Part shown: positions 1-64,000 of the stretch, one piece after another
Numbering within the stretch: the stretch's first letter is position 1
How the letters are laid out: each line of letters begins with the position of its first letter
NCBI RefSeq assembly: GCF_029504575.1
Contig: NZ_JAQFII010000001.1
Coordinates: 3,169,001 to 3,233,000, forward strand
Origin: Streptomyces sp. SPB162
GTDB taxonomy: Bacteria > Actinomycetota > Actinomycetes > Streptomycetales > Streptomycetaceae
DNA: 64,000 nucleotides
Direction: 5' to 3'
Notes under the pieces: model-generated
Told to the model about the DNA's origin: nothing
The model's database searches: none
What the model saw: the letters and a program-made list of their open reading frames with translations, nothing else
Position numbers and translations under genes: made by a program

Positions 1-257
1 ACTACGACGGCGAGGTCAAGCACCACACCACGATCGGCAGCTACTGCAAGACCGGCTCCGACAACATGTTCGTGGCACCCGTCACAGTCGGGGACGGCGC
101 CTACACCGCCGCCGGCTCCGTGATCACCAAGGACGTACCGGCCGGTTCGCTGGCCGTGGCCCGCGGCCAGCAGCGGAACATCGAGGGCTGGGTCGCGCGC
201 AAGCGCCCCGGAAGCGCCGCCGCGGAGGCCGCCGAACGAGCCGGTCAGGGTGAGTAA
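1..257 (+). CDS. glmU: GlmU, bifunctional UDP-GlcNAc pyrophosphorylase / GlcN-1-P acetyltransferase (C-terminal part)
   Basis: The reading frame enters from the left edge (first complete codon at 3) and stops at 257, so only the last ~84 residues are present. They show the left-handed beta-helix acetyltransferase repeats, with the GlmU-like stretches [16 protein letters not shown] and [18 protein letters not shown], then a variable Ala/Glu/Arg-rich tail. GlmU acetylates glucosamine-1-phosphate and uridylylates the product to UDP-GlcNAc in the cytoplasm, feeding peptidoglycan synthesis. A hairpin follows and prs lies downstream, the usual actinobacterial order. The catalytic pyrophosphorylase half is outside the window. 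Confidence 0.93.
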
Positions 258-264
258 CGGCACT

Positions 265-293
265 CCCGCCGGGTCACGACGCGGCCCGGCGGG
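265..293 (+). terminator. Hairpin after glmU
   Basis: Perfect 9-bp arms, CCCGCCGGG (265-273) and CCCGGCGGG (285-293), with an 11-nt loop, start 7 nt after the glmU stop. There is no T-run, as is common for Streptomyces terminators. It probably separates glmU from prs. Confidence 0.5.
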
Positions 294-422
294 GCGTACC
301 GTAGAGGTGCACGGAATGCCGCAGGCCGACGTCCACGGGACGAAGCTGCGAACCGAGTCTTAACTGAGTCTTACCGGGGTCGCCTCCGAACCCCCGTGGA
401 CCCGTAGAACCAAGGAGACGGT

Positions 423-1403
423 GTGACCGGGCTCAAGACGACCGGTGAGAAGAAGCTGATGCTCTTCTCCGGACGCGCTCATCCGGAACTCGCGGAGGAG
501 GTGGCCCACCAGCTCGGTGTCGACCTCGTCCCGACCAAGGCGTTCGACTTCGCGAACGGTGAGATCTACGTTCGTTTCGAGGAGTCCGCGCGCGGCAGCG
601 ACGCGTTCGTGATCCAGAGCCACACCGCTCCGATCAACAAGTGGATCATGGAACAGCTGATCATGATCGATGCGCTGAAGCGGGCCTCCGCCAAGCGCAT
701 CACCGTGATCCTGCCGTTCTACGGCTACGCCCGCCAGGACAAGAAGCACCGCGGCCGCGAGCCGATCTCGGCCCGGCTGATGGCCGACCTGTTCAAGACC
801 GCGGGTGCCGACCGGCTGCTCGCCGTGGACCTGCACGCCTCGCAGATCCAGGGCTTCTTCGACGGCCCGGTGGACCACCTGATCTCGCTGCCGATCCTGG
901 CCGACTACGTCGGTGCCAAGGTCGACCGCACCAAGCTCACCATCGTCTCCCCGGACGCCGGCCGCGTCCGCGTGGCCGACAACTGGTGCGACCGGCTCGG
1001 CGCCCCGCTGGCCATCGTCCACAAGCGCCGTGACCCGGACGTCGCGAACCAGGTGACGGTCCATGAGGTCGTCGGTGACGTCAGGGGCCGCATCTGCGTG
1101 CTCGTCGACGACATGATCGACACCGGTGGCACCATCTGCGCCGCCGCGGACGCCCTGTTCGCCAACGGCGCCGAGGACGTCATCGTGGCGTCGACGCACG
1201 GTGTGCTCTCCGGCCCGGCCGCCGACCGGCTGAAGAACTCGCAGGTGAGCGAGTTCATCTTCACCAACTCGCTGCCGACCCCGGGCGAGCTGGAGCTGGA
1301 CAAGATCACGGTGCTCTCGATCGCCCCGACGCTCGCGTCCGCGATCCGCGAGGTCTTCGAGGACGGCTCGGTCACCAGCCTCTTCGACGGCGCCTCGCAC
1401 TGA
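423..1403 (+). CDS. prs: Ribose-phosphate pyrophosphokinase
   Basis: A 326-residue cytoplasmic enzyme of normal family length that makes PRPP from ribose-5-phosphate and ATP, for purine, pyrimidine, His, Trp and NAD synthesis. Visible motifs are the catalytic flexible loop RQDKKHRGREPIS (about residues 104-116), the DLHASQIQGFF signature (136-146) and the PRPP-binding loop VLVDDMIDTGGT (226-237). The GTG start at 423 is chosen because AAGGAG lies at 412-417. It sits between glmU and rplY, with no sign of disruption. Confidence 0.97.
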   Translation: MTGLKTTGEKKLMLFSGRAHPELAEEVAHQLGVDLVPTKAFDFANGEIYVRFEESARGSDAFVIQSHTAPINKWIMEQLIMIDALKRASAKRITVILPFYGYARQDKKHRGREPISARLMADLFKTAGADRLLAVDLHASQIQGFFDGPVDHLISLPILADYVGAKVDRTKLTIVSPDAGRVRVADNWCDRLGAPLAIVHKRRDPDVANQVTVHEVVGDVRGRICVLVDDMIDTGGTICAAADALFANGAEDVIVASTHGVLSGPAADRLKNSQVSEFIFTNSLPTPGELELDKITVLSIAPTLASAIREVFEDGSVTSLFDGASH

Positions 1404-1470
1404 ACCACTGATCGCCCGCGGTCGGTTACGACCGCACGTTGATCGATTTCGTCACGGCCTCCCCGCCGGG

Positions 1471-1476
1471 TAGACT
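1471..1476 (+). promoter_or_regulatory. Possible -10 element for rplY
   Basis: TAGACT matches the TANNNT vegetative -10 consensus and lies 132 nt before the rplY start, implying a leader of about 125 nt. No convincing -35 is seen at 17-18 nt spacing, so this is a weak call. Confidence 0.3.
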
Positions 1477-1608
1477 CCTGGAGTTTGCTCGGCGAGGGAG
1501 GCTTTTTCGTCTCCGTTATCGGCGCGCTCCTCGTAAGTGGATCGGCCCCCGTCGTGGGCCGGGCGACATGTGTCCCAGCCATTCGTCTCTTTACGAGGAG
1601 TGATTCTC

Positions 1609-2199
1609 ATGTCCGAGGTCAAGCTCAGCGCCGAGGTCCGTACCGAATTCGGCAAGGGTGCCGCCCGTCGTGCGCGCCGCGCCAACCTGGTCCCCGGTGT
1701 CGTCTACGGCCACGGCGCCACCCCGGTGCACGTGAACCTCCCGGGTCACGCGCTGCTGCTCGCGCTCCGCACCAAGAACGTCCTGATCAGCCTCGAGGTC
1801 GAGGGTAAGACCACCTTCGTGCTCCCCAAGGCCGTCCAGCGCGACGCCATCAAGGGCTTCCTCAAGCACGTCGACCTGCTCACCGTGAAGCGCGGCGAGA
1901 AGGTCAACGTCGAGGTGGCCGTGCACACCGAGGGCGAGCTGGCCCCGGGCGGCGGCCTGCTGGAGCACGTCCTCAACGCCCTGCCGGTCGAGGCCGAGGC
2001 CACCCACATCCCGACCTCCGTCTCCGTCTCCATCGAGGGCCTGGAGGCCGGCGCCGCCATCCTCGCGAAGGACATCACGCTGCCCGAGGGCACCGTGCTG
2101 ACGATCGACGGCGACACCGTCGTCATCCAGGTCGTGGCCCCGCAGGCCGAGGAGCCGGCGGACGAGTCCGCCGCCCCGGCCGAGACCACCGAGGCCTGA
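1609..2199 (+). CDS. rplY: 50S ribosomal protein L25 / general stress protein Ctc
   Basis: A 196-residue member of the long L25/TL5/Ctc family: an N-terminal 5S-rRNA-binding beta-barrel (about residues 1-90) followed by the C-terminal TL5-type domain and an acidic Ala/Glu tail. The start is the ATG at 1609, with GAGGAG at 1595-1600; an in-frame GTG further upstream has no ribosome site and would add residues unlike the family. It binds 5S rRNA in the large subunit and is stress-linked in Gram-positives. A strong hairpin follows, so it is probably transcribed without pth. Confidence 0.93.
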   Translation: MSEVKLSAEVRTEFGKGAARRARRANLVPGVVYGHGATPVHVNLPGHALLLALRTKNVLISLEVEGKTTFVLPKAVQRDAIKGFLKHVDLLTVKRGEKVNVEVAVHTEGELAPGGGLLEHVLNALPVEAEATHIPTSVSVSIEGLEAGAAILAKDITLPEGTVLTIDGDTVVIQVVAPQAEEPADESAAPAETTEA

Positions 2200-2223
2200 T
2201 CCTCCCGCCTCCGCTGTCCCGGA

Positions 2224-2257
2224 CCGCCGCCCCGCTCCCTCCGGAGCGGGGCGGCGG
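2224..2257 (+). terminator. Strong hairpin terminator after rplY
   Basis: Perfect 15-bp stem: CCGCCGCCCCGCTCC at 2224-2238, loop CTCC, and the complementary arm at 2243-2257. It starts 24 nt after the rplY stop, so factor-independent termination between rplY and pth is likely. Confidence 0.8.
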
Positions 2258-2284
2258 TTCGGGTTGCGACGTCAGTGGACTTGA

Positions 2285-2884
2285 ATGGACGGCATGAGCA
2301 TGAGCAGTTCGCCCGCCCCCGAGGGGCCTTGGCTGGTGGCCGGGCTCGGCAACCCCGGCCCCGAGTACGCCGGCAACCGGCACAACATCGGCTTCATGGT
2401 GGCCGACCTGCTCGCGGAGCGGATCCGCGGCAGGTTCAAGACCCACAAGAGCCGGGCGCAGGTGGTCGAGGGGAGGATCGCCGGCCAACGGGTGGTGCTG
2501 GCCAAGCCGATGACGTTCATGAACCTCTCCGGCGGGCCCGTGACGGGACTGCGCGACTTCTACAAGGTGCCCACCGGGCAGATCATCGCCGTCCACGACG
2601 AACTGGACATCGACTACCCGACGCTGCGGCTGAAGCTGGGCGGCGGCGACAACGGCCACAACGGCCTGAAGTCGATCACCAAGTCGCTGGGCCCCGACTA
2701 CCTGCGGGTGCGCTGCGGCATCGGACGGCCGCCCGGCCGGATGGACGTGGCGGCCTTCGTACTGAAGGACTTCTCCTCGACCGAGCGCAAGGAGCTGGAC
2801 TGGTTCGTCGACCGCTCCGCCGACGCCGTCGAGTCGCTGATCTCCGACGGCCTGGAGCGGGCCCAGGGCACGTACCACAGCTGA
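2285..2884 (+). CDS. pth: Peptidyl-tRNA hydrolase
   Basis: A 199-residue cytoplasmic esterase that releases peptides from prematurely dropped peptidyl-tRNA. The family signature [17 protein letters not shown] places catalytic His33 in the NRHN motif; conserved [12 protein letters not shown] and HDELDID segments and the [11 protein letters not shown] tRNA-binding stretch follow. Length is typical. Start codons at 2285, 2294 and 2300 are all in frame and none has a clear Shine-Dalgarno site, so the first few residues are uncertain. Confidence 0.95.
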
Positions 2885-2922
2885 CACCGCCCACCTTCGG
2901 GCACGGCAGTTGACTCCATGGC

Positions 2923-3442
2923 ATGTCATGGCCAAAGATCGCCCGCATGGTCAAACGGAGCCGGGCCCGCCGGGCGGCGGAGAGTGCCTGGGGCGTGCTG
3001 CTCGTCGGCAAGGCCGTGATCCTGTCGGCGGTGGTCGCCCTACTGCTCGCCTCGGGTGTGTGGGTGTCCTGGGGCACCGCCCAGCACGTGATGCTCACCA
3101 AGGGCCGCGAGCGCGGCACCATGACGGTGGCCGCCTGCGGCGACAGGACCTGCACCGGCCCCTTCGCCCCCACCGGGGCCGCCACGGCGCGGCCCAAGGT
3201 CACCGTCACCCGGTCCGTCACCCACCACACCGGCGAGAAGCTCAAGGTCGCCGTGAAGCCGGGCACCGATGACGTCGTGCGCCACCGGCTGGGCCGGCGT
3301 GCTGTACGCCTGGGTCCCGCTCGGCGGCGCCCTCCTGCTGGCCGCACTGGTGCTCGTGGGGGGACTGCGGATGCCCCGCAGCGCCTGGACGGCCGGCTTG
3401 GCGGGCGCGGCCCTGATGGTCGCCGCCTTCGCCCTGCTCTGA
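2923..3442 (+). pseudogene. Small membrane protein, frameshifted
   Basis: The first frame (2923 to about 3282) encodes a basic N-terminus, a membrane segment near VLLVGKAVILSAVVALLLAS and an extracytoplasmic part ending TGEKLKVAVKPGTDDVVR. Protein-like sequence then continues in another frame as TGWAGVLYAWVPLGGALLLA (a second membrane segment) and stops at 3442. Deleting one C at 3282/3283 rejoins the frames as VVRTGWAGVLYAW. Read without repair, the frame would run to 4212 with compositionally implausible sequence antisense to the next gene. Restored length is about 172 residues with two membrane helices; function is not recognised. It may be a sequencing error rather than a decayed gene. 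Confidence 0.7.
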
Positions 3443-3507
3443 GCCGCCGGACCCGGGTCGGGTCACGGAACCCCGATGAACCTCTCCGGCGTTCCCCAAG
3501 GGCTGTC

Positions 3508-3549
3508 CCAGGCGTCCCGGGCCAGGCGGGATTTGTCAGACACGGCCTA
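3508..3549. repeat. Solo MITE right end
   Basis: Positions 3508-3550 match 27664-27706, the right end of the MITE, at 42 of 43 bases, including the terminal TTTGTCAGACACGGCCTA. No matching left end is found upstream, so this is a relic or one-ended copy. The TAG stop of the next gene (minus strand) lies in the terminal CTA. Confidence 0.65.
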
Positions 3550-4131
3550 GAACTCGTCGACTGTGGCCAGGTCGATGTCGATGTCGTAGGGAACGCTGGT
3601 CCTGAGCAGGTCGTGGTGGATGCCGGTGAGGGCGTAGGCCTGGGTGACCTTGTCGAGTTCGTAGACGTGGACCACCGGGTGAGCGTCCTGACCTGCCATC
3701 TCGACCAGCCAGAAGTTCTCGATGCCCGCCGCGGCGTACTTTCGCGGCTTGGTGTCGCGGTCGCGCGCCTCGGAGTCCGGGGACACGACTTCGACGGCGA
3801 GAAGGACATCGGCCGCGTCGAAGCGGGTCTGGAGGCGGCTGGTAACCGCCTCGGCGCGTACGACCGAGACATCGGGCTCCGGGCCGTCGCGCCGGTTCAG
3901 GATGACGGTCATCTCGCGGACCGCCTTCAGATGCTTCGGAACGGTACGGCGCAAGCCGCTCACCAGCAGGTCGATCACCACGCTGTGGAAATATCGCTGC
4001 GGAGTCACGAACACCAGGCTCCCGTCGATCAGCTCCGTGTGCGGCGGGAGGTCGGGCAGCGTCAGCAGGTCGTCCACGGTGTAGCCGTCCTGCGGCGGCA
4101 CCGGCCAGTGGTGCACGGACTCGGCGGTCAT
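3547..4131 (-). CDS. Uma2 family (DUF820) putative endonuclease
   Basis: A 194-residue protein of the Uma2/DUF820 group, which has a restriction-endonuclease-like fold and is abundant in actinobacteria and cyanobacteria; its biological role is largely unknown. The PD-(D/E)XK-like core is visible as EPDVSVVRAE and LLAVEVVSPDSEARDRDTK, where the Asp, Glu and Lys positions are kept. The start at 4131 is chosen for the strong GGAGGAACC just upstream; a further in-frame Met at 4200 lacks this. The stop codon falls in the MITE-like terminal repeat, so the original C-terminus may have been altered by insertion. Confidence 0.82.
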   Translation of the reverse strand: MTAESVHHWPVPPQDGYTVDDLLTLPDLPPHTELIDGSLVFVTPQRYFHSVVIDLLVSGLRRTVPKHLKAVREMTVILNRRDGPEPDVSVVRAEAVTSRLQTRFDAADVLLAVEVVSPDSEARDRDTKPRKYAAAGIENFWLVEMAGQDAHPVVHVYELDKVTQAYALTGIHHDLLRTSVPYDIDIDLATVDEF

Positions 4132-4245
4132 GGTTCCTCCCATGGACGGGATTCTGCAGTCTGCCTTCACCGTAGCGGGCGGCACTGTCCGCCACCTCAC
4201 CCGGACGCGTGATGCCGGTCCGCGCGCTGACGGGCCCGGCGGCCC

Positions 4246-4611
4246 TCACGCGGGGTCCGGTTCCAGGAACTCCAGGCGGTTGCCGACGGGGTCGTCGCAG
4301 TAGAAGCGGCGGTGTCCTGGCAGGTCGGCGTCCCACACGACGCTCGCGCCGCGCTCCTCCAGCCGCCGGGCGTACGCGGTGATGCCGTCGACCCTGATGC
4401 CCGGATGCGCCTTCCTGGCCGGGCGGAAGTCCTGCTCGACGCCAAGGTGGATCTGTGCCGCGCCGGAGCCGAACCAGCAGCCGCCGCGGGCGGCGAGCAC
4501 CGGCGGCTTGGGGAGTTCGGTCATGCCGAGGACGTCCCCGTAGAAGGCGCGCAGCGCGTCCTCACTGCCGGGCGGCGCCGCGAGTTGTACGTGGTCGAGG
4601 GCGCTGATCAC
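4246..4611 (-). CDS. VOC (glyoxalase/bleomycin-resistance) family protein
   Basis: A 121-residue single vicinal-oxygen-chelate protein. It begins ISALDHVQLAAPPGSEDALR and ends with the typical YCDDPVGNRLEFLEP; His and Glu metal-ligand positions (HVQL, QIHLG, LEFLE) are present. The GTG start at 4611 overlaps the methyltransferase stop by 4 nt (GTGA), so the two are translationally coupled. The family includes lyases, dioxygenases and drug-binding proteins; substrate cannot be told. Confidence 0.88.
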   Translation of the reverse strand: MISALDHVQLAAPPGSEDALRAFYGDVLGMTELPKPPVLAARGGCWFGSGAAQIHLGVEQDFRPARKAHPGIRVDGITAYARRLEERGASVVWDADLPGHRRFYCDDPVGNRLEFLEPDPA

Positions 4612-5432
4612 GCGGACACCGCCTCCTTGCGCGCGACCACGAAGATCCGGCGGAACGGGAAGACCGTGCCGTGCGGACCGGCCGGATACGCCGTGCGCAG
4701 CAGCTCCCCGTACTCGGCGAGGAACTCCTCGCGCGCGCCGTGGTCGTCCCCGAGGGCGGTCAGCACCGGGCGCAGTGCGGTGCCCTTCGTCCATTCGAGC
4801 ACCGGGTCGGGGCCCTGGAGGCGGTGCAGGTACGTGGTCTCCCAGACGTCGGTCTCGCAGCCGAGGCGGCTCAGGAGCTGGAAGTACTCCTCGGGTTCGT
4901 GGATCAGGACGTGGCGGTCGGCGCTGCCGCCCAGCCGGGGCCGCCACCTCGGGGACGCGACGAGTCCGGCGAGGAGGACATGGCTGGGGGCCGCGTAGTT
5001 GCCGGGGACCTGGAACGCGAGGGTCCCGCCGGGGGCCAGGTTGTCCAGCCAGCCGGGGAACCGCTCCGCGTGGCCCTCGACCCACTGCAGGGCGGCGTTG
5101 GCGATGACGAGGTCGTAGGTCTCCTCCGGCGCCCAGTGCGCGATGTCGGCGGCGCGGAAGTCCAGGTGCCCGCCGCCGGGGGTCGGGCCGGCGTAGGCGC
5201 GGGCCGCGTCCAGCATCTCGGGCGAGTTGTCGAAGCCGGTGATCCGGGCGTCCGGCCACCGCCGGCCGAGCACCGTGGTGACGGTGCCGGGACCGCAGCC
5301 CAGGTCCGCGATGCGTGGCGGCTGTCCCGGGAGGGCGGGGACCCGGGCGAGCAGTTCGTGGAAGGGGCGGGTGCGGTGGTCGGTGTGGTGCAGGTACTGC
5401 TGGGGGTCCCAGGCGGGTGCTGCTGCCGGCAC
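4608..5432 (-). CDS. tam: Trans-aconitate 2-methyltransferase
   Basis: A 274-residue class I SAM-dependent methyltransferase. DLGCGPGT (about residues 43-50) is SAM motif I; WDPQQYLHHTDHRTRPFHEL and ANAALQWVEGH are characteristic of Tam, which methylates trans-aconitate, an aconitase inhibitor. The GTG start at 5432 has GGAGG 8 nt upstream; more upstream starts add unrelated sequence. It is first in an operon with the VOC gene and divergent from marR across a palindromic operator, so it is probably repressed by that MarR protein. Confidence 0.88.
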   Translation of the reverse strand: MPAAAPAWDPQQYLHHTDHRTRPFHELLARVPALPGQPPRIADLGCGPGTVTTVLGRRWPDARITGFDNSPEMLDAARAYAGPTPGGGHLDFRAADIAHWAPEETYDLVIANAALQWVEGHAERFPGWLDNLAPGGTLAFQVPGNYAAPSHVLLAGLVASPRWRPRLGGSADRHVLIHEPEEYFQLLSRLGCETDVWETTYLHRLQGPDPVLEWTKGTALRPVLTALGDDHGAREEFLAEYGELLRTAYPAGPHGTVFPFRRIFVVARKEAVSA

Positions 5433-5507
5433 GTTTCTGCCTCCCTGGCGGATCCGGTGGTCTCGTCCGGTGATCTGCTGACGCCCTCCACGGTGCCCCA
5501 TAATTTA

Positions 5508-5521
5508 TCTTGACGTCAAGA
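5508..5521. promoter_or_regulatory. Palindromic MarR-type operator
   Basis: TCTTGACGTCAAGA is a perfect 14-bp palindrome in an A/T-rich patch between the divergent tam and marR genes. It lies just upstream of a TAAATT candidate -10 for tam. Similar TTGAC-type palindromes are typical MarR-family sites, so it probably controls both directions. Confidence 0.65.
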
Positions 5522-5556
5522 GACTTCATATCGACAGAACCACTACACTGATCGTC

Positions 5557-6054
5557 ATGGAGGACGAGGTCGACCGGTTGGTCGCTGCATGGCGCCGAGA
5601 GCGCCCCGACCTCGACGTGGAACCGCTCGAGGTGCTCAGCCGCGTCAGCAGGCTGGCCCGCCACCTGGACCGGGCACGGCGGCTGGCGTTCTCCGAGCAC
5701 AGCCTGGAGCCGTGGGAGTTCGACGTGCTCACCTCGCTGCGCCGCACCGGCGATCCTTACCAGCTCTCCCCCGGGCAGCTGCTCACGCAGACCCTCGTCA
5801 CCTCCGGCACGATGACCAACCGGATCGACAGGCTCGCCAAGAAGGGCCTGGTGGAACGGCTCCCGGACCCCTCGGACCGGCGTGGGGTGCTCGTCCGGCT
5901 CACCCCCGAGGGGCGCGAGCGCGCCGACCAGGCGCTGGCCGGGCTGCTCGCGCAGGAGCGGTCCATCCTCGGTGAGCTGACGGACCGCCAGCGCGGCGAC
6001 CTCGCGGCGCTGCTACGACAGCTGACCGCTCCGTTCGACAACATCCCCGGCTGA
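5557..6054 (+). CDS. MarR family transcriptional regulator
   Basis: A 165-residue winged-helix regulator. The recognition region GQLLTQTLVTSGTMTNRID and wing RLPDPSDRRGVLVRLTPEG are clear MarR hallmarks. No Shine-Dalgarno is visible; TACACT ends 7 nt before the ATG, so the mRNA is probably leaderless. It is divergent from tam-VOC with a 14-bp palindrome between them, suggesting an autoregulated repressor of that pair; the ligand is unknown. Its 3' end overlaps the convergent response-regulator gene by 42 nt. Confidence 0.93.
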   Translation: MEDEVDRLVAAWRRERPDLDVEPLEVLSRVSRLARHLDRARRLAFSEHSLEPWEFDVLTSLRRTGDPYQLSPGQLLTQTLVTSGTMTNRIDRLAKKGLVERLPDPSDRRGVLVRLTPEGRERADQALAGLLAQERSILGELTDRQRGDLAALLRQLTAPFDNIPG

Positions 6055-6873
6055 CGGGACCAGCTCCACCGGTCCGACGCCGGCCCGGCGCGCGAGCGCG
6101 ACCGCCGCCAGCGTCGAGTGCACGCCCAGCTTCCCCAGCACGTTCTGCATGTGCGTGCGGACGGTGTGCGGGGAAAGGAAGAGCCGCTCGGCGACCGCCT
6201 TGCGGCCGAGCCCCGCCACCATGCAGCGCAGCACCTCCTGCTCGCGCGGCGTCAGCGACTCCACCAGCCGCTCGCTCTCGGTGCGGTGCCGGCGGGCGGC
6301 CGTCAGCTCCCGCAGCACGCCGGTGAGCAGCGCGGGCGGCAGATGCGTCTCGTCCCGCAGCACGCCGCGCATCACGGCCAGCAACCGCGAGAGCGAGCAG
6401 TCCTTGGCGACCCAGCCGGAGGCCCCGGCCTGCAGCGCGCGGGCCGCGCGGCGCGCGTCGTCCCGTTCGGCCAGCACCACGGTGCGCGTCGAGGGGTACT
6501 CGGAGCGGACCCGTTCCACCAGCCCGATCCCGTCGACCAACTGGTCCGGGACGGCCGCCGCGGCCGGCCCCGGATGGTCCCCATGGCGCGCGTCCGACAC
6601 CAGCCGCGGCACCGCCGTCAGCGTGCCGGCGCCCACCGGGCTCCCCGGCGGGCGGAACACCACGCCGAGGTCGGCGTCCACCAGCAGCACGTCGTACCTG
6701 CGGTTGTCCGCCACCGCGCGCTCCAGACAGCGCTGTGCGGCAGGACCGCTGCCGGCCGCCGACACGTCGACGTCCGGCTCCGCCGCGAGTGCGGCCGCCA
6801 GCGATTCTGCGAAGATCCGGTGATCGTCCACGACGAGAACACGAATGCGTCCCACGGGCCCCACTCCCGGCAT
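6013..6873 (-). CDS. NarL/LuxR-type response regulator with an expanded receiver
   Basis: A 286-residue protein: receiver-like domain (about residues 8-165) and a C-terminal LuxR helix-turn-helix (TPREQEVLRCMVAGL ... LSPHTVRTHMQNVLGKLG). The receiver keeps the acidic pair (VVDDH), an Asp in LLVDADL and a Lys in WVAKD, but has a Gly/Pro/Ala-rich insertion of about 35-40 residues after the putative phospho-acceptor strand. No kinase gene is adjacent. The start at 6873 has GGAGGG upstream. A related regulator lies on the far side of the gal operon in the same orientation. Confidence 0.85.
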   Translation of the reverse strand: MPGVGPVGRIRVLVVDDHRIFAESLAAALAAEPDVDVSAAGSGPAAQRCLERAVADNRRYDVLLVDADLGVVFRPPGSPVGAGTLTAVPRLVSDARHGDHPGPAAAAVPDQLVDGIGLVERVRSEYPSTRTVVLAERDDARRAARALQAGASGWVAKDCSLSRLLAVMRGVLRDETHLPPALLTGVLRELTAARRHRTESERLVESLTPREQEVLRCMVAGLGRKAVAERLFLSPHTVRTHMQNVLGKLGVHSTLAAVALARRAGVGPVELVPSAGDVVERSGQLS

Positions 6874-7226
6874 GTCGCCCTCCCCCACGGTTGGGTTCGC
6901 GATCGCATGGGATCCGGCGCCCGGAAACAGGATGTTCCACCACAGCCCCGCACGACCGCCGTCGACGCGCGTCCGAGGTGCCTGTTCCGGGTGCCGAATC
7001 CTTGCGTCTCGCCCCCTGATCGCGCCGGCCCCCACCGGCGCTGTGTCAGAAGCGTAGGGGCCGGGGGCGCCGATAGCGCCCGATTGGCAGAAGTGGCCGG
7101 TAGCAGCGGATGCATTCGGCCAACCCGCGGGGCGCACGGGAACGTTGGTGCTTCGAGTCCATGAAGAATCCGGCCGGTCGGGGTTTGGGACGTCCCGGCA
7201 GTTGGACGTCCGACCGGCCGACCGGC
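6874..7226. other. 353-nt intergenic region upstream of the response regulator
   Basis: No credible gene is seen. It holds the likely promoter area of the downstream regulator and, near its right end, a possible galK terminator. The longer open frame continuing upstream of 6873 has no family-like sequence. Confidence 0.5.
7172..7219 (-). terminator. Possible galK terminator
   Basis: Inverted arms GGCCGGTCGG (7172-7181) and CCGACCGGCC (7210-7219), with GGACGTCC repeated inside the 28-nt loop, lie just downstream of the galK stop. The long loop makes this only moderately convincing. Confidence 0.4.
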
Positions 7227-8369
7227 CTAGAGGCGGCGGGCGCCGGCCGACGGGACCGCCGTGAAGACCCGCGGCTCCTGGAGGCCCGCTGCGGCGAAGG
7301 CCGAGACGACCGCTTCGGTGATCTTCTCCGCCGCGTCGCTCTCCGCGAGGACGATGGCCGAGCCGCCGAAGCCGCCACCGGTCATCCGCGCGCCCAGCGC
7401 TCCGGAGGCGTTGGCGGTGTCGACCACGAGGTCCAACTCGGCGCAGGAGATGCGGAAGTCGTCGCGCAGCGAGACGTGACCCGCCGTCAGCACCTCCCCG
7501 ATGTCCCGGGTGCGGCCCGCGTCCAGCAGCTCGATGACCTGCTCGACCCGGTGGTTCTCGGTGACGATGTGGCGGACGAGACCGAGGATGCTCTCGTCCT
7601 GGCCGCCCTGACGCAGCCGGTCGAGGGCTGCCGCCAGGCCGTCGTAGGGGATGTCGCGCAGCGCGGGGACCCCGAGGGCGACGGCGCCGGCCTCGCAGCC
7701 GGCCCGGCGCTCGGCGTACGAACCGTCACTGTGCGCGTGCTTGACGCGGGTGTCCACGACCAGCAGCCGCATCCCCTCCGCCGCGAGGTCCAGCGGCACC
7801 TGGCGCTGCGATCCGTCGCGGGTGTCCACGAACAGGGCGTGTCCCGCCGTGCAGCAGGCGGACGCCGTCTGGTCCATGATCCCGGTGGGAGCGCCGACGT
7901 AGACGTTCTCGGCGCGCTGGCAGAGCAGGGCCATCGCGGGCCGCTCGATGCCGAGTCCGTGCAGGTCGTTGAGGGCGAGGGCGGTGACGACCTCCAGCGC
8001 GGCCGACGAGGACAGCCCGGCGCCGGTGGGGACCGTGCTCTCGTAGTGGATGTCGGCGCCGGTGAGCCGGTGCCCCGTCTCGCGCAGCGCCCACACCACG
8101 CCCGCCGGGTACGAGGCCCAGCCGTCGTCCCGGCCGGGCGCCAGCTCGTCGAGCCGCAGCTCAACGATGCCGCCGGGCATGTCGCCCGAGTGCAGGCGCA
8201 GCAGGCCGTCGTCGCGGCGGGCGACCGAGGCCACGGTGGTGTGCGGCAGCGCGAACGGCATCACGAAGCCGTCGTTGTAGTCGGTGTGCTCACCGATCAG
8301 GTTCACCCGGCCGGGCGCGGCCCACACGCCCTCCGGGGCGGTGCCGAACACCTCTTCGAACACGGTCAC
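7227..8369 (-). CDS. galK: Galactokinase
   Basis: A 380-residue GHMP kinase that phosphorylates galactose at C1 in the Leloir pathway. The galactokinase signature [15 protein letters not shown] (about residues 20-34), ATP loop [13 protein letters not shown] and C-terminal [11 protein letters not shown] are all present. The GTG start at 8369 overlaps the galE stop by 4 nt (GTGA), so it is the coupled third gene of galTEK. Confidence 0.97.
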
Positions 8370-9364
8370 TTGGCGGTCTCCTGGTTCTCCCCGCGCTGGG
8401 CGAACGCCCATGCGTCCTGGACGATTTCGGCGAGATCCGGCCGCGACGGACGCCAGCCGAGGACCCGCCGGGCCCGGTCGGCGGAGGCGACCAGGACGGC
8501 CGGATCGCCACCGCGGCGCGGCACGGTGACCTCGGGGACCGGGTGGCCGGTGACCTGCCGGACGGTCTCGATGACCTGGCGGACGGAGAAGCCCTCACCG
8601 TTGCCGAGGTTGCAGATCAGGTGCTCGCCCGCGCCCCCCGCGGTCAGCGCCAGCAGGTGCGCCTGCGCGAGGTCGGCGACGTGGATGTAGTCGCGGACGC
8701 AGGTCCCGTCGGGGGTCGGGTAGTCGTCGCCGTAGACGGAGATCACCTCGCGGCGGCCCTGTGCGACCTGGAGGACCAGCGGGATGAGGTGCGACTCCGG
8801 GTCGTGCCGCTCGCCGATCATGCCGCCGGACAGCGACCTGTACGCCCCGGCCACGTTGAAGTACCGCAGGGAGACGGCGGTCAGCCCGTGCGCCGCCGCC
8901 TCACCGGTGATCATGTGGTCGACGGCCAGCTTGGTGGCGCCGTAGGGGTTGGTCGGGGCGGTCGGGTCGTCCTCGGTGATCGGGACGGACGCCGGCTCCC
9001 CGTAGGTGGCCGCCGTGGAGGAGAAGACGAGCCGGCGCACCCCGCACTCGCGCATCGCGGCCAGCAGCTCCATGGAGCCCGCCACGTTGTTGCGCCAGTA
9101 CTTGTCCGGGTCGGCGACCGACTCGCCGACCTGCGAGGAGGCGGCGAAGTGCAGCACGGCGTCATAGGAGGAGTCGAGCACCTTGCCCGCGTCCTGGACC
9201 CGCCCCTCGACGAATGCCGCGCCCTCCGGCACGCCCTCGCGGAAGCCCGTCGACAGGTCGTCCAGGACGGTGACCCGGTGGCCGGCTTCCAGCAGGTGCG
9301 CGGTGACGACGCTGCCGACGTAACCGGCGCCGCCGGTCACCAGGACCTTCATGGGGGTGCTCAC
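8366..9364 (-). CDS. galE: UDP-glucose 4-epimerase
   Basis: A 332-residue extended SDR enzyme interconverting UDP-galactose and UDP-glucose. It shows the NAD-binding [10 protein letters not shown], catalytic YGATK (YxxxK) and the substrate loop region [15 protein letters not shown]. The GTG at 9364 overlaps the galT stop (GTGA) and has a GAGAGG-like site; the in-frame ATG at 9352 is an alternative giving MKVLVTGG. It is the middle gene of galTEK. Confidence 0.95.
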
Positions 9365-10404
9365 TGACTCGCTACCTCTCGCAGTCGCTGGGCCGCGGTC
9401 TCCGGCGGCACGTCGTTGATGAACACACTCATGCCGGATTCGGAACCCGCGAGGAACTTCAGCTTGCCGGAAGTGCGGCGGACGGTGAAAAGCTCGAGGT
9501 GCAGCGCGAACTCGCCCCGGTCGGCCGCCCTGAAGGGCGCCTGGTGCCAGCCCGCGATGTACGGCGTGCGCGGTTCGCCCTCCCCGAAGATCCGGTCGAA
9601 GCGCTTCAAGAGTTCCAGATAGACATGTGGGAACTCTGTGCGCGCGTCCTCGTCGAGCCCCAGCAGGTCCGGCACCCGGCGGTTCGGGTAGAGGTGCACC
9701 TCGTAGGGCCAGTGCGCCGCGTACGGGACGAACGCCGTCCAGTGCGCGGTCTCCAGCACGACGCGGCGGCCGTCGGCGCGCTCGTCGGCGAGCACGTCGT
9801 CGAAGAGGTTGCCGCCGGTGCGCTCCCGGTGCTCGGCCAGCGAGCGCAGCATCAGCCCGGTGCGCGGGGTGGTGAACGGATAGGCGTAGATCTGGCCGTG
9901 CGGGTGGCCGAGCGTGACGCCGATCTCCTTGCCGCGGTTCTCGAAGCAGAACACCTGCTCGACCCCGGGGAGCTGGGACAGCTCGGCGGTGCGGTCGGTC
10001 CAGGCGTCGAGCACCAGTCCGGCCTGCTCGGGGGTGAGGTCGGCGAACGAGGCGTCGTGGTCGGAGGTGAAGCAGACGACCTCGCAGCGGCCGGCGTCGC
10101 CGGCGAGGGAGGGGAAGCGGTTCTCGAAGACAGCGACGTCGTAGTCGGCGGCCGGGATCTCGCTGAGCCGGCCGTCGCGCGACGGGCACAGCGGGCACTC
10201 GTCGGCCGGCGGGTGGTAGATGCGGCCCTGGCGGTGCGAGGCGACGGCGACGGTGTCGCCCAGCAGCGGATCGCGGCGGAGCTCCGAGGAGGTGGCGACC
10301 GCGTCCAGCGGGCGCCGGTCCACCGCGTCCCGCACCGCGTCGTCGCGCGAGTCGTAGTAGAGCAGCTCACGGCCGTCCGCCAGGCGGGTCGTCGTCTTCT
10401 TCAC
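9361..10404 (-). CDS. galT: Galactose-1-phosphate uridylyltransferase
   Basis: A 347-residue HIT-superfamily transferase moving UMP from UDP-glucose to galactose-1-phosphate. The catalytic HPHGQ motif (in [15 protein letters not shown]) and a CPLCPSR zinc-binding segment are visible. The GTG start at 10404 has GAGGGG about 8 nt upstream. First gene of the galTEK operon; the promoter is in the A/T-rich stretch just upstream. Confidence 0.96.
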
Positions 10405-10446
10405 TCCGGGGGCCCCTCATCAAACTTACTCAACAGAACCGCGCAC

Positions 10447-10475
10447 AATGAACCACAAAACAACAGTGCCGTCAA
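10447..10475 (-). promoter_or_regulatory. Candidate gal operon promoter
   Basis: On the minus strand TTGACG (10475-10470) and TTCATT (10452-10447) are separated by exactly 17 nt, in a notably A/T-rich patch before galT. GGTTCATTG and GGTTCTGTTG occur as near-direct repeats at this -10 and downstream and could bind a regulator. Known Streptomyces gal operons have a galactose-inducible promoter upstream of galT; assignment here is inference. Confidence 0.45.
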
Positions 10476-10530
10476 TGCGTCGGCCAGGACGCGACGAGAG
10501 GGGTTCGGAGTAGGGGCAGGGCGGCATGAC

Positions 10531-10559
10531 GATGCCCCCGCGCAGGGCACGGGGGCATC
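10531..10559. terminator. Hairpin terminator near the 10.5 kb intergenic region
   Basis: GATGCCCCCG (10531-10540) and CGGGGGCATC (10550-10559) form a perfect 10-bp stem with a 9-nt loop. It lies downstream of the minus-strand response-regulator gene at 10663-11349 and probably ends its transcript before the gal promoter. Confidence 0.65.
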
Positions 10560-10575
10560 GGGGTGCGTGGGTGCT

Positions 10576-10632
10576 GGGCCTTGGGGTACGTGGTGAGCCT
10601 TGGGGTGCGTGCCGGGCCTCGGGGTACGTTCC
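10576..10632. repeat. Three tandem 19-bp repeats
   Basis: Three adjacent 19-bp units, consensus GGGCCTYGGGGTRCGTGSY, run from 10576 to 10632, with a more degenerate copy just before. They lie between the terminator hairpin and the response-regulator stop; no function is evident. Confidence 0.7.
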
Positions 10633-10662
10633 CCGGCCCTGAGTGGGCGGTGGCCCGCCCGG

Positions 10663-11349
10663 TCAGCCTCCGGGCGCCGGACCCACGGCCGCGACCCGGT
10701 CCAGCAGCCCGGTACGGGCAGCGAGCGCGGCGGCCTCCAGCCGGGAGCCGACGCCGAGCTTCATCAGCACCCGCTGCACATGGGTGCGCGCGGTGCTGGG
10801 GGCGATGCTCATCCCGGCGGCGATCAGCCGGGTGTCCTCGCCCTCGGCGACCCGCATCAGCACCTCGATCTCGCGCGGTGTGAGCATCTGCAGCAGCCGG
10901 CTGCCCTCGTCGTCGGGCTCCTCCACCGGGTTCAGCAGCTCCGCGAACGCACTCTGCAGCAGCTGCGGGGAGACCGCGACCTCACCCGCCCTGGCCTTCA
11001 CCATGGCCCGCTCGACGCCCTCGATGCGCTCGTCCTGCCGCACATAGCCCGAGGCGCCGGCCGCGAACGCCGCCGCGATCCCGCGCGGGCTCGGTACCGG
11101 CCCCAGCACGACCACGGCCACCGCCGAGCGCTCACGCTTGACCCGGGACACGGTCTCGAACACCCCGGGGTCGGCTGGGGACGACGTGCCGATCAGGCAC
11201 ACCTCCGGCGATCTGCTCAGCACCAGATCCGCCGCCCCCGCCGCCGGCGAGGCCGCGGCGAGCACGCGGTGGCCGCGCAGTTTCAACGCCGAGGCGAGCG
11301 CCTCGGCGAGCAGCCGGTGGTCGTCGATGACGACAAGACGTACGCCCAT
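10663..11349 (-). CDS. Atypical NarL/LuxR-type response regulator
   Basis: A 228-residue protein with an N-terminal receiver-like domain (residues 1-120) and a C-terminal LuxR helix-turn-helix (LTPREIEVLMRVAEGEDTR ... IAPSTARTHVQRVLMKLG). The receiver keeps VIDDH, but where the phospho-acceptor Asp is expected the strand reads EVCLIGTSSP, and the conserved Lys is Arg (YVRQD). This suggests a regulator that does not use aspartyl phosphorylation. No kinase lies nearby. The ATG at 11349 has a GGGGAA-type site. Confidence 0.86.
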   Translation of the reverse strand: MGVRLVVIDDHRLLAEALASALKLRGHRVLAAASPAAGAADLVLSRSPEVCLIGTSSPADPGVFETVSRVKRERSAVAVVVLGPVPSPRGIAAAFAAGASGYVRQDERIEGVERAMVKARAGEVAVSPQLLQSAFAELLNPVEEPDDEGSRLLQMLTPREIEVLMRVAEGEDTRLIAAGMSIAPSTARTHVQRVLMKLGVGSRLEAAALAARTGLLDRVAAVGPAPGG

Positions 11350-11680
11350 GTCGCGTTCCCCTATCCCCCTGAGGACCGATCGGGACCGGCCCCGGCGGCT
11401 CCACGCCCTGCCCCCACTCGTACGTAGCGCACGGCCCGCCCGGTGTCCCGGCAGTGACCCATGGGGGGCCCGGGTCTAGCCCCGGAAGCTACACGTTTGT
11501 TCGACGCGGCGCGCCCCTTACCGGTGAGAAGTACCCCTCAATTCCGAAATACCCGTCATTGATGGCCGGTTCGCAACCGGAGCGTCCCATCGTGCACAGA
11601 ACGGGCCCACAACGGGACAGGTGTCTCGTTATGGGCCCGTCGGTGCGGAACTGGGGCTTTAGGGGCCCGTCGCGGTCGGT
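11350..11680. other. 331-nt intergenic region
   Basis: No gene is supported. It holds the upstream region of the response regulator at 10663-11349 and the long hairpin at 11601-11640 that follows the PQQ-propeller gene. Confidence 0.5.
11601..11640 (-). terminator. Long hairpin after the PQQ-propeller gene
   Basis: Arms ACGGGCCCACAACGGGACA (11601-11619) and 11622-11640 pair at 17 of 19 positions, with a 2-nt loop. It lies about 40 nt past the stop of the minus-strand gene at 11681. Confidence 0.65.
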
Positions 11681-13441
11681 TCAGCTGATGTCCGTGATCG
11701 CCGTGGTCGACGAGGTGTCCCTCGCCGAGATGTTGACGGCGGTGACGATGAAGTGGCCCTTGTACAGCCACTGGTAGCTGTACAGGTCCGAGAAGTCCTG
11801 CTCGGCCTTCTCGGTGTCGGCGCCGAACTTCATGTACGGCGTGTTCTTCCTCGTCTTCGGGTCCATCGCGTAGAGCCCGCCGGGCTTCTCGTACCCCGAC
11901 TCCTGGTACGCGATGACCTTGCCGTCCTCCATGCTGATGACCCGCGACTCCCCGGCGACGTCCGGCTTGACCGTCCACAGGGGCTTGCCGGTCTTCAGGT
12001 CGATGGCCGCGATCTCGTTGGTCTGGCCGTACGAGGCGCCGTCGCCCTTGTGTGACTTCGTCGGCGTGTACAGCGTCGTGCCGTCGATGGCGAAGTTGAA
12101 GCAGGGGCCCTCACCGGGGATCCGGCAGTGGATCCCGTAGTTGCCCTCGTAACCGCCGTTGCCCAGCGAGGTATGGCCGACGAGCTTGCCGTTCTCCAGG
12201 TACATCAGGTCGGACATCAGGTTGTTGGTCGCGCCGATGCCGACGACCACCGGATCGGTGGACACGATGGCGGAGAGCTCGGTGCCCGCCGACACCTGCC
12301 AGGACCAGGTGGTCTTGTACGTCGTGGTGTCGACACCACGGACGAAGTCCTCCTTGCCGCACTTCACCTCGACGACCAGCTGCTTGCCGCCGGTGTAGCT
12401 CTTGTCCTGGCAGTTCGACGACGGGACGGGCGCCCAGACCTGCGCGTGCGTGCTGAGCTTGTACCCGGCGTAACCGTGCAGCCAGGCCACCGCCGCGACA
12501 TCGCCGCTCACCGCGACCGTCGAGTACATGAACGTGCTGGCGGAGGAGCCGGCCGCGATGGGCAGCGGCACCTCCCAGAGCTTCGTGCCCTTGGAGATGT
12601 CGACGGCCATCAGCATCTCGCACTTGGCGCCGAACTGGATCGCGACCCGGTTGTCGGAGACGTCGTCCGAGGCGGGGCAGGACTGGCCCGCGATCGGGAT
12701 CGACCACTTCTCCGCACCGCCGTTGAGCGCGTACCCCTTCACCGAGTCGGGCAGGGTCTTGACGACGGTGTCACCGGTGAACCACGTGTTCGGGATCTTG
12801 GCGAGGATCTCGTCGGCGGACGGTTTCTGCGCTTCCTTGCTCCAGCCGAGCTTGGCGTTGATGACGCCCTTCGGCTTGTCGCCGGTGCCGCCGGTGCCCG
12901 TCGAGGACTGGTCCGCGACCGGCTTGTCGCCGCCGCCGTCGTCCTTGGTCGCGAACCACACGCCGCCACCGATGACCAGCACCGCGGCCACGACCGCGGC
13001 GATGATCACGACGAGCTTGCTGTTGCCGCCGCCCTGACCGCCGTTCTGCGGCGTGTACAGGGTCTGCGGCGGGGGCGGGCCCTGCGGGTAGCCGTACTGC
13101 GGCGGCTGACCGGGCGGCGGCGCCTGCGGGTAGCCGTACTGGGGCTGCGGCGGAGCCGGCTGCGCGTACGGGTTCTGCCCCGGCGGCACGGGCTGCGCGT
13201 ACGGGTTGTCCGGAACCTGGCCCGGGGGCGGGGTCTGCGGATAGCCGTACTGCTGCTGGCCGGGCGGCGGTCCCTGCGGGGGCTGGTAGCCGGGCGGCGG
13301 CTGCTGGGCCTGCGGGCTCAACGCCGTCGGCGGGTACGGCGCTTGCGGCTGCTGCGGGGTCTGCTGGGGAGGCGGAGGCCCAGCGCCCTCGGGCTTCCCG
13401 AGGTTGGGCGGGTTGCCGGGCGGCGGGGGCGGCTGCGTCAT
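11681..13441 (-). CDS. PQQ-like beta-propeller membrane protein with Pro-rich N-terminus
   Basis: A 586-residue protein in three parts. Residues 1-140 are Pro/Gln/Tyr/Gly-rich with YGYPQ and NPYAQP repeats. Residues 143-164 form one membrane helix (KLVVIIAAVVAAVLVIGGGV). Residues 165-586 form an extracytoplasmic domain with PQQ/WD-like blade repeats (for example KTGKPLWTVKPDV and ISKGTKLWEVPLP). Such proteins are common in streptomycetes and usually lack a bound quinone; the function is unknown, perhaps envelope scaffolding. It stands alone, followed by a long hairpin. Confidence 0.85.
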   Translation of the reverse strand: MTQPPPPPGNPPNLGKPEGAGPPPPQQTPQQPQAPYPPTALSPQAQQPPPGYQPPQGPPPGQQQYGYPQTPPPGQVPDNPYAQPVPPGQNPYAQPAPPQPQYGYPQAPPPGQPPQYGYPQGPPPPQTLYTPQNGGQGGGNSKLVVIIAAVVAAVLVIGGGVWFATKDDGGGDKPVADQSSTGTGGTGDKPKGVINAKLGWSKEAQKPSADEILAKIPNTWFTGDTVVKTLPDSVKGYALNGGAEKWSIPIAGQSCPASDDVSDNRVAIQFGAKCEMLMAVDISKGTKLWEVPLPIAAGSSASTFMYSTVAVSGDVAAVAWLHGYAGYKLSTHAQVWAPVPSSNCQDKSYTGGKQLVVEVKCGKEDFVRGVDTTTYKTTWSWQVSAGTELSAIVSTDPVVVGIGATNNLMSDLMYLENGKLVGHTSLGNGGYEGNYGIHCRIPGEGPCFNFAIDGTTLYTPTKSHKGDGASYGQTNEIAAIDLKTGKPLWTVKPDVAGESRVISMEDGKVIAYQESGYEKPGGLYAMDPKTRKNTPYMKFGADTEKAEQDFSDLYSYQWLYKGHFIVTAVNISARDTSSTTAITDIS

Positions 13442-13566
13442 CAGCAGGTCCTCATTCAGGCCATACGAGTAAAGGTCAGGTAAGCGGGAGTTCTCTTTCT
13501 ATCACTGCGCCCCTGCCGCCCCACGCGTCGGACCACGACCGTTACGCGCCCGCTACAAGCCCCACA

Positions 13567-13590
13567 CGCCGGGGCGCGCACGCCCCGGCG
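13567..13590 (-). terminator. Hairpin after the ABC-F gene
   Basis: CGCCGGGGCG (13567-13576) and CGCCCCGGCG (13581-13590) form a perfect 10-bp stem with a short loop, about 20 nt downstream of the minus-strand ABC-F stop at 13613. Confidence 0.7.
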
Positions 13591-13612
13591 ACCTCGAAGG
13601 CCCTTGCGGGTC

Positions 13613-15418
13613 CTACTCGTCGTCGGCCAGTTCCAGCCAGCGCATCTCCAACTCGTCGCGCTCGTCGCGCAGCGCGCGCAACTGCGTGTCCAGCTTCGCG
13701 ACGAGGTCGAAGTCGGTCGAGTTGTCCGCGATCTGCGCGTGCACCTTGGCCTCTTCCTGGCCGATGCGGTCGAGCCGGCGCTCGACCTTCTGCAGCTCCT
13801 TCTTCGCCGCCCGCTCGTCCCGCGAACCGGCGGCCCCCGACGCCTTGCCCTTCGCCGCGACCGGCGCGGGCGCCTGGTCCGCCGCGATACGGCGGCGCCG
13901 CTCCAGGTACTCGTCCACCCCGCGCGGCAGCATCCGCAGCGTCGAGTCGCCGAGCAGCGCCCAGACGTTGTCGGTCGTGCGCTCCAGGAAGAACCGGTCG
14001 TGGCTGATGACCACCATCGAACCGGGCCATCCGTCGAGGACGTCCTCCAGTTGTGTCAGGGTCTCGATGTCCAGGTCGTTGGTGGGCTCGTCGAGGAAGA
14101 GCACGTTCGGCTCGTCCATCAGCAGCCGCAGGATCTGCAGCCGGCGCCGCTCACCACCCGACAGGTCACCGACCGGCGTCCACTGCTTCTCCTTCGAGAA
14201 ACCGAACTGCTCGCACAGCTGGCCGGCCGTCATCTCCTTGCCCTTGCCGAGGTCCACGCGCTGACGCACGCTCTCCACGGCCTGGATCACCCGCCACGTC
14301 GGGTCGACCTCGCTGACCTCCTGCGACAGGTACGCGAGCTTCACCGTCTTGCCGACGACGACCTTCCCGGCCGGCGGCTGGTCGTCGCCGTGCGAGTACG
14401 CGGCCTGCGCCAGCGCCCGCAGCAGCGACGTCTTGCCCGCGCCGTTCACCCCGACCAGGCCGATGCGGTCGCCGGGGCCGAGCTGCCACGTCAGGTGCTT
14501 GAGCAGCACCTTGTCGCCGCCCTGGATCGTCACGTCCTCCAGCTCGAAGACGGTCTTGCCCAGCCGCGAGTTGGCGAACTTCATCAGCTCGGCACTGTCG
14601 CGCGGCGGCGGCACGTCCGCGATCAGCTCGTTCGCGGCCTCGATGCGGTAGCGCGGCTTGCTGGTCCGCGCGGGGGCGCCGCGGCGCAGCCACGCCAGCT
14701 CCTTGCGCATCAGGTTCTGCCGCTTGCCCTCCTCTGTCGCCGCACGCCGGTCGCGCTCGGCCCGCGCGAAGACGTAGTCGCTGTAGCCGCCCTCGTACTC
14801 GTGCACGTCACCGCGCTGCACGTCCCACATGCGGGTGCAGACCTGGTCCAGGAACCACCGGTCGTGAGTGACGCAGACCAGCGCGGAGCGCCGGGCCTGC
14901 AGGTGGCTCGCCAGCCAGGCGATGCCCTCGACGTCGAGGTGGTTGGTCGGCTCGTCGAGCACGACCAGGTCCTGCTCGTCGATCAGCAGCTTCGCCAGCG
15001 CGATCCGGCGGCGCTCACCACCGGACAGCGGCCCGATGACCGTGTCCAACCCCTGCGGGAACCCCGGCAGGTCCAAGCCACCGAACAGCCCGGTCAGCAC
15101 GTCGCGGATCTTCGCGTCCCCGAGCCACTCGTGGTCCGCCTTGTCGCCGACCACCTCGTGCCGCACGGTCGCGGTCGGGTCCAGGCTGTCGTGCTGCGTC
15201 AGCACCCCGAGCCGCAGCCCGCCCACGTGCGTGACGCGCCCGGTGTCCGGCTCCTCCAGCTGCGCGAGCATCCGGATCAGGGTCGTCTTCCCGTCACCGT
15301 TGCGGCCGACGACCCCGATGCGGTCGCCCTCCGAAACGCCGAGGGAGACACCGTCGAGCAGCGCCCGGGTGCCGTAGACCTTTCCTACGGCCTCGACGTT
15401 GACGAGGTTGACGGCCAC
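13613..15418 (-). CDS. ABC-F family ATPase (Uup/EttA-like)
   Basis: A 601-residue soluble protein with two ABC domains and no membrane segment. Walker A motifs are GRNGDGKTT and GVNGAGKTS, both signatures read LSGGERRR, and Walker B motifs are LVVLDEP and VLFLDEP. A charged coiled coil closes the protein (about residues 510-601: KKELQKVERRLDRIGQEEAK), as in Uup. ABC-F proteins act on ribosomes (translation, ribosome rescue or antibiotic resistance); the C-terminal coil favours a housekeeping Uup-like role over resistance. The GTG start has GGAG 6 nt upstream. Confidence 0.92.
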   Translation of the reverse strand: MAVNLVNVEAVGKVYGTRALLDGVSLGVSEGDRIGVVGRNGDGKTTLIRMLAQLEEPDTGRVTHVGGLRLGVLTQHDSLDPTATVRHEVVGDKADHEWLGDAKIRDVLTGLFGGLDLPGFPQGLDTVIGPLSGGERRRIALAKLLIDEQDLVVLDEPTNHLDVEGIAWLASHLQARRSALVCVTHDRWFLDQVCTRMWDVQRGDVHEYEGGYSDYVFARAERDRRAATEEGKRQNLMRKELAWLRRGAPARTSKPRYRIEAANELIADVPPPRDSAELMKFANSRLGKTVFELEDVTIQGGDKVLLKHLTWQLGPGDRIGLVGVNGAGKTSLLRALAQAAYSHGDDQPPAGKVVVGKTVKLAYLSQEVSEVDPTWRVIQAVESVRQRVDLGKGKEMTAGQLCEQFGFSKEKQWTPVGDLSGGERRRLQILRLLMDEPNVLFLDEPTNDLDIETLTQLEDVLDGWPGSMVVISHDRFFLERTTDNVWALLGDSTLRMLPRGVDEYLERRRRIAADQAPAPVAAKGKASGAAGSRDERAAKKELQKVERRLDRIGQEEAKVHAQIADNSTDFDLVAKLDTQLRALRDERDELEMRWLELADDE

Positions 15419-15574
15419 TTTTACTCCATGCTGGTGCGGAACGGTCGATCTCCCAGGGTAGTCGGGCCGCCGGCCACCCCGAGCCGTCAGCCCCTGTGGG
15501 GCGGGCTGTACTCACCCCGGGCTTGAGTAGCCGCGCTCATGCCGCGCGCCCCGTGACGACCTAGCGTCATCGGC

Positions 15575-15910
15575 ATGACCGTCCCCGTGAGCGTTCCCCC
15601 GGCCGCACGACGCCCGTCCCCGCTCGCCCGCGTGCTGCTCACGGTCCTGCTCGTCGTCGCGGGCCTGATCACCTACACGCTCGCGCCCCTCTTCATCATG
15701 GCGAGCGACGCGTGCGCCTCGTCCTCCGACGGCGGCATCTGCGACCCCGACCGCCAGCAGCTCATCGTCCTGCTCCCCCAGATCGGCGCCCCCCTGATCA
15801 CGACAGCCGCCCTGATCGGCACCCTGCGCCGCGACGGCCGGGCGGGCTTCGGCGCGCTGGGCCTGGTGCTGCTCCTGGCGATCTGGATCATCAACGCGGC
15901 CCTGGTCTAG
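15575..15910 (+). CDS. Small hypothetical membrane protein
   Basis: A 111-residue protein with three likely membrane segments: about 18-41 (ARVLLTVLLVVAGLITYTLA), 64-82 and 93-111. A Cys-containing loop (DACASSSDGGICDPD) lies between the first two. No family is recognised. No Shine-Dalgarno is seen; TAGCGT ends 7 nt before the ATG, so the mRNA is probably leaderless. Its TAG stop is the first unit of a tandem repeat. Confidence 0.72.
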   Translation: MTVPVSVPPAARRPSPLARVLLTVLLVVAGLITYTLAPLFIMASDACASSSDGGICDPDRQQLIVLLPQIGAPLITTAALIGTLRRDGRAGFGALGLVLLLAIWIINAALV

Positions 15911-16012
15911 GGGCGGGCCCGGCTTAGGGGCTAGGGGCGGGCCCGGCCCAGGGGCTAGGGGCGGGCTCAGGGGCTAGGGGTGGGCCCAGGGGCTAGGGGC
16001 GGGCCGCCCCGG
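15907..16012. repeat. Five tandem CTAGGGGCGGGC repeats
   Basis: Units starting CTAGGGG begin at 15907, 15931, 15955, 15974 and 15993, of 24, 24, 19, 19 and about 20 bp. The first overlaps the stop codon of the membrane-protein gene and the last contains the stop codon (CTA on this strand) of the convergent DUF397 gene. Confidence 0.8.
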
Positions 16013-16181
16013 CTTTGAGGGCGCGGAAGAACGCGCGGAGCGCGGCGGGGGTGGTGTGGACGATCACGTCGGGATCGTCACTTTCGCGGAGGCGGATGGT
16101 TCCGTCGGGGGTGCGGGATATGTGGAGGCAGTTGGCGGCCTCCTCGCTGAAGGAGGACTTCTGCCAGGGCAATGTGGACAC
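15993..16181 (-). CDS. DUF397 domain protein
   Basis: A 62-residue DUF397 protein: the family start LPWQKSSFSEEAANCL and an end with the usual AALRAFFRALK segment. DUF397 proteins are encoded beside XRE/DUF5753 regulators in streptomycetes and act as small partners of them in the WhiJ-type systems that influence development. The GTG start at 16181 lies 12 nt after the regulator gene, so the two are co-transcribed. The C-terminus ends in a tandem DNA repeat. Confidence 0.9.
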   Translation of the reverse strand: MSTLPWQKSSFSEEAANCLHISRTPDGTIRLRESDDPDVIVHTTPAALRAFFRALKAGAARP

Positions 16182-16193
16182 GTTCGCCGCCTT

Positions 16194-17054
16194 TCAGAGG
16201 CTCTGAGCGATGCTGTGGATCAGATCCCGTGACTTCTCCGGCGTCAGGCCGCCACTGCTCATTCGATCCAGCACGACTCGGTACTTGGCAAGCTGCGCCT
16301 CCGCGTCCAAGAATTCACAACCGTGGGCGGTGTCCAGCTCCACGGTGTCCAGGAGCGGCACAGGACCCGTCGCATAGGTGATGGACTGGCCGGAGGAGAC
16401 GAAAGCCCAGGCCCCGAACGGGATCACCCGCACCTCTACGTTCTCGTGCTCACTCATCTCGATGAGATGCGCCAACTGTCGTCGCGCAACGTCTCGGCCG
16501 CCCACTCCCATTCTTAGCGCGGCTTCGTGCACGATCGTGGTGTACGGCGTCGGCCGGTCGCCGTGGTCGCCGTAAAGGATCGCCTGCCGCTTCATGCGGT
16601 ACGAGACGTGGTGCTCCAGAGCATGCGGCCGGAGTGGCGGAACCGCCTCCCGGAGGCTCGCGCGAGCATGATCCAGCGTCTGCAGCAGTCCCGGCACGTG
16701 AATCACCACGGCCACCCTCAACGCTTTCGCGTGGTGCTCCATCTCCGCCAGGTCTAGAAGCCCGAGCGGCAGGATCTCCCGGTACTCCTCCCACCAACCA
16801 CGCTTCCGCTCGCCCGTCATGCCCACGAGCGCCTCGATGAGATCCAGGTCGGAACAGTCGTAGTTCCGGGCCAGCGTGCGCACGCGCTCCGCGCTCACGC
16901 CGAAGCGGCTCGCTTCGATGTTGCTGATCTGCGCCTGGTTGGTTCCGAGCAGCCGCCCCGCCTCGGTTGACGTCAACCCCGCACGCTCCCGCAGCTTGCG
17001 CAGCTCAGCGCCGAGTCGCAGTTGGCGCGCTGTGGGGGCGTTCCTGACCGGCAT
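16194..17054 (-). CDS. XRE-family regulator with DUF5753 domain (WhiJ-like)
   Basis: A 286-residue protein with an N-terminal Cro/XRE helix-turn-helix (residues 10-65: GLTSTEAGRLLGTNQAQISN) and a C-terminal DUF5753 domain (about 95-280: VPGLLQTLDHARA, FGAWAFVSSG, TVELDT). This is the WhiJ/BldB-associated class. The ATG at 17054 has GGAGGG upstream and is preferred to a GTG at 17093. It is divergent from an RsbW-like ATPase gene and followed by DUF397. An A/T-rich inverted repeat at 17102-17122, about 50 nt upstream, is a good candidate for its own operator. Confidence 0.93.
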   Translation of the reverse strand: MPVRNAPTARQLRLGAELRKLRERAGLTSTEAGRLLGTNQAQISNIEASRFGVSAERVRTLARNYDCSDLDLIEALVGMTGERKRGWWEEYREILPLGLLDLAEMEHHAKALRVAVVIHVPGLLQTLDHARASLREAVPPLRPHALEHHVSYRMKRQAILYGDHGDRPTPYTTIVHEAALRMGVGGRDVARRQLAHLIEMSEHENVEVRVIPFGAWAFVSSGQSITYATGPVPLLDTVELDTAHGCEFLDAEAQLAKYRVVLDRMSSGGLTPEKSRDLIHSIAQSL

Positions 17055-17101
17055 CCGCCGTCCCTCCGTATTCGCGCCTGGCGCGACCGTCACTCACACG
17101 A

Positions 17102-17122
17102 GCTAAATCTGAGCTATTTAGC
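17102..17122. promoter_or_regulatory. A/T-rich inverted repeat upstream of the XRE gene
   Basis: GCTAAAT (17102-17108) and ATTTAGC (17116-17122) are perfect inverted arms separated by 7 nt; GAGCTA also occurs as a direct repeat. It stands out in this G+C-rich setting and lies between the divergent XRE and ATPase genes, so it is probably bound by the XRE protein. Confidence 0.55.
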
Positions 17123-17263
17123 CCGTTACGCAAAATACCTTTGCCGCCGCACTCTACGGTGTGACGCAGACCACTCGTCGTGCCGGAAGTGCACCGCCTC
17201 CCTGACGGAGGCGAAAACGCCACCGCCCGACCGAACCCTGCTCCCACTCCGAAGGAGATCCGT

Positions 17264-17713
17264 ATGGACAACGTAGCGGCGAACGCGGCCCGCCCCGGCG
17301 AGTTCTGGACGTACACCCTCCAGTTGCCGCAGGACCGCAGAGCCGTCCGCATCGCGCGGGCGACGACGCGGAGCGTGCTGCTCGCGTACGGGATGGCGCA
17401 GGTCAGCGACGTAGCGGAGCTGCTGGCCAGCGAGTTGGTGACCAACGCGCTGCGGTACTCGGACGGGCCGGCGTGGATCCGGCTGAGCAATCCGCGCACG
17501 CAGCACGTACGGGTGGGGGTGTGGGACTCCAACCCGACGATTCCGCCGCCTTTTCACGGCGCCTCGCACCCGACCGGCCCGCCCGAGGGCGCCGAGCGGG
17601 GGCGCGGGCTGCTGCTCGTGCGCGAATGTGCGGACCGGTGGGGTGGGTACGCGGTGGGCGAGGAAGTGTTCGGAATGTGCGGGAAGTTGCTGTGGTTCGA
17701 GTTGGCCGCCTGA
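17264..17713 (+). CDS. RsbW-like ATP-binding protein (HATPase_c_2, anti-sigma-factor type)
   Basis: A 149-residue GHKL-fold ATPase domain with no other domain. The N box is ASELVTNALRYSD and the G region is GAERGRGLLLVRECADRWG. Such single-domain proteins are abundant in streptomycetes, some acting as anti-sigma-factor kinases, and a member accompanies WhiJ/DUF397 units. The ATG at 17264 has GAAGGAG upstream; an earlier in-frame Met lacks a ribosome site. Its stop overlaps the next start (TGATG). Confidence 0.9.
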   Translation: MDNVAANAARPGEFWTYTLQLPQDRRAVRIARATTRSVLLAYGMAQVSDVAELLASELVTNALRYSDGPAWIRLSNPRTQHVRVGVWDSNPTIPPPFHGASHPTGPPEGAERGRGLLLVRECADRWGGYAVGEEVFGMCGKLLWFELAA

Positions 17714-17937
17714 TGCGGCCACTCGGCGATCCACCCGTCGAGGCAGCCCTTCGGGCAACTGTCAGCGCCTTGGACCTCGCGGCGGCCGACCGCTTCGATC
17801 AGGAGCTGTGCGCCGCCCGGCAGGAAGCTGAACGAACAGACAGCTCCGCGCCGTTACGACTCTTCGTGCACCGCTGGCGCACCTACATCGCGGGCGCCGG
17901 CTATCCCGCCGCCCGTGGCGCCCGGCCCTCCGGGTGA
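17713..17937 (+). CDS. Small protein, DUF6247-like, with a TTA codon
   Basis: A 74-residue protein starting at the ATG that overlaps the preceding stop (TGATG). The core reads ALDLAAADRFDQELCAAR ... PLRLFVHRWRTYIAG, resembling the DUF6247 group of small actinobacterial proteins (moderate confidence). Leu at 17854-17856 is encoded by TTA, the rare Streptomyces codon read by the developmentally controlled bldA tRNA, so translation may depend on bldA. It lies in a putative operon with the RsbW-like gene; function unknown. Confidence 0.72.
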   Translation: MRPLGDPPVEAALRATVSALDLAAADRFDQELCAARQEAERTDSSAPLRLFVHRWRTYIAGAGYPAARGARPSG

Positions 17938-17975
17938 TCGCGTTCTGGCCGGTGGGGGTCGACGTACGAGCAGCG

Positions 17976-18858
17976 GAGTGGTGCGTCTGCGGCGCTGCGC
18001 ACCTTGACCGCGCGGAGGGGGCGGCCCCGGCGCTGCGCGCCTGCCAGTGAAGCGGTTCGCTGCGCTCCCCGAACAAAGTGACCCAGTCCGCTGCGCTCCC
18101 CGGGCGGGGCGGCGGTCGGCCGTGGTCGGTGGGGCGGCGCGACTCGGGGGTGGTGAGGCAAGTGCGGGCCGCTCGGCTCGTGGGGGTTCGCGAAGAAGCC
18201 GGTACATCGGGGCCGGCGGCGAGGTCGCCTCGTGCGCCGAGCGCTCGGGCTTCGCAGCGTGCCGGACGATCAGCTCGTGTGGCCGGGCCCCCGCTATACG
18301 GACCACAGACCATCCTTAGTGATCCACATCCCCCGAAAAAGCACCCCTCAAGTCCCACCAGATATCTCTCGTCACACTCGCCCCACATTCCGGCGGGCAA
18401 GGCGGGCCAAACACCGCTCCCGCACGGCAATCCCCCATCACCCACACCCACCGGGCCAAGGCAGCACAGCGAACCGCCCCCCGCCGGACCCGCCACCCGC
18501 AGCGCACCACCGAACTGGACCCACCCCGACCACGCCAAGGGCAGCGCAGCGAACCGCCTCACTGGCAGGCGCGCAGCGCCGGAGCCGCCCCCTCCGCGCG
18601 GTCAAGGCGCGCAGCGCCGCAGACGCACCACTCCGCACCTGCCCGAACCCCAGCCACCACCCCCCAGCACACCCCCAACCGTGCCGCGCAGCGAACCGAC
18701 CCACTGGGCAGGCGCGCAGCGCCGGAGCCGCCCCCTCCCCGCGGTCAAGGCGCGCAGCGCCGCAGACGCACCACTCCGCACCTGCCTGAACCTCAGCCAC
18801 CACCACTGCCCAAGCCACCCCCACCACCCCCGCCATCCGCAACCACAGGAGACGTCAA
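17976..18858. repeat. Non-coding repeat module A (0.88 kb)
   Basis: This gene-free stretch matches module B (20051-20863) over most of its length. A left arm of about 90 nt (from 17977) carries TGCGTCTGCGGCGCTGCGC and GCGGTTCGCTGCGCT. The central part includes CGCTATACGGACCACAGACC. Two tandem right arms (about 18543-18637 and 18686-18780) are near-perfect reverse complements of the left arm. The segment about 18110-18260 is not shared with B. No protein-coding signal is convincing on either strand. With 17938-17975 and 18859-18880 it fills the gap between the DUF6247-like gene and the gene at 18881. Confidence 0.85.
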
Positions 18859-18880
18859 GCGCTGGGCTACCCTGCCGCTC

Positions 18881-19201
18881 GTGACTCGCAGAGAGATCGT
18901 CGTGCAGGGCATACGCGTGCTGGGTGTGGCAGTCGTCTGCCTGTGCGCCCTCGTCGGGCTGACAGCCGTGTCGCTGATGGGCCTGTCCGTCGCCAACGAA
19001 TGCGAACCGGGCGACCACGCGTTCTGCAACGACTGGGGCAGGAACGTGCTGTCCGTCGGGCCGATGGTCGTCGCTCTGGCGGCGGCCGCCGTGGGCAGCT
19101 ACGGCGCGATGTCCCGCCGCCCGTGGCGCCCGGCCCTGTGGGTGATCGCGATGGCTGCGCAGCTCACGGTGTATCTGTGGGTGGCGGAGATGTACGGCTG
19201 A
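18881..19201 (+). CDS. Small hypothetical membrane protein
   Basis: A 106-residue protein with three likely membrane helices: about 10-35 (IRVLGVAVVCLCALVGLTAV), 54-75 and 84-102, with two Cys in the loop ANECEPGDHAFCND. No family is recognised. The GTG start has no Shine-Dalgarno; TACCCT at 18868-18873 ends 7 nt before it, implying a leaderless mRNA whose promoter abuts module A. Its last 38 nt overlap the convergent DUF4328 gene. Confidence 0.72.
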   Translation: MTRREIVVQGIRVLGVAVVCLCALVGLTAVSLMGLSVANECEPGDHAFCNDWGRNVLSVGPMVVALAAAAVGSYGAMSRRPWRPALWVIAMAAQLTVYLWVAEMYG

Positions 19202-19940
19202 GGTCCGGGCGGGCGTCCTGGGCTTGGGAGATCGATCGTACGAAGAGGATGGCTACGACCGCAGCGGCAGCGACAGCCACGGCGCCGAGGGTCTCCAGAA
19301 CGGCGGCCGTCCGCAGGGCGTCGGACCAGCCTTGGACGTCGAGCGCTCCCCCGGTCTTCGGGCTGTCGGCGAACCTCGCCTCAGCGGCCTGCCCCGACCC
19401 GTATCCGCTGGCGGCGGTGTTGAGCGCGACGGAGACCAACCAGGCCGCCCACCACGCGTTCATGAGGCGCCGCGCCTTGGGGGTGGGGTCGGTGGCTTCG
19501 ACTATGCCGCCGGCGACCTGCCGGGGAATCCAGAAGTTGGCCACGGGAACGAACCAGCCGCCGACCGCCCAGCCGGGAGCGCGGCTGTGCGTTCCGGGGG
19601 CCAGGATCTCGGCGTTGATGCGGACCCGGCGGAACCAGAGCACAAAGGCGATGACGGTCGCGGTCATGGCGAGGCTGAAGAAGTACTGGGAGGTCGAATG
19701 GAGACCGCCCTTGATGTCGCTGATGTACGCGTGGACCCGGGACGGGTCGTTGCCTGCGGCGGCGAACAGTCCGCCGAGGTCCGATCGGTAGCGCACCTCG
19801 GCGTAGGCCCGGAGGAGTGCGAGCAATCCGGTGGCAGCCAGCAGCACACAGGCGATCAGGCCCAGACCACCGGCCCTGGCCGGGCGGAGACGCGGATCGG
19901 TGGTGTAGCGGGGCGCGGGTGGCGCGAGTGGCGTGGACAT
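19164..19940 (-). CDS. DUF4328 domain membrane protein
   Basis: A 258-residue polytopic protein. The DUF4328 core is clear: VLWFRRVRINAEILAPGTHS, then GWAVGGWFVPVANFWIPRQV. About five hydrophobic segments lie between a short Pro-rich N-terminus and a Pro/Thr-rich C-terminus. The family is widespread in streptomycetes and of unknown function. It converges on and overlaps the 18881 gene, and the pair sits between repeat modules A and B. Confidence 0.85.
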   Translation of the reverse strand: MSTPLAPPAPRYTTDPRLRPARAGGLGLIACVLLAATGLLALLRAYAEVRYRSDLGGLFAAAGNDPSRVHAYISDIKGGLHSTSQYFFSLAMTATVIAFVLWFRRVRINAEILAPGTHSRAPGWAVGGWFVPVANFWIPRQVAGGIVEATDPTPKARRLMNAWWAAWLVSVALNTAASGYGSGQAAEARFADSPKTGGALDVQGWSDALRTAAVLETLGAVAVAAAAVVAILFVRSISQAQDARPDLSRTSPPPTDTP

Positions 19941-20050
19941 GACGCGCAGGGTATCGGGAGCCCGCAGGTCGCGGGGTACGGGCCGGTCGTTCGGCTCGCT
20001 GCGCTCTCCGACGGGCTGCCGGCGGTGGTGGCCGAGGTCAGAACAATGCG

Positions 20051-20863
20051 CAGTGGGGCGTCTGCGGCGCTGCGCACCTTGACCGCGCGGAGGGGGGCGG
20101 CCCCGGCGCTGCGCGCCTGCCAGTGAAGCGGTTCGCTGCGCTCCCCGAACAAAGTGCCCCCAGTCCGCTGCGCTCCCCGGGCGGGGTGACGGCCGGCCGA
20201 CGACAGTGGGGCTGTGCTGCTCGGCTTGTGGTGGGTGCGGGCGCCCGGCTGGTTCGGGCCCCGCCAGGAGCGCCGAGCCCTCGAACCCCCGGCCAGGCCC
20301 GGACGATCAGCTCGTGCGGGCGGCCCCCCCGCGCTATACGGACCACAGACCGTTCTTAGCGATCCACATCCCCCGAAAAGGCGCCTCTCAAGTCCCATCA
20401 GACATCTCTCGTCACACTCGCCCCACATTTCGGCGGGCAGGCGGGCCAAACACCGCCCCCGCACGGCAATCCCCCATCACCCACACCCACCGGGCCAAGG
20501 CAGCACAGCGAACCCCGCCCCCGCCGGACCCGCAGCGCACCACCGAACTGGACCCACCCCGACCACGCCAAGGGCAGCGCAGCGAACCGCCTCACTGGCA
20601 GGCGCGCAGCGCCGCAGCCCCCCCCTCCGCGCGCAGACGCACCACTCCGCACCTGCCCGAACCCCAGCCACCACCCCCCAGCACACCCCCAACCGGGCCG
20701 CGCAGCGAACCGACCCACTGGGCAGGCGCGCAGCGCCGGGGCCCGCCCCCTCCCCGCGGTCACGGCGCGCAGCGCCGCAGACACACCACTCCGCACCTGC
20801 CCGAACCCCAGCCACCCCACCGCCCAAGCACCCCCACCAACCGCAACCACGGGAAACGTCAAC
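20051..20863. repeat. Non-coding repeat module B (0.81 kb)
   Basis: A second copy of module A in the same orientation: a left arm from 20051, the conserved centre with CGCTATACGGACCACAGACC, then two right arms (about 20576-20652, shortened inside, and 20698-20795) inverted relative to the left. Both modules end with an AACCAC-(A/G)-GGA-N-ACGTCAA motif; here ispE begins its 3' end 6 nt later. The gap 19941-20868 holds no credible gene. Confidence 0.85.
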
Positions 20864-20868
20864 TCCCG

Positions 20869-21801
20869 TCAAGCCGGCAGGATCGTCGCTCCCGGTGCCG
20901 GGGACGTCGTGACGCGGGTGGTGCGGCAGGTGCCGGATGCCAGGACCGCGTCGGCGATCTTCTCGGCTTCCTCCGCGCTGCCCGCCAGGAAGGCGCACGT
21001 CGGGCCCGAGCCGGAGACCAGGGCGGCCAGGGCGCCGGCGTCCGTGCCAGCGCGGAGGGTTTCCGCGAGGGACGGGCGCAGCGACAACGCGGCCGGCTGG
21101 AGGTCGTTGCTCAGGGCTGCGGCCAGTGCCCGCGCATCGCCGGAGGCGAGCGCTTCGATGAGAACCGGGGCCGGTTCCGGGTCGGGGATGTCGGCCGTGG
21201 TGGCGCCCGAGCCGGACGCTTCGCGCAGCCGGTCGCACTCGCGGTAGACGGCCGGGGTCGACAGGCCGCCGTCCGCGACGGCGAAGACCCAGTGGAACGG
21301 CCCCCGCACGTCGAGCGGGGTGAGGATCTCGCCCCGGCCGCGTCCGAGCGCGGCGCCGCCGATCAGGTTGAACGGTACGTCGCTGCCCAACTCGGCGCAG
21401 ATGGCGAGGAGTTCGTCCTGCGTGCTGTTCAGCCTCCACAACGCGTCGCACGCGAGCAGCGCGCCCGCGCCGTCCGCGCTGCCACCCGCCATGCCGCCCG
21501 CGACGGGGATGTCCTTGGCGATGTGGATGTGGACGTCGGGCTCGATGCCGTGCCGCGCGGCGAGCGCGACGGCGGCGCGGGCGGCGAGGTTCGTGCCGTC
21601 CAACGGGATCTGGGCGGCGTCCGGGCCGGACGCCGTGATCCGCAGGCTGTCGGCGGGGGTGACGGTGACCTCGTCGTACAGGCCCACCGCGAGGAAAACG
21701 TTCGCCAGGTCGTGGAAACCGTCGGGCCGCAAGCCCCCCACGGCGAGCTGCGCGTTGACCTTGGCGGGGATCCGGACGCTGACGGAGACGGGCGTGCTCA
21801 C
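20869..21801 (-). CDS. ispE: 4-diphosphocytidyl-2-C-methyl-D-erythritol kinase
   Basis: A 310-residue GHMP kinase of the non-mevalonate isoprenoid pathway. The N-terminal [20 protein letters not shown] and ATP loop [17 protein letters not shown] are typical. The GTG start at 21801 overlaps the rsmA stop by 4 nt (GTGA), giving the coupled rsmA-ispE pair usual in actinobacteria. Its stop lies almost at the edge of repeat module B. Confidence 0.96.
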
Positions 21802-22688
21802 TCCGCACCCTCCGCCACGTCCGCCGCCACAACCGGCTTGTGTTCGGCGATGGCCGCGAACTCCTCGACCGTCAGCGCCTCGCCGCGCGCCTGCGGCGAG
21901 ATGCCGGCCGCGACGAGCGCGGCCTCGGCGGCCGGGGCCGAACCGGCCCAGCCGGCCAGCGCGGCCCGCAGCGTCTTGCGGCGCTGCGCGAAGGCCGCGT
22001 CGACGACCGCGAAGACCTCACGCCGGGTGGCGGTGGTCGTCGGCGGCTCGTGGCGCACCAGGGCGACCAGGCCGGAGTCGACGTTGGGCGCCGGCCAGAA
22101 GACGTTGCGGCCGATGGATCCGGCGCGCTTCACGTCCGCGTACCAGTTTGCCTTCACCGAGGGCACGCCGTAGACCTTGTTGCCGGGCTTGGCGGCCAGC
22201 CGGTCCGCGACCTCGGCCTGGACCATGACGAGGGTGCGTTCGATCGTCGGGAACGTCGCGAGCATGTGCAGCAGCACGGGCACCGCGACGTTGTACGGCA
22301 GGTTCGCGACCAGCGCGGTCGGCGGCGGCCCCGGCAACTCCGTGACCTGCATCGCGTCGTTGTGCACCAGCGCGAAGCGGTCGGCGCGGGAAGGCATCCG
22401 GGCCTCGATGGTGGGGGTGAGCGCGCCCGCGAGCACGTCGTCGATCTCGATCGCCGTGACGCGGTCGGCCGCTTCCAGCAGCGCCAGCGTCAGTGATCCG
22501 AGGCCGGGACCGACCTCGACGACAGTGTCGTCGGGCAGTACACCGGCCGTCCGCACGATGCGCCGCACCGTGTTCGCGTCGATGACGAAGTTCTGGCCCC
22601 GCTGCTTGGTGGGGCGTACGCCCAGCGCGGCGGCCAGCTCGCGGATGTCGGCGGGACCGAGGAGTGCGTCGGGCTCAGTGGTGCTCAC
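21798..22688 (-). CDS. rsmA: 16S rRNA (A1518/A1519-N6) dimethyltransferase
   Basis: A 296-residue KsgA/RsmA enzyme that dimethylates two adjacent adenines in helix 45 of 16S rRNA. SAM motif [12 protein letters not shown] and catalytic NLPYNVA are present, after the family start [15 protein letters not shown]. The GTG start has no Shine-Dalgarno; TACGCT (22700-22695) ends 6 nt before it, so the transcript may be leaderless. First gene of an rsmA-ispE unit. Confidence 0.96.
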
Positions 22689-22799
22689 GTACTCAGCGTA
22701 CGGGCCCTGGGGCCGCCCTCAAGCCGGGCCCCGGACCCTGGGCCCCCGTACCCCTGGCCCCGGACCCCGGACCCCACTCGCGCGTCCCCCGCCCGCTCC

Positions 22800-24338
22800 T
22801 CAGCCGCCGAGCTTCTGGCCGCAGACCGGCCAGGGGCTGGAACCGCGCTGGAGGTAGAGCTGTTTGGCGCGGAAGGTCTGCTCGTCGGCGGGTGCGTCCT
22901 GCGGACGGCCGTGGCCGCCGAGGCTGTGCCACGTCCGGGTGTCGAACTGGTAGAGGCCGCCGTAGGTGCCGGACGGGTCGACCGCGTGGGGTCGGCCTCC
23001 GGCCTCGCAGTGCGCGAGCGCGTGCCAGTTCAGGCCGTCGGTTCCGGCGACCGAGGTCGGCAGCGGCCTGGTGCCGATGCGGACGATCTGCGTGACCGGC
23101 GCTCTGACGATCTCGGAGCGGACGACCATCGCTCTCTGCCTCACTCCGTTGACCGTCCGGACGGCGTACGTGACGCGGCGGACGCCCGCCCTCCCCGCGG
23201 TGTCGACGGCTTCGGTGCCCTGGAAGAGCTTGGCGTCCTTGTGCTTCTCCGTGCGGAATCGCACCGGCTCGTGGCGCACCTCCTCGGTGCCGGAGATCCG
23301 CAGCACCGAGATGGTCTGGCCCTCGCGCGGGAAGCTCTCGGGGTCGACGGACGTCGTGTCCTGGTTCCGCAGGATGACGCCGGACCGGGCGACGACCTCG
23401 CGGACGGTGGCGGCGTTGGTGCGCACCGTCTGCTCACGGCCGTCGACGAGCAGCGTGACGGTCCGCTCGGTGCGTACGTCCAGGTCGAGCCCGTACCGTC
23501 CGATGGTCGAGCCGCGCGAGGCGGACAGATGCGCACCCTCGGCGCGGACGCCGAGTTCGCGCAGGGCCTCCTCGACGGTGCCGGCCGTGGTCCACACCTG
23601 GCGGCGGTGGCCGTCGAGGGTGAGCGTGACGGGGCGCCCGTAGCGGACCTCGACCTGGTCGCCGTCGTGCAGTTCGGCCCGCGGCCCGGGCGTGACGAGG
23701 TCGTGCTCGCCCACGGTGACGCCCTGCCGCGCCAGCACCTCCTCGACGTCGTCGGCGAAGGTGTGGAGGGTGCGCGGTTCGCCGTCGACGGTGAGCCGTA
23801 CGTCCTTCTCCCCGGCGAGGAAGGCGACGGTCCCGCCCGCCAGGAACGCGACGACGAGGGCCCGCGGCAGCAGCCTGCGCAGGGATTCGGGCCGGGATGC
23901 TCCCTTGAGCGCGCGTGACACCGGCTCCGGCCGTCCGCCGCTCCTGGCGCCCTTGGCGGCCCGCCGTGCGGCAACCCTGGCCCCGATCGGCGCCGGCGCC
24001 GACTCCTGCTCGGGGATGAGCGGGAGGCAGACCGTCGGCGCCGGCCCGTCGACCCGGGAGGAGTTCGGCAAGGCGTCCCACGACGAGTTCGGTACGGCGT
24101 CCCACGACGAGTTCGGTACGGCGTCCCATGAGGAGTTCGGTACGGCGTCCCAGTCGGACTGCTGCGGCAGCCGGGCGCCCCCATGACCCGCCGCAGCCCC
24201 GGAACCCGTCGAAGCCCTTGGACCCGTCGAACCCCCCGCGTCCGTCGGAGCCCCCGTGCCGGCGCTCGCCCTCGCGCCCGCCGCACCGCGTGTCGCTCGA
24301 TGGGTGCCGTGCCTATGGGTGCCCTGCGCATTGCTCAC
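22800..24338 (-). CDS. rpfB: Resuscitation-promoting factor RpfB-like protein
   Basis: A 512-residue surface muralytic protein. A basic, disordered N-terminus contains four 8-residue repeats (SWDAVPNS-like), then a membrane anchor (RALVVAFLAGGTVAFLAGE), three DUF348 repeats (EVLARQGVTVGEHD, EALRELGVRAEGAH, EVVARSGVILRNQD), a G5 domain (about 335-415), and a transglycosylase-like Rpf domain starting LNWHALAHCEAGG that cleaves peptidoglycan. The GTG at 24338 has GGAG upstream, and TAGGGT at 24382-24377 is a likely -10. Neighbours tatD, rsmA and ispE give the conserved actinobacterial rpfB locus. Confidence 0.94.
   Translation of the reverse strand: MSNAQGTHRHGTHRATRGAAGARASAGTGAPTDAGGSTGPRASTGSGAAAGHGGARLPQQSDWDAVPNSSWDAVPNSSWDAVPNSSWDALPNSSRVDGPAPTVCLPLIPEQESAPAPIGARVAARRAAKGARSGGRPEPVSRALKGASRPESLRRLLPRALVVAFLAGGTVAFLAGEKDVRLTVDGEPRTLHTFADDVEEVLARQGVTVGEHDLVTPGPRAELHDGDQVEVRYGRPVTLTLDGHRRQVWTTAGTVEEALRELGVRAEGAHLSASRGSTIGRYGLDLDVRTERTVTLLVDGREQTVRTNAATVREVVARSGVILRNQDTTSVDPESFPREGQTISVLRISGTEEVRHEPVRFRTEKHKDAKLFQGTEAVDTAGRAGVRRVTYAVRTVNGVRQRAMVVRSEIVRAPVTQIVRIGTRPLPTSVAGTDGLNWHALAHCEAGGRPHAVDPSGTYGGLYQFDTRTWHSLGGHGRPQDAPADEQTFRAKQLYLQRGSSPWPVCGQKLGG
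24058..24153. repeat. Four tandem 24-bp repeats inside rpfB
   Basis: Four in-frame 24-bp units built on GAGTTCGGTACGGCGTCCCA run from 24058 to 24153 and encode the eight-residue unit SWDAVPNS repeated four times, the last slightly diverged. Copy number could vary by slippage without breaking the frame. Confidence 0.9.
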
Positions 24339-24500
24339 GACGACTCCAGGTCCGACGGTCACCGATCCCGAGCGGGACCCTAGCCGACCCTTCGTCACTC
24401 TCCAAAATCATCCGGGCACGCAGTGTCGCGAACGCGCGTCCCGGAACGGCTCAGCGGGCGACGGAAGCGCAGGTCACCCGGCCGGATGCCCGAAGCCGGT

Positions 24501-25379
24501 TCAGTAGCCGAAGGCGCGTGCCGTGTTCGCCCCGATGGCCGCCGCCAGTTCGTCCTCGGGCAGCTGCTTCACCGCGGCCATCGCCCGCAGAGTGACCGGG
24601 ATGAGGTATGGCGCGTTGGGCCGACCGCGGTACGGCACCGGGGTGAGGAAGGGCGCGTCCGTCTCGACCAGCAGGCGGTCGAGCGGGGCCACGGCGACCG
24701 CGTCGCGCAGGTCCTGGGCGGACTTGTAGGTGACGTTGCCCGCGAAGGACAGGTAGTAGCCCTTGTCGGCGCAGATCCGGGCCATGGCGGCGTCGCCCGA
24801 GTAGCAGTGGAAGACGACGGTGTCGGGCGCGCCCTCCTCGTCGAGGATGCGGAGCACGTCGTCGTGCGCCTCGCGGTCGTGGATGACGAGCGCCTTGCCG
24901 ACGCCCTTGGCGATGTCGATGTGGCGGCGGAAGGAGAACTGCTGCGCTTCGACGCCTTCGGGACCGGTGCGGAAGTAGTCGAGACCGGTCTCGCCGACGC
25001 CGCGGACCTGCGGAAGCGCGGCCAGCGCGGCGATCCGGTCGAGGGCGTCCTGGAGCGCCTTGTCACCGCCGGGGGTGCGGGTGCCCTGACGGGACCAGCC
25101 GTCCGGATCGCCGTGGACGATCCGGGGGGCTTCGTTGGGGTGCAGGGCGACGGTGGCCCACACGTTCGGGTGCTCGGCGGCCGTGTCGGCCGCCCACTGC
25201 GAGCCCTTCAGGTCGCAGCCGACCTGGATGAGGGTCGTGACCCCGACGGAGGCGGCCTTGGCCAGAGCCTCCTCGACCGTCCCTTCCTGCATGTCGAGGT
25301 GGGTGTGCGAGTCGGCGACCGGGACCCGCAGCGGCTCGGGCGCCGGCGGGGCCGCGGACTTCTCGTTCTTCGGGGACAT
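24501..25379 (-). CDS. tatD: TatD family metal-dependent DNase/hydrolase
   Basis: A 292-residue amidohydrolase-fold enzyme. Metal ligands are seen in DSHTHLD, GETGLDY, VIHDREAHDD and VFHCYSGD, with VETDAPFLTP giving the final Asp. TatD proteins are 3'-5' DNases acting in DNA quality control. The ATG at 25379 lacks a Shine-Dalgarno; TAGGAT ends 7 nt upstream, so the mRNA is probably leaderless. Its place beside rpfB-rsmA-ispE is conserved. Confidence 0.94.
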   Translation of the reverse strand: MSPKNEKSAAPPAPEPLRVPVADSHTHLDMQEGTVEEALAKAASVGVTTLIQVGCDLKGSQWAADTAAEHPNVWATVALHPNEAPRIVHGDPDGWSRQGTRTPGGDKALQDALDRIAALAALPQVRGVGETGLDYFRTGPEGVEAQQFSFRRHIDIAKGVGKALVIHDREAHDDVLRILDEEGAPDTVVFHCYSGDAAMARICADKGYYLSFAGNVTYKSAQDLRDAVAVAPLDRLLVETDAPFLTPVPYRGRPNAPYLIPVTLRAMAAVKQLPEDELAAAIGANTARAFGY

Positions 25380-25449
25380 GCCCCCGATCCTAAGGAGCGC
25401 GGGGCAGCGGACCGGACGGCCGGGGAGTGGACCGGACGTCCGTCATCCC

Positions 25450-25800
25450 TCAGACGGTGTCGACGTCCCCGTGCTTGCGGTGCAGCCGGTGCAGCAGGGA
25501 CCAGGGGCGGGTGCGGTGCACGGCGCGCTCGCCGACCGGCGTGTGCCACAGGGACATGACGTCGGAGACCTGACCCGATCGCATGATCCGCACCTTGTGC
25601 CCTCCGCAGTTCAGGCAGGTCGGGCGGGTGAGCGGGGATGGCACCTTCTCGCCGGCGGCGATGTAGGTGACGAAGGCCTGGCCCTTGGCGTCGACGTGGT
25701 GCTCTATGTCGTACGACTGCTCCCAGCCGTGGCCACAGCTGAGGCAGGCGAAGGCGTAGGCCTCGGAGACGGTGGTGTCGGATCCGACGATCTCGCTCAT
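25450..25800 (-). CDS. Zinc-ribbon hypothetical protein
   Basis: A 116-residue protein with paired CxxC motifs, CLSCGH near residue 19 and CLNCGG near residue 62, which should bind one zinc. It has a basic C-terminus (RTRPWSLLHRLHRKHG) and no membrane segment. Small zinc-ribbon proteins at this locus recur in streptomycetes but I do not recognise a function. The ATG at 25800 has AGGAG upstream, and TATACC on the minus strand (25894-25889) is a possible -10. Confidence 0.8.
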   Translation of the reverse strand: MSEIVGSDTTVSEAYAFACLSCGHGWEQSYDIEHHVDAKGQAFVTYIAAGEKVPSPLTRPTCLNCGGHKVRIMRSGQVSDVMSLWHTPVGERAVHRTRPWSLLHRLHRKHGDVDTV

Positions 25801-25991
25801 GGCAGCTCCTGTTGCCCTCCGGACGAGGCGTCCGGAGCGGGTCTTCCCACTCACCAGCGAACGCCTCTCCGGCCGATACCGCAGCAGGGGTATACGACTC
25901 TTGGGGCACTTTTGGGCTGTAAGTGGGTAGTGCGCGACTTTCCTTTGCCCTCGTCCGAGTTTAGGCGCGTGGCACACGTCACAACACTTAT

Positions 25992-26010
25992 TAATGCCCT
26001 GCATTAGAAT
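25992..26010 (+). promoter_or_regulatory. Promoter and palindromic operator of the TetR/SDR operon
   Basis: TAATGC (25992-25997), CCT, GCATTA (26001-26006) is a perfect inverted repeat overlapping the -10 element TAGAAT (26005-26010). The -10 ends 7 nt before the tetR ATG. A regulator bound here would block the promoter of its own gene. Confidence 0.65.
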
Positions 26011-26017
26011 GCGGCCC

Positions 26018-27501
<1,484 letters not shown>

Positions 27502-27504
<3 letters not shown>

Positions 27505-27705
27505 GCCGTGTCTGACACATACCGGCGTCCGCCCGGAGGGCGGGGCCCGGGGCGTCTGGTGCGTGCGATCGCACGGCGGAAGGTCGCCCCTGTACAGGAC
27601 GTACCGGGGCGGGCCCGACAACTGGGGGCCCCTCCCAGCGGTAGCTGGGGGAGAGCGCGCGTGCCAGGCGTCCCGGGCCAGGCGGGATGTGTCAGACACG
27701 GCCTA
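27502..27705. mobile_element. 204-bp MITE with perfect terminal inverted repeats
   Basis: The left end TAGGCCGTGTCTGACACAT (27502-27520) and the right end (27687-27705) are exact 19-bp inverted repeats. The 204-bp interval has no gene but includes a hairpin at 27632-27653. The boundary TA at each end may be a target duplication, leaving 17-bp repeats. A transposase in trans would be needed. The left end supplies the SDR stop codon. A matching right end is at 3508-3549. Confidence 0.82.
27632..27653. repeat. Hairpin element inside the MITE
   Basis: CTCCCAGC (27632-27639), GGTA, GCTGGGGGAG (27644-27653) forms a stable stem. Read on the minus strand it matches the element at 28721-28750, with A-T pairs in place of G-C, so the pairing rather than the exact bases is kept. 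Confidence 0.65.
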
Positions 27706-27758
27706 GGCCGAAGAAGCCATGCGGGGGCCGGCCGGGCGGGGTGCCGAGCTCCGGCCGA

Positions 27759-28682
27759 TCAGGCCCCCGCGCCCGCTCCGGGCGTCCCCTCCGCCTTGGC
27801 TGAGGGCGTCCCCTCCGCCTTGGCCGCGTTCTTCGCCGCCACCACCGCGTCGAAGACGTCGCGCTTCGGCAGGCCGAGCTCGGCGGCCACGGCCACGATC
27901 GCCTCCTTGCGGCGCTCCCCCGCCTCCTCGCGCACCATCACGCGCCGCACCAGTTCGGCCGGACCCAGATCCGACGGACCCCGCTCCGGGGCGCCCTCCA
28001 CGACGACGGTGATCTCGCCGCGCACGCCCTCGGCCGCCCAGGCCGCCAGCTCGTTCAGCGGGCCGCGCTTGATCTCCTCGTACGTCTTCGTCAGCTCACG
28101 GCACACCGCCGCGCGGCGGTCGGCGCCGAACGCCTCCGCCATGGCGGCCAGCGTGTCGTCGATCCGGTGCGGCGCCTCGAAGTACACCAGCGTGCGGCGG
28201 TCGTCGGCCACCTCGCGCAGCCGCGCCAGCCGCTCCCCCGCCTTGCGCGGCAGGAAGCCCTCGAAGCAGAACCGGTCGACGGGCAGCCCGGACAGCGCGA
28301 GCGCCGTCAGCACCGCCGACGGGCCCGGCACCGCCGTGACCCTGATGCCCTTCTCCACGGCCGCCGCCACCAGCCGGTAACCGGGGTCGGAGACGGACGG
28401 CATGCCCGCGTCGGTGACGAGCAGGACGCGGGCGCCGTTCTCCAGCGCCTCGACCAGCTCGGGGGTGCGGGCGCTCTCGTTGCCCTCGAAGTACGAGACG
28501 ACCCGGCCGGTCGTGTGCACGCCGAGGCCCTGGGTCAGTCGGCGCAGCCGCCGGGTGTCCTCCGCGGCGATCACCTCCGCCGCGGTCAGTTCGGCGGCGA
28601 GGCGCGGTGGCGCGTCCTGGATGTCGCCGATCGGGGTCCCCGCCAGAACCAGTACGCCTGCGCCTGCCGCTGAGCTCGTCAC
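27759..28682 (-). CDS. rsmI: 16S rRNA (cytidine1402-2'-O)-methyltransferase
   Basis: A 307-residue tetrapyrrole-methylase-fold enzyme that 2'-O-methylates C1402 in the 30S decoding centre. Family motifs are LVLAGTPIGDIQDAPPRL, EDTRRLRRL, VTDAGMPSVSDPGYRL and VPGPSAVLTALALSGLP. The C-terminus carries two 8-residue repeats (KAEGTPSA, KAEGTPGA) from a 24-bp DNA duplication. The GTG at 28682 has a weak AGGA site; longer upstream frames add antisense-like sequence. Divergent from pmt, a common arrangement in actinobacteria. Confidence 0.94.
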   Translation of the reverse strand: MTSSAAGAGVLVLAGTPIGDIQDAPPRLAAELTAAEVIAAEDTRRLRRLTQGLGVHTTGRVVSYFEGNESARTPELVEALENGARVLLVTDAGMPSVSDPGYRLVAAAVEKGIRVTAVPGPSAVLTALALSGLPVDRFCFEGFLPRKAGERLARLREVADDRRTLVYFEAPHRIDDTLAAMAEAFGADRRAAVCRELTKTYEEIKRGPLNELAAWAAEGVRGEITVVVEGAPERGPSDLGPAELVRRVMVREEAGERRKEAIVAVAAELGLPKRDVFDAVVAAKNAAKAEGTPSAKAEGTPGAGAGA

Positions 28683-28720
28683 GGTCCTAGCTTCCCACCC
28701 GGCCGCGCTTCGCCCTCCAT

Positions 28721-28750
28721 CTCCCCCGGCTATCGCCGGGAGGTGCCCCC
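28721..28750. repeat. Intergenic hairpin element, second copy
   Basis: CTCCCCCGGCTATCGCCGGG then AGGTGCCCCC, between the divergent rsmI and pmt genes. The stem CCCGGC/GCCGGG corresponds to CCCAGC/GCTGGG in the MITE copy, a compensatory change, and the flanking G/C blocks also match. Confidence 0.65.
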
Positions 28751-28901
28751 GGACAGACCCCGGACAGACCCCGGCCTCGACCTGGGTCCCGGTCTCCGGG
28801 CAGGCTGAAAACGGGGGTCCGACACGGAAAAGACCGCTTCGTGCGGGGGAATCCGCCTGCCCGGGACCCGAAGCGGGATGCGACATCCCTACGATGGCCC
28901 G

Positions 28902-30686
28902 GTGACCAGTGACACCGCGACTCAGGCCGAACGGGACGAGGGCCTCCTCCTCCCGGAGCCGCAGCCCAGTGCATGGCAGCGGCGGCTGCGCCGCTTCGGC
29001 TATACGGAGCGGCCGCACGTGGACGTCCGCGACCGGCTCGTCGTGCCGTTCCCGGAGCCGGGGACCCGCATGTGGGGTTCGCTGGGTCTGGGCCCGGGGG
29101 CCGCGTCGAAGGTGGCGCGGCTGACCGGATGGGGCGGTCCGCTCCTGGTGGCGCTGCTGGCGGGCCTCATCCGCTTCTGGCACCTGGGCAAGCCGCACGC
29201 GGTGATATTCGACGAGACGTACTACGCGAAGGACGCGTGGTCGCTGCTCCAGTACGGCTACGAGGGCACCTGGACCGACGGCAAGGTCTCCAACCCGCAG
29301 ATCCTGGCCGATCCCCAGATCATCCCGCTGTCGCCCGATCCGGGGTACGTGGTGCACCCGCCGGTCGGCAAGTGGGTCATCGCCGTCGGTGAGCAGCTGT
29401 TCGGGCTGAACCCGTTCGGCTGGCGCTTCATGGTCGCGCTGCTCGGGACGCTGTCGGTGCTGATGGTGTGCCGGATCGGCCGCCGGCTGTTCCGCTCCAC
29501 CGCGCTCGGCTGCCTGGCCGGACTCCTGCTGTCGGTGGACGGCCTGCACTACGTGATGAGCCGTACGGCGCTGCTCGACCTGGTCATCATGTTCTTCGCG
29601 CTGGCGGCGTTCGGTTGCCTGGTCGTGGACCGCGACTGGTCGCGGGCCCGGCTGGCGGCGGCGCTGCCGGTCGGTGAGGACGGCCTGGCGGGGCCGGACC
29701 GCCGGGTCGGGGACCGCGGCGGCATGGGCTGGCGCCCGTGGCGGCTCGCGGCCGGGCTCTTCCTGGGCCTGGCGTGCGCGAGCAAGTGGAACGGCCTGTA
29801 CTTCCTGGCGGCGTTCGGGCTGATGACGATCCTGTGGGACGCCGGCTCACGCCGGGTCGCGGGCGCCAGGCACCCGTACCGGGCGGTGCTGCGCAAGGAC
29901 ACCGGCTGGGCGTTCCTGTCGGTCGTGGTCGTCGCCATCGGCACGTACCTGGTCTCGTGGACCGGCTGGTTCGTGACCAAGGGCGGCTATGGCCGCGACT
30001 GGGCCGCGCACCGCAAGGGCCTGTCCCCCGACCACATCAAGCTGCCGGTGATCGGCCGGATCGACCTCCCGCAGTTCGACATGACGTGGATGCCGGACGC
30101 CCTGCGCAGCCTGTGGCACTACGAGTTCCAGGTCTACCAGTTCAACATCGGGCTCTCCACGCCGCACATGTACCAGTCGAACCCGTGGAGCTGGATGGTC
30201 CTGGGCCGCCCCGTCTCCTACTTCTACGAGTCCCCGAAGAACGGCGCCGACGGCTGCACCGCGGCCGGGGGCTGCGCGCGCGAGATCCTCGCCATCGGCA
30301 CCCCGCTGCTCTGGTGGTCGGCGTGCTTCGCGCTGCTCTACCTGCTGTACCGCTGGGGCTTCCGCCGCGACTGGCGGGCGGGCGCGATCGTCTGCGCCGC
30401 CTTCGCCGGCTGGCTGCCCTGGATGATGTACCAGGACCGCACGATCTTCCTCTTCTACGCGGTCGCCTTCGTCCCCTACCTCTGCCTGGCCGTAGCGATG
30501 ATGGTCGGCGCCATCCTCGGCCCCCCGGGCTCCGACGAACGCCGCCGCATGTGGGGCGCGGTGGGCGCGGGCACACTCGTGCTGCTGATCGTCTGGAACT
30601 TCATCTACTTCTTCCCGATCTACACGGGCATGCCCATCTCGATGGACGCCTGGCGGGCCCGCATGTGGTTCGACTCCTGGATCTAG
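28902..30686 (+). CDS. pmt: Polyprenyl-phosphate-mannose protein O-mannosyltransferase
   Basis: A 594-residue GT39 integral membrane enzyme transferring mannose from polyprenol phosphate to secreted proteins at the membrane. The catalytic Asp-Glu motif appears in VIFDETYYAKDAWSL in the first extracytoplasmic loop, after the first helix; about ten more helices follow. The GTG at 28902 lacks a Shine-Dalgarno, but TACGAT ends 6 nt upstream, supporting a leaderless start there over an ATG at 28878. The TAG stop begins a MITE-end-like sequence. Confidence 0.93.
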   Translation: MTSDTATQAERDEGLLLPEPQPSAWQRRLRRFGYTERPHVDVRDRLVVPFPEPGTRMWGSLGLGPGAASKVARLTGWGGPLLVALLAGLIRFWHLGKPHAVIFDETYYAKDAWSLLQYGYEGTWTDGKVSNPQILADPQIIPLSPDPGYVVHPPVGKWVIAVGEQLFGLNPFGWRFMVALLGTLSVLMVCRIGRRLFRSTALGCLAGLLLSVDGLHYVMSRTALLDLVIMFFALAAFGCLVVDRDWSRARLAAALPVGEDGLAGPDRRVGDRGGMGWRPWRLAAGLFLGLACASKWNGLYFLAAFGLMTILWDAGSRRVAGARHPYRAVLRKDTGWAFLSVVVVAIGTYLVSWTGWFVTKGGYGRDWAAHRKGLSPDHIKLPVIGRIDLPQFDMTWMPDALRSLWHYEFQVYQFNIGLSTPHMYQSNPWSWMVLGRPVSYFYESPKNGADGCTAAGGCAREILAIGTPLLWWSACFALLYLLYRWGFRRDWRAGAIVCAAFAGWLPWMMYQDRTIFLFYAVAFVPYLCLAVAMMVGAILGPPGSDERRRMWGAVGAGTLVLLIVWNFIYFFPIYTGMPISMDAWRARMWFDSWI

Positions 30687-30695
30687 GCCGTGTCT
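30684..30695. repeat. MITE-end-like 12-bp sequence at the pmt stop
   Basis: TAGGCCGTGTCT equals the first 12 bases of the MITE terminal repeat, then diverges. It contains the pmt stop TAG and overlaps the stop of the next minus-strand gene. It may be the relic of an excised element; chance cannot be excluded. Confidence 0.35.
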
Positions 30696-31866
30696 ACAGA
30701 GCAGCCGCGATCTCGGAGCCGGGGTTGGGGTTGGGACCGCTCGGAGGAGGTCCGATCGGGTTCGCCGCAGGTGGGGGACTCCCTGGTCCGCGCACGTCTT
30801 CCAACACCATTTGCCCGCGCCGGTCGACGAACTTCGTGAACAGCTCCTGCGAGTACCCGAAGATGATCGCCCAGGCGATGATCTGCGCGGAGGAGTCGAG
30901 TGCGCTGAGGCCCGGAACGAATCCGCCGCGCATGAGGAGAAGTCCCCCGATAGCCGTCAGCGCTCCTGCCGGCAGCTTCAAGGCGGCCAACGCAACGGGC
31001 ACCTCATAGGAGGTGGATGTGCCGCCGATCTTCCGAAGGCCCGAGGCCGAGGCGAGGCTTGCCGCTACGAGGCCGGCGATTTCGACAATGAAATAGTCGC
31101 CACGTGTGGTGACCGCCGCGAAATTGTCGTCCACATCATCGGAGTTCGGCAAGGGATCACTTCCCGCAGGGCAGACCACCTTGTAGTCAACCGCCGGTTT
31201 CTCTGGCGGCAGCACTTCCGACGCGATGGATTCCATGGATCGCTGTGGGTTGAAGCAGAGGGGTACCACCTCCGGCCAGATCGCCGTGAACACACCGACG
31301 CTCACCGCCAGAACGAACAGGAAGCCGGTCACCATCCACACGATGCGCACGAAGCTACCGGCGCGCAGTTTCTCGCGGAGGCTGACCGCCTGAGCGGCTT
31401 CGACCGCCTCGGTGATCTTTACGACGTCCTGATTCGTCAACTTGTCGTATCGCCGGATATCCTCGACGCATTTCCTGCGTTCATCATCCGAGGAAAGATG
31501 CTCCCTGATGACGGCGAGCAAGCTGGGAAGATACGGCTTGATGGTCTCGGGATGCGAGATGAAGGACTTCACCCAGAGCAACCGGGCCGAGTTCAGGTGG
31601 ATCTGAGCAGCCGTCACATGTGACCCGAGAGGGGTCCTGTGGTGTTTTTCAAAGTTGAGCAACTGGTATGCGGCATTCAATTCACGCCGCGCCGCCGCCA
31701 TCAACTTCTTGCCGTTGGGGTCCCCGGAAATCTGGGCCTCTCTGGCCTCTACAAAAGCTCGCATTTTGCGAATATTGGCGCGGCCCTCTTCGCTGAGCTC
31801 CCAAGAATGCCGCTCGCGCCACCACTCGCGCATCCGCCCCAAATATTTATGTGCCATCTTTCCCAT
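30694..31866 (-). CDS. Hypothetical membrane protein
   Basis: A 390-residue protein I do not recognise. Residues 1-170 are soluble, charged and helical (including HVTAAQIHLNSARLLWVKSF and SDDERRKCVEDIRRYDKL). Four hydrophobic segments follow: IVWMVTGFLFVLAVSVGVF, YFIVEIAGLVAASLASASG, LKLPAGALTAIGGLLLM and IIAWAIIFGYSQELF. A Pro/Gly-rich tail ends the protein. The ATG at 31866 has GAGGG upstream. Codons use A/T more than neighbouring genes, so recent acquisition is possible. Confidence 0.75.
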   Translation of the reverse strand: MGKMAHKYLGRMREWWRERHSWELSEEGRANIRKMRAFVEAREAQISGDPNGKKLMAAARRELNAAYQLLNFEKHHRTPLGSHVTAAQIHLNSARLLWVKSFISHPETIKPYLPSLLAVIREHLSSDDERRKCVEDIRRYDKLTNQDVVKITEAVEAAQAVSLREKLRAGSFVRIVWMVTGFLFVLAVSVGVFTAIWPEVVPLCFNPQRSMESIASEVLPPEKPAVDYKVVCPAGSDPLPNSDDVDDNFAAVTTRGDYFIVEIAGLVAASLASASGLRKIGGTSTSYEVPVALAALKLPAGALTAIGGLLLMRGGFVPGLSALDSSAQIIAWAIIFGYSQELFTKFVDRRGQMVLEDVRGPGSPPPAANPIGPPPSGPNPNPGSEIAAAL

Positions 31867-32082
31867 GCCGCCCTCACTACCCGGACAGAATGAATAAATC
31901 ACACTAGTTAGCCCATAGGGTGCACCCAGGCCGTCCATCCGGGTGACCAGGGTGACGAAACCGGCGCCACCGGTCGAGTGGCTGGTCTTCGACGCTTGGT
32001 CCGAACCTGATGCAGACGCGTGCTCCTAATGAGACCCCCTGTGTCACTGGTGTCCCGTAAAGTGCGATGACGAGCGCTTTCT

Positions 32083-32096
32083 TTGAACGCGTTCAA
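32083..32096. promoter_or_regulatory. Palindrome upstream of the PBP gene
   Basis: TTGAACGCGTTCAA is a perfect 14-bp palindrome ending 20 nt before the penicillin-binding protein ATG, downstream of a possible -10 (TAAAGT, near 32059). In the 5' leader it could be a repressor operator. Confidence 0.5.
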
Positions 32097-32116
32097 CTCA
32101 CGAGGGGGATGGGAAA

Positions 32117-33733
32117 ATGCAACGGGGTGCGAAGGTCGGCATAGTCGGTGGGGTTGTCGCCGGGATGTTGGGGGTTGCCGGGTACGGGGTCTACAACGTG
32201 CTGGACGCGCTGAACAGCGACAGCTCGTCGACGAGTAAGGCCGGTTCGGCGAAGAGCGCGGGGCCGCCGAAGGCCGAGGAGATCACCGAGACCGCGGCCG
32301 ACTTCCTCGCCGCCTGGTCCTCGGGCGACACCGCGAAGGCCGCGAGCCTCACGGACTCCCCACAGACCGCCACCGCCGCCCTGACCGGGTACAAGGACAA
32401 GGCGCACGTCACGGCCGTGAAGGCGACCCCGGGCACCGCCATCGGCGGCAAGGTGCCGTTCGGGGTGGCCGCCACGCTCTCGTTCGAGGGCAAGTCCGCG
32501 CCGTGGACGTACGACTCCGCCCTCACCGTCATCCGCGGGGCGAGCGGGAAGCCCGTCGTCCAGTGGAAGGCCGCCGTGGTGCATCCGAAGCTCGCGGAGG
32601 GCGCGAGCCTGGAGACCGGCACCGCCAAGCAGCCCACGCTGGACTTCACCGACCGGCACGGCAAGGTCCTCGATCCGGCCAAGTACCCGTCGCTGGGACG
32701 GTTCTTCACCCAGCTGCGGAGCAAGTACGCCGCCAAGGCCTCCGGCGGCACCCCCGGCGTCGAGACCTGGATCGACAGCGCGGACGGCACCGTGGCCGAG
32801 ACACTGCAGGTGATCGTCAAGGGCACCGGCAGCACGTTCCCGACCACGCTCGACGCGGACATCCAGAGCGCGGCCGAGAAGGCCGTCCTGAAGCGGTCCG
32901 GCTCCGCCGTCACCGCACTGGACGTGAACACCGGCGGGGTGCTGGCCATCGCCAACAACCCGGCCACCGGCACCAACCTGGCCTTCGCCGCCACCGCCGC
33001 ACCCGGCTCGACCTTCAAGGTCGTCACGGCGGCGGCGCTGCTGAAGGCGGGCGTCACGCCGTCCACCAAGGTGCAGTGCAAGGCACACGACAACGTCCAC
33101 CAGGGGAAGATGTACAAGAACGTGGAGAAGGAGGGGAACCTCCAGGCCACCTTCGCCTGGGACTTCGCCAACTCCTGCAACACCGCCTTCATCTCGCAGG
33201 TCGACAAGGTCCCCGGGAACACGCTCCAGAACACCGCTCACGATGTCTTCGGCCTCGGTCAGGACTGGGGAATCGGCGTCAGCACCAAGAAGAGCAGCAT
33301 CCCCGGCGGCACCGGTGACGAGCTGACGTCGGAGATGATCGGCCAGGGCATGATCACGGCCAGCCCGCTGGACATGGCGTCCGTCGCGGCCACGGCCAAG
33401 AACGGGCGCTTCCACCAGCCGCGGATCGTGGCCGCCGACCTCATCCCGGACCGGCCGTCGATCAGCACGACCCCGCTGTCGTCCGGCGTCAAGAGCTCCC
33501 TGCAGCAGATGATGCGGCAGACCGCGCAGAGCGGCACCGCCGCCACGGCGATGAGCGGCGTCAACGGCAACGTGGGCGCGAAGACCGGGTCCGCCGAGGA
33601 CGGGGAGGGGCAGCCGAACGGCTGGTTCCTCGCCTACCGCGACGACGTCGCCGCGAGCGCCATCGTGCAGAACGGCGGGCACGGCGGCGACTCCGCCGGG
33701 CCGATCGTGGCGGCCGTGCTCAAGGCGTCATAG
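32117..33733 (+). CDS. Penicillin-binding protein (transpeptidase, MecA_N/NTF2-like N-domain)
   Basis: A 538-residue membrane-anchored D,D-transpeptidase that cross-links peptidoglycan outside the membrane. One N-terminal helix (VGIVGGVVAGMLGVAGYGVY) is followed by an NTF2-like MecA_N domain (about 52-155), a dimerisation region, and the transpeptidase domain with SxxK (PGSTFK), SxN (NSCN) and KTG (AKTGSA) motifs intact. It is shorter than cell-division class B enzymes and resembles the several PbpA-like paralogues of streptomycetes. GGGGGATGGGAAA precedes the ATG. Confidence 0.93.
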   Translation: MQRGAKVGIVGGVVAGMLGVAGYGVYNVLDALNSDSSSTSKAGSAKSAGPPKAEEITETAADFLAAWSSGDTAKAASLTDSPQTATAALTGYKDKAHVTAVKATPGTAIGGKVPFGVAATLSFEGKSAPWTYDSALTVIRGASGKPVVQWKAAVVHPKLAEGASLETGTAKQPTLDFTDRHGKVLDPAKYPSLGRFFTQLRSKYAAKASGGTPGVETWIDSADGTVAETLQVIVKGTGSTFPTTLDADIQSAAEKAVLKRSGSAVTALDVNTGGVLAIANNPATGTNLAFAATAAPGSTFKVVTAAALLKAGVTPSTKVQCKAHDNVHQGKMYKNVEKEGNLQATFAWDFANSCNTAFISQVDKVPGNTLQNTAHDVFGLGQDWGIGVSTKKSSIPGGTGDELTSEMIGQGMITASPLDMASVAATAKNGRFHQPRIVAADLIPDRPSISTTPLSSGVKSSLQQMMRQTAQSGTAATAMSGVNGNVGAKTGSAEDGEGQPNGWFLAYRDDVAASAIVQNGGHGGDSAGPIVAAVLKAS

Positions 33734-33783
33734 GCCTCGCGCCGCGTAACCCCCGCACCCGACCGGGGCTCCGGCCCCCGCCG

Positions 33784-34983
33784 TCAACGCAGCGCGGCCA
33801 CGCACTCCCGTACCGCCCGGACCAGGGCCTGGGCGCGGGGGTCGGAGGTGACGTTCTTCTGCATGCCGTTGGTGATGTAGCCGAAGCCGATGCCGGCGTC
33901 CGGGTCCGCGAAGGCCAGTGGGCCGCCGCGGCCGGGGTGGCCGAACGAGGTGGGGCCGAGGAACGGGGAGGACGGGCCGTGCAGCATGTAGCCGAGGCCG
34001 AACCGGGTGTTGACGACGAGTACCTCGTCAGGACCGTCCGACTCGACGGTGCGGGCGCCGGTGACGGTGGCCGGGGCGAAGAGCATCCGGCTGTCGGCGT
34101 CGCTCTCCCGGTACCCGTCCACGTCGCCCACGAGAGCCGCGTAGAAACGGGCCAGTGAGCGGGCTGTGGCGATGCCGTTCGAGGCCGCCAGTTCACCCGC
34201 CCGGTAGACCGGGTCGTTCTCGTCCGGGAGCGGGGTGATCGCGGCGAAGGCCCGGCGGGTGAGGGAGTCCGGGTTCGCGTAGGCGTCGTGGACCGACTGC
34301 TTGGGACGGGCGCGCAGCCCGGTCGCGGCGGCCGGGACCGGCGGCGGGACGTCGGCGATCCGCCCGACGCGGTGCGCCTCGCCCGGCGGCAGGCCCACCC
34401 ACAGGTCCAGGCCGAGCGGCCGGGTGATCTCCTCGGCGATGTAGCGGCCGAGGCTGCGCCCCGAGGCCCGCTGGACGATCTCGCCGAGCAGCCAGCTGTA
34501 GGTCTGGGCGTGGTAGCCGTGCGTGGTGCCCGGCGCGAAGAGCGGGGTCTGTGCGGCGACGGCGCGCGGTCCTGACAAGCCGTCGAGGGCCTGTTCCGGG
34601 GTGAGGGGCACGTCGAGCGCGGGGACACCGGCCCGGTGGGCGAGGACGTCCCGTACGGTCACCCGGTCCTTGCCCGCGGCCTTGAAGGCGGGCCAGTACG
34701 TACCGACCGGGGCGTCCAGGTCGAGCTGGCCGCGCTGGTGGAGCAGGAGCAGGCAGGCCGCCGCCGGGCCCTTGGTGGCGGACCGGACGATCTGCGCGGT
34801 GTCCTCGCGCCAGGGCTCGTCCCCGTCCGCGTCCGCCGTGCCGGCCCACAGGTCGACGACCTTGCGGCCGTCGCGGTAGAGGGCGAAGGCAGCGCCGCGG
34901 TCGCCGCGCTGCTCGAAGTTGCGTGCGAACGCCTCGCGGACCGGCTCGAAGCCGTCCGTCGCCGTCCCGTGGACGTCCACCAC
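33784..34983 (-). CDS. Serine hydrolase (class C beta-lactamase / EstB family)
   Basis: A 399-residue cytoplasmic-looking beta-lactamase-fold hydrolase without a signal peptide. The nucleophile is in SATK (SxxK), a Tyr motif lies in TYSWLLGEI and a late GHPGRGG matches the HxG position. Members act as esterases or D-amino peptidases; the substrate is not predictable. The GTG at 34983 has GGGAG about 9 nt upstream and gives the usual family start VDVHGT; Met at 35028 is the alternative. Convergent with the PBP gene. Confidence 0.87.
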   Translation of the reverse strand: MVDVHGTATDGFEPVREAFARNFEQRGDRGAAFALYRDGRKVVDLWAGTADADGDEPWREDTAQIVRSATKGPAAACLLLLHQRGQLDLDAPVGTYWPAFKAAGKDRVTVRDVLAHRAGVPALDVPLTPEQALDGLSGPRAVAAQTPLFAPGTTHGYHAQTYSWLLGEIVQRASGRSLGRYIAEEITRPLGLDLWVGLPPGEAHRVGRIADVPPPVPAAATGLRARPKQSVHDAYANPDSLTRRAFAAITPLPDENDPVYRAGELAASNGIATARSLARFYAALVGDVDGYRESDADSRMLFAPATVTGARTVESDGPDEVLVVNTRFGLGYMLHGPSSPFLGPTSFGHPGRGGPLAFADPDAGIGFGYITNGMQKNVTSDPRAQALVRAVRECVAALR

Positions 34984-35120
34984 CGTTGTCGCTCCCGCTC
35001 CGCGCCCGACATGAATCCGCACCCCCATGGTGCACGGCGCGCACGCACATCCCAACCCCGGCCTTCCCCCATCCCTTCCCTCGTCCCTCTCCTGCGACCC
35101 TCCGGAAAGCGGAACGGGAC

Positions 35121-35153
35121 CGCGCCCCGCTCATGGAGCTCGAGCGGGGCGCG
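35121..35153 (-). terminator. Hairpin after the GH6 gene
   Basis: CGCGCCCCGCTC (35121-35132) and GAGCGGGGCGCG (35142-35153) form a perfect 12-bp stem with a 9-nt loop, 42 nt past the GH6 stop. Confidence 0.75.
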
Positions 35154-35194
35154 GGTGGGCGGGCCCGGCAGGGCGGGCACCACGGGTGGGGCGG

Positions 35195-36978
35195 TCAGAG
35201 CGCCGGGTAGGCGTTCTTCAGGAGCTCCTGGAACTGGGCGGAGAACCACTGACCCGCCAGGGGCGAGTTCGCCAGCGCGCCGCTCATGCTGTTGCCGTTG
35301 CGGCCGTTGCCGGTGTAGGTCGGGTCGCACATCCGGTCGAATCCCTTGCCCTCGTCGTTCGGGATCGCCGTGCTGGAACCGTCGGACTCACCCGGCGGCT
35401 TCACCCACACATAGGCGTCGATACCGGCGGCCGGAGCCGCGGTGGGCCGCTGGCCGAGACCCGCGCCGGACTGGTTGCACCAGTTGCCGAGGTGGATGCG
35501 ACGGTCGGTGCGACCCCCGTTGACGTAGGTGTCCACGCTGGTCGTCGCCCCCGGTCCGGTGGGCCGGGCCGTACCGCCCCAGCCGTTGCGGGAGGTGTCG
35601 ATCAGCATGCCGAGATTGGAGTTGAAGCCGGTCGTCACCAGGAGGGTGCGCAACGCCTGGGCGTAGGTCTGCTCGTCGACGTAGTAGTTCCAGTCCACCC
35701 ACTTCGACTGCCGGACCGACGTGCCGTTCACGTTGTCGGTGATCTTGAAGAACGGCTCGGTCGTCGCACCGTAGTTGGCGGTGTTGACGATGAAGCCCGT
35801 CACGTCGTTGACGGTGGCACCGCCCGTCGTCGCGGCCTTCAGGAACCCCTGGGCGGCCGGGCCCATGTTGGTGTCCCAGCCCAGCCAGCCGTGGTGGCCG
35901 GCGTCGATGTAGTTGTAGACGTTGGAGATCGCGCCCAGCTTGTGCAGCGCGTAGCCGACGCCGGCCTCGTAGTTGCCGTTGGCCTTCATCGTCGCGCACG
36001 CCTCGGTCGAGCCGGCGGTGCCGCCCGCGTTGGTGACCAGGTTGGGCAGCGAGTCCGGCTCGATGACCGTGACGACGCGCAGCGCGGCGTAGGCCGGGTC
36101 GGCGATGATCGCGGCGATCGGGTCGATGTACTCGGTCTTGTAGCGGCTCAGCTCGGTCGCGCCGAGTTCACCGTTGGACGCGAGCGCGGCGCAGTCGCGG
36201 CCCGGCAGGTCGTAGATGACCAGCTCGATGGTGAGCGGCTGTCCCGCGGCCTGGGTGACCGCCTTGTTCAGGTGGGCGCGCAGGGGCCCATGCCACCGTT
36301 CACCCCGTTGATCGCCGCGATGCGGTCGAGCCATACGGCCGTCGGCTGGTTGGCCACGCGGCTGCCACCGGGTTCGGCGGCCGCCTTCGCGGACCACTCC
36401 GGGTTGACGTAGCCCTTGGCGCCCACGTACGGGTTGTCGACCCGCGTGCCGGGCGGAGGCGTGGTGGGCGGGGTCGTCGGCGGGTCGGTCGGCGGGGTCG
36501 TCGGCGGAGTGGTCGGCGGGGTCGTGGGGGGAGTGGTCGGGCCGCCGTTGCAGGCGACACCGTTGAGGGTGAAGGCGGTGGGGCTCGTGTTCGTGCCGCT
36601 GTAGGAGCCGTTGAAGCCGAAGCCGGTGGAACCGCCGGTTCCCAGCGACCCGTTGTACGACAGGTTCTTGGCGGTGACGGCGGCGCCGCTCTGCGCGATG
36701 TCCGCGCTCCAGCCCTGCGTCACCTTCTGGTTGCCGGCGAAGGACCAGCCCAACGTCCAAGAGGTGACTGCGGGGCCGGTGTTGGTAACGGTGACTTGGG
36801 CAGTGAAACCGTTGTTCCACTGGCTCTGCACCGTATACGCGACCGAACAGCCGGCAACCGCGTCCGAAGCGGCCGAGGCGTTGGTTGCGGTGAACGCCGC
36901 GGCGGTACCGCTGCCGGTGGCGATCAGGACGCCTGCGGCCATCAGGGCCGTACGGCGTCGTCGTGTTGGAGCTCTCAT
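35195..36978 (-). pseudogene. Secreted GH6 cellulase (cellobiohydrolase/endoglucanase) with CBM2, frameshifted
   Basis: Order: signal peptide (residues 1-38), CBM2 cellulose-binding module (about 40-143), a PTTPP repeat linker, and a GH6 catalytic domain. The first frame stops at 36268 after INGVNGGMGPCAPT; from about 36290 to 35195 the GH6 domain continues in another frame as LRAHLNKAVTQAAGQPLTIE, with YDLPGRDCAAL, VIEPDSLPNL and WVKPPGESDG intact. Removing two C's (or adding one) at 36284-36290 restores GMGLRAHL. The ATG has GGAGG upstream and a CebR-type operator lies 89 nt away. Either a very recent mutation or a sequencing error. Confidence 0.9.
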
Positions 36979-37066
36979 GTGCGGACTACCTCCGTAGTGG
37001 GGTTGACCTTCAAGTGGTCGAGGGAGGTGGTGCGTTGATGCCCGTTTCGGTTACACCCTCTTAACG

Positions 37067-37080
37067 TGGGAGCGCTCCCA
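37067..37080. promoter_or_regulatory. CebR-type operator of the cellulase gene
   Basis: TGGGAGCGCTCCCA is a perfect palindrome identical to the published CebR consensus of cellulose/cello-oligosaccharide-induced genes in Streptomyces. It lies 89 nt upstream of the GH6 start codon, in the promoter region. Confidence 0.92.
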
Positions 37081-37195
37081 TAGTTAAGCGTTGACCAAGT
37101 CCTGTCAACGCTTCAAACAGAACCGCCGTCAGTCGGCGGCGACTTGTCCGCGCAGCCGCCGCCGCTTGCCCCGCCGAGCGGTATCCGCTCCCCCG

Positions 37196-38878
37196 CTATG
37201 CGGTCGCCGCGGCCGCCGCCCGCCCCGCCGTGCGCCCGGAGAAGATGCAGCCGCCGAGGAATGTGCCCTCCAGCGAGCGGTAGCCGTGCATGCCCCCGCC
37301 GCCGAAGCCGGCCGCCTCGCCCGCCGCGTACAGACCGGCGATGGGGTCTCCCCAGCGGGAGCGAGGGGAAGGTTCGCCGCCCGCCCGCAGTACCCGCCCG
37401 TCGAGGTCGGTCTCCAGGCCGCCGAGGGACTTGCGGGTCAGGATGTTCAGCCGGACCGCGATCAGCGGGCCTGCCTTCGGGTCCAGGATCCGGTGCGGCG
37501 ACGCTGTTCGGATCAGCTTGTCGCCGAGGTAGTTGCGCGCTCCGCGCACCGCCATGACCTGGAGGTCCTTGGTGAACGTGTTCGCGATCTCCCGGTCCCG
37601 CGCCTCGATCTCACGGCGCAGCGCGGTCTCGTCGATCAGCGCGTCCTCGGTGATCGCGTTCATCCCGCGCACCAGCGCCGACAGGTCCTTCTCGACCACG
37701 AAGTCGGGGCCGTGCTCCTTGAAGGCCTCGACGGGCCCGGTCGCGCCCGGCAGCGCGCGCTTGAGCACCTCGCGCACGCTCTTGCCCGTCAGGTCCGGGT
37801 TCTGCTCGGACCCCGAGAGCGCGAACTCCTTCTCGATGATCTTCTGGGTGAGGACGAACCAGGTGTAGTCGTACCCCGTCGTCATGATGTGCTCCAGCGT
37901 CCCCAGGGTGTCGAACCCGGGGAACAGCGGCACCGGCAGCCGCTCGCCGCGCGCGTTCAGCCACAGCGACGACGGGCCGGGCAGGATGCGGATGCCGTGC
38001 CGCGCCCAGATCGGGTTCCAGTTCTCGATGCCCTCGGTGTAGTGCCACATCCGGTCGCCGTTGATCAGGTTCGCGCCCGCGGCGCCGGCATGGCCGAGCA
38101 TCAGGCCGTCCACGTGCGCGGGAACGCCGGACAGCAGCTTCTCCGGCGGGGAGCCGAGCCGGGCGGGCCAGGCCTTGCGCACGAGGTCGTGGTTGCCGCC
38201 GATGCCGCCGGAGGTGACGATCACGGCCTGCGCCGTCAGGCTGAACTCCTCGCTGACCTCGCGCGAGCTGGCCGCGCCGCGCTCGGCTCCGTCAGCGACC
38301 AGGATCTCGCCGGTCACGCCGTCCACCTGGCCGTCGGTCGAGCTCAGCCCGGTCACCCGGTGCCGGAAGCGCAGTTCGACGCGGCCGGACGCGACGGCTT
38401 CGCGCACCCGGCGGACGAACGGCTCGATGATGCCGGGTCCTGTCCCCCAGGTGATGTGGAAGCGCGGCACCGAGTTGCCGGGACCCGTCGCCAGGAACCC
38501 GCCCCGTTCGGCCCAGCCGACCACCGGGAAGAACCGCACGCCGCGCTCGTGCAGCCATGAGCGCTTCTCGCCTGCGGCGAAGTCCACGTATGCCTCGGCC
38601 CACTTGCGCGGCCAGTGGTCCTCCGGGCGGTCGAAGCCGGCCGTGCCCATCCAGTCCTGGAGGGCCAGCTCCCGGCTGTCCTTGACGCGCATCCGGCGCT
38701 GCTCCGGCGAATCGACCAGGAACAGCCCGCCGAACGACCAGAACGCCTGCCCGCCGAGGGACGCCTCCGGCTCCTGGTCCACGACGATGACCTTGCGGCC
38801 GGCCGCGGCGAGTTCGGCCGTCGCCACGAGCCCGGAGAGTCCTGCTCCTACGACGATGACGTCCGCGTCCATTGCCAT
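37196..38878 (-). CDS. FAD-binding dehydrogenase (KstD/fumarate reductase flavoprotein family)
   Basis: A 560-residue flavoprotein. It begins with a Rossmann FAD site (VIVVGAGLSGLVATAELAAA) and ends with AAGEAAGFGGGGMHGYRSLEG, a typical FAD-closing segment. The 3-ketosteroid-dehydrogenase/fumarate-reductase superfamily is clear, but this subgroup is uncharacterised and steroid activity should not be assumed. The ATG at 38878 has GGAAGG upstream. It stands alone; the 337-nt gap upstream holds a minisatellite. Confidence 0.88.
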   Translation of the reverse strand: MAMDADVIVVGAGLSGLVATAELAAAGRKVIVVDQEPEASLGGQAFWSFGGLFLVDSPEQRRMRVKDSRELALQDWMGTAGFDRPEDHWPRKWAEAYVDFAAGEKRSWLHERGVRFFPVVGWAERGGFLATGPGNSVPRFHITWGTGPGIIEPFVRRVREAVASGRVELRFRHRVTGLSSTDGQVDGVTGEILVADGAERGAASSREVSEEFSLTAQAVIVTSGGIGGNHDLVRKAWPARLGSPPEKLLSGVPAHVDGLMLGHAGAAGANLINGDRMWHYTEGIENWNPIWARHGIRILPGPSSLWLNARGERLPVPLFPGFDTLGTLEHIMTTGYDYTWFVLTQKIIEKEFALSGSEQNPDLTGKSVREVLKRALPGATGPVEAFKEHGPDFVVEKDLSALVRGMNAITEDALIDETALRREIEARDREIANTFTKDLQVMAVRGARNYLGDKLIRTASPHRILDPKAGPLIAVRLNILTRKSLGGLETDLDGRVLRAGGEPSPRSRWGDPIAGLYAAGEAAGFGGGGMHGYRSLEGTFLGGCIFSGRTAGRAAAAATA

Positions 38879-39050
38879 GGGGGTGCCTTCCGGGTTCGAC
38901 GGTGGGGGGCACGTTACCTGGCGGTACGCGGGGGTGTCGGCCGGGGTGGGTGGCGGGCTGGGGCGCCGGGGCGCCGCGCGGCTGCGTGGGTGGGACGCGC
39001 GTGGGCGGCGGGGGTCGGCGCCGGCCCCGAACGACCACCTTGCGCACCGT

Positions 39051-39190
39051 CCACCAGCGGCGCGTCCCGGCACCACCCGTCCACCAGCGGCGCGTCCCGG
39101 CACCACCCACCCACCAGCGGTGCGTCCCGGCACCACCCGTCCACCAGCGGCGCGTCCCGGCACCGCCCACCCACCAGCGGTGCGCCCCCG
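39051..39190. repeat. 30-bp minisatellite (about 4.7 units)
   Basis: Units of CCACCAGCGGCGCGTCCCGG plus ten more bases start at 39051, 39081, 39111, 39141 and 39171. The last base pairs alternate GT/AC between units, hinting at a 60-bp higher-order repeat. It lies in the gene-free stretch 38879-39215; nothing else is recognised there. Confidence 0.9.
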
Positions 39191-39215
39191 CGCCGACCCC
39201 GGCGGAACGTCCCGG

Positions 39216-40007
39216 CTACGCGACCGGGGCCGTCACCGAGCGGGGGTTGAAGCCGAAGGGGAGTTCCAGGCGGTGGGCCCGCATCAGGTCCTCGTCGCAG
39301 AGGAGTTCCTGGGTGCGGCCGTCGGCGGTGATGACGCCGTCGCTGAGGACGACCGCGCGGGGGCAGAGCTCCAGGGCGTACGGCAGGTCGTGGGTGACCA
39401 TCAGGACGGTGACGTCCAGCGAACGGAGGATGTCGGCCAGCTCACGGCGGGACGCGGGGTCGAGGTTGGACGAGGGCTCGTCCAGGACCAGGATCTCCGG
39501 CCGCATCGCCAGCACGGTGGCCACCGCGACCCGGCGGCGCTGTCCGAAGGACAGGTGGTGCGGCGGGCGGGCCGCGAACTCGGCCATGCCGACCTGGTCG
39601 AGGGCGGTCATGACGCGCGCCTCCAGCTCCGCGCCGCGCAGCCCCGAGGTGGCCGGGCCGAAGGCCACGTCCTCCCGGACGGTCGGCATGAAGAGCTGGT
39701 CGTCGGGGTCCTGGAAGACGATGCCGACCCGGCGGCGGATCTCCGCGAGGTGCTTCTTTCCGACGGGCAGGCCGCCGACGGTGACCGTGCCGGCGCCGGC
39801 GGTCAGGATCCCGTTGAGGTGCAGGACGAGCGTGGTCTTGCCCGCGCCGTTGGGCCCGAGCAGCGCCACCCGCTCACCGCGGGCGACGCTCAGGTCGACG
39901 CCGAAGAGGGCCTGGTGGCCGTCGGGGTAGGCGTAGGCGAGGCCGCGTACGTCGAGTGAGGGGGGCGTCGTGCCGGCGACCGGATCGCCGGTCAGTTCTG
40001 TGGTCAT
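39216..40007 (-). CDS. cbiO: Energy-coupling factor ATPase, cobalt/nickel type
   Basis: A 263-residue ABC ATPase. Walker A GPNGAGKTT, Q-loop FQDPDDQLF (typical of CbiO/EcfA), signature LSFGQRRR and Walker B ILVLDEPSSN are intact. It powers metal uptake with CbiQ and CbiM. The ATG at 40007 overlaps the cbiQ stop by 4 nt (ATGA), the last gene of cbiMN-cbiQ-cbiO. Confidence 0.94.
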   Translation of the reverse strand: MTTELTGDPVAGTTPPSLDVRGLAYAYPDGHQALFGVDLSVARGERVALLGPNGAGKTTLVLHLNGILTAGAGTVTVGGLPVGKKHLAEIRRRVGIVFQDPDDQLFMPTVREDVAFGPATSGLRGAELEARVMTALDQVGMAEFAARPPHHLSFGQRRRVAVATVLAMRPEILVLDEPSSNLDPASRRELADILRSLDVTVLMVTHDLPYALELCPRAVVLSDGVITADGRTQELLCDEDLMRAHRLELPFGFNPRSVTAPVA

Positions 40008-40768
40008 CTCAGCGTCCATCCTGTCAGGCAGACGGCCAGGGCCAGCACGGGGAGCACGGCGGCGTGCGACCACTGGGCGCGGGTGGCGGTGACGTCGTCG
40101 ATGACGGGCATCGAGCCGGTGTAGCCGCGGCTGACCATCGCCAGGTGGACGCGTTCACCGCGCTCGTAGGAGCGGATGAACAGCGCGCCCGCGGACTTCG
40201 CGAGGACCGGCCAGTGCCGGACCCCGCGGGCCCGGAAGCCGCGCGACTCCCTGGCGATCCGCATCCGTCGCATCTCATCGGTGATGACGTCGCCGTAACG
40301 GATCATGAAGGACGCGATCTGCACGAGGAGTGGCGGCATCCGCAGCCGTTGCAGGCCGAGCAGCAGCTCCCGCAGTTCGGTGGTGGCGGCGAGCAGGACG
40401 GACGCGGCGACGCCGAGGGTCCCCTTCGCCAGCACGTTCCAGGCGCCCCACAGGCCGCTCTCGCTCAGCGACAGACCCAGGAAGTCGACGTGTGGGCCGG
40501 TCGCGACGAACGGCAACAGGACGGCGAAGGCGACGAACGGCACTTCGATGAGCAGCCTGCGGAGCAGGAAGGAGAGCGGGACGCGGGCGCGGAACGCGAC
40601 GGTCACGAGCAGGAGCGCGTACAGGCCGAAGGCCCACACCGCTTCCCGCGGAGTGGAGACGACGACGAGGACGAAGCCGAAGACGGCCGCGATCTTGCAG
40701 TGCGGCGGCATGCCGTGCACCGGCGAGTGCCCGTGCCGGTAGAGCCGGTGCGCGTGGCCGGCGCCCAT
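40004..40768 (-). CDS. cbiQ: ECF transporter transmembrane protein CbiQ
   Basis: A 254-residue membrane protein with about five or six helices. It has the CbiQ/EcfT coupling motifs ARESRGF and VSRGYTG (Ala-Arg-Gly-type), which dock on the ATPase. The ATG at 40768 has AGGAGG upstream and starts 2 nt after the cbiMN stop, and its own stop overlaps cbiO. It carries cobalt or nickel with its partners. Confidence 0.94.
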   Translation of the reverse strand: MGAGHAHRLYRHGHSPVHGMPPHCKIAAVFGFVLVVVSTPREAVWAFGLYALLLVTVAFRARVPLSFLLRRLLIEVPFVAFAVLLPFVATGPHVDFLGLSLSESGLWGAWNVLAKGTLGVAASVLLAATTELRELLLGLQRLRMPPLLVQIASFMIRYGDVITDEMRRMRIARESRGFRARGVRHWPVLAKSAGALFIRSYERGERVHLAMVSRGYTGSMPVIDDVTATRAQWSHAAVLPVLALAVCLTGWTLR

Positions 40769-40770
40769 CG

Positions 40771-41862
40771 TCAGGCCTCCTGACCCTGGACCGGGTGGGC
40801 GGCGTGCGTGCGGCGGCGCCGTACGACGACGAACACGCCGGATCCGACGGTCAGGGTCGCGCCGACGCCGATGACCCCGGCGAGGCCGCCCGACAACCGG
40901 GCGTCGCCGATGTCCTTGACGCTGTACCCGGCGAGCGGTGAGTCGTCGGACGCGTGCGGCTTGGCCTTCTCGTCGATGCCCTTGTCGTGGGCGACCTTCT
41001 CCAGGCCGTCGGGACTGGCGGAAGCGTAGTAGCTGACGCCGCCCGCGAGGGCCAGCGCGGCGATCAGGCCCGCGATCCAGACCGGACGGTTGGAGCGGGT
41101 CGCGGCAGCCGGGGAGGCCACGAGGGCGGGCGCGGGAGCGGTCACGGTGGTCGTACGGGCCGCGCCCGGCACCAGCGGGGCGCCGGTCGGGGTGGTGCGC
41201 AGTTCCAGCGGCTTGCTGAGCCCCCTGGCCCCGTAGACCAGGTCGGGGCGGACGGCGACGACCGCGCCGACGGTGGCGGCGGTGATCGCGGCTTCGCCGA
41301 TGCCGATCAGTACGTGGACGCCGACCATCGCGGTGGCGACCTTGCCGATGGGAATGTCCGTGGTGCCGCCGAGCCAGTAGATCGTGGTGAACGCGACGGC
41401 GGCGGCCGGGACCGAGACGACGGCGGCGGCGAACGACGCGGCGGTGATGGAGGCGCGGCTGCGGGGCAGTACCTTCACCAGCCCGCGGAAGATCGCGTAG
41501 GCGACGACGGTCGTCACGATCGCCATGTCGGTGATGTTGGTGCCGAGCGCGGTGAGCCCGCCGTCCGCGAACAGGACGCCCTGCATGAGCAGGACCACGG
41601 ACACGCACAGGACCCCCGTGTAGGGGCCGACGAGTATCGCCGCGAGCGCGCCCCCCAGCAGATGGCCGCTGGTACCGGCGGCCACCGGGAAGTTCAGCAT
41701 CTGTACGGCGAAGATGAAGGCGGCGACCAGGCCCGCGAGGGGCGCGGTCCGCTCGTCCAGCTCGCGGCGGGCGCCACGCAGGCTGATCGCGACGGCCGCG
41801 ATCGCGACGACACCGGTCGCCGCCGACACCGGCGTGTCGATGAATCCGTCGGGCACGTGCAT
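40771..41862 (-). CDS. cbiM: Substrate-binding ECF component CbiM fused to a CbiN/PDGLE domain
   Basis: A 363-residue fusion. Residues 1-205 are CbiM, with the metal-site N-terminus MHVPDGFIDT that must stay near the start, and GHLLGGALAAILVGPYTG. The C-terminal part has a membrane helix, the SPDGLEKVA motif of the PDGLE/CbiN module, and a last helix. This fused form usually serves cobalt or nickel. The ATG at 41862 has GAGGGG upstream. First gene of the operon, with a Nur-like box in its promoter. Confidence 0.93.
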   Translation of the reverse strand: MHVPDGFIDTPVSAATGVVAIAAVAISLRGARRELDERTAPLAGLVAAFIFAVQMLNFPVAAGTSGHLLGGALAAILVGPYTGVLCVSVVLLMQGVLFADGGLTALGTNITDMAIVTTVVAYAIFRGLVKVLPRSRASITAASFAAAVVSVPAAAVAFTTIYWLGGTTDIPIGKVATAMVGVHVLIGIGEAAITAATVGAVVAVRPDLVYGARGLSKPLELRTTPTGAPLVPGAARTTTVTAPAPALVASPAAATRSNRPVWIAGLIAALALAGGVSYYASASPDGLEKVAHDKGIDEKAKPHASDDSPLAGYSVKDIGDARLSGGLAGVIGVGATLTVGSGVFVVVRRRRTHAAHPVQGQEA

Positions 41863-41901
41863 GGATATCCCCTCGGGTACTGCCTCCTGGCCAATCGCTC
41901 G

Positions 41902-41932
41902 ATGGTACCGGCTTCCTGCGAATGGTGTGCAA
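41902..41932 (-). promoter_or_regulatory. cbiM promoter with Nur-like (nickel) box
   Basis: On the minus strand TTGCAC-N5-TCGCAG (41932-41916) resembles the Nur/Fur-family box TTGCAA-N5-TTGCAA. Its TTGCAC may also be the -35, with TACCAT (41907-41902) as -10 at 19-nt spacing. Binding by Nur would point to nickel as substrate. Confidence 0.45.
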
Positions 41933-41992
41933 GAGCGGTTTTGGTGCAGCGGGAGCGCGCACAAGTTGCCCGCACTCCCCAGGCCCAGAACC

Positions 41993-44900
41993 ATGGGGAA
42001 GGTGACTGACGGCGCGTATCTCCGCTATCCGCATATCCATGGCGAACTGCTGTGCTTCGTCGCCGAGGATGACGTCTGGGTCGCACCGCTGGGGCGGCCG
42101 GGCGACGATCCCGGCCGGGCCTGGCGCGTCACGGCCGACCGCACCCGGGTCGGCTCGCCGCGCTTCTCACCGGACGGCTCCGCCATCGCCTTCACCTCGT
42201 GGCGCACCCTGGACCCGGAGATCCATCTGGCCCCGGTGGACGGCGGCGCGGCCCGCCGGCTGACGTACTGGGGCAGCTTCGACACCCGGGTGTGCTCCTG
42301 GACGCCCGACGGGCAGATCCTCGCGGTCTCCTCGCACGGCCAGCCGTTCTCGTATTTCTCCTGGGCCCACAGCGTGCCCACCACCGGCGGCCCCGGCGGC
42401 CGGCTGCCGTGGGGCCCGGTCTCGGACATCGCGGTGAGCGACGTCGCCGGGGAGCGGCACACGCTGCTGCTGAGCGGCACCCCGCCGCACGAGCCGCACG
42501 CCTGGAAGCGGTACCGGGGCGGGGCGACGGGGCGGCTCTGGTTGCACGGCGAGCGGCTGGCGCCGCGGATCGACGGGCATCTCGACTCGCCGATGTTCGT
42601 CCGTGACCGGGTGGCGTTCCTCTCCGACCACGAGGGCATCGGCAACCTCTACTCCTGCGCTCCGGACGGCAAGGACCTGCGCCGCCACACCGACCACGCG
42701 GACTTCTACGCCCGCAGCGCCGCGACCGACGGGCAGCGCGTGGTCTACCAGTGCACGGGCGCGCTGTGGATCGTCGACGACCTCTCCCCCGGCGCCCGGC
42801 CGCGCAGGCTGGACGTCCGGCTGGGCGGCCCCCGCGCCGGCCGGCGGCCCTACCAGGTGCCGGCCGCCGCCCACCTGGACGGCCTGGCCTGCGACCGGAC
42901 CGGCCGCGCCAGCGCCGTCTGCGTCCGGGGCAGCCTGTACTGGCTGACCCACCGCGACGGCCCGGCCCGCACCATCGCCGATGAGCCGGGCGCGCGCGTC
43001 CGGCTGCCCGAGATGCTCGGGGACACCGGCCGGATCGCCTTCGTCACGGACGCGGAGGGCGAGGACGGCATCGAGATCGCCCATCTGCCGGGCCGGGCCA
43101 GCCGCCCCGCGGTCCGCGCGGTACTGGAAGGCCTCGACGAGGACGACGGCCCCGACGACGCGGGCGTCGAGCAGCAAGCCACCCCTCCCGTCTCCACCGG
43201 CACCGCCGGCCGCACCGCCGTGACCGGCACCGGGCCCCGGCTCGGGGTCGGCGAGCTGGGCCGCGTACTGGAACTGGTCGCGTCACCGGACGGCCGTACC
43301 CTCGCCGTCGCCGCGAACGACGGGCGACTGCTGCTCGTCGCCACCGACGAAGGGGGCCACGCGGGCGAGACCGGCGACGGGGCCGGCGGCGACTTCGTCA
43401 CCGACCCCGACCACGCGGACGGCACGTCCGGGACCGTGGTCGAGCTGATCAGGTCCACCAACGGCCCCGTCCGCGACCTCGCGTTCTCCCCCGATTCCGC
43501 CTGGCTGACCTGGTCCCACCCCGGGATCGGCCGCTCCCTGCGCTCGGTGAAGATCGCCAAGCTCGCCGACCGCGCGATCATCGACGTGACCAACGGCCGC
43601 TTCGAGGACGAGCAGCCGGTCTTCACCCTCGACGGCCGCTATCTGGCGTTCCTGTCCTGGCGCGGCTTCGACCCGGTCTACGACGTGCACACCGGCGACC
43701 TGTCGTTCCCGCTCGGCTGCCGCCCCTACCTCGTACCGCTGAACTCCGCGACGCCGTCACCGTTCGCGCTGCCCGTCGAGGGCCGCCCGATCGGCGGCGG
43801 CCTGGACCCGGGCGAGAGCGGCGGCGACGGTCCCGTGGTGGTCGAGACGGAGGGGCTGGAGAGCCGTGTCACGCCGTTCCCGGTCCCGGCGTCCAAGTAC
43901 TCGGCGCTGGAGCCGGTGCACAACGGCCTGGTGTGGCTGCGCTGGCCGATCTCCGGCGCGCTCGGCGAGACGTTCACCAACCCGACGGACCCCTCCGCGC
44001 GCCCGACCCTGGAGTACTACAACCTGGGCAAGTCCAAGCGGACCGAGCTCGTCCGGCACATGGACTGGTACGCGGTCAGCGGTGACGGCCGGCGGCTGGC
44101 GGTCTTCGACGAGGGTGAGCTGGCGGTCCTGCCGGCCACCGAGTTGGGGGACGACGACTCGACCGTCTACGTCGACATGCGGCGCATCCTGCACGAGGTC
44201 GACCCGCCCTCCGAATGGCGGCAGTCCTACGCCGAGGCCGGCCGGCTCATCCGCGACTACTTCTGGGCCCCGGACATGTGCGGCATCGACTGGCCCGCGA
44301 TCCTCGACCAGTACCGCCCGCTGGTCGAACGCGTCGCCACCCCGGACGAGTTCGCCGATCTGCTGCGCGAGGTCCTCGGGGAGCTGGGGACGTCGCACGC
44401 CTACGTCAGCCCCGCCCGCCGCAACGAGGGCCCGGCGCACTACCAGCGGCCGATCGGGCTGCTCGGCGCCAACTTCCTGCACAACAAGGACGGCACGTGG
44501 ACGGTGGCGCGGATCCTGCCAGGCGAGTCCTCGGACTCCAAGGCCCGCTCCCCGCTGGCCGGCACCGGAATCCGCGAGGGGGCGGTGCTCACCCACGTCG
44601 ACGGGCGACCCGTCGACCCGTGCGCGGGACCGTACCCGCTGCTCGCGGGCGCGGGCGGCACCACCGTGGAGCTGACGTTCACCCCGCCCGGCGAGGGGCA
44701 TCCGCGCCGGGTCGCCGTCGTCCCGCTGATCGACGAACGGCCGCTGCGCTACCAGGACTGGGTCGCCAAACGGCGCTCCGTCGTCCGGAGTCTGAGCGGC
44801 GGCCGGTGCGGCTATCTGCACATCCCCGACATGGGCGGTTCCGGCTGGGCGCAGTTCAACCGCGACCTGCGGATGGAGGTCGCCTACGAGGCGCTCATCG

Positions 44901-45457
44901 TGGACGTGCGGGGCAACGCGGGCGGCCACATCAGCGAACTCGTCGTCGAGAAGCTCACCCGCACCATCCTCGGCTGGGACCTGACCCGTAACGCGCAGCC
45001 CGTCTCGTACGCGAGCAACGCGCCGCGCGGTCCGGTCGTCGCGCTCGCCGACGAGGCGACCTCGTCCGACGGCGACATGATCACCGCGACGTTCAAACTG
45101 CTGGGCATCGGTCCCGTGGTGGGGCTGCGGACGTGGGGCGGCGTGGTCGGGATGACCGGCCGGCACACGCTGGGGGACGGCACGGTGATCACGGTGCCGA
45201 TGAACGCGGGTTATTTCGACGCGTACGGGTGGGGCGTCGAGAACTACGGCGTCGACCCCGATGTCGAGTCCCTGCGGACCCCCCCTGGACTGGGCGGAGG
45301 GGCGGCACTCGCAGCTGGACGTGGCCGTCAGGACGGCGCTCGCGCTGCTCGAGGAGCACCCCGCCGTCATCCCGCCGGACCTCTCCCGGCGCCCGGACCG
45401 GCGCCGGCCGCCGCTGCCGCCGCGCTGATCGAGCGCCCGGTGAACGGCCACCGGTGA
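41993..45457 (+). CDS. Tricorn protease homologue (C-terminal frameshift)
   Basis: A roughly 1,140-residue cytoplasmic peptidase. Order: N-terminal beta-propellers (LRYPHIHGELLCFVAEDDVW to about 650), C1 helical domain, PDZ domain (about 850-930) and C2 catalytic domain. The Ser-His pair is in LGTSHAY and the nucleophilic Ser in EATSSDGDMI. The frame breaks in a run of seven C's (45279-45285): without one C the family-like end LDWAEGRHSQLDVAVRTAL follows and stops at 45428, whereas the frame as written ends at 45457 with unrelated sequence. Starts at 41993 and 42002 are both possible. Confidence 0.9.
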   Translation: MGKVTDGAYLRYPHIHGELLCFVAEDDVWVAPLGRPGDDPGRAWRVTADRTRVGSPRFSPDGSAIAFTSWRTLDPEIHLAPVDGGAARRLTYWGSFDTRVCSWTPDGQILAVSSHGQPFSYFSWAHSVPTTGGPGGRLPWGPVSDIAVSDVAGERHTLLLSGTPPHEPHAWKRYRGGATGRLWLHGERLAPRIDGHLDSPMFVRDRVAFLSDHEGIGNLYSCAPDGKDLRRHTDHADFYARSAATDGQRVVYQCTGALWIVDDLSPGARPRRLDVRLGGPRAGRRPYQVPAAAHLDGLACDRTGRASAVCVRGSLYWLTHRDGPARTIADEPGARVRLPEMLGDTGRIAFVTDAEGEDGIEIAHLPGRASRPAVRAVLEGLDEDDGPDDAGVEQQATPPVSTGTAGRTAVTGTGPRLGVGELGRVLELVASPDGRTLAVAANDGRLLLVATDEGGHAGETGDGAGGDFVTDPDHADGTSGTVVELIRSTNGPVRDLAFSPDSAWLTWSHPGIGRSLRSVKIAKLADRAIIDVTNGRFEDEQPVFTLDGRYLAFLSWRGFDPVYDVHTGDLSFPLGCRPYLVPLNSATPSPFALPVEGRPIGGGLDPGESGGDGPVVVETEGLESRVTPFPVPASKYSALEPVHNGLVWLRWPISGALGETFTNPTDPSARPTLEYYNLGKSKRTELVRHMDWYAVSGDGRRLAVFDEGELAVLPATELGDDDSTVYVDMRRILHEVDPPSEWRQSYAEAGRLIRDYFWAPDMCGIDWPAILDQYRPLVERVATPDEFADLLREVLGELGTSHAYVSPARRNEGPAHYQRPIGLLGANFLHNKDGTWTVARILPGESSDSKARSPLAGTGIREGAVLTHVDGRPVDPCAGPYPLLAGAGGTTVELTFTPPGEGHPRRVAVVPLIDERPLRYQDWVAKRRSVVRSLSGGRCGYLHIPDMGGSGWAQFNRDLRMEVAYEALIVDVRGNAGGHISELVVEKLTRTILGWDLTRNAQPVSYASNAPRGPVVALADEATSSDGDMITATFKLLGIGPVVGLRTWGGVVGMTGRHTLGDGTVITVPMNAGYFDAYGWGVENYGVDPDVESLRTPPGLGGGAALAAGRGRQDGARAARGAPRRHPAGPLPAPGPAPAAAAAALIERPVNGHR

Positions 45458-45492
45458 ACGACCGCCGGTGAACGACCGCCGGTGAACGGCCG
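45437..45492. repeat. Four tandem 14-bp repeats
   Basis: Four units of CCGGTGAACGRCCR run from 45437 to 45492, just after the true tricorn stop. No function is evident. Confidence 0.85.
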
Positions 45493-45515
45493 CGCCGCCG
45501 GGGCGGGTAGAGCAG

Positions 45516-45548
45516 GAAGGGGCGCACCCGTTACGGGTGCGCCCCTTC
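45516..45548. terminator. Strong bidirectional terminator
   Basis: Perfect 15-bp stem, GAAGGGGCGCACCCG at 45516-45530 and its complement at 45534-45548, with loop TTA. It lies between the convergent tricorn and small-protein genes and can serve both. Confidence 0.88.
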
Positions 45549-45571
45549 ACCGTTCGTGCCGCGCAAGCGGA

Positions 45572-45763
45572 CTAGCTCCAGTTGTCCTGGGCGTCCTCGG
45601 CAGCGTCCCGGGCCTTGTTCTGGCCCTGGTCACGCATCTCGGCAGACTTGTCGCGAGTCTGGTCCGCGCCCTTGGCGGACTTGTCGCGCTTCTCGCCCAT
45701 GGCCTCCTTGGCCTTGTTCGAGAGGTCGCCGGCCTTGTCCTTGAACTGGTCGAAACCGCCCAT
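45572..45763 (-). CDS. Small hydrophilic CsbD/antitoxin-like protein
   Basis: A 63-residue, highly charged, repeat-like protein (DQFKDKAGDLSNKAKEAMGE, then KSAKGADQTRDKSAEMRD). It resembles small stress proteins of the CsbD kind and the Rv0909-type antitoxin family; amphipathic KDKA repeats suggest a disordered or helical protein. No toxin gene is adjacent. The ATG has a perfect GGAGGAG 6 nt upstream, implying strong translation. Confidence 0.75.
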   Translation of the reverse strand: MGGFDQFKDKAGDLSNKAKEAMGEKRDKSAKGADQTRDKSAEMRDQGQNKARDAAEDAQDNWS

Positions 45764-45868
45764 GATCTACTCCTCCTGGAGTTAGTGGGGATGGGGCCTC
45801 GATCAGATTGACACGAGTGGACAGACCTCGCATGTCGGGAGAAAACCACCAGGTCAGCGGCCTCTTCG

Positions 45869-46765
45869 TCACCCTACGGAGCGTGACGACTGCGCCGCCT
45901 CGTCCGCCTCTCCACCCCGCCCGACGAGTCCACGCCGGGTGCCCGCGGTCGCGGCGAACTTCGGCTCCGCCTTCCGCATCTCACGCTGCCCGAGGGCGCC
46001 GCCGATGACCGACGGCAGATAGCCGCGGATCGACTGCATGCCGCGCAGCCACCACTGCGCGTACACGTGCGGGGAGCGCCGCTCGATCCCGGCGACGATC
46101 CGCTCGACGGCCGGCTCCAGCGGGTAGGTGCGGTTCGTCGGCCACGGCAGCTTGGCGCGCATGTACCGCATCAGCTCGTCCTCGTCGGCGCCGCGCACCA
46201 TGTCGGTGTCGGTCCAGCTCAGGTAGCCGACGCCGACCTTGACGCCCTTGTGGCCGACCTCGGCGCGCAGGCTGTGCGCGAACGCCTCGACGCCCGCCTT
46301 GCTCGCGCAGTACGCGGTCATCATCGGGGCCGGGGTGATCGCCGCCAGCGAGGCGATCTGCAGCAGGTAGCCGCGCGAGGTGAGGAGCGCGGGCAGGAAG
46401 GCGCGGGCGGTGGTGACGCTGCCCAGCAGGTTGACGTTGACGACCCGCTCGAACGCGGCGGGGTCGGAGTCCAGGAACGGACCGCCCGTCGCCACACCCG
46501 CGTTGGCGACGACGACGTCGATCCGACCGAAGTGCGCCAGGATCTCGGCCGCGGCCCGCTCCATCGCCGCGAGGTCGGTGACGTCGGCGGCCCAGTGCGC
46601 GGCCCCGCCGCCGAGGCCTTCCGCCACCAGCTTCAGCTCGTCGGGCTCCAGCCCGACGAGCGCCAGCTTGGCGCCGCGCCGCGCGAGCTTGCGCGCGAGC
46701 AGCTCGCCCACCCCGCGGGCGGCGCCCGTGACCACCACGACCTGTCCGTTCAACGACTGGCTCAT
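45869..46765 (-). CDS. SDR family oxidoreductase
   Basis: A 298-residue short-chain dehydrogenase: TGAARGVG near the start, ANAG, catalytic Ser in LQIASLAA and YCASK. A C-terminal extension of about 50 residues goes beyond the usual fold. The ATG at 46765 has AAGGAG upstream and overlaps the hydrolase stop (ATGA). Third gene of the monooxygenase-hydrolase-SDR operon; probably oxidises or reduces alcohol/ketone intermediates of that pathway. Confidence 0.9.
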   Translation of the reverse strand: MSQSLNGQVVVVTGAARGVGELLARKLARRGAKLALVGLEPDELKLVAEGLGGGAAHWAADVTDLAAMERAAAEILAHFGRIDVVVANAGVATGGPFLDSDPAAFERVVNVNLLGSVTTARAFLPALLTSRGYLLQIASLAAITPAPMMTAYCASKAGVEAFAHSLRAEVGHKGVKVGVGYLSWTDTDMVRGADEDELMRYMRAKLPWPTNRTYPLEPAVERIVAGIERRSPHVYAQWWLRGMQSIRGYLPSVIGGALGQREMRKAEPKFAATAGTRRGLVGRGGEADEAAQSSRSVG

Positions 46766-47748
46766 ACCGTCTTCTCCTTCACGGAAAGGTTCTCCTGGGC
46801 CGGCGGGAGGTCGGGCAGGTGCTGCGGGAGGTGGTCCCTGGCCAGGCCGCGGACGACGTCCGCGACCGCGTCCGTGCCTTCGATGGGTGTCATGTGGCCC
46901 AGACCCGCGAGTTCGGTCAGGCCCACGCAGTTGGGCAGCGCGGCGGCCATTCCGCGCGCGTGCACCGGCGGGGTGAGCTTGTCCGCCGTGCCGACCAGGA
47001 CGGCGGTCGGCGCGGTGAGCCCGCCGAGTGCCGCGTCCAGGTCGAGTCCCGCCAGCACCCGTCCCCACGCGGAGCGCGGCCGGGTCCCGCAGGCGTGCAC
47101 GATGCGCGCGGTCGCGGCGACCTGCTCCGGCGTCGAGCCGGCCGCCATCACGCCGTACTTGAGCGCGGCGCGCGACACCCCGCTGACCGGCCCGAGCGGG
47201 GCGCGCGAGCTGAGCAGCAGCCGGTGGAAGCCGTCGCGGACCTTCCGCGAGCGGAACCGCGGCGGCAGCACCTGGGTCTCGGCGAGCAGCCGCCCACTAC
47301 CGGTGCTGGCCAGCAGGGTGGCGGCGGTGCGGGCCCGTACGACGGCGCGTCCGGAGGCGGCCATCAGCGTCATGCCGCCCATCGAGTGCCCGACCAGGAC
47401 CGCCCGCTCCCCTTCGGGGACGACGGCTTCGAGCACCGCCGCCAGGTCGTCGGCGAGCGCCCGCGTGCTGTAGCCCTTGCGGTCCGGGGTGCCGCTGCGG
47501 CCGTGTCCGCGCTGGTCGTAGGCGACCACCTGGAAGTCGGCCGACAGGTTGCGTATCAGCGGCGCCCAGAAGATCGTCGAACAGGTCCAGCCGTGGATCA
47601 GGACGACGGTCGGCCGGTCGGCGGGACCGTGCTCCTCGACGTGGATGCGGGTGCCGTCCGCCGAGGTCACGGCCAGTTCGCGGCGGGCCGGCGGAAGGGT
47701 GAACGGGCTGTCGGCCGCCATTGCCGCCTTCGCGGTGATCCTGCTCAT
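46762..47748 (-). CDS. Alpha/beta hydrolase
   Basis: A 328-residue alpha/beta hydrolase without a signal peptide. Oxyanion motif HGWTCS, nucleophile elbow GHSMGG, and C-terminal His in GLGHMTPIE are present. The ATG at 47748 overlaps the monooxygenase stop (ATGA), and its own stop overlaps the SDR. In such operons the hydrolase may cleave the ester or lactone made by the monooxygenase; the substrate is unknown. Confidence 0.92.
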   Translation of the reverse strand: MSRITAKAAMAADSPFTLPPARRELAVTSADGTRIHVEEHGPADRPTVVLIHGWTCSTIFWAPLIRNLSADFQVVAYDQRGHGRSGTPDRKGYSTRALADDLAAVLEAVVPEGERAVLVGHSMGGMTLMAASGRAVVRARTAATLLASTGSGRLLAETQVLPPRFRSRKVRDGFHRLLLSSRAPLGPVSGVSRAALKYGVMAAGSTPEQVAATARIVHACGTRPRSAWGRVLAGLDLDAALGGLTAPTAVLVGTADKLTPPVHARGMAAALPNCVGLTELAGLGHMTPIEGTDAVADVVRGLARDHLPQHLPDLPPAQENLSVKEKTV

Positions 47749-49253
47749 GACGCGGGCACCTCCACCGGCTCGACGGGCTCCGCCGTGCGCACGGGCGCCG
47801 GCAGCAGGTTGTACTCGGCCGGCCGCAGCTCGCGGGTGGCCCGCCGGAACTCGGCCGTCGTGCCCGGCCAGGCCGTCGTGTTGCGACCCTCGGAGTCCAG
47901 ATACCAGCTCTTGCAGCCGCCGGTGTTCCACACCGTGCGGGCGGTGCGCCGCTGCATCTCGGCGTTCCACGCCGTGACCGCTCCCGGCTTGGCGTCCAGG
48001 GCGGCCGCCCCGGTCCGCTCCAGGGTGCGCAGGTAGGCGGCGACGTAGTTGATGGACGACTCGATCATCAGGATCATCGAGCTGTTGCCGAGGCCGGTAT
48101 TGGGGCCGATGATCAGCAGCAGGTTCGGGAAGCCGTCGATCGTGCTGCCGCGGAGCGCGGCCATCCCGCCCTTCCAGTGCTCGGCCAGCGTACGGCCGCC
48201 GACGCCGGTGATGCGGTCGCCGATCGGCATGTCCGTCACGTGGAACCCGGTGCCGAAGACGATCGCGTCGACGTCGCGCTCGGTGCCGTCCGACGTGACG
48301 ATCGTCGAGCCGCGCACCTCCTTGAGCGCCGAGGTCACGACTTCCGTGTTCGGCTGGGCGAGCGCCGGATAGTAGTCGTTGGAGAGCAGGATGCGCTTGC
48401 AGCCGATGGTGTAGTCCGGGGTCAGCTTGGCGCGCATCACCGGGTCCTTGATCGCGCGGCGCATGTGGTTCCTGGCGATCTGCTCGGTCGCCTTCATCAG
48501 CTGCGGGCGCTTGACGAACGCGCCGACCTGGAACTCCCTGATCAGCCAGAGCAGCCCGCGCCGCGCCTTCGCGGTGCCGGGGATGGTGCCGTGCAGCCAC
48601 CGCTCGGCCTTGTTGATACCGCGGTCCATCCGCGGCATCACCCACGGCGGGGTGCGCTGCAGCACGGTCAGCGACGTCACCTGCGGCTGGATGGACGGCA
48701 CGATCTGGATCGCGGAGGCGCCGGTGCCGACCATCGCGACGCGCTTGTCCTTGATGTCGAAGTCGTGGTCCCAGCGCGAGGAGTGGAAGACCGCGCCCGG
48801 GAACGTGTCGAGCCCCGGGATGTCCGGCAGCTTGGGGTCGGACAGCGGGCCGGTGGCGGAGACGACGACGTCGGCCGTCAACTCGCCCTGCGTGGTCGTG
48901 ATGTGCCAGTGCCTGGCCTCTTCGTCCCAGGCCGCCGTCAGCACCTCGGAGTCGAACCGCAGGTGCGGCCGCAGCCCGAAGGTGTCGGTGACCCGCTCCA
49001 GATACGCGCGGATGTGCGGCTGGCCGGAGAACGTGCGGGGCCAGTCCGCGTTCGGCGCGAACGAGAAGGAGTACAGGTGGGAGGGGACGTCACAGGCGCA
49101 TCCCGGGTAGCTGTTGTCCCGCCAGGTGCCACCGACCGAGCCGGCGCGCTCCAGGATCACGAAGTCCGTGATGCCCTCCCGGCGCAGCCGGACGGCCGCG
49201 CCGAGCCCGCCGAACCCTGATCCGATCACCGCCACCCGCACGTGCTCAGCCAT
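47745..49253 (-). CDS. Flavin-containing (Baeyer-Villiger-type) monooxygenase
   Basis: A 502-residue FAD/NADPH enzyme. FAD site GSGFGG, the Baeyer-Villiger fingerprint FPGAVFHSSRWD (FxGxxxHxxxW-D) and the second nucleotide site GTGASA are intact. It would insert oxygen into ketones or oxidise related substrates. First gene of a three-gene operon with hydrolase and SDR, divergent from a MerR regulator. The likely -10 is TACGGT on the minus strand near 49303-49308. Confidence 0.92.
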   Translation of the reverse strand: MAEHVRVAVIGSGFGGLGAAVRLRREGITDFVILERAGSVGGTWRDNSYPGCACDVPSHLYSFSFAPNADWPRTFSGQPHIRAYLERVTDTFGLRPHLRFDSEVLTAAWDEEARHWHITTTQGELTADVVVSATGPLSDPKLPDIPGLDTFPGAVFHSSRWDHDFDIKDKRVAMVGTGASAIQIVPSIQPQVTSLTVLQRTPPWVMPRMDRGINKAERWLHGTIPGTAKARRGLLWLIREFQVGAFVKRPQLMKATEQIARNHMRRAIKDPVMRAKLTPDYTIGCKRILLSNDYYPALAQPNTEVVTSALKEVRGSTIVTSDGTERDVDAIVFGTGFHVTDMPIGDRITGVGGRTLAEHWKGGMAALRGSTIDGFPNLLLIIGPNTGLGNSSMILMIESSINYVAAYLRTLERTGAAALDAKPGAVTAWNAEMQRRTARTVWNTGGCKSWYLDSEGRNTTAWPGTTAEFRRATRELRPAEYNLLPAPVRTAEPVEPVEVPAS

Positions 49254-49279
49254 GGCGCCGCCTCCCTGCCCTCAATCAC

Positions 49280-49331
49280 GCCAGCAATCACTGGCATGGT
49301 TGTACCGTAGACCACCGCGGTTACCGGCGGT
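49280..49331. promoter_or_regulatory. Inverted repeats between monooxygenase and MerR genes
   Basis: Two inverted repeats are seen: GCCAG-N6-CTGGC (49280-49295), and ACCGC-N8-GCGGT (49314-49331), the latter just upstream of the monooxygenase -10. A MerR dyad often spans the -35/-10 spacer, so the second fits. CAATCAC also occurs twice nearby. Moderate confidence. Confidence 0.45.
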
Positions 49332-49439
49332 AGGGGTCAGGGCCACCCAAGACGAACGGGCCCCGTAGCGGGTGCGCACCGGCCCGGCACCCTGCGCACA
49401 CCGGCCCGGCCCCGCCAGGGGACCGCATAGGCTGGCGAG

Positions 49440-50240
49440 GTGGCCGAGGACGTGCAGGAAACCAACGAGCAGCCCTCCGGGCGGGAGTACCGGATGGAGG
49501 CGCTGGCCGAGGCGGCCGGCATCCCCGTGCGCACCCTGCGCTTCTACCGCGAGCGCAAGCTCATCGCGCCGCCACGCCGCGAAGGCCGTATCGCCTGGTA
49601 CGGCGAGGCGCATCTCGCCCGCCTCCACACGATCGCCGCCCTCCTGGAGCGCGGCCACACTCTCGGCGGCATCGCCGAGCTGATCGGCGCCTGGGAGAAC
49701 GGCCGGACCCTCGACGGCGTGGCCGAACTGCTCGGCCTGGAAGGCGCGTTGATCACGCCGTGGTCCGAGGAGACGCCGGTCAGGCTCACCCCCGAGGCCC
49801 TCGCCGACTACTTCGGCGGGGACGTCACCCCGGAGAACCTGACGGCGGCCCTGGACATCGGTTACATCGCCGTCGACGGCGAGGACGTCGTCCACACCAG
49901 CCGCCGACTGCTCGACGCCTCCGCAGCCCTGGTCCGGGAGGGTGTCCCGCTGGCCGCCGTGCTGGAGACGGGCCGGTCCGTACGGGTCCACGTGGACGCG
50001 CTCGCCGACCTGTTCACGGTGCTCATCCGCAAGCACGTGGTGGACACCGCCGCCGACGACCTGCCGCCCGGCGAGGTGACCCGGCTCGCCGAGGCCCTGG
50101 AGCGGCTGCACCCGCTGGCCAAGAACGTGGTCGACGCGGAACTGGCGCTGGCCATGGACCGGCGCGTACGGACCGAGCTGGAGAAGTGGCTGCGGGACAC
50201 CTCGGCGCCCGAGGACCCGCGGGACGCTCCGCCTTCCTAG
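49440..50240 (+). CDS. MerR family transcriptional regulator
   Basis: A 266-residue regulator with an N-terminal MerR helix-turn-helix (GIPVRTLRFYRERKL, then a wing region) and a C-terminal effector domain without metal-binding Cys. The GTG has no Shine-Dalgarno; TAGGCT ends 6 nt upstream, so the mRNA is probably leaderless. Divergent from the monooxygenase operon, which it probably controls. The 276 nt after it carry a short direct repeat (GCGTACCAGCGGTG twice) but no gene. Confidence 0.92.
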   Translation: MAEDVQETNEQPSGREYRMEALAEAAGIPVRTLRFYRERKLIAPPRREGRIAWYGEAHLARLHTIAALLERGHTLGGIAELIGAWENGRTLDGVAELLGLEGALITPWSEETPVRLTPEALADYFGGDVTPENLTAALDIGYIAVDGEDVVHTSRRLLDASAALVREGVPLAAVLETGRSVRVHVDALADLFTVLIRKHVVDTAADDLPPGEVTRLAEALERLHPLAKNVVDAELALAMDRRVRTELEKWLRDTSAPEDPRDAPPS

Positions 50241-50516
50241 TGCTGGGTCGTGTCCTCACATCCTCGTCTGGCCGACGGGCGGACGAGGCCTATGTGAAGA
50301 CGCTCCAGGACCCGGCGGGCGTACCAGCGGTGGCGTACCAGCGGTGGCGGAACGCGGTACCGCGTCCAATCCTGAAGGGGACCCACCCCCGGCGCCGCCC
50401 CCTGCCGGACGAGCAGGAAGGGCACCGGGGGCGTACCGCCCTGTGACCTGCGAGGCTGGAGACGAGACCGCCCCCGCCCCCAGGGGCCCCGCATCGCCGC
50501 ATTGAGGAGGCACCCC

Positions 50517-50783
50517 ATGGAACAGTCCGACGACGCCAAGGCGGAACAGGCGATCCTCTCCAGGATCCGGACCATGGTCGCCGACGAGAAGGCCCTGCGC
50601 GAGCAGCTGACCGAGGGCACCATCGACGTGGCCACCGAGCACGCCAGGCTCGCCACACTGGAACGCGAACTCGACCGGTGCTGGGACCTGCTGCGCCAGC
50701 GCCGCGCCAAGGGCGAGGCCGGCGAGGACCCGGGCAAGGCCCGGGTCCGGTCCGAGTTCACCGTCGAGAGCTATGACTCATGA
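50517..50783 (+). CDS. DUF2630 family protein
   Basis: An 88-residue helical protein. ILSRIRTMVADEKALREQL and LERELDRCWDLLRQRRA are the DUF2630 signature; function unknown. The ATG at 50517 has GAGGAGG upstream, preferred to a GTG at 50502. It ends 13 nt before the CDGSH gene, so the two are probably co-transcribed. Confidence 0.9.
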   Translation: MEQSDDAKAEQAILSRIRTMVADEKALREQLTEGTIDVATEHARLATLERELDRCWDLLRQRRAKGEAGEDPGKARVRSEFTVESYDS

Positions 50784-50796
50784 CGAGGAGCGACCG

Positions 50797-51234
50797 ATGA
50801 CGGGAAGCACCGAGGTGCCGATCCCCGAAGGCGCGCGGGCCTATGCCGGGGACGGCATCACGGTCACCTTCGAGGCCGTGCGCTGTCTGCACGCCGGTGA
50901 GTGCGTGCGCGGCCTGCCCGGGGTCTTCGACACCGCGGAGCGCCCGTGGATCCGGACCGGTGGCGCCCCCGCCGACCTCGTCGCGCGGATCGTCCGGCGC
51001 TGCCCCTCGGGCGCGCTGCAGTACCGGCTCGACGACGGCCACCCGGAGGAGCCGACCCATCCGACCGCGATCAGCCGCTCCTCCTCCGGAGGCATCGCGG
51101 TCCGTGGCGATCTGATCGTCCACGCCTCCGACGGGGCCCGGACGGAGACCCGCGCCGTCCTGTGCGGCTGCGGCAGCACGGGACACGCGCCGTACTGCGA
51201 CCACAGCGGCCCGTGCGGGACGCCGACCGGCTGA
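50797..51234 (+). CDS. Ferredoxin-like and CDGSH iron-sulfur protein
   Basis: A 145-residue protein with two iron-sulfur modules: a divergent mono-cluster domain (CLHAGECVRGLPGVFD ... RRCPSGAL) and a C-terminal CDGSH zinc-finger-like 2Fe-2S domain (CGCGSTGHAPYCDHSG). The roles of such fusions are unclear. The ATG at 50797 has GAGGAG 6 nt upstream; an in-frame ATG at 50773 overlaps DUF2630. Confidence 0.9.
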   Translation: MTGSTEVPIPEGARAYAGDGITVTFEAVRCLHAGECVRGLPGVFDTAERPWIRTGGAPADLVARIVRRCPSGALQYRLDDGHPEEPTHPTAISRSSSGGIAVRGDLIVHASDGARTETRAVLCGCGSTGHAPYCDHSGPCGTPTG

Positions 51235-51283
51235 CCCCGCCGGCTGACGGACCGCCTGGCTGACGGCCCGTCCGGTCCGGTGC

Positions 51284-52129
51284 TCAGGACGTGAACAGCG
51301 CCTGCAGGTCGCCGTATCCGAGCCCGTCCACCGCCGGGGTGCAGGTGCCGTCGGTCAGGAACTCCCGGACCTCCTGCCGGACCACCCCGTACGCGGCCTC
51401 GGCCATCCGCCCGCCGATGCTGACGCGCGCCACGCCGGCTGCGGCGAGTTCGGCGACGGAGGGTCCGCCCGGTCCGGTGAGGATGTTGAGCGGGACGCTG
51501 ATGTTCTTCGCCAGTTGGGCGACGACCGCGAGGTCGGTCACCCCGGGGACGAAGATCCCGCTCGCGCCCGCCTCGATGAAGGCGGCGGCACGCTCCAGCG
51601 CCGCACCGAGCCGCTCCTCCGGTTCACCGATGCCGCGCAGGTAGACGTCGGTACGCGCGTTGACGAAGAGCGGGACGTCCGCCTCGTCGGCCACCCGGCG
51701 GGCGGCGGCGATCCGCTCCGCCTGCTCGGCGAGGTCGCGCAGCTGGGCCGGCCGGTCCACGAGCGAGTCCTCGATGTTGATGCCGACGGCCCCGGCGGCC
51801 AGGACCCCGCGCACCGTGTCGGCGACCCCGGCCGCGCCCTCCCCGAAGCCGCTCTCGATGTCGGCGGAGACCGGCACGCCGACCGCCGACGCGATCCGTC
51901 CGATGAGTGCGAGCGCGAGCTCGCGGGGCAGCCGGTCGCCGTCGGCGTAGCCAAGACTCCAGGCGACTCCGCAGCTGGTGGTGGCGACGGCGGCCGCCCC
52001 CGCCTCCTCGATGATCCGCGCGCTGGCGACGTCCCACCCGTTGGCGAGGGCGAGCGGCCGGCCGGGGGTGTGCAGGGAGTGGAGGAGCAGGGCCTTGTCA
52101 CGGGGGTTGGATGTGGTCGAGGTAGTCAT
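51284..52129 (-). CDS. Isocitrate lyase/PEP mutase family protein
   Basis: A 281-residue TIM-barrel enzyme. SADIESGFGEG and NARTDVYLRG are hallmarks of the ICL/PEPM superfamily (2-methylisocitrate lyase- and phosphonomutase-like). The key catalytic Cys loop of isocitrate lyase (KKCGH-type) is not obvious, so the exact activity is undetermined. Divergent from the Ada-AlkA gene; no phosphonate genes are nearby. Confidence 0.88.
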   Translation of the reverse strand: MTTSTTSNPRDKALLLHSLHTPGRPLALANGWDVASARIIEEAGAAAVATTSCGVAWSLGYADGDRLPRELALALIGRIASAVGVPVSADIESGFGEGAAGVADTVRGVLAAGAVGINIEDSLVDRPAQLRDLAEQAERIAAARRVADEADVPLFVNARTDVYLRGIGEPEERLGAALERAAAFIEAGASGIFVPGVTDLAVVAQLAKNISVPLNILTGPGGPSVAELAAAGVARVSIGGRMAEAAYGVVRQEVREFLTDGTCTPAVDGLGYGDLQALFTS

Positions 52130-52296
52130 GGGGACAGTCCATCAGGCGGCCGCGGCTCCGTCCGGCGATTTTGCGACATGGACGGCACGGGCCGACCGGT
52201 CGGGTGGGAGGCTGGTCCCGGACCGGCGTCTCCGCCCCGACCTACGTGTCGGATTTCCGCTAGACCGGCGCTGTGACCCGGAGTGATGCTGGAGCC

Positions 52297-53812
52297 ATGC
52301 ACACCGACTTCGAACGTTGCGTACGAGCCGTGCAGTCGAAGGACGCCCGGTTCGACGGGTGGTTCTTCACCGCGGTGCTGACGACCAGGATCTACTGCCG
52401 GCCGAGCTGCCCCGTGGTGCCTCCCAAGGTCGCGAACATGAGTTTCCACCCGAGCGCGGCGGCGGCGCAGCAGGCCGGCTTCCGGGCCTGCAAGCGGTGC
52501 CGGCCGGACGCGAGCCCGGGGTCGCCGCAGTGGAACGAGCGGGCCGACCTCGTGGCCCGCGCCATGCGGCTGATCGCGGACGGGGTCGTCGACCGGGACG
52601 GTGTCCCGGGACTCGCGGCCCGGCTGGGCTACAGCACCCGGCAGGTGGAGCGGCAGTTGCTCGCCGAACTGGGCGCGGGTCCGCTGGCGCTCGCCAGGGC
52701 GCAGCGCGCGCAGACCGCGCGGCTGCTGATCGAGACGACGACGCTGCCGATGAGCGACGCCGCGTTCGCGGCGGGCTTCTCCAGCATCCGCACCTTCAAC
52801 GACACCGTCCGCGAGGTCTTCGCCCTCTCCCCCACCGAACTGCGCGCCCGCGTCGCCAGGGGCCGCCCGGCCGCCACCCCCGGCGAGCTGTCGCTGCGGC
52901 TGCCCTTCCGGGCCCCGCTCTGCCCGGACAACCTCTTCGGCCACCTGGCGGCCACGGCGGTACCGGGCGTCGAGGAGTGGCGCGACGGCGCGTACCGCCG
53001 CACCCTGCGGCTGCCGCACGGCCCCGGCGTCGTCTCCCTGAGCCCCCGGCCCGACCACATCGCGTGCCGGCTGCGCCTGACGGACCTGCGCGATCTGGCG
53101 CACGCGATCAGCCGCTGCCGGTGGCTGCTGGACCTCGACGCGGACCCGGTCGCGGTCGACGCGCAGCTCGGCACGGACCCGGTGCTGGCGCCGCTGGTCG
53201 CCAAGGCTCCCGGCCGCCGGGTGCCACGGGTCGCCGACGGGCCCGAGTTCGCGGTGCGCGCGGTGCTCGGCCAACAGATCTCGACGGGCCGCCGCCCGTA
53301 CGCACGCCGGGCGGCTGGTGGCGGCGCACGGCGAGCCGGTCGAGGATCCGGCGGGCGGGCTGACCCATCTGTTCCCCGACCCGGCGGCGCTGGCCGCCCT
53401 CGACCCGGCGGCGCTCGCGATGCCGCGGACCCGCCGCACCACCCTCACCACGCTGGTCGCCGCCCTGGCCGCGGGCGAACTCGACCTCGACGTCGGCAGC
53501 GACTGGCAGCGCGCCCGCGCGCAGCTGTCCGCGCTGCCGGGGTTCGGCCCGTGGACCGTCGAGTCGATCGCGATGCGCGCGCTCGGCGACCCGGACGCGT
53601 TCCTGCCGGGCGACCTCGGAATCCGCCTCGCCGCGAAGGAGCTGGGCCTGCCCACCACCCCCGCCGCGCTCACCCGCCACGCCGCCGCTTGGGCACCCTG
53701 GCGCGCCTACGCGGTCCAGTACCTGTGGGCGACCGGCGACCACGCCGTCAACACCCTTCCCACGACCGGCGGCCATGCCGTCGCGACCCCCTCCACGACC
53801 GGAGCCGCGTGA
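52297..53812 (+). pseudogene. Ada-AlkA fusion (DNA alkylation repair), frameshifted
   Basis: Order: Ada zinc/methylphosphotriester domain with four Cys (IYCRPSCP and RACKRC), AraC-type helix-turn-helix (about 90-180), AlkA N-domain, and HhH-GPD glycosylase domain. The first frame ends its family-like sequence at VLGQQISTG near 53290; the second continues from THAGRLVAAHGEPVED to 53812 with LPGFGPWTVESIA and catalytic Asp in PGDLG. One extra C at 53292/53293 causes the break. Intact, it would sense methyl damage and excise alkylated bases. A GTG at 52273 is an alternative start. Confidence 0.88.
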
Positions 53813-54312
53813 TGTCCTCCCGCACCCACACCGTGACCGATTCCCCCTGCGGCCCGCTGACCCTCGTCGCCCTCGACGGAACCCTCTGCGGGCTGTACAT
53901 GACGCAGCAGCGGCACCTCCCCGCCGAGGAGACGTTCGGCGAGCGCGACGACTCCGCGTTCGGCGCCGTCGAGGAACAGCTCGCCGCCTACTTCGCCGGG
54001 GAGCTCAGCGACTTCGACCTCCCCCTGACGCTGCTGGGCACCCCGTTCCAGCAGCGGGTCTGGTCCGCCCTGCGGGAGATCCCCTACGGCGAGACGCGCT
54101 CCTACGGGCAACTGGCCGACCTGCTCGGCAACTCCGGCGCCTCCCGCGCGGTCGGGCTCGCCAACGGCAAGAACCCCATCGGGATCATCGTCCCCTGCCA
54201 CCGCGTCGTCGGTGCCGACGGCTCCCTGACGGGGTACGGGGGCGGTCTCGACCGCAAGCGCTACCTCCTCGGCTTCGAGAAGGGGACGGCGGAGCCGGCG
54301 GCGCTGTTCTGA
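53812..54312 (+). CDS. ogt: Methylated-DNA-[protein]-cysteine S-methyltransferase
   Basis: A 166-residue suicide repair protein that takes the methyl group from O6-methylguanine onto the Cys of IVPCHRVVG. The preceding RSYGQLADLLG ... SRAVGLANGKNPI region is the helix-turn-helix. The ATG at 53812 overlaps the alkA stop (TGATG), so repair glycosylase and methyltransferase form one operon. A strong terminator follows. Confidence 0.95.
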   Translation: MSSRTHTVTDSPCGPLTLVALDGTLCGLYMTQQRHLPAEETFGERDDSAFGAVEEQLAAYFAGELSDFDLPLTLLGTPFQQRVWSALREIPYGETRSYGQLADLLGNSGASRAVGLANGKNPIGIIVPCHRVVGADGSLTGYGGGLDRKRYLLGFEKGTAEPAALF

Positions 54313-54337
54313 CCCGGACTCCGGCGCGGGGTACGAC

Positions 54338-54366
54338 ACAGGGCCCGGCGATCCGCCGGGCCCTGT
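54338..54366 (+). terminator. Terminator after ogt
   Basis: CAGGGCCCGGCG (54339-54350) and CGCCGGGCCCTG (54354-54365) pair perfectly with a 3-nt loop, extended by one A-T pair, about 26 nt after the ogt stop. Confidence 0.85.
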
Positions 54367-54461
54367 CCTGCGCGCCATCCCCCCGTCCCCACGAGGGCAG
54401 GCGCGTCATGGGGCCGCCGTCGAGCTCTCCGCCTACCGGCGGCCCCAGCCTCTGTGCCGTG

Positions 54462-56690
54462 TCAGACGCGGCTCGGCGCCCGCTCGGGCACGGCCCCCGC
54501 CGGACCCGCGGCCTGCGCCGCCAGGTTCTTCTGGAGCTGCTCGCCCTCGACGTCGACGTTGGGCAGGACCCGGTCGAGCCAGCGCGGCAGCCACCAGGCG
54601 GCCTTGCCGAGGAGGGCGAGGACCGCCGGGACGACGGCCATGCGCACCACGAAGGCGTCGAACGCGACGGCGATGGCGAGACCGAAGCCCATCATCTTGA
54701 TCATCGATTCGGACGAACCGATGAAGCCCGCGAAGACGCTGATCATGATGACGGCCGCCGCGGCGACGACGCGGGCGCCGTGTGTGAAGCCGGTGACGAT
54801 CGCCTGACCGGGCCGTTCGCCGTGCACGTACGCCTCACGCATGCGGGTGACGAGGAAGACCTCGTAGTCCATCGCGAGACCGAACACCACGCCGATCATG
54901 AAGATCGGCATCATGCTCATGATCGGACCGGTCTGCTCGACACCGAGCAGGCTCGCGAGCCAGCCCCACTGGAAGACCGCGACGACGGCGCCGAGGGCCG
55001 CGACCACCGAGAGCAGGAAGCCGAGGGCCGCCTTCAGCGGTACCAGCACCGAGCGGAAGACCACCATCAGCAGCAGGAACGCCAGGCCGACGACGAGCGC
55101 CAGGTACGGCAGCAACGCGTCGTTGAGCTTCTGCGACACGTCGATGTTCATCGCCGTCGTGCCGGTGACCAGAGTCACGGCGCCCGTCTCGGACTTCAGC
55201 CCGGCCGCCTGGCCGCGGATGTCGTGGACCAGGCCCTCGGTCTCCAGGCCGCTGGGCTTGGACTTCGGGACGACCGTCAGCATCGCGGTGTCGCCGGCCT
55301 TGTTGAACGCGGGCTCGGTGACCTTCTTGACGTCGTCCATCTTCGTGATGGTCTGCGAGATCGTGTCGAGCGCCGCCTTGGGGTCCTTGCTGTGCGCGGC
55401 GTCCACGGCGATCATCAGCGGGCCGTTGAAGCCGGGGCCGAAGCCGTCCGACAGCAGGTCGTACGCCTTGCGCTGCGTGGTGCTGACGGGCTGCGAACCG
55501 TCGTCGGGCAGGCCGAGCTCCAGGCTGGCCGCCGGGATGGCGATCGCGCCCAGGCCGAGCACACCCACCACCAGCACCCAGATGGGGCGGCGCAGGACGA
55601 AGCGGGCCCAGCGGGTGCCCATGTTGGGCTTCTTCGCTGCGGAGCCCGTGTCGGTGTCGGCCTTGAGTCCCTTGCGCACCTTGCGGCCGAGCACCCGGTG
55701 CTTGGCGAAGCCGAGCACCGCCGGGATCAGGGTGAGCGCGATGAGGACCGCGATGGCGACCGTGCCGGCCGCCGCGAGGCCCATCTTGGTGAGCATCGGG
55801 ATGTTGACGACGGCGAGGCCCGCGAGCGCGATCAGTACCGTCAGGCCCGCGAAGACCACCGCGGATCCGGCGGTGCCGACGGCCCGTCCGGCCGCGTCCT
55901 CCGGTTCCCTGCCCTCGGTGAGTTCGTGCCGGAAGCGCGAGACGATGAAGAGCGCGTAGTCGATGCCGACCGCGAGGCCGATCATCATCGCGAGGGTGGA
56001 CGTGGAGCTGCCCAGGTCCAGGACGTTGGCGAGCGCGGTGATCGACGAGACGCCGATGCCCACACCGATCAGCGCGGTCAGCAGCGGCAGTCCGGCGGCG
56101 ACCAGCGACCCGAAGGTGACCAACAGCACGACCGCGGAGATGCCGATGCCGATGATCTGGCTGGCGCCCTCCTCCGGCATCGCCTGCAGCGCGTCACCGC
56201 CGATCTCGACGGTGAGCCCGGCGTCACGGCCGTGCTGCGCGGCGTCCTTGAGCGCCTCGCGGTCCGCGTCGGTCAGCTCCATCGAGGCGACCTTGTACTT
56301 CACGGACGCGTAGGCGGTGGTGCCCTTGTCGCTGACGGCCTTCGACTCGTAGGGGTCGGCGACGGAGCTGACCTGCTTGCCGCTCTTCAGCTCCTTGACG
56401 ACGTCCTCGACGGCGGCCTTCTGCTTGCCGACGTCCACCTTCTGCCCGCCGGGCGACGTGAACACGACCCGGGCGGAGGCACCGTTGGCGCTGGCGTCGG
56501 GGAAGCGCTGTTCCATCAGGTCGAAGGCCTTCTGGGCCTCCGTGCCGGGTATCGAGAAACTGTCCGACGTGGACTTGGAGGCCGAGGCGGCGCCGACGAT
56601 GGCGAGCAGCAGCAGCGCCACCCATGCGAAGGCGACGTAGAGGCGTCGCCTGAAGGCGAACCGGCCGAGTTTGTAGAGGAAAGTGGCCAC
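54462..56690 (-). CDS. MMPL family transporter
   Basis: A 742-residue RND-superfamily membrane protein with about twelve helices in two repeats; the proton-relay motifs GLAVGIDYALF and GVVFGLAMDYEVF show the conserved GxxxDY pattern. Related actinobacterial proteins export lipids or drugs. The GTG at 56690 is 131 nt downstream of the TetR gene in the same direction, so the two are probably an operon, with a GGATCAG-N4-CTGATCC hairpin in the gap possibly reducing read-through. Confidence 0.94.
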   Translation of the reverse strand: MATFLYKLGRFAFRRRLYVAFAWVALLLLAIVGAASASKSTSDSFSIPGTEAQKAFDLMEQRFPDASANGASARVVFTSPGGQKVDVGKQKAAVEDVVKELKSGKQVSSVADPYESKAVSDKGTTAYASVKYKVASMELTDADREALKDAAQHGRDAGLTVEIGGDALQAMPEEGASQIIGIGISAVVLLVTFGSLVAAGLPLLTALIGVGIGVSSITALANVLDLGSSTSTLAMMIGLAVGIDYALFIVSRFRHELTEGREPEDAAGRAVGTAGSAVVFAGLTVLIALAGLAVVNIPMLTKMGLAAAGTVAIAVLIALTLIPAVLGFAKHRVLGRKVRKGLKADTDTGSAAKKPNMGTRWARFVLRRPIWVLVVGVLGLGAIAIPAASLELGLPDDGSQPVSTTQRKAYDLLSDGFGPGFNGPLMIAVDAAHSKDPKAALDTISQTITKMDDVKKVTEPAFNKAGDTAMLTVVPKSKPSGLETEGLVHDIRGQAAGLKSETGAVTLVTGTTAMNIDVSQKLNDALLPYLALVVGLAFLLLMVVFRSVLVPLKAALGFLLSVVAALGAVVAVFQWGWLASLLGVEQTGPIMSMMPIFMIGVVFGLAMDYEVFLVTRMREAYVHGERPGQAIVTGFTHGARVVAAAAVIMISVFAGFIGSSESMIKMMGFGLAIAVAFDAFVVRMAVVPAVLALLGKAAWWLPRWLDRVLPNVDVEGEQLQKNLAAQAAGPAGAVPERAPSRV

Positions 56691-56821
56691 GAGTCGCGGC
56701 GCTCCCGTCAGGTCGAGGGAAAAAGGGCGTGCGGTGCCTGCCCGACGACGAGAGCGGCGTGTCAGGTGGGGCTGTTCCGGCGGACCGGGCGTGGATCAGG
56801 CGGCTGATCCGGCCGGTCGGA

Positions 56822-57418
56822 TCAGGTCAGACGCAGGGCGGGGAGTACCACCGCGTCGATGTATCGGTAGGCGAACTCGGGATCGGCTTCGACCCCTTCG
56901 ATCAGCGGCCGCCCCATCGCGGCGCCGATCAGCATGTGCGGTACGAAACTTCTGGCGGGCGCGTCCGCCGCCAGTTCGCCACGTTCCACGGCACGTTGCA
57001 GCATGCCGTCGAAGGCGGCCATCTCCGGCTCGATGAGCAGTTGCCGCAGCGCCTGGAGCAGGTCCGGATTCTGGTGCGCGGCCTGGCCGAGCGCCCGCAT
57101 CAGTTCGCGGTCCCGCTTCGAGTCGCCGGTCTCGTCGTGGCACCGCACCAGCTCGCAGAGGTCGCCCCGCACCGATCCGGTGTCGATGTCCTCGATCCGC
57201 ACCGGCTTGGTGTGCCGCAGCGCGGTGGCCACCAGCTCGGGCTTGCCCTTCCACTGCCGGTAGAGCGTCGCCTTGCTGGAGCGGGTGCGCGCGGCGATGG
57301 CGTCCATGGTGAGCGCCTCGTACCCCACCTCCCGCAGCATTCCGACGACCGCGGCGTAGAACTCCTGCTCGCGTTCGGGGGTGAGTCTCGTGCGGCGTGC
57401 CGGGGCGTCCGTCGACAT
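56822..57418 (-). CDS. TetR family transcriptional regulator
   Basis: A 198-residue regulator with an N-terminal TetR helix-turn-helix (YEALTMDAIAARTRSSKATL ... YRQWKGKPEL) and a C-terminal ligand domain. The ATG at 57418 is chosen; upstream frame has no family-like sequence. Two CGAAACG-type palindromes lie upstream, so it probably represses itself and the downstream MMPL exporter until an exported ligand binds. Confidence 0.92.
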   Translation of the reverse strand: MSTDAPARRTRLTPEREQEFYAAVVGMLREVGYEALTMDAIAARTRSSKATLYRQWKGKPELVATALRHTKPVRIEDIDTGSVRGDLCELVRCHDETGDSKRDRELMRALGQAAHQNPDLLQALRQLLIEPEMAAFDGMLQRAVERGELAADAPARSFVPHMLIGAAMGRPLIEGVEADPEFAYRYIDAVVLPALRLT

Positions 57419-57436
57419 CCTCGGCCTCCCATTCAA

Positions 57437-57451
57437 ACGAAACGGTTTCGT
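57437..57451. promoter_or_regulatory. TetR operator 1
   Basis: ACGAAACGGTTTCGT is a perfect palindrome (odd centre) 19 nt before the TetR start codon, sharing the CGAAA/TTTCG half-sites with operator 2. Confidence 0.72.
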
Positions 57452-57474
57452 ACAGTTGACTCCACGAGAGTAGA

Positions 57475-57514
57475 ACACCACCCATCGAAACGACAACGTT
57501 TCGATGGGTGGTGT
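57475..57514. promoter_or_regulatory. 40-bp perfect palindrome with TetR operator 2
   Basis: Left arm ACACCACCCATCGAAACG (57475-57492) and right arm (57497-57514) pair perfectly over 18 bp around ACAA. The core CGAAACG-ACAA-CGTTTCG matches TetR-type half-sites; the long outer arms could also form a transcript hairpin. Confidence 0.75.
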
Positions 57515-57846
57515 GGGTCACGTTGTCCGTCTTTATCCCGGCCATACGTCCGGTTCGACGCCTTGCCCGGGGCCCGACCCACTCCCCCGAGCGGCATCGC
57601 CGGCGACATCGCCGACGACCTCCCGCCTGGCCGGCGTCCCCTTCGCCACGATCCCCACCGCCCGCCCCGCAACCCCGGTGGACCGCGCCATCCGCCCCCG
57701 GAAACCCCTCCGGAAACCCGCCGGTTGACCCGAGCCGTCCACGCCCCCCGAGGCTCCACGACTCCACCTGACGCCTGTCGCGCGGGGCCGCCAAGGAACC
57801 AACGCCCGCCCCCGGGCGTCATGGACACAGATCAAGGGGGGTACGC
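57515..57846. other. 332-nt intergenic region
   Basis: No credible gene is seen between the palindrome and the 52-residue protein. Its right end includes the AAGGGGGG ribosome site of that small gene; nothing else is recognised. Confidence 0.5.
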
Positions 57847-58005
57847 ATGGAGGATGATCCACCCGTCTGGGCAGTCATCCTGTTCTTTCTGGTGACGGGC
57901 GGGACAGTGACCGTGGTCCTGGGCTCCGCCATCTGCCTCGTGGTCGCCGTCGTCGCCCTGACCACGGGCTGGCTGCGCCGCAAGTGGCGGCAACGCCACG
58001 GCTGA
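57847..58005 (+). CDS. Small single- or two-helix membrane protein
   Basis: A 52-residue protein. After MEDDPPVW comes a long hydrophobic stretch (AVILFFLVTGGTVTVVLGSA and ICLVVAVVALTTG) and a basic end, WLRRKWRQRHG, fitting one or two membrane helices with the C-terminus inside. AAGGGGGG lies upstream of the ATG. No family is recognised. The strong ribosome site, high GC3 and charge pattern support a real gene. Confidence 0.65.
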   Translation: MEDDPPVWAVILFFLVTGGTVTVVLGSAICLVVAVVALTTGWLRRKWRQRHG

Positions 58006-58041
58006 ACACGGCCCACCGACCGCCCCGGGCGCGCGGGCACC

Positions 58042-58076
58042 AAAAAGCCCCTGGCGGGTTTCCCCGCCAGGGGCTT
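58042..58076 (-). terminator. tRNA-Ala terminator
   Basis: AAGCCCCTGGCGGG and its complement form a perfect 14-bp stem with a 4-nt loop. On the minus strand it is followed by TTTTT, ten bases past the tRNA 3' end, so it ends the tRNA transcript. Confidence 0.88.
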
Positions 58077-58086
58077 CGAGCTGCGG

Positions 58087-58160
58087 TGGACCTGTGGGGA
58101 TTTGAACCCCAGACCCCCTCGATGCGAACGAGGTGCGCTACCAGACTGCGCCACAGGCCC
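58087..58160 (-). tRNA. tRNA-Ala (CGC)
   Basis: A 74-nt cloverleaf on the minus strand: acceptor stem GGGCCTG/CAGGTCC, T-loop GGTTCAAATCC, and anticodon stem-loop CCTCG-TTCGCAT-CGAGG with anticodon CGC (reads GCG, Ala). The discriminator base is A; no CCA is encoded. Flanked by its own terminator. GCG is common in these G+C-rich genes, so this is a heavily used isoacceptor. Confidence 0.94.
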
Positions 58161-58231
58161 TTGCAACGAGGAAAACGATAGCACCCTCTCGGGGGTGGTT
58201 GTTAACGGGATCCTCGCTGGTCACCGATTGG

Positions 58232-59281
58232 CTACTCGTTGGCGGCGCGCGGCCGGTCCGGGTCCGCGTACTGGTCGAACAGGGGGGTGCGGGAGCGGTC
58301 GCGGGAGCGGCGGCCGGTGGTGGGGCGGGGGAGCTCGCGCTCGGGCTCCGCCTCGGGGGTCGCGGCGGGAGCCGGGGCGGCCGGCGGGTGGCCCGGCGTG
58401 GTGCCGGAGCGGGCCGAGCTCCAGTTGCCGGGGGCGGTGAAGTCGATGCCGCCCGGTGTGCGGGGCGCGACCGGGGCCGTGACGTACGTGGGCAGCGGCA
58501 CCGGCACGGGGTCCCAACCGTCGTCGGGGACGGCGTGCTGCTCGCGCTGCTGCTGGTCCACCCACTCCGCATGGTCGGTCTGCTCGACGAGGGCCCGCCG
58601 GTCCGCGGTACGCGGCGAGGTGGGCTCGGCCTCGTCGGCGGGGTCCGGCTCGTCGGCGTGCTGGGGGCGCGGGCGGTCGCGCAGCCGCACGGCGGCATCG
58701 GCGGCCCGGCGCTGGTCGATCTTGACCTCGAAGCGGCGGCGCTCCTGGCGGCGCAGGTGGCCGATGTAGAAGGTCAGCAGCGCGGCGGGCGCCGCCGGCG
58801 CCCACAGGAACGCGAGGCCGCCCACGGCGGCGACGATCGCGCCCACGGTGAAGGCCAGGAAGAGGAGCGTGGTGGTGCGGCGGCGGCGCGCGAGGACCTT
58901 GGCGCGCGGGTTGTACGCCGGGCCGGAGCGCTGCGCCTTCTGGTGCCCCGGGGCGGAGTGGTGCTGGTGTGCCTGCACCGACTGCTGCGCCGGCAGGGCC
59001 GCCGGGGCGGGTTTGATCTCGGTCGCGGGCACGGCGAGGCCCCGGACGTCCACCACGTCGAGGGCGGACTCCGGTGCATCGGCGGGCTGATCGCTCTCCT
59101 CGCGCGCTTTCGCGACGCGACGCTCCATCCCCGCCCGGCCGGACAGCAGCCGGATGGCGGTGCTGAAGCGTTCCGTCGGACGCGCTTCGTTGAGCTCATC
59201 CTGCCTACGGAGCCACATCGGCACCAAGTAGGCAGCCCAGGCCCCGACGATGACTGCGTAGATGAGGCCACTACTGCTCAC
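58232..59281 (-). CDS. sepX: Divisome membrane protein SepX (GlpR)
   Basis: A 349-residue protein: N-terminal helix (GLIYAVIVGAWAAYLVPMWL), a charged linker, a paired hydrophobic segment (about 140-175) and a long Pro/Arg-rich cytoplasmic tail. This fits SepX/GlpR of actinobacteria, which in Streptomyces supports hyphal cross-walls and sporulation septa. The GTG at 59281 has no Shine-Dalgarno; TACCGT ends 7 nt upstream, so the mRNA is likely leaderless. The linked moeA-like gene is probably its partner Glp. Confidence 0.9.
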   Translation of the reverse strand: MSSSGLIYAVIVGAWAAYLVPMWLRRQDELNEARPTERFSTAIRLLSGRAGMERRVAKAREESDQPADAPESALDVVDVRGLAVPATEIKPAPAALPAQQSVQAHQHHSAPGHQKAQRSGPAYNPRAKVLARRRRTTTLLFLAFTVGAIVAAVGGLAFLWAPAAPAALLTFYIGHLRRQERRRFEVKIDQRRAADAAVRLRDRPRPQHADEPDPADEAEPTSPRTADRRALVEQTDHAEWVDQQQREQHAVPDDGWDPVPVPLPTYVTAPVAPRTPGGIDFTAPGNWSSARSGTTPGHPPAAPAPAATPEAEPERELPRPTTGRRSRDRSRTPLFDQYADPDRPRAANE

Positions 59282-59398
59282 GGATTACACGGTAGGGGCC
59301 GCAGAGACACGCCATACGCAATTCCGCACGGTGTGTCGCACGATCTGGCTGATATGCCGAGATTTTTTTGTGATTGGGTTCATTTTCGAACGTACATT

Positions 59399-60019
59399 TT
59401 ATTTCCGCGGCGTCCCCGGCCTGGCCTGACGCCATCGGGTGAGCAGACCCTCCGGTACCTCCTCGGCCGTCAACGCGAACACCAGGTGGTCACGCCACGC
59501 ACCGTCGATGTGGAGATAGCGCGGCCGCGTACCCTCTTCGCGAAATCCGAGTTTCTCCACGACCCGCCGGCTCGGGATGTTCTCCGGGCGGATGCACACC
59601 TCGACCCGGTGCAGACCGACATGGCGGAAGCAGTGGTCGACGGCGAGCGCGACGGAGGTCGGCATGACCCCGCGTCCGGCGACCGCCTGGTCGACCCAGT
59701 AGCCGACGTGAGCGGAGCACATCGAGCCCCATGTGACGCCCGCGACGGTCAACTGACCGGCCAGCCGCCCCTGGTACTCGATGACGAAGGGCAGCATGCG
59801 GCCCGCCGTCGCCTCCGAGCGCAGGTGGCGCACCATCTGACGGTACGTGGGGCGCTGGGCGAGATGGCCGGGTGGCGCGGGCGGCACGGTGGCCTCCCAG
59901 GGCCGCAGCCAATCGCGGTTGCGGCGGTTGACCTCGCGCCAGGAGCGCTGGTCGCGCATCCTGATCGGGCGGAGGGTGATGTCACCGTCCACCAGCTCGG
60001 CCGGCCAGGACGCGTTCAG
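59399..60019 (-). CDS. rimJ: GNAT family N-acetyltransferase, RimJ-like (CTG start)
   Basis: A 206-residue GNAT domain (VGYWVDQAVAGRGVMPTSVA is the acetyl-CoA region; ENIPSRRVVEKLGFREEGT the C-terminal half). It resembles RimJ-type protein N-terminal acetyltransferases. The frame most likely begins at a CTG (60019-60017) that overlaps the moaB stop as CTGA, with GAGGGGCGAG just upstream; this gives the family-like start [24 protein letters not shown] at 59992 has no ribosome site. Lies in the moaB-to-sepX gene string. Confidence 0.88.
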   Translation of the reverse strand: MNASWPAELVDGDITLRPIRMRDQRSWREVNRRNRDWLRPWEATVPPAPPGHLAQRPTYRQMVRHLRSEATAGRMLPFVIEYQGRLAGQLTVAGVTWGSMCSAHVGYWVDQAVAGRGVMPTSVALAVDHCFRHVGLHRVEVCIRPENIPSRRVVEKLGFREEGTRPRYLHIDGAWRDHLVFALTAEEVPEGLLTRWRQARPGTPRK

Positions 60020-60522
60020 CTCGCCCCTCTTTTCTGGCCGGGGGCCCCGGATCGGGGGTGGTCGCCGCCGCGGATCTGCTCGACGGCGTGGACGAGGAGC
60101 GGGGCGAGCACGCCCAGGCCGTCCTTGACGCCGCCGGTCGAGCCCGGGAGGTTCACCACCAGGGTGCCGCCCGCGACGCCCGCGACGCCACGCGAGAGCA
60201 CCGCGGTGGGCACCTTCTCCCGCCCGGCGGCCCTGATCGCCTCGGCGATGCCGGGGATCTCGTACTCCAGCACCTCGCGGGTGGCCTCGGGCGTGCGGTC
60301 GGTGGGCGAGATGCCGGTGCCACCGGTGGTCACGACGACGTCGTAGGAGGCCGCCACGGCTTCCCGCAGGGCCAGCAGGACGGGCTCCCCGTCCGGGACG
60401 ACGCGCGGCCCGTCGGTCTCGAAGCCCAGCTCGCGCAGCGCGGCGACGATCAGCGGTCCGCCGCGGTCCTCGTAGACGCCCGCGGCGGCGCGGTTCGAGG
60501 CGGTGACCGCCAGCGCCCTCAC
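60016..60522 (-). CDS. moaB: Molybdenum cofactor biosynthesis protein MoaB/Mog
   Basis: A 168-residue MoaB/Mog domain protein. The MPT-binding motifs [11 protein letters not shown] and [13 protein letters not shown] are present. It adenylylates molybdopterin before metal insertion. The GTG overlaps the moaC stop by 4 nt (GTGA), and its own stop overlaps the rimJ start. Confidence 0.93.
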
Positions 60523-61001
60523 GGCCGCCGCCAGTCGCCGGACTTGCCGCCGGTCTTCGTCTCGACCCGGACGTCGGTGATGACGGCGGCCTTGTCCACG
60601 GCCTTGACCATGTCGATGACGGTCAGGGCCGCGACGGTGACCGCGGTCAGCGCCTCCATCTCGACCCCGGTGCGGTCGGTGGTCCGCACGGTTGCGGCGA
60701 TCTCCACGGCCTCGTCGGTGACGGCGAGGTCGAGCGTCACCCCGGACAGTGCGAGCGGGTGGCAGAGCGGGATCAGGTCCGACGTCCGCTTGGCGCCCAT
60801 GATTCCCGCGATGCGCGCGGTGGCGAGGGCGTCGCCCTTGGGGACACCTTCACCGCGCAGCAGCTCGATCACGCGCGGGGCAACGAGCACCCGCCCGGTG
60901 GCGCGGGCCGTGCGGGCGGTCACGTCCTTGCCGGAGACGTCCACCATCCGGGCCGCACCGGCCTCGTCGATGTGGGTGAGGTGCTCTTGCGCGCTGCTCA
61001 T
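60519..61001 (-). CDS. moaC: Cyclic pyranopterin monophosphate synthase
   Basis: A 160-residue enzyme making cPMP in the first steps of Moco synthesis. Family motifs [24 protein letters not shown] and VEMEALTAV are intact. GGGAG precedes the ATG. Coupled to moaB and 102 nt downstream of glp/moeA. Confidence 0.95.
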
Positions 61002-61103
61002 CGTTCTCCCGGTCCGGTCCTGTGGGCAGCCACCGTACCGGGAGGGCGGGTCGAAAGGGCCGCAGGGCCTTCGGCGGAAGGGCGCGGCCGGCGCTCCAGG
61101 GGC

Positions 61104-62396
61104 CTAATCCAGCCGGATCACGTCGACTTCCGCGCCCTTGTCGACGGAGGTGGTGTCCTCCGGGACGACGATCAGCGCGTTGGCGTGCGCGAGCGATCTG
61201 ACCAGGTGCGACGCCGAGCCGCCGACGGGAGTCACCCTGCCGTTCCGGTAGTCGCCGCGGAGGAACTGCCGCTTGCCCGCGGGCGAGGACTCGATCGCGG
61301 TGTCGCAGACCGCGCGCACGACCTCGCGGTGGACGGCTCCCGCGCCCATCAGCGTCCGGATCGCCGGGCGCACGAAGAGCTCGAAGGAGACGTACGCGCT
61401 GACCGGGTTGCCGGGCAGGGCCAGCAGCGGGGTGCGGTCGGGGCCGATACGGCCGAAACCCTGAGGCTTGCCGGGCTGCATGGCGAGGCGGCGGAAGTCG
61501 ACGCGGCTCTCGTCGTCCTCGATGGAGGCGAGCGCCTCCTTGACGACGTCGTACGCCCCGACGCTCACGCCACCGCTGGTGACGATGATGTCGGCCCGGA
61601 TGAGCTGGTCCTCGATCGTGGCACGCAGAGTCTCGACGTCGTCGGCGACGGCGCCTACCCGGTACGCGATGGCGCCCGCGTCCCGCGCGGCGGCGACCAG
61701 GGCGAAGCTGTTGGAGTCGTGGATCCGGCCGGGGCTCAGCTCCTCGCCGGGCTGGACGAGCTCGCTGCCGGTCGACATCACCACGACGCGGGGGCGCGGG
61801 CGCACCCGGACGCTGCCGCGGCCGATGGCGGCCAGCAGACCGATCTGCGGCGGGCCGAGGATCGTGCCGGCGGCGAGCGCCAGCTCCCCCGCGGCGACGT
61901 CGCTGCCGCGGGCCCTGACGTACTGGCGCGCCTCGACGGGACGGTGCACCCTGACCTCGCCACTGGCGCCCGCCGGGTCCGAACTGTGCGAGCGCATGGT
62001 GGTGGCCGGGCCGCCGCCGGTGCCCGCGTCGGTCCACTCCACGGGGACGACCGCCTCCGCGCCGGGCGGCAGCGGGGCGCCGGTCATGATGCGGGCGGCC
62101 TGGCCGGGACCGACGGTGGGCAGGTGGTCGCTGCCCGCCGCGACGTCGCCGATGACGGTCAGGACCGCGGGTTGCCCGTCAGTGGCCCCGTCCGTGTCCG
62201 CGGTGCGGACCGCGTAGCCGTCCATCGAGCTGTTGTCGAAGGGCGGCAGCGCCACGGGAACGGTGACGTCCTCGACCAGGACGCAGCCCTGGGCGTCGAG
62301 GAGTTGCAGCTCGATCGGCTCCAACGGGGACAACTGCCCGAGGATGTTGTCGAGGTGCTCGGAGACAGACCACGTCCGGTCGGTCACGGTGCTCAA
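61104..62396 (-). CDS. glp: MoeA-like molybdopterin molybdenumtransferase / Glp division protein
   Basis: A 430-residue gephyrin-like MoeA protein: FDNSSMDGYAVR, TGAPLPPGAEAVVPVE, MSTGSEL and SGGVSVGAYD give the MPT fold, with LPGNPVSAYVSFELF near the end. MoeA proteins insert molybdenum into MPT. In actinobacteria the MoeA homologue linked to glpR/sepX, here four genes away, is Glp, which binds FtsZ; both roles should be considered. The TTG start overlaps the galU stop (TTGA). Confidence 0.9.
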   Translation of the reverse strand: MSTVTDRTWSVSEHLDNILGQLSPLEPIELQLLDAQGCVLVEDVTVPVALPPFDNSSMDGYAVRTADTDGATDGQPAVLTVIGDVAAGSDHLPTVGPGQAARIMTGAPLPPGAEAVVPVEWTDAGTGGGPATTMRSHSSDPAGASGEVRVHRPVEARQYVRARGSDVAAGELALAAGTILGPPQIGLLAAIGRGSVRVRPRPRVVVMSTGSELVQPGEELSPGRIHDSNSFALVAAARDAGAIAYRVGAVADDVETLRATIEDQLIRADIIVTSGGVSVGAYDVVKEALASIEDDESRVDFRRLAMQPGKPQGFGRIGPDRTPLLALPGNPVSAYVSFELFVRPAIRTLMGAGAVHREVVRAVCDTAIESSPAGKRQFLRGDYRNGRVTPVGGSASHLVRSLAHANALIVVPEDTTSVDKGAEVDVIRLD

Positions 62397-63301
62397 TCTT
62401 GCATCTCCTCGGTCACGTACGAACGGAGCCAGGTCCGGAAGTCCGGGCCCAGGTCTTCACGTTCGCACGCGAGTCTGACAATCGCCCGCAGGTAGTCGGC
62501 GCGGTCGCCGGTGTCGTAGCGGCGGCCGGTGAAGACCACGCCGTGCACCGGCCCGCCGTCGTCGTCGCGGTGGGACATCTCCCGCAGCGCGTCGGTGAGC
62601 TGGATCTCCCCGCCGCGGCCGGGCGGCGTCTTCTTGATGGCGTCGAACACCGCCGGGTCCAGCACGTACCGGCCGATGATCGCGTACGCGGACGGCGCCT
62701 CACCCGGCGCGGGCTTCTCGACCAGGTTTGTCACGCGCACCACGTCGTCCTCGCCGGTGGGCACGATCGCCGCGCAGCCGTAGAGGTGGATCTGTGCGGG
62801 GTCGACCTCCATCAGCGCGATGACGCTGCCGCCGAACCGCTCCTGCACGTCGATCATGCGCGACAGCAGCGGGTCGCGCGGGTCGATCAGGTCGTCACCC
62901 AGCAGCACCGCGAAGGGCTGGTCGCCCACGTGCGGCTCCGCGCACAGCACCGCGTGCCCCAGACCCTTCGGGTCGCCCTGCCGCACGTAGTGCATCGTGG
63001 CCAGGTCGCTGGACTCGCGCACCCGCGCCAGGCGCGACTCGTCGCCCTTGCGGGTCAGCGCCTCCTCCAGCTCGTAGTTGCGGTCGAAGTGGTCCTCCAG
63101 GGCGCGCTTGTTCCGCCCCGTGATCATCAACACATCGCTGAGGTCGGCGGCTCGCGCCTCCTCCACCACGTACTGGATCGCCGGCTTGTCGACGACGGGC
63201 AGCATCTCCTTGGGCGTGGCCTTGGTGGCCGGCAGGAACCGGGTACCGAGCCCCGCCGCCGGGATGACCGCCTTGGTGATCCGAGTACGTGCTTGAGTCA
63301 T
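62393..63301 (-). CDS. galU: UTP-glucose-1-phosphate uridylyltransferase
   Basis: A 302-residue nucleotidyltransferase making UDP-glucose. The signature GLGTRFLPATKATPKEMLP, GDDLID and NLVEKPAPGEAP are intact. The ATG at 63301 has no Shine-Dalgarno; TATGGT ends 7 nt upstream, so the mRNA is probably leaderless and an ATG at 63313 is unlikely. It heads the galU-glp-moaC-moaB-rimJ string and supports the gal pathway. Confidence 0.95.
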   Translation of the reverse strand: MTQARTRITKAVIPAAGLGTRFLPATKATPKEMLPVVDKPAIQYVVEEARAADLSDVLMITGRNKRALEDHFDRNYELEEALTRKGDESRLARVRESSDLATMHYVRQGDPKGLGHAVLCAEPHVGDQPFAVLLGDDLIDPRDPLLSRMIDVQERFGGSVIALMEVDPAQIHLYGCAAIVPTGEDDVVRVTNLVEKPAPGEAPSAYAIIGRYVLDPAVFDAIKKTPPGRGGEIQLTDALREMSHRDDDGGPVHGVVFTGRRYDTGDRADYLRAIVRLACEREDLGPDFRTWLRSYVTEEMQD

Positions 63302-63373
63302 GCCGTGCACCATAACCGCTGGGTGTGAGATGAAGATGAAGTTCCGGTTGATAACGGCTGATAGGCGGCGGTA

Positions 63374-63976
63374 GTGCGGGATACGAGCGACGGTCACGGC
63401 GCCAAGGCCGAGTTGCGCGCCGAGCTGCTGCGCCTGCGGCGCGGGCTGACGCCGCAGGCGCGCGGGGCGGCGGCCCGCGCGCTGGCGGACCGGGTGGCTG
63501 ACCTGCCTGAAATCCGCACCGCCGGCACGGTCGCGGCCTATGTCTCGATGGGCACGGAACCCGGCACCCGCGAGGTGATCGACGCGCTGCGCGCCGCCGG
63601 CACCCGCGTACTCCTGCCCGTACTCATGGCCGATAACGACCTGGACTGGGCGGCGTACGAGGGGTCGGAGGCGCTGCGGCGCACGGAGCGGGGGCTGTTC
63701 GAGCCGACCGGGGCGCACCTGGGAACCGAGGCGGTGACGCGCGCCGAAGCCGTGCTGCTGCCGGGGCTCGCGGTGGACGGGGACGGCCTGCGGCTGGGAC
63801 GCGGCGGGGGCTCGTACGACCGCGTGCTGGCGCGGCTGCGGCGGGCCGGCCGCGAACCGGCCCTCATGGTGCTGCTGTACGCGAACGAGGTGGTCGCCCG
63901 GGTCCCGAGGGAACCGCACGACCACCCCGTGCACCTCGCGGTGACCCCCGAGGGGATCCACCGCTTCACCGCGTGA
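63374..63976 (+). CDS. 5-formyltetrahydrofolate cyclo-ligase
   Basis: A 200-residue ligase converting 5-formyl-THF to 5,10-methenyl-THF with ATP. The substrate/ATP signature GRGGGSYDR and VLLPGLAVDGDGLRLG are present. The GTG follows TAGGCG by 6 nt without a Shine-Dalgarno, so a leaderless start is possible but the hexamer is weak. Divergent from galU. Only 24 nt follow its stop before the window ends. Confidence 0.94.
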   Translation: MRDTSDGHGAKAELRAELLRLRRGLTPQARGAAARALADRVADLPEIRTAGTVAAYVSMGTEPGTREVIDALRAAGTRVLLPVLMADNDLDWAAYEGSEALRRTERGLFEPTGAHLGTEAVTRAEAVLLPGLAVDGDGLRLGRGGGSYDRVLARLRRAGREPALMVLLYANEVVARVPREPHDHPVHLAVTPEGIHRFTA

Positions 63977-64000
63977 ACGCGGCAGCGGGACCTACGGTGT

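What the first reader, a model, noticed from the sequence alone, without database searches (positions are those of the whole stretch)
17976..20863. Twin 0.8-0.9 kb non-coding modules with inverted arms bracket a convergent gene pair
Modules A (17976-18858) and B (20051-20863) are in direct orientation and closely similar, each with one left arm and two right arms that are near-perfect reverse complements of it, around a conserved centre holding CGCTATACGGACCACAGACC. The two genes between them (18881 and 19164) could form a composite unit that moves, recombines or is amplified as a whole. I know of no named element with this layout.
Basis: seen in the sequence. Interest (0 to 1): 0.62.

Follow-up and report, generated by a model that had tools for sequence, protein, structure and literature searches.

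The report
Dispersed hairpin-armed noncoding repeat family
The two repeated stretches are copies of a noncoding inverted-repeat element that sits at about 15 fixed places in this bacterium's chromosome, mostly where two genes end facing each other and often beside a fast-changing regulator gene cassette; it looks like an old miniature mobile element, not a unit that carries the two genes between the copies.

Summary
In detail: A and B are about 90% identical copies (836 aligned columns) with one left arm and two right arms each. They are not a private duplication. The host genome holds 15 such elements at 14 places, all with the same plan: 1-3 inward left arms, a centre with a conserved 153-nt core, and 1-4 outward right arms. 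Each ~104-nt arm carries three GCGCAGC hairpins; no arm was found outside an element. The same plan occurs in relatives, usually at the same slots, and in a second genus with a different 45-bp hairpin core.

The composite-unit idea is not supported: each gene between A and B occurs at this locus in relatives without the adjacent module. Elements prefer slots between convergent genes (10 of 15) and lie near XRE-DUF397 cassettes (8 of 15 within 2 kb; random mean 0.2). At one locus a cassette deletion ends exactly at the element's terminus.

Best reading: an old, now apparently immobile, MITE/REP-like inverted-repeat family retained at gene 3' ends, possibly as bidirectional terminators; A/B arose by local duplication. 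Mobile origin and terminator role are inferred. I found no published description in the held library.

The parts
17947..18806 (+). Element A (left terminus to right terminus; A/B similarity runs on to 18858)
   Evidence: arm/core HMMs and terminus alignment; A/B alignment
17965..18065 (-). A left arm (arm model positions 1-103, three GCGCAGC hairpins)
   Evidence: nhmmer arm model, 82 bits; R1 88.6 bits
18262..18414 (+). A core, 153 nt, conserved in all 15 own copies
   Evidence: core HMM 124 bits; R2 E=4e-31
18544..18643 (+). A first right arm
   Evidence: 76 bits
18686..18789 (+). A second right arm
   Evidence: 69 bits
20019..20820 (+). Element B
20038..20141 (-). B left arm
   Evidence: 84 bits; best R1 match of the genome
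20299..20453 (+). B core
   Evidence: 113 bits; R2
20577..20656 (+). B first right arm, degenerate
   Evidence: 36 bits
20700..20800 (+). B second right arm
   Evidence: 59 bits
17904..17942 (+). 39-nt fragment of the 3' end of gene 18881 (95% identical to 19112-19150) abutting the left end of A: remnant of a duplicated then deleted copy (inference)
   Evidence: family D11
18881..19201 (+). 106-aa membrane-like protein, no Pfam match; flanked, not carried, by the elements
   Evidence: present without A in L059, L060
19164..19940 (-). 258-aa DUF4328 protein
   Evidence: PF14219 98 bits; present without B in L061
16011..17937 (.). Neighbouring XRE-DUF397 cassette: DUF397 (16011-16181, -), XRE/DUF5753 (16194-17093, -), HATPase (17180-17713, +), DUF6247-like (17713-17937, +)

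Best explanation
A and B are two copies of a dispersed noncoding inverted-repeat element (an old, non-autonomous, MITE/REP-like family). Plan: a central core that can form a hairpin, flanked on each side by outward-facing ~104-nt arms, each with three GCGCAGC hairpins and a common terminus (CACTNCGCACTGCTCTGACCTCAGCC). Arms can be multiplied in tandem. Shown: the family, its plan, its chromosomal slots, the lack of arms elsewhere in the genome, the preference for convergent gene ends and for XRE-DUF397 cassettes, and that the genes between A and B are independent of them. Inferred: it once spread by a transposase that this genome no longer has; it is now kept at gene 3' ends because it does little harm there or because it serves as a bidirectional terminator/insulator; its arms and termini are recombination and deletion endpoints that help the neighbouring cassettes to be lost and replaced; A and B arose by a local tandem duplication of [gene 18881 ... 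element] with later deletion of most of the first gene copy.
For: 15 elements at 14 places, all with the same plan; an arm search finds arms only inside elements. Two-genus conservation of arms with different cores. All eleven element places picked up in G007, G019, G020 by the first search are syntenic with own element places. Termini share one consensus on both sides, and a terminus pattern occurs only at these elements in the genome (10 matches, 0 in the reversed control), so no autonomous partner with these ends was seen. Empty sites: A absent in G019, G007; B absent in G021; A, both genes and B absent from the slot in G020; element L027 absent in G019. 10 of 15 between convergent genes (background 10/57; binomial P 3e-5). 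8 of 15 within 2 kb of a DUF397 gene (random mean 0.20, maximum 4 in 20,000). Deletion of a cassette exactly at the element end in own L023 versus G020 L051. In arms, hairpins 2 and 3 keep pairing through changes on both sides (26 cells vs 10.6 shuffled). Bidirectional transcript ends at 10 of 24 XRE-DUF397 pairs are reported in S. clavuligerus (PMC8269248).
Against: No target-site duplication or exact empty site could be defined because flanking spacers have diverged. No transposase was identified; only RAYT was searched as a family. In the second genus the convergent preference is absent (2 of 14 convergent, 3 divergent), so a terminator role is not general. The consensus scan finds no intrinsic terminator with a U-tract in the A-B region beyond chance (2 found, 1.4 expected). 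A right arm of A does not fold better than shuffles as RNA (z -1.2 / +1.1). Several positional counterparts in relatives share only 52-57% of the core, which simple vertical descent does not explain well.
Confidence: 0.6

Rival explanations
1. Structured noncoding RNA genes: the core is a functional RNA and the arms are part of it or its terminators.
For: Near-gapless 153-nt core over 24 copies; core hairpin in L029 (z -2.4) and in second-genus L108 (z -12); a named hairpin in the first-genus core pairs in 65% of cells against 29-43% when slid, covariation reached by 3 of 500 shuffles; many G-U pairs on one strand.
Against: No Rfam match even at E 0.5; RNAalifold consensus only -4 kcal/mol; mutual information shows no clean helix; core of module A itself does not fold better than shuffles; core profiles of the two genera do not match each other.
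Confidence: 0.15
2. Composite unit: two modules flank and mobilise genes 18881 and 19164.
For: Direct orientation and similarity of A and B.
Against: 18881 present at the locus without A in G019 and G007, 19164 without B in G021; all other elements are single.
Confidence: 0.04
3. Protein-binding chromosome-organising sites (e.g. for a nucleoid or segregation protein), symmetric about the core.
For: Polar, inverted GCGCAGC arrays around a palindromic core; fixed slots, 12 of 15 between 2.5 and 4.6 Mb of the 6.67-Mb contig.
Against: Patchy: found in 7 of 249 family genomes and missing at single slots in close relatives, unlike a housekeeping site.
Confidence: 0.08
4. Low-complexity GC-rich intergenic convergence without homology.
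For: GCGCAGC motifs are common in GC-rich DNA (35 GCGCAGCG sites on both strands of the window).
Against: Arm model scores up to 90 bits, no arms outside elements in the genome, ordered termini, conserved core, two genera.
Confidence: 0.02

Closest known systems
MITEs of bacteria (review PMC10969869, from its abstract)
   Same: Short, noncoding, inverted-repeat, multi-copy, intergenic; no own transposase.
   Different: No target-site duplication shown, no parent insertion sequence found, ~104-nt arms with ordered hairpins, arm number varies, slots largely fixed between species.
REP/BIME elements and REPINs with RAYT transposases (own knowledge)
   Same: Intergenic palindromic units in inverted pairs, long vertical persistence, hairpins.
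   Different: Far larger unit with a separate core; RAYT family absent in this genome and in two of the other carriers.
BOX elements of pneumococcus (own knowledge)
   Same: Modular element with a variable number of one module.
   Different: Here the outer arms, not a central box, are repeated.
Streptomyces telomere palindromes bound by Tap (PMC4513846)
   Same: GCA-loop hairpins in tandem series.
   Different: Internal chromosomal places; arm model finds nothing in the contig ends tested; no evidence of terminal-protein replication. Contig ends may not be true telomeres.
Bidirectional transcript ends at XRE-DUF397 pairs in S. clavuligerus (PMC8269248)
   Same: Stem structures at the 3' end of the same gene cassettes, between genes on opposite strands.
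   Different: Described from transcripts, not as a repeat family; no expression data here.

Membership tests
MITE | Multi-copy noncoding element with terminal inverted repeats | tested here: met
   15 copies, inverted arms and a common terminus on both sides
MITE | Target-site duplication | tested here: inconclusive
   flanks too diverged in G019, G007, G021, G020
MITE | Ends shared with an autonomous element | tested here: not met
   terminus pattern with up to 3 mismatches occurs only at the elements in this genome; a partner could have been lost, so it is called MITE-like, not a MITE
REP/REPIN-RAYT | RAYT (Y1_Tnp) gene in the genome | tested here: not met
   PF01797: none in G000, G007, G019; present in G020, G021
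Known Rfam RNA | Match to a covariance model | tested here: not met
   gathering scan of the window, permissive scan of nine element loci up to E 0.5
Composite transposon | Flanked genes move with the modules | tested here: not met
   genes present at the locus without the modules in relatives
Intrinsic terminator | GC stem followed by a T run | tested here: not met
   2 found vs 1.4 expected in 17700-20900; U-less terminators not covered by the scan
Bidirectional terminator (functional) | Transcript 3' ends on both strands at the element | not testable with these tools
   no transcript data
Streptomyces telomere | Terminal location | tested here: not met
   internal places; no arm match in four contig ends

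The most novel reading that the evidence does not exclude
The elements are standing exchange platforms: their hairpin arms and termini promote repeated loss and replacement of XRE-DUF397-abaA regulator cassettes (and of the cores themselves) at fixed chromosomal slots, giving a recurrent turnover of developmental and antibiotic regulators.
Probability: 0.15. Interest if true: 0.75.

Novelty: new variant of a known kind. Interest (0 to 1): 0.5.

Why it matters
It names a repeat family that I could not find described, with an unusual plan (variable numbers of outward arms about a replaceable core), and it ties that family to XRE-DUF397 cassettes, a large and fast-diversifying regulator set in streptomycetes. 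If the elements terminate transcription on both strands or serve as recombination endpoints, that would bear on how these cassettes are insulated and exchanged.

Tried and rejected
Exact-match scan of genome contigs with 17 bases of the A/B 20-mer gave six hits, mostly in unrelated phyla, read as chance; that motif is private to A and B. Plasmids and phages: no match to the core-plus-arms stretch. Coding hypothesis for core and arms: rejected, indels are not multiples of three and conservation is in contiguous blocks (inspection). RNA covariation by mutual information: no clean helix. GNA-loop idea (loop middle base varies most): true in hairpins 1 and 3, not in 2, and the GNA strand does not fold better than its complement, so kept only as a hint. 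Telomere relationship: contig ends carry no arms. RAYT partner: rejected. A class-wide search gave one weak extra hit, G560, not followed. Literature searches found no description.

Full report
Observation. The repeats described are present at the coordinates given, with small corrections. Arms of A: 17965-18065 (left) and 18544-18643, 18686-18789 (right); of B: 20038-20141, 20577-20656 (degenerate), 20700-20800. A and B are 90% identical over 836 aligned columns.

A dispersed family. A search of the host genome with A gave 98 matches at E below 0.001, nearly all falling into 14 places on the main contig. I fetched 13 further places and fitted a 104-nt arm profile: every place has left arms on the minus strand, a centre of 285-478 nt, and right arms on the plus strand, with 1-3 left and 1-4 right arms. 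A search with an arm consensus found arms only in these places. Each arm holds three GCGCAGC hairpins at ordered spacing. All 15 centres share a 153-nt, almost gapless core, in either orientation; a core model finds these 15 in the genome as strong matches, plus two weak reverse-strand matches inside them. Both outer ends share a terminus, CACTNCGCACTGCTCTGACCTCAGCC, and the terminus pattern occurs nowhere else in the genome.

Relatives. Within the genus (35 genomes) the core occurs only in the window's genome and four relatives, G007, G019, G020, G021, which are also the nearest by ispE-rsmA identity (89-93%; the rest 72-85%). The eleven places first picked up in G007, G019 and G020 are syntenic with own element places, and G020 has a partial arm at the L027 slot. 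Yet the cores at matching slots are mostly only 52-57% identical, no more than unrelated copies in one genome; three pairs keep 72-80%, and orientation differs at two slots. The slots are therefore old while the cores have been replaced or have changed very fast. In 249 genomes of the family the arm model found only these five plus two genomes of a second genus, G049 and G060. There the plan is the same but the centre is ~140-210 nt and holds a different, long imperfect hairpin (L108 z -12). These searches score only the best candidates per genome, so wider absence is soft evidence.

The genes between A and B. In G019 and G007 gene 18881 follows the same ATPase and DUF6247-like genes with no element between; in G020 A, both genes and B are absent from the slot; in G021 gene 19164 stands beside ispE without B and a weak arm remnant lies near. 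The genes are thus independent of the modules. A 39-nt fragment of the 3' end of 18881 abuts the left end of A; I infer a tandem duplication of gene 18881 through the element, followed by a deletion ending at the element's terminus.

Setting. Ten of 15 elements lie between convergent genes, five between tandem genes, none between divergent ones, against 10 convergent of 57 gene pairs in the window (P 3e-5; L031 counted as tandem because the caller missed two DUF397 genes seen). The second genus shows no such preference (2 of 14). Eight of 15 lie within 2 kb of a DUF397 gene, random mean 0.20; these are XRE/DUF5753-DUF397 cassettes, often with an ATPase, i.e. whiJ-bldB-abaA-like sets (PMC10294661). 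The cassettes come and go at these slots: present in G020 or G007 but not in the window's genome at L023 and L030, the reverse at L028. At L023 the window's genome keeps only the last ~50 nt of the DUF397 gene, joined directly to the element's right terminus, while G020 has the whole cassette there. That is a deletion ending at the element's terminus.

What it does. Arm hairpins 2 and 3 keep pairing through changes on both sides, mostly between the two genera, so this rests on few events. The core of the first genus has a hairpin that pairs better than slid controls, but the structure was drawn from one of its own sequences. I commit to an old MITE/REP-like inverted-repeat family, now apparently immobile, kept at gene 3' ends; a bidirectional terminator role is plausible, helped by the report of bidirectional transcript ends at XRE-DUF397 pairs in S. 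clavuligerus (PMC8269248), but is not shown, and the second genus speaks against it being general.

Known or new. No Rfam family, no RAYT in three carriers, no plasmid or phage match, no description found in the held papers. The kind is known; the family, its plan and its tie to the cassettes appear not to be.

Noticed in passing
L023:3400-3560 and L051:4360-6420: XRE-DUF397-ATPase cassette present in G020 and deleted in the window's genome, leaving ~50 nt of the DUF397 3' end fused to the element terminus.
   Followed up: yes
L030 vs L050/L053; L028 vs L047: Cassette gain or loss at element-bearing slots between close relatives; L047 keeps only a DUF397-like 3' remnant.
   Followed up: partly
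L103-L116, L122: Second-genus elements with a 45-bp imperfect hairpin core rich in TTGTC/GACAA motifs, in at least two subtypes; some slots shared by G049 and G060 (L103/L113, L104/L116).
   Followed up: partly
L076:1890-3001 and L078:1890-3001: The ends of the two contigs of the genome share 1112 identical bases, apparently carrying a transposase gene; contig ends may not be telomeres.
   Followed up: no
L076:17-404: Tandem repeats of about 61 bases near the end of the main contig.
   Followed up: no
L124 (G560:C5:391320-391378): Single weak arm-model match (30.9 bits) in a 2-Mb genome of another family.
   Followed up: no
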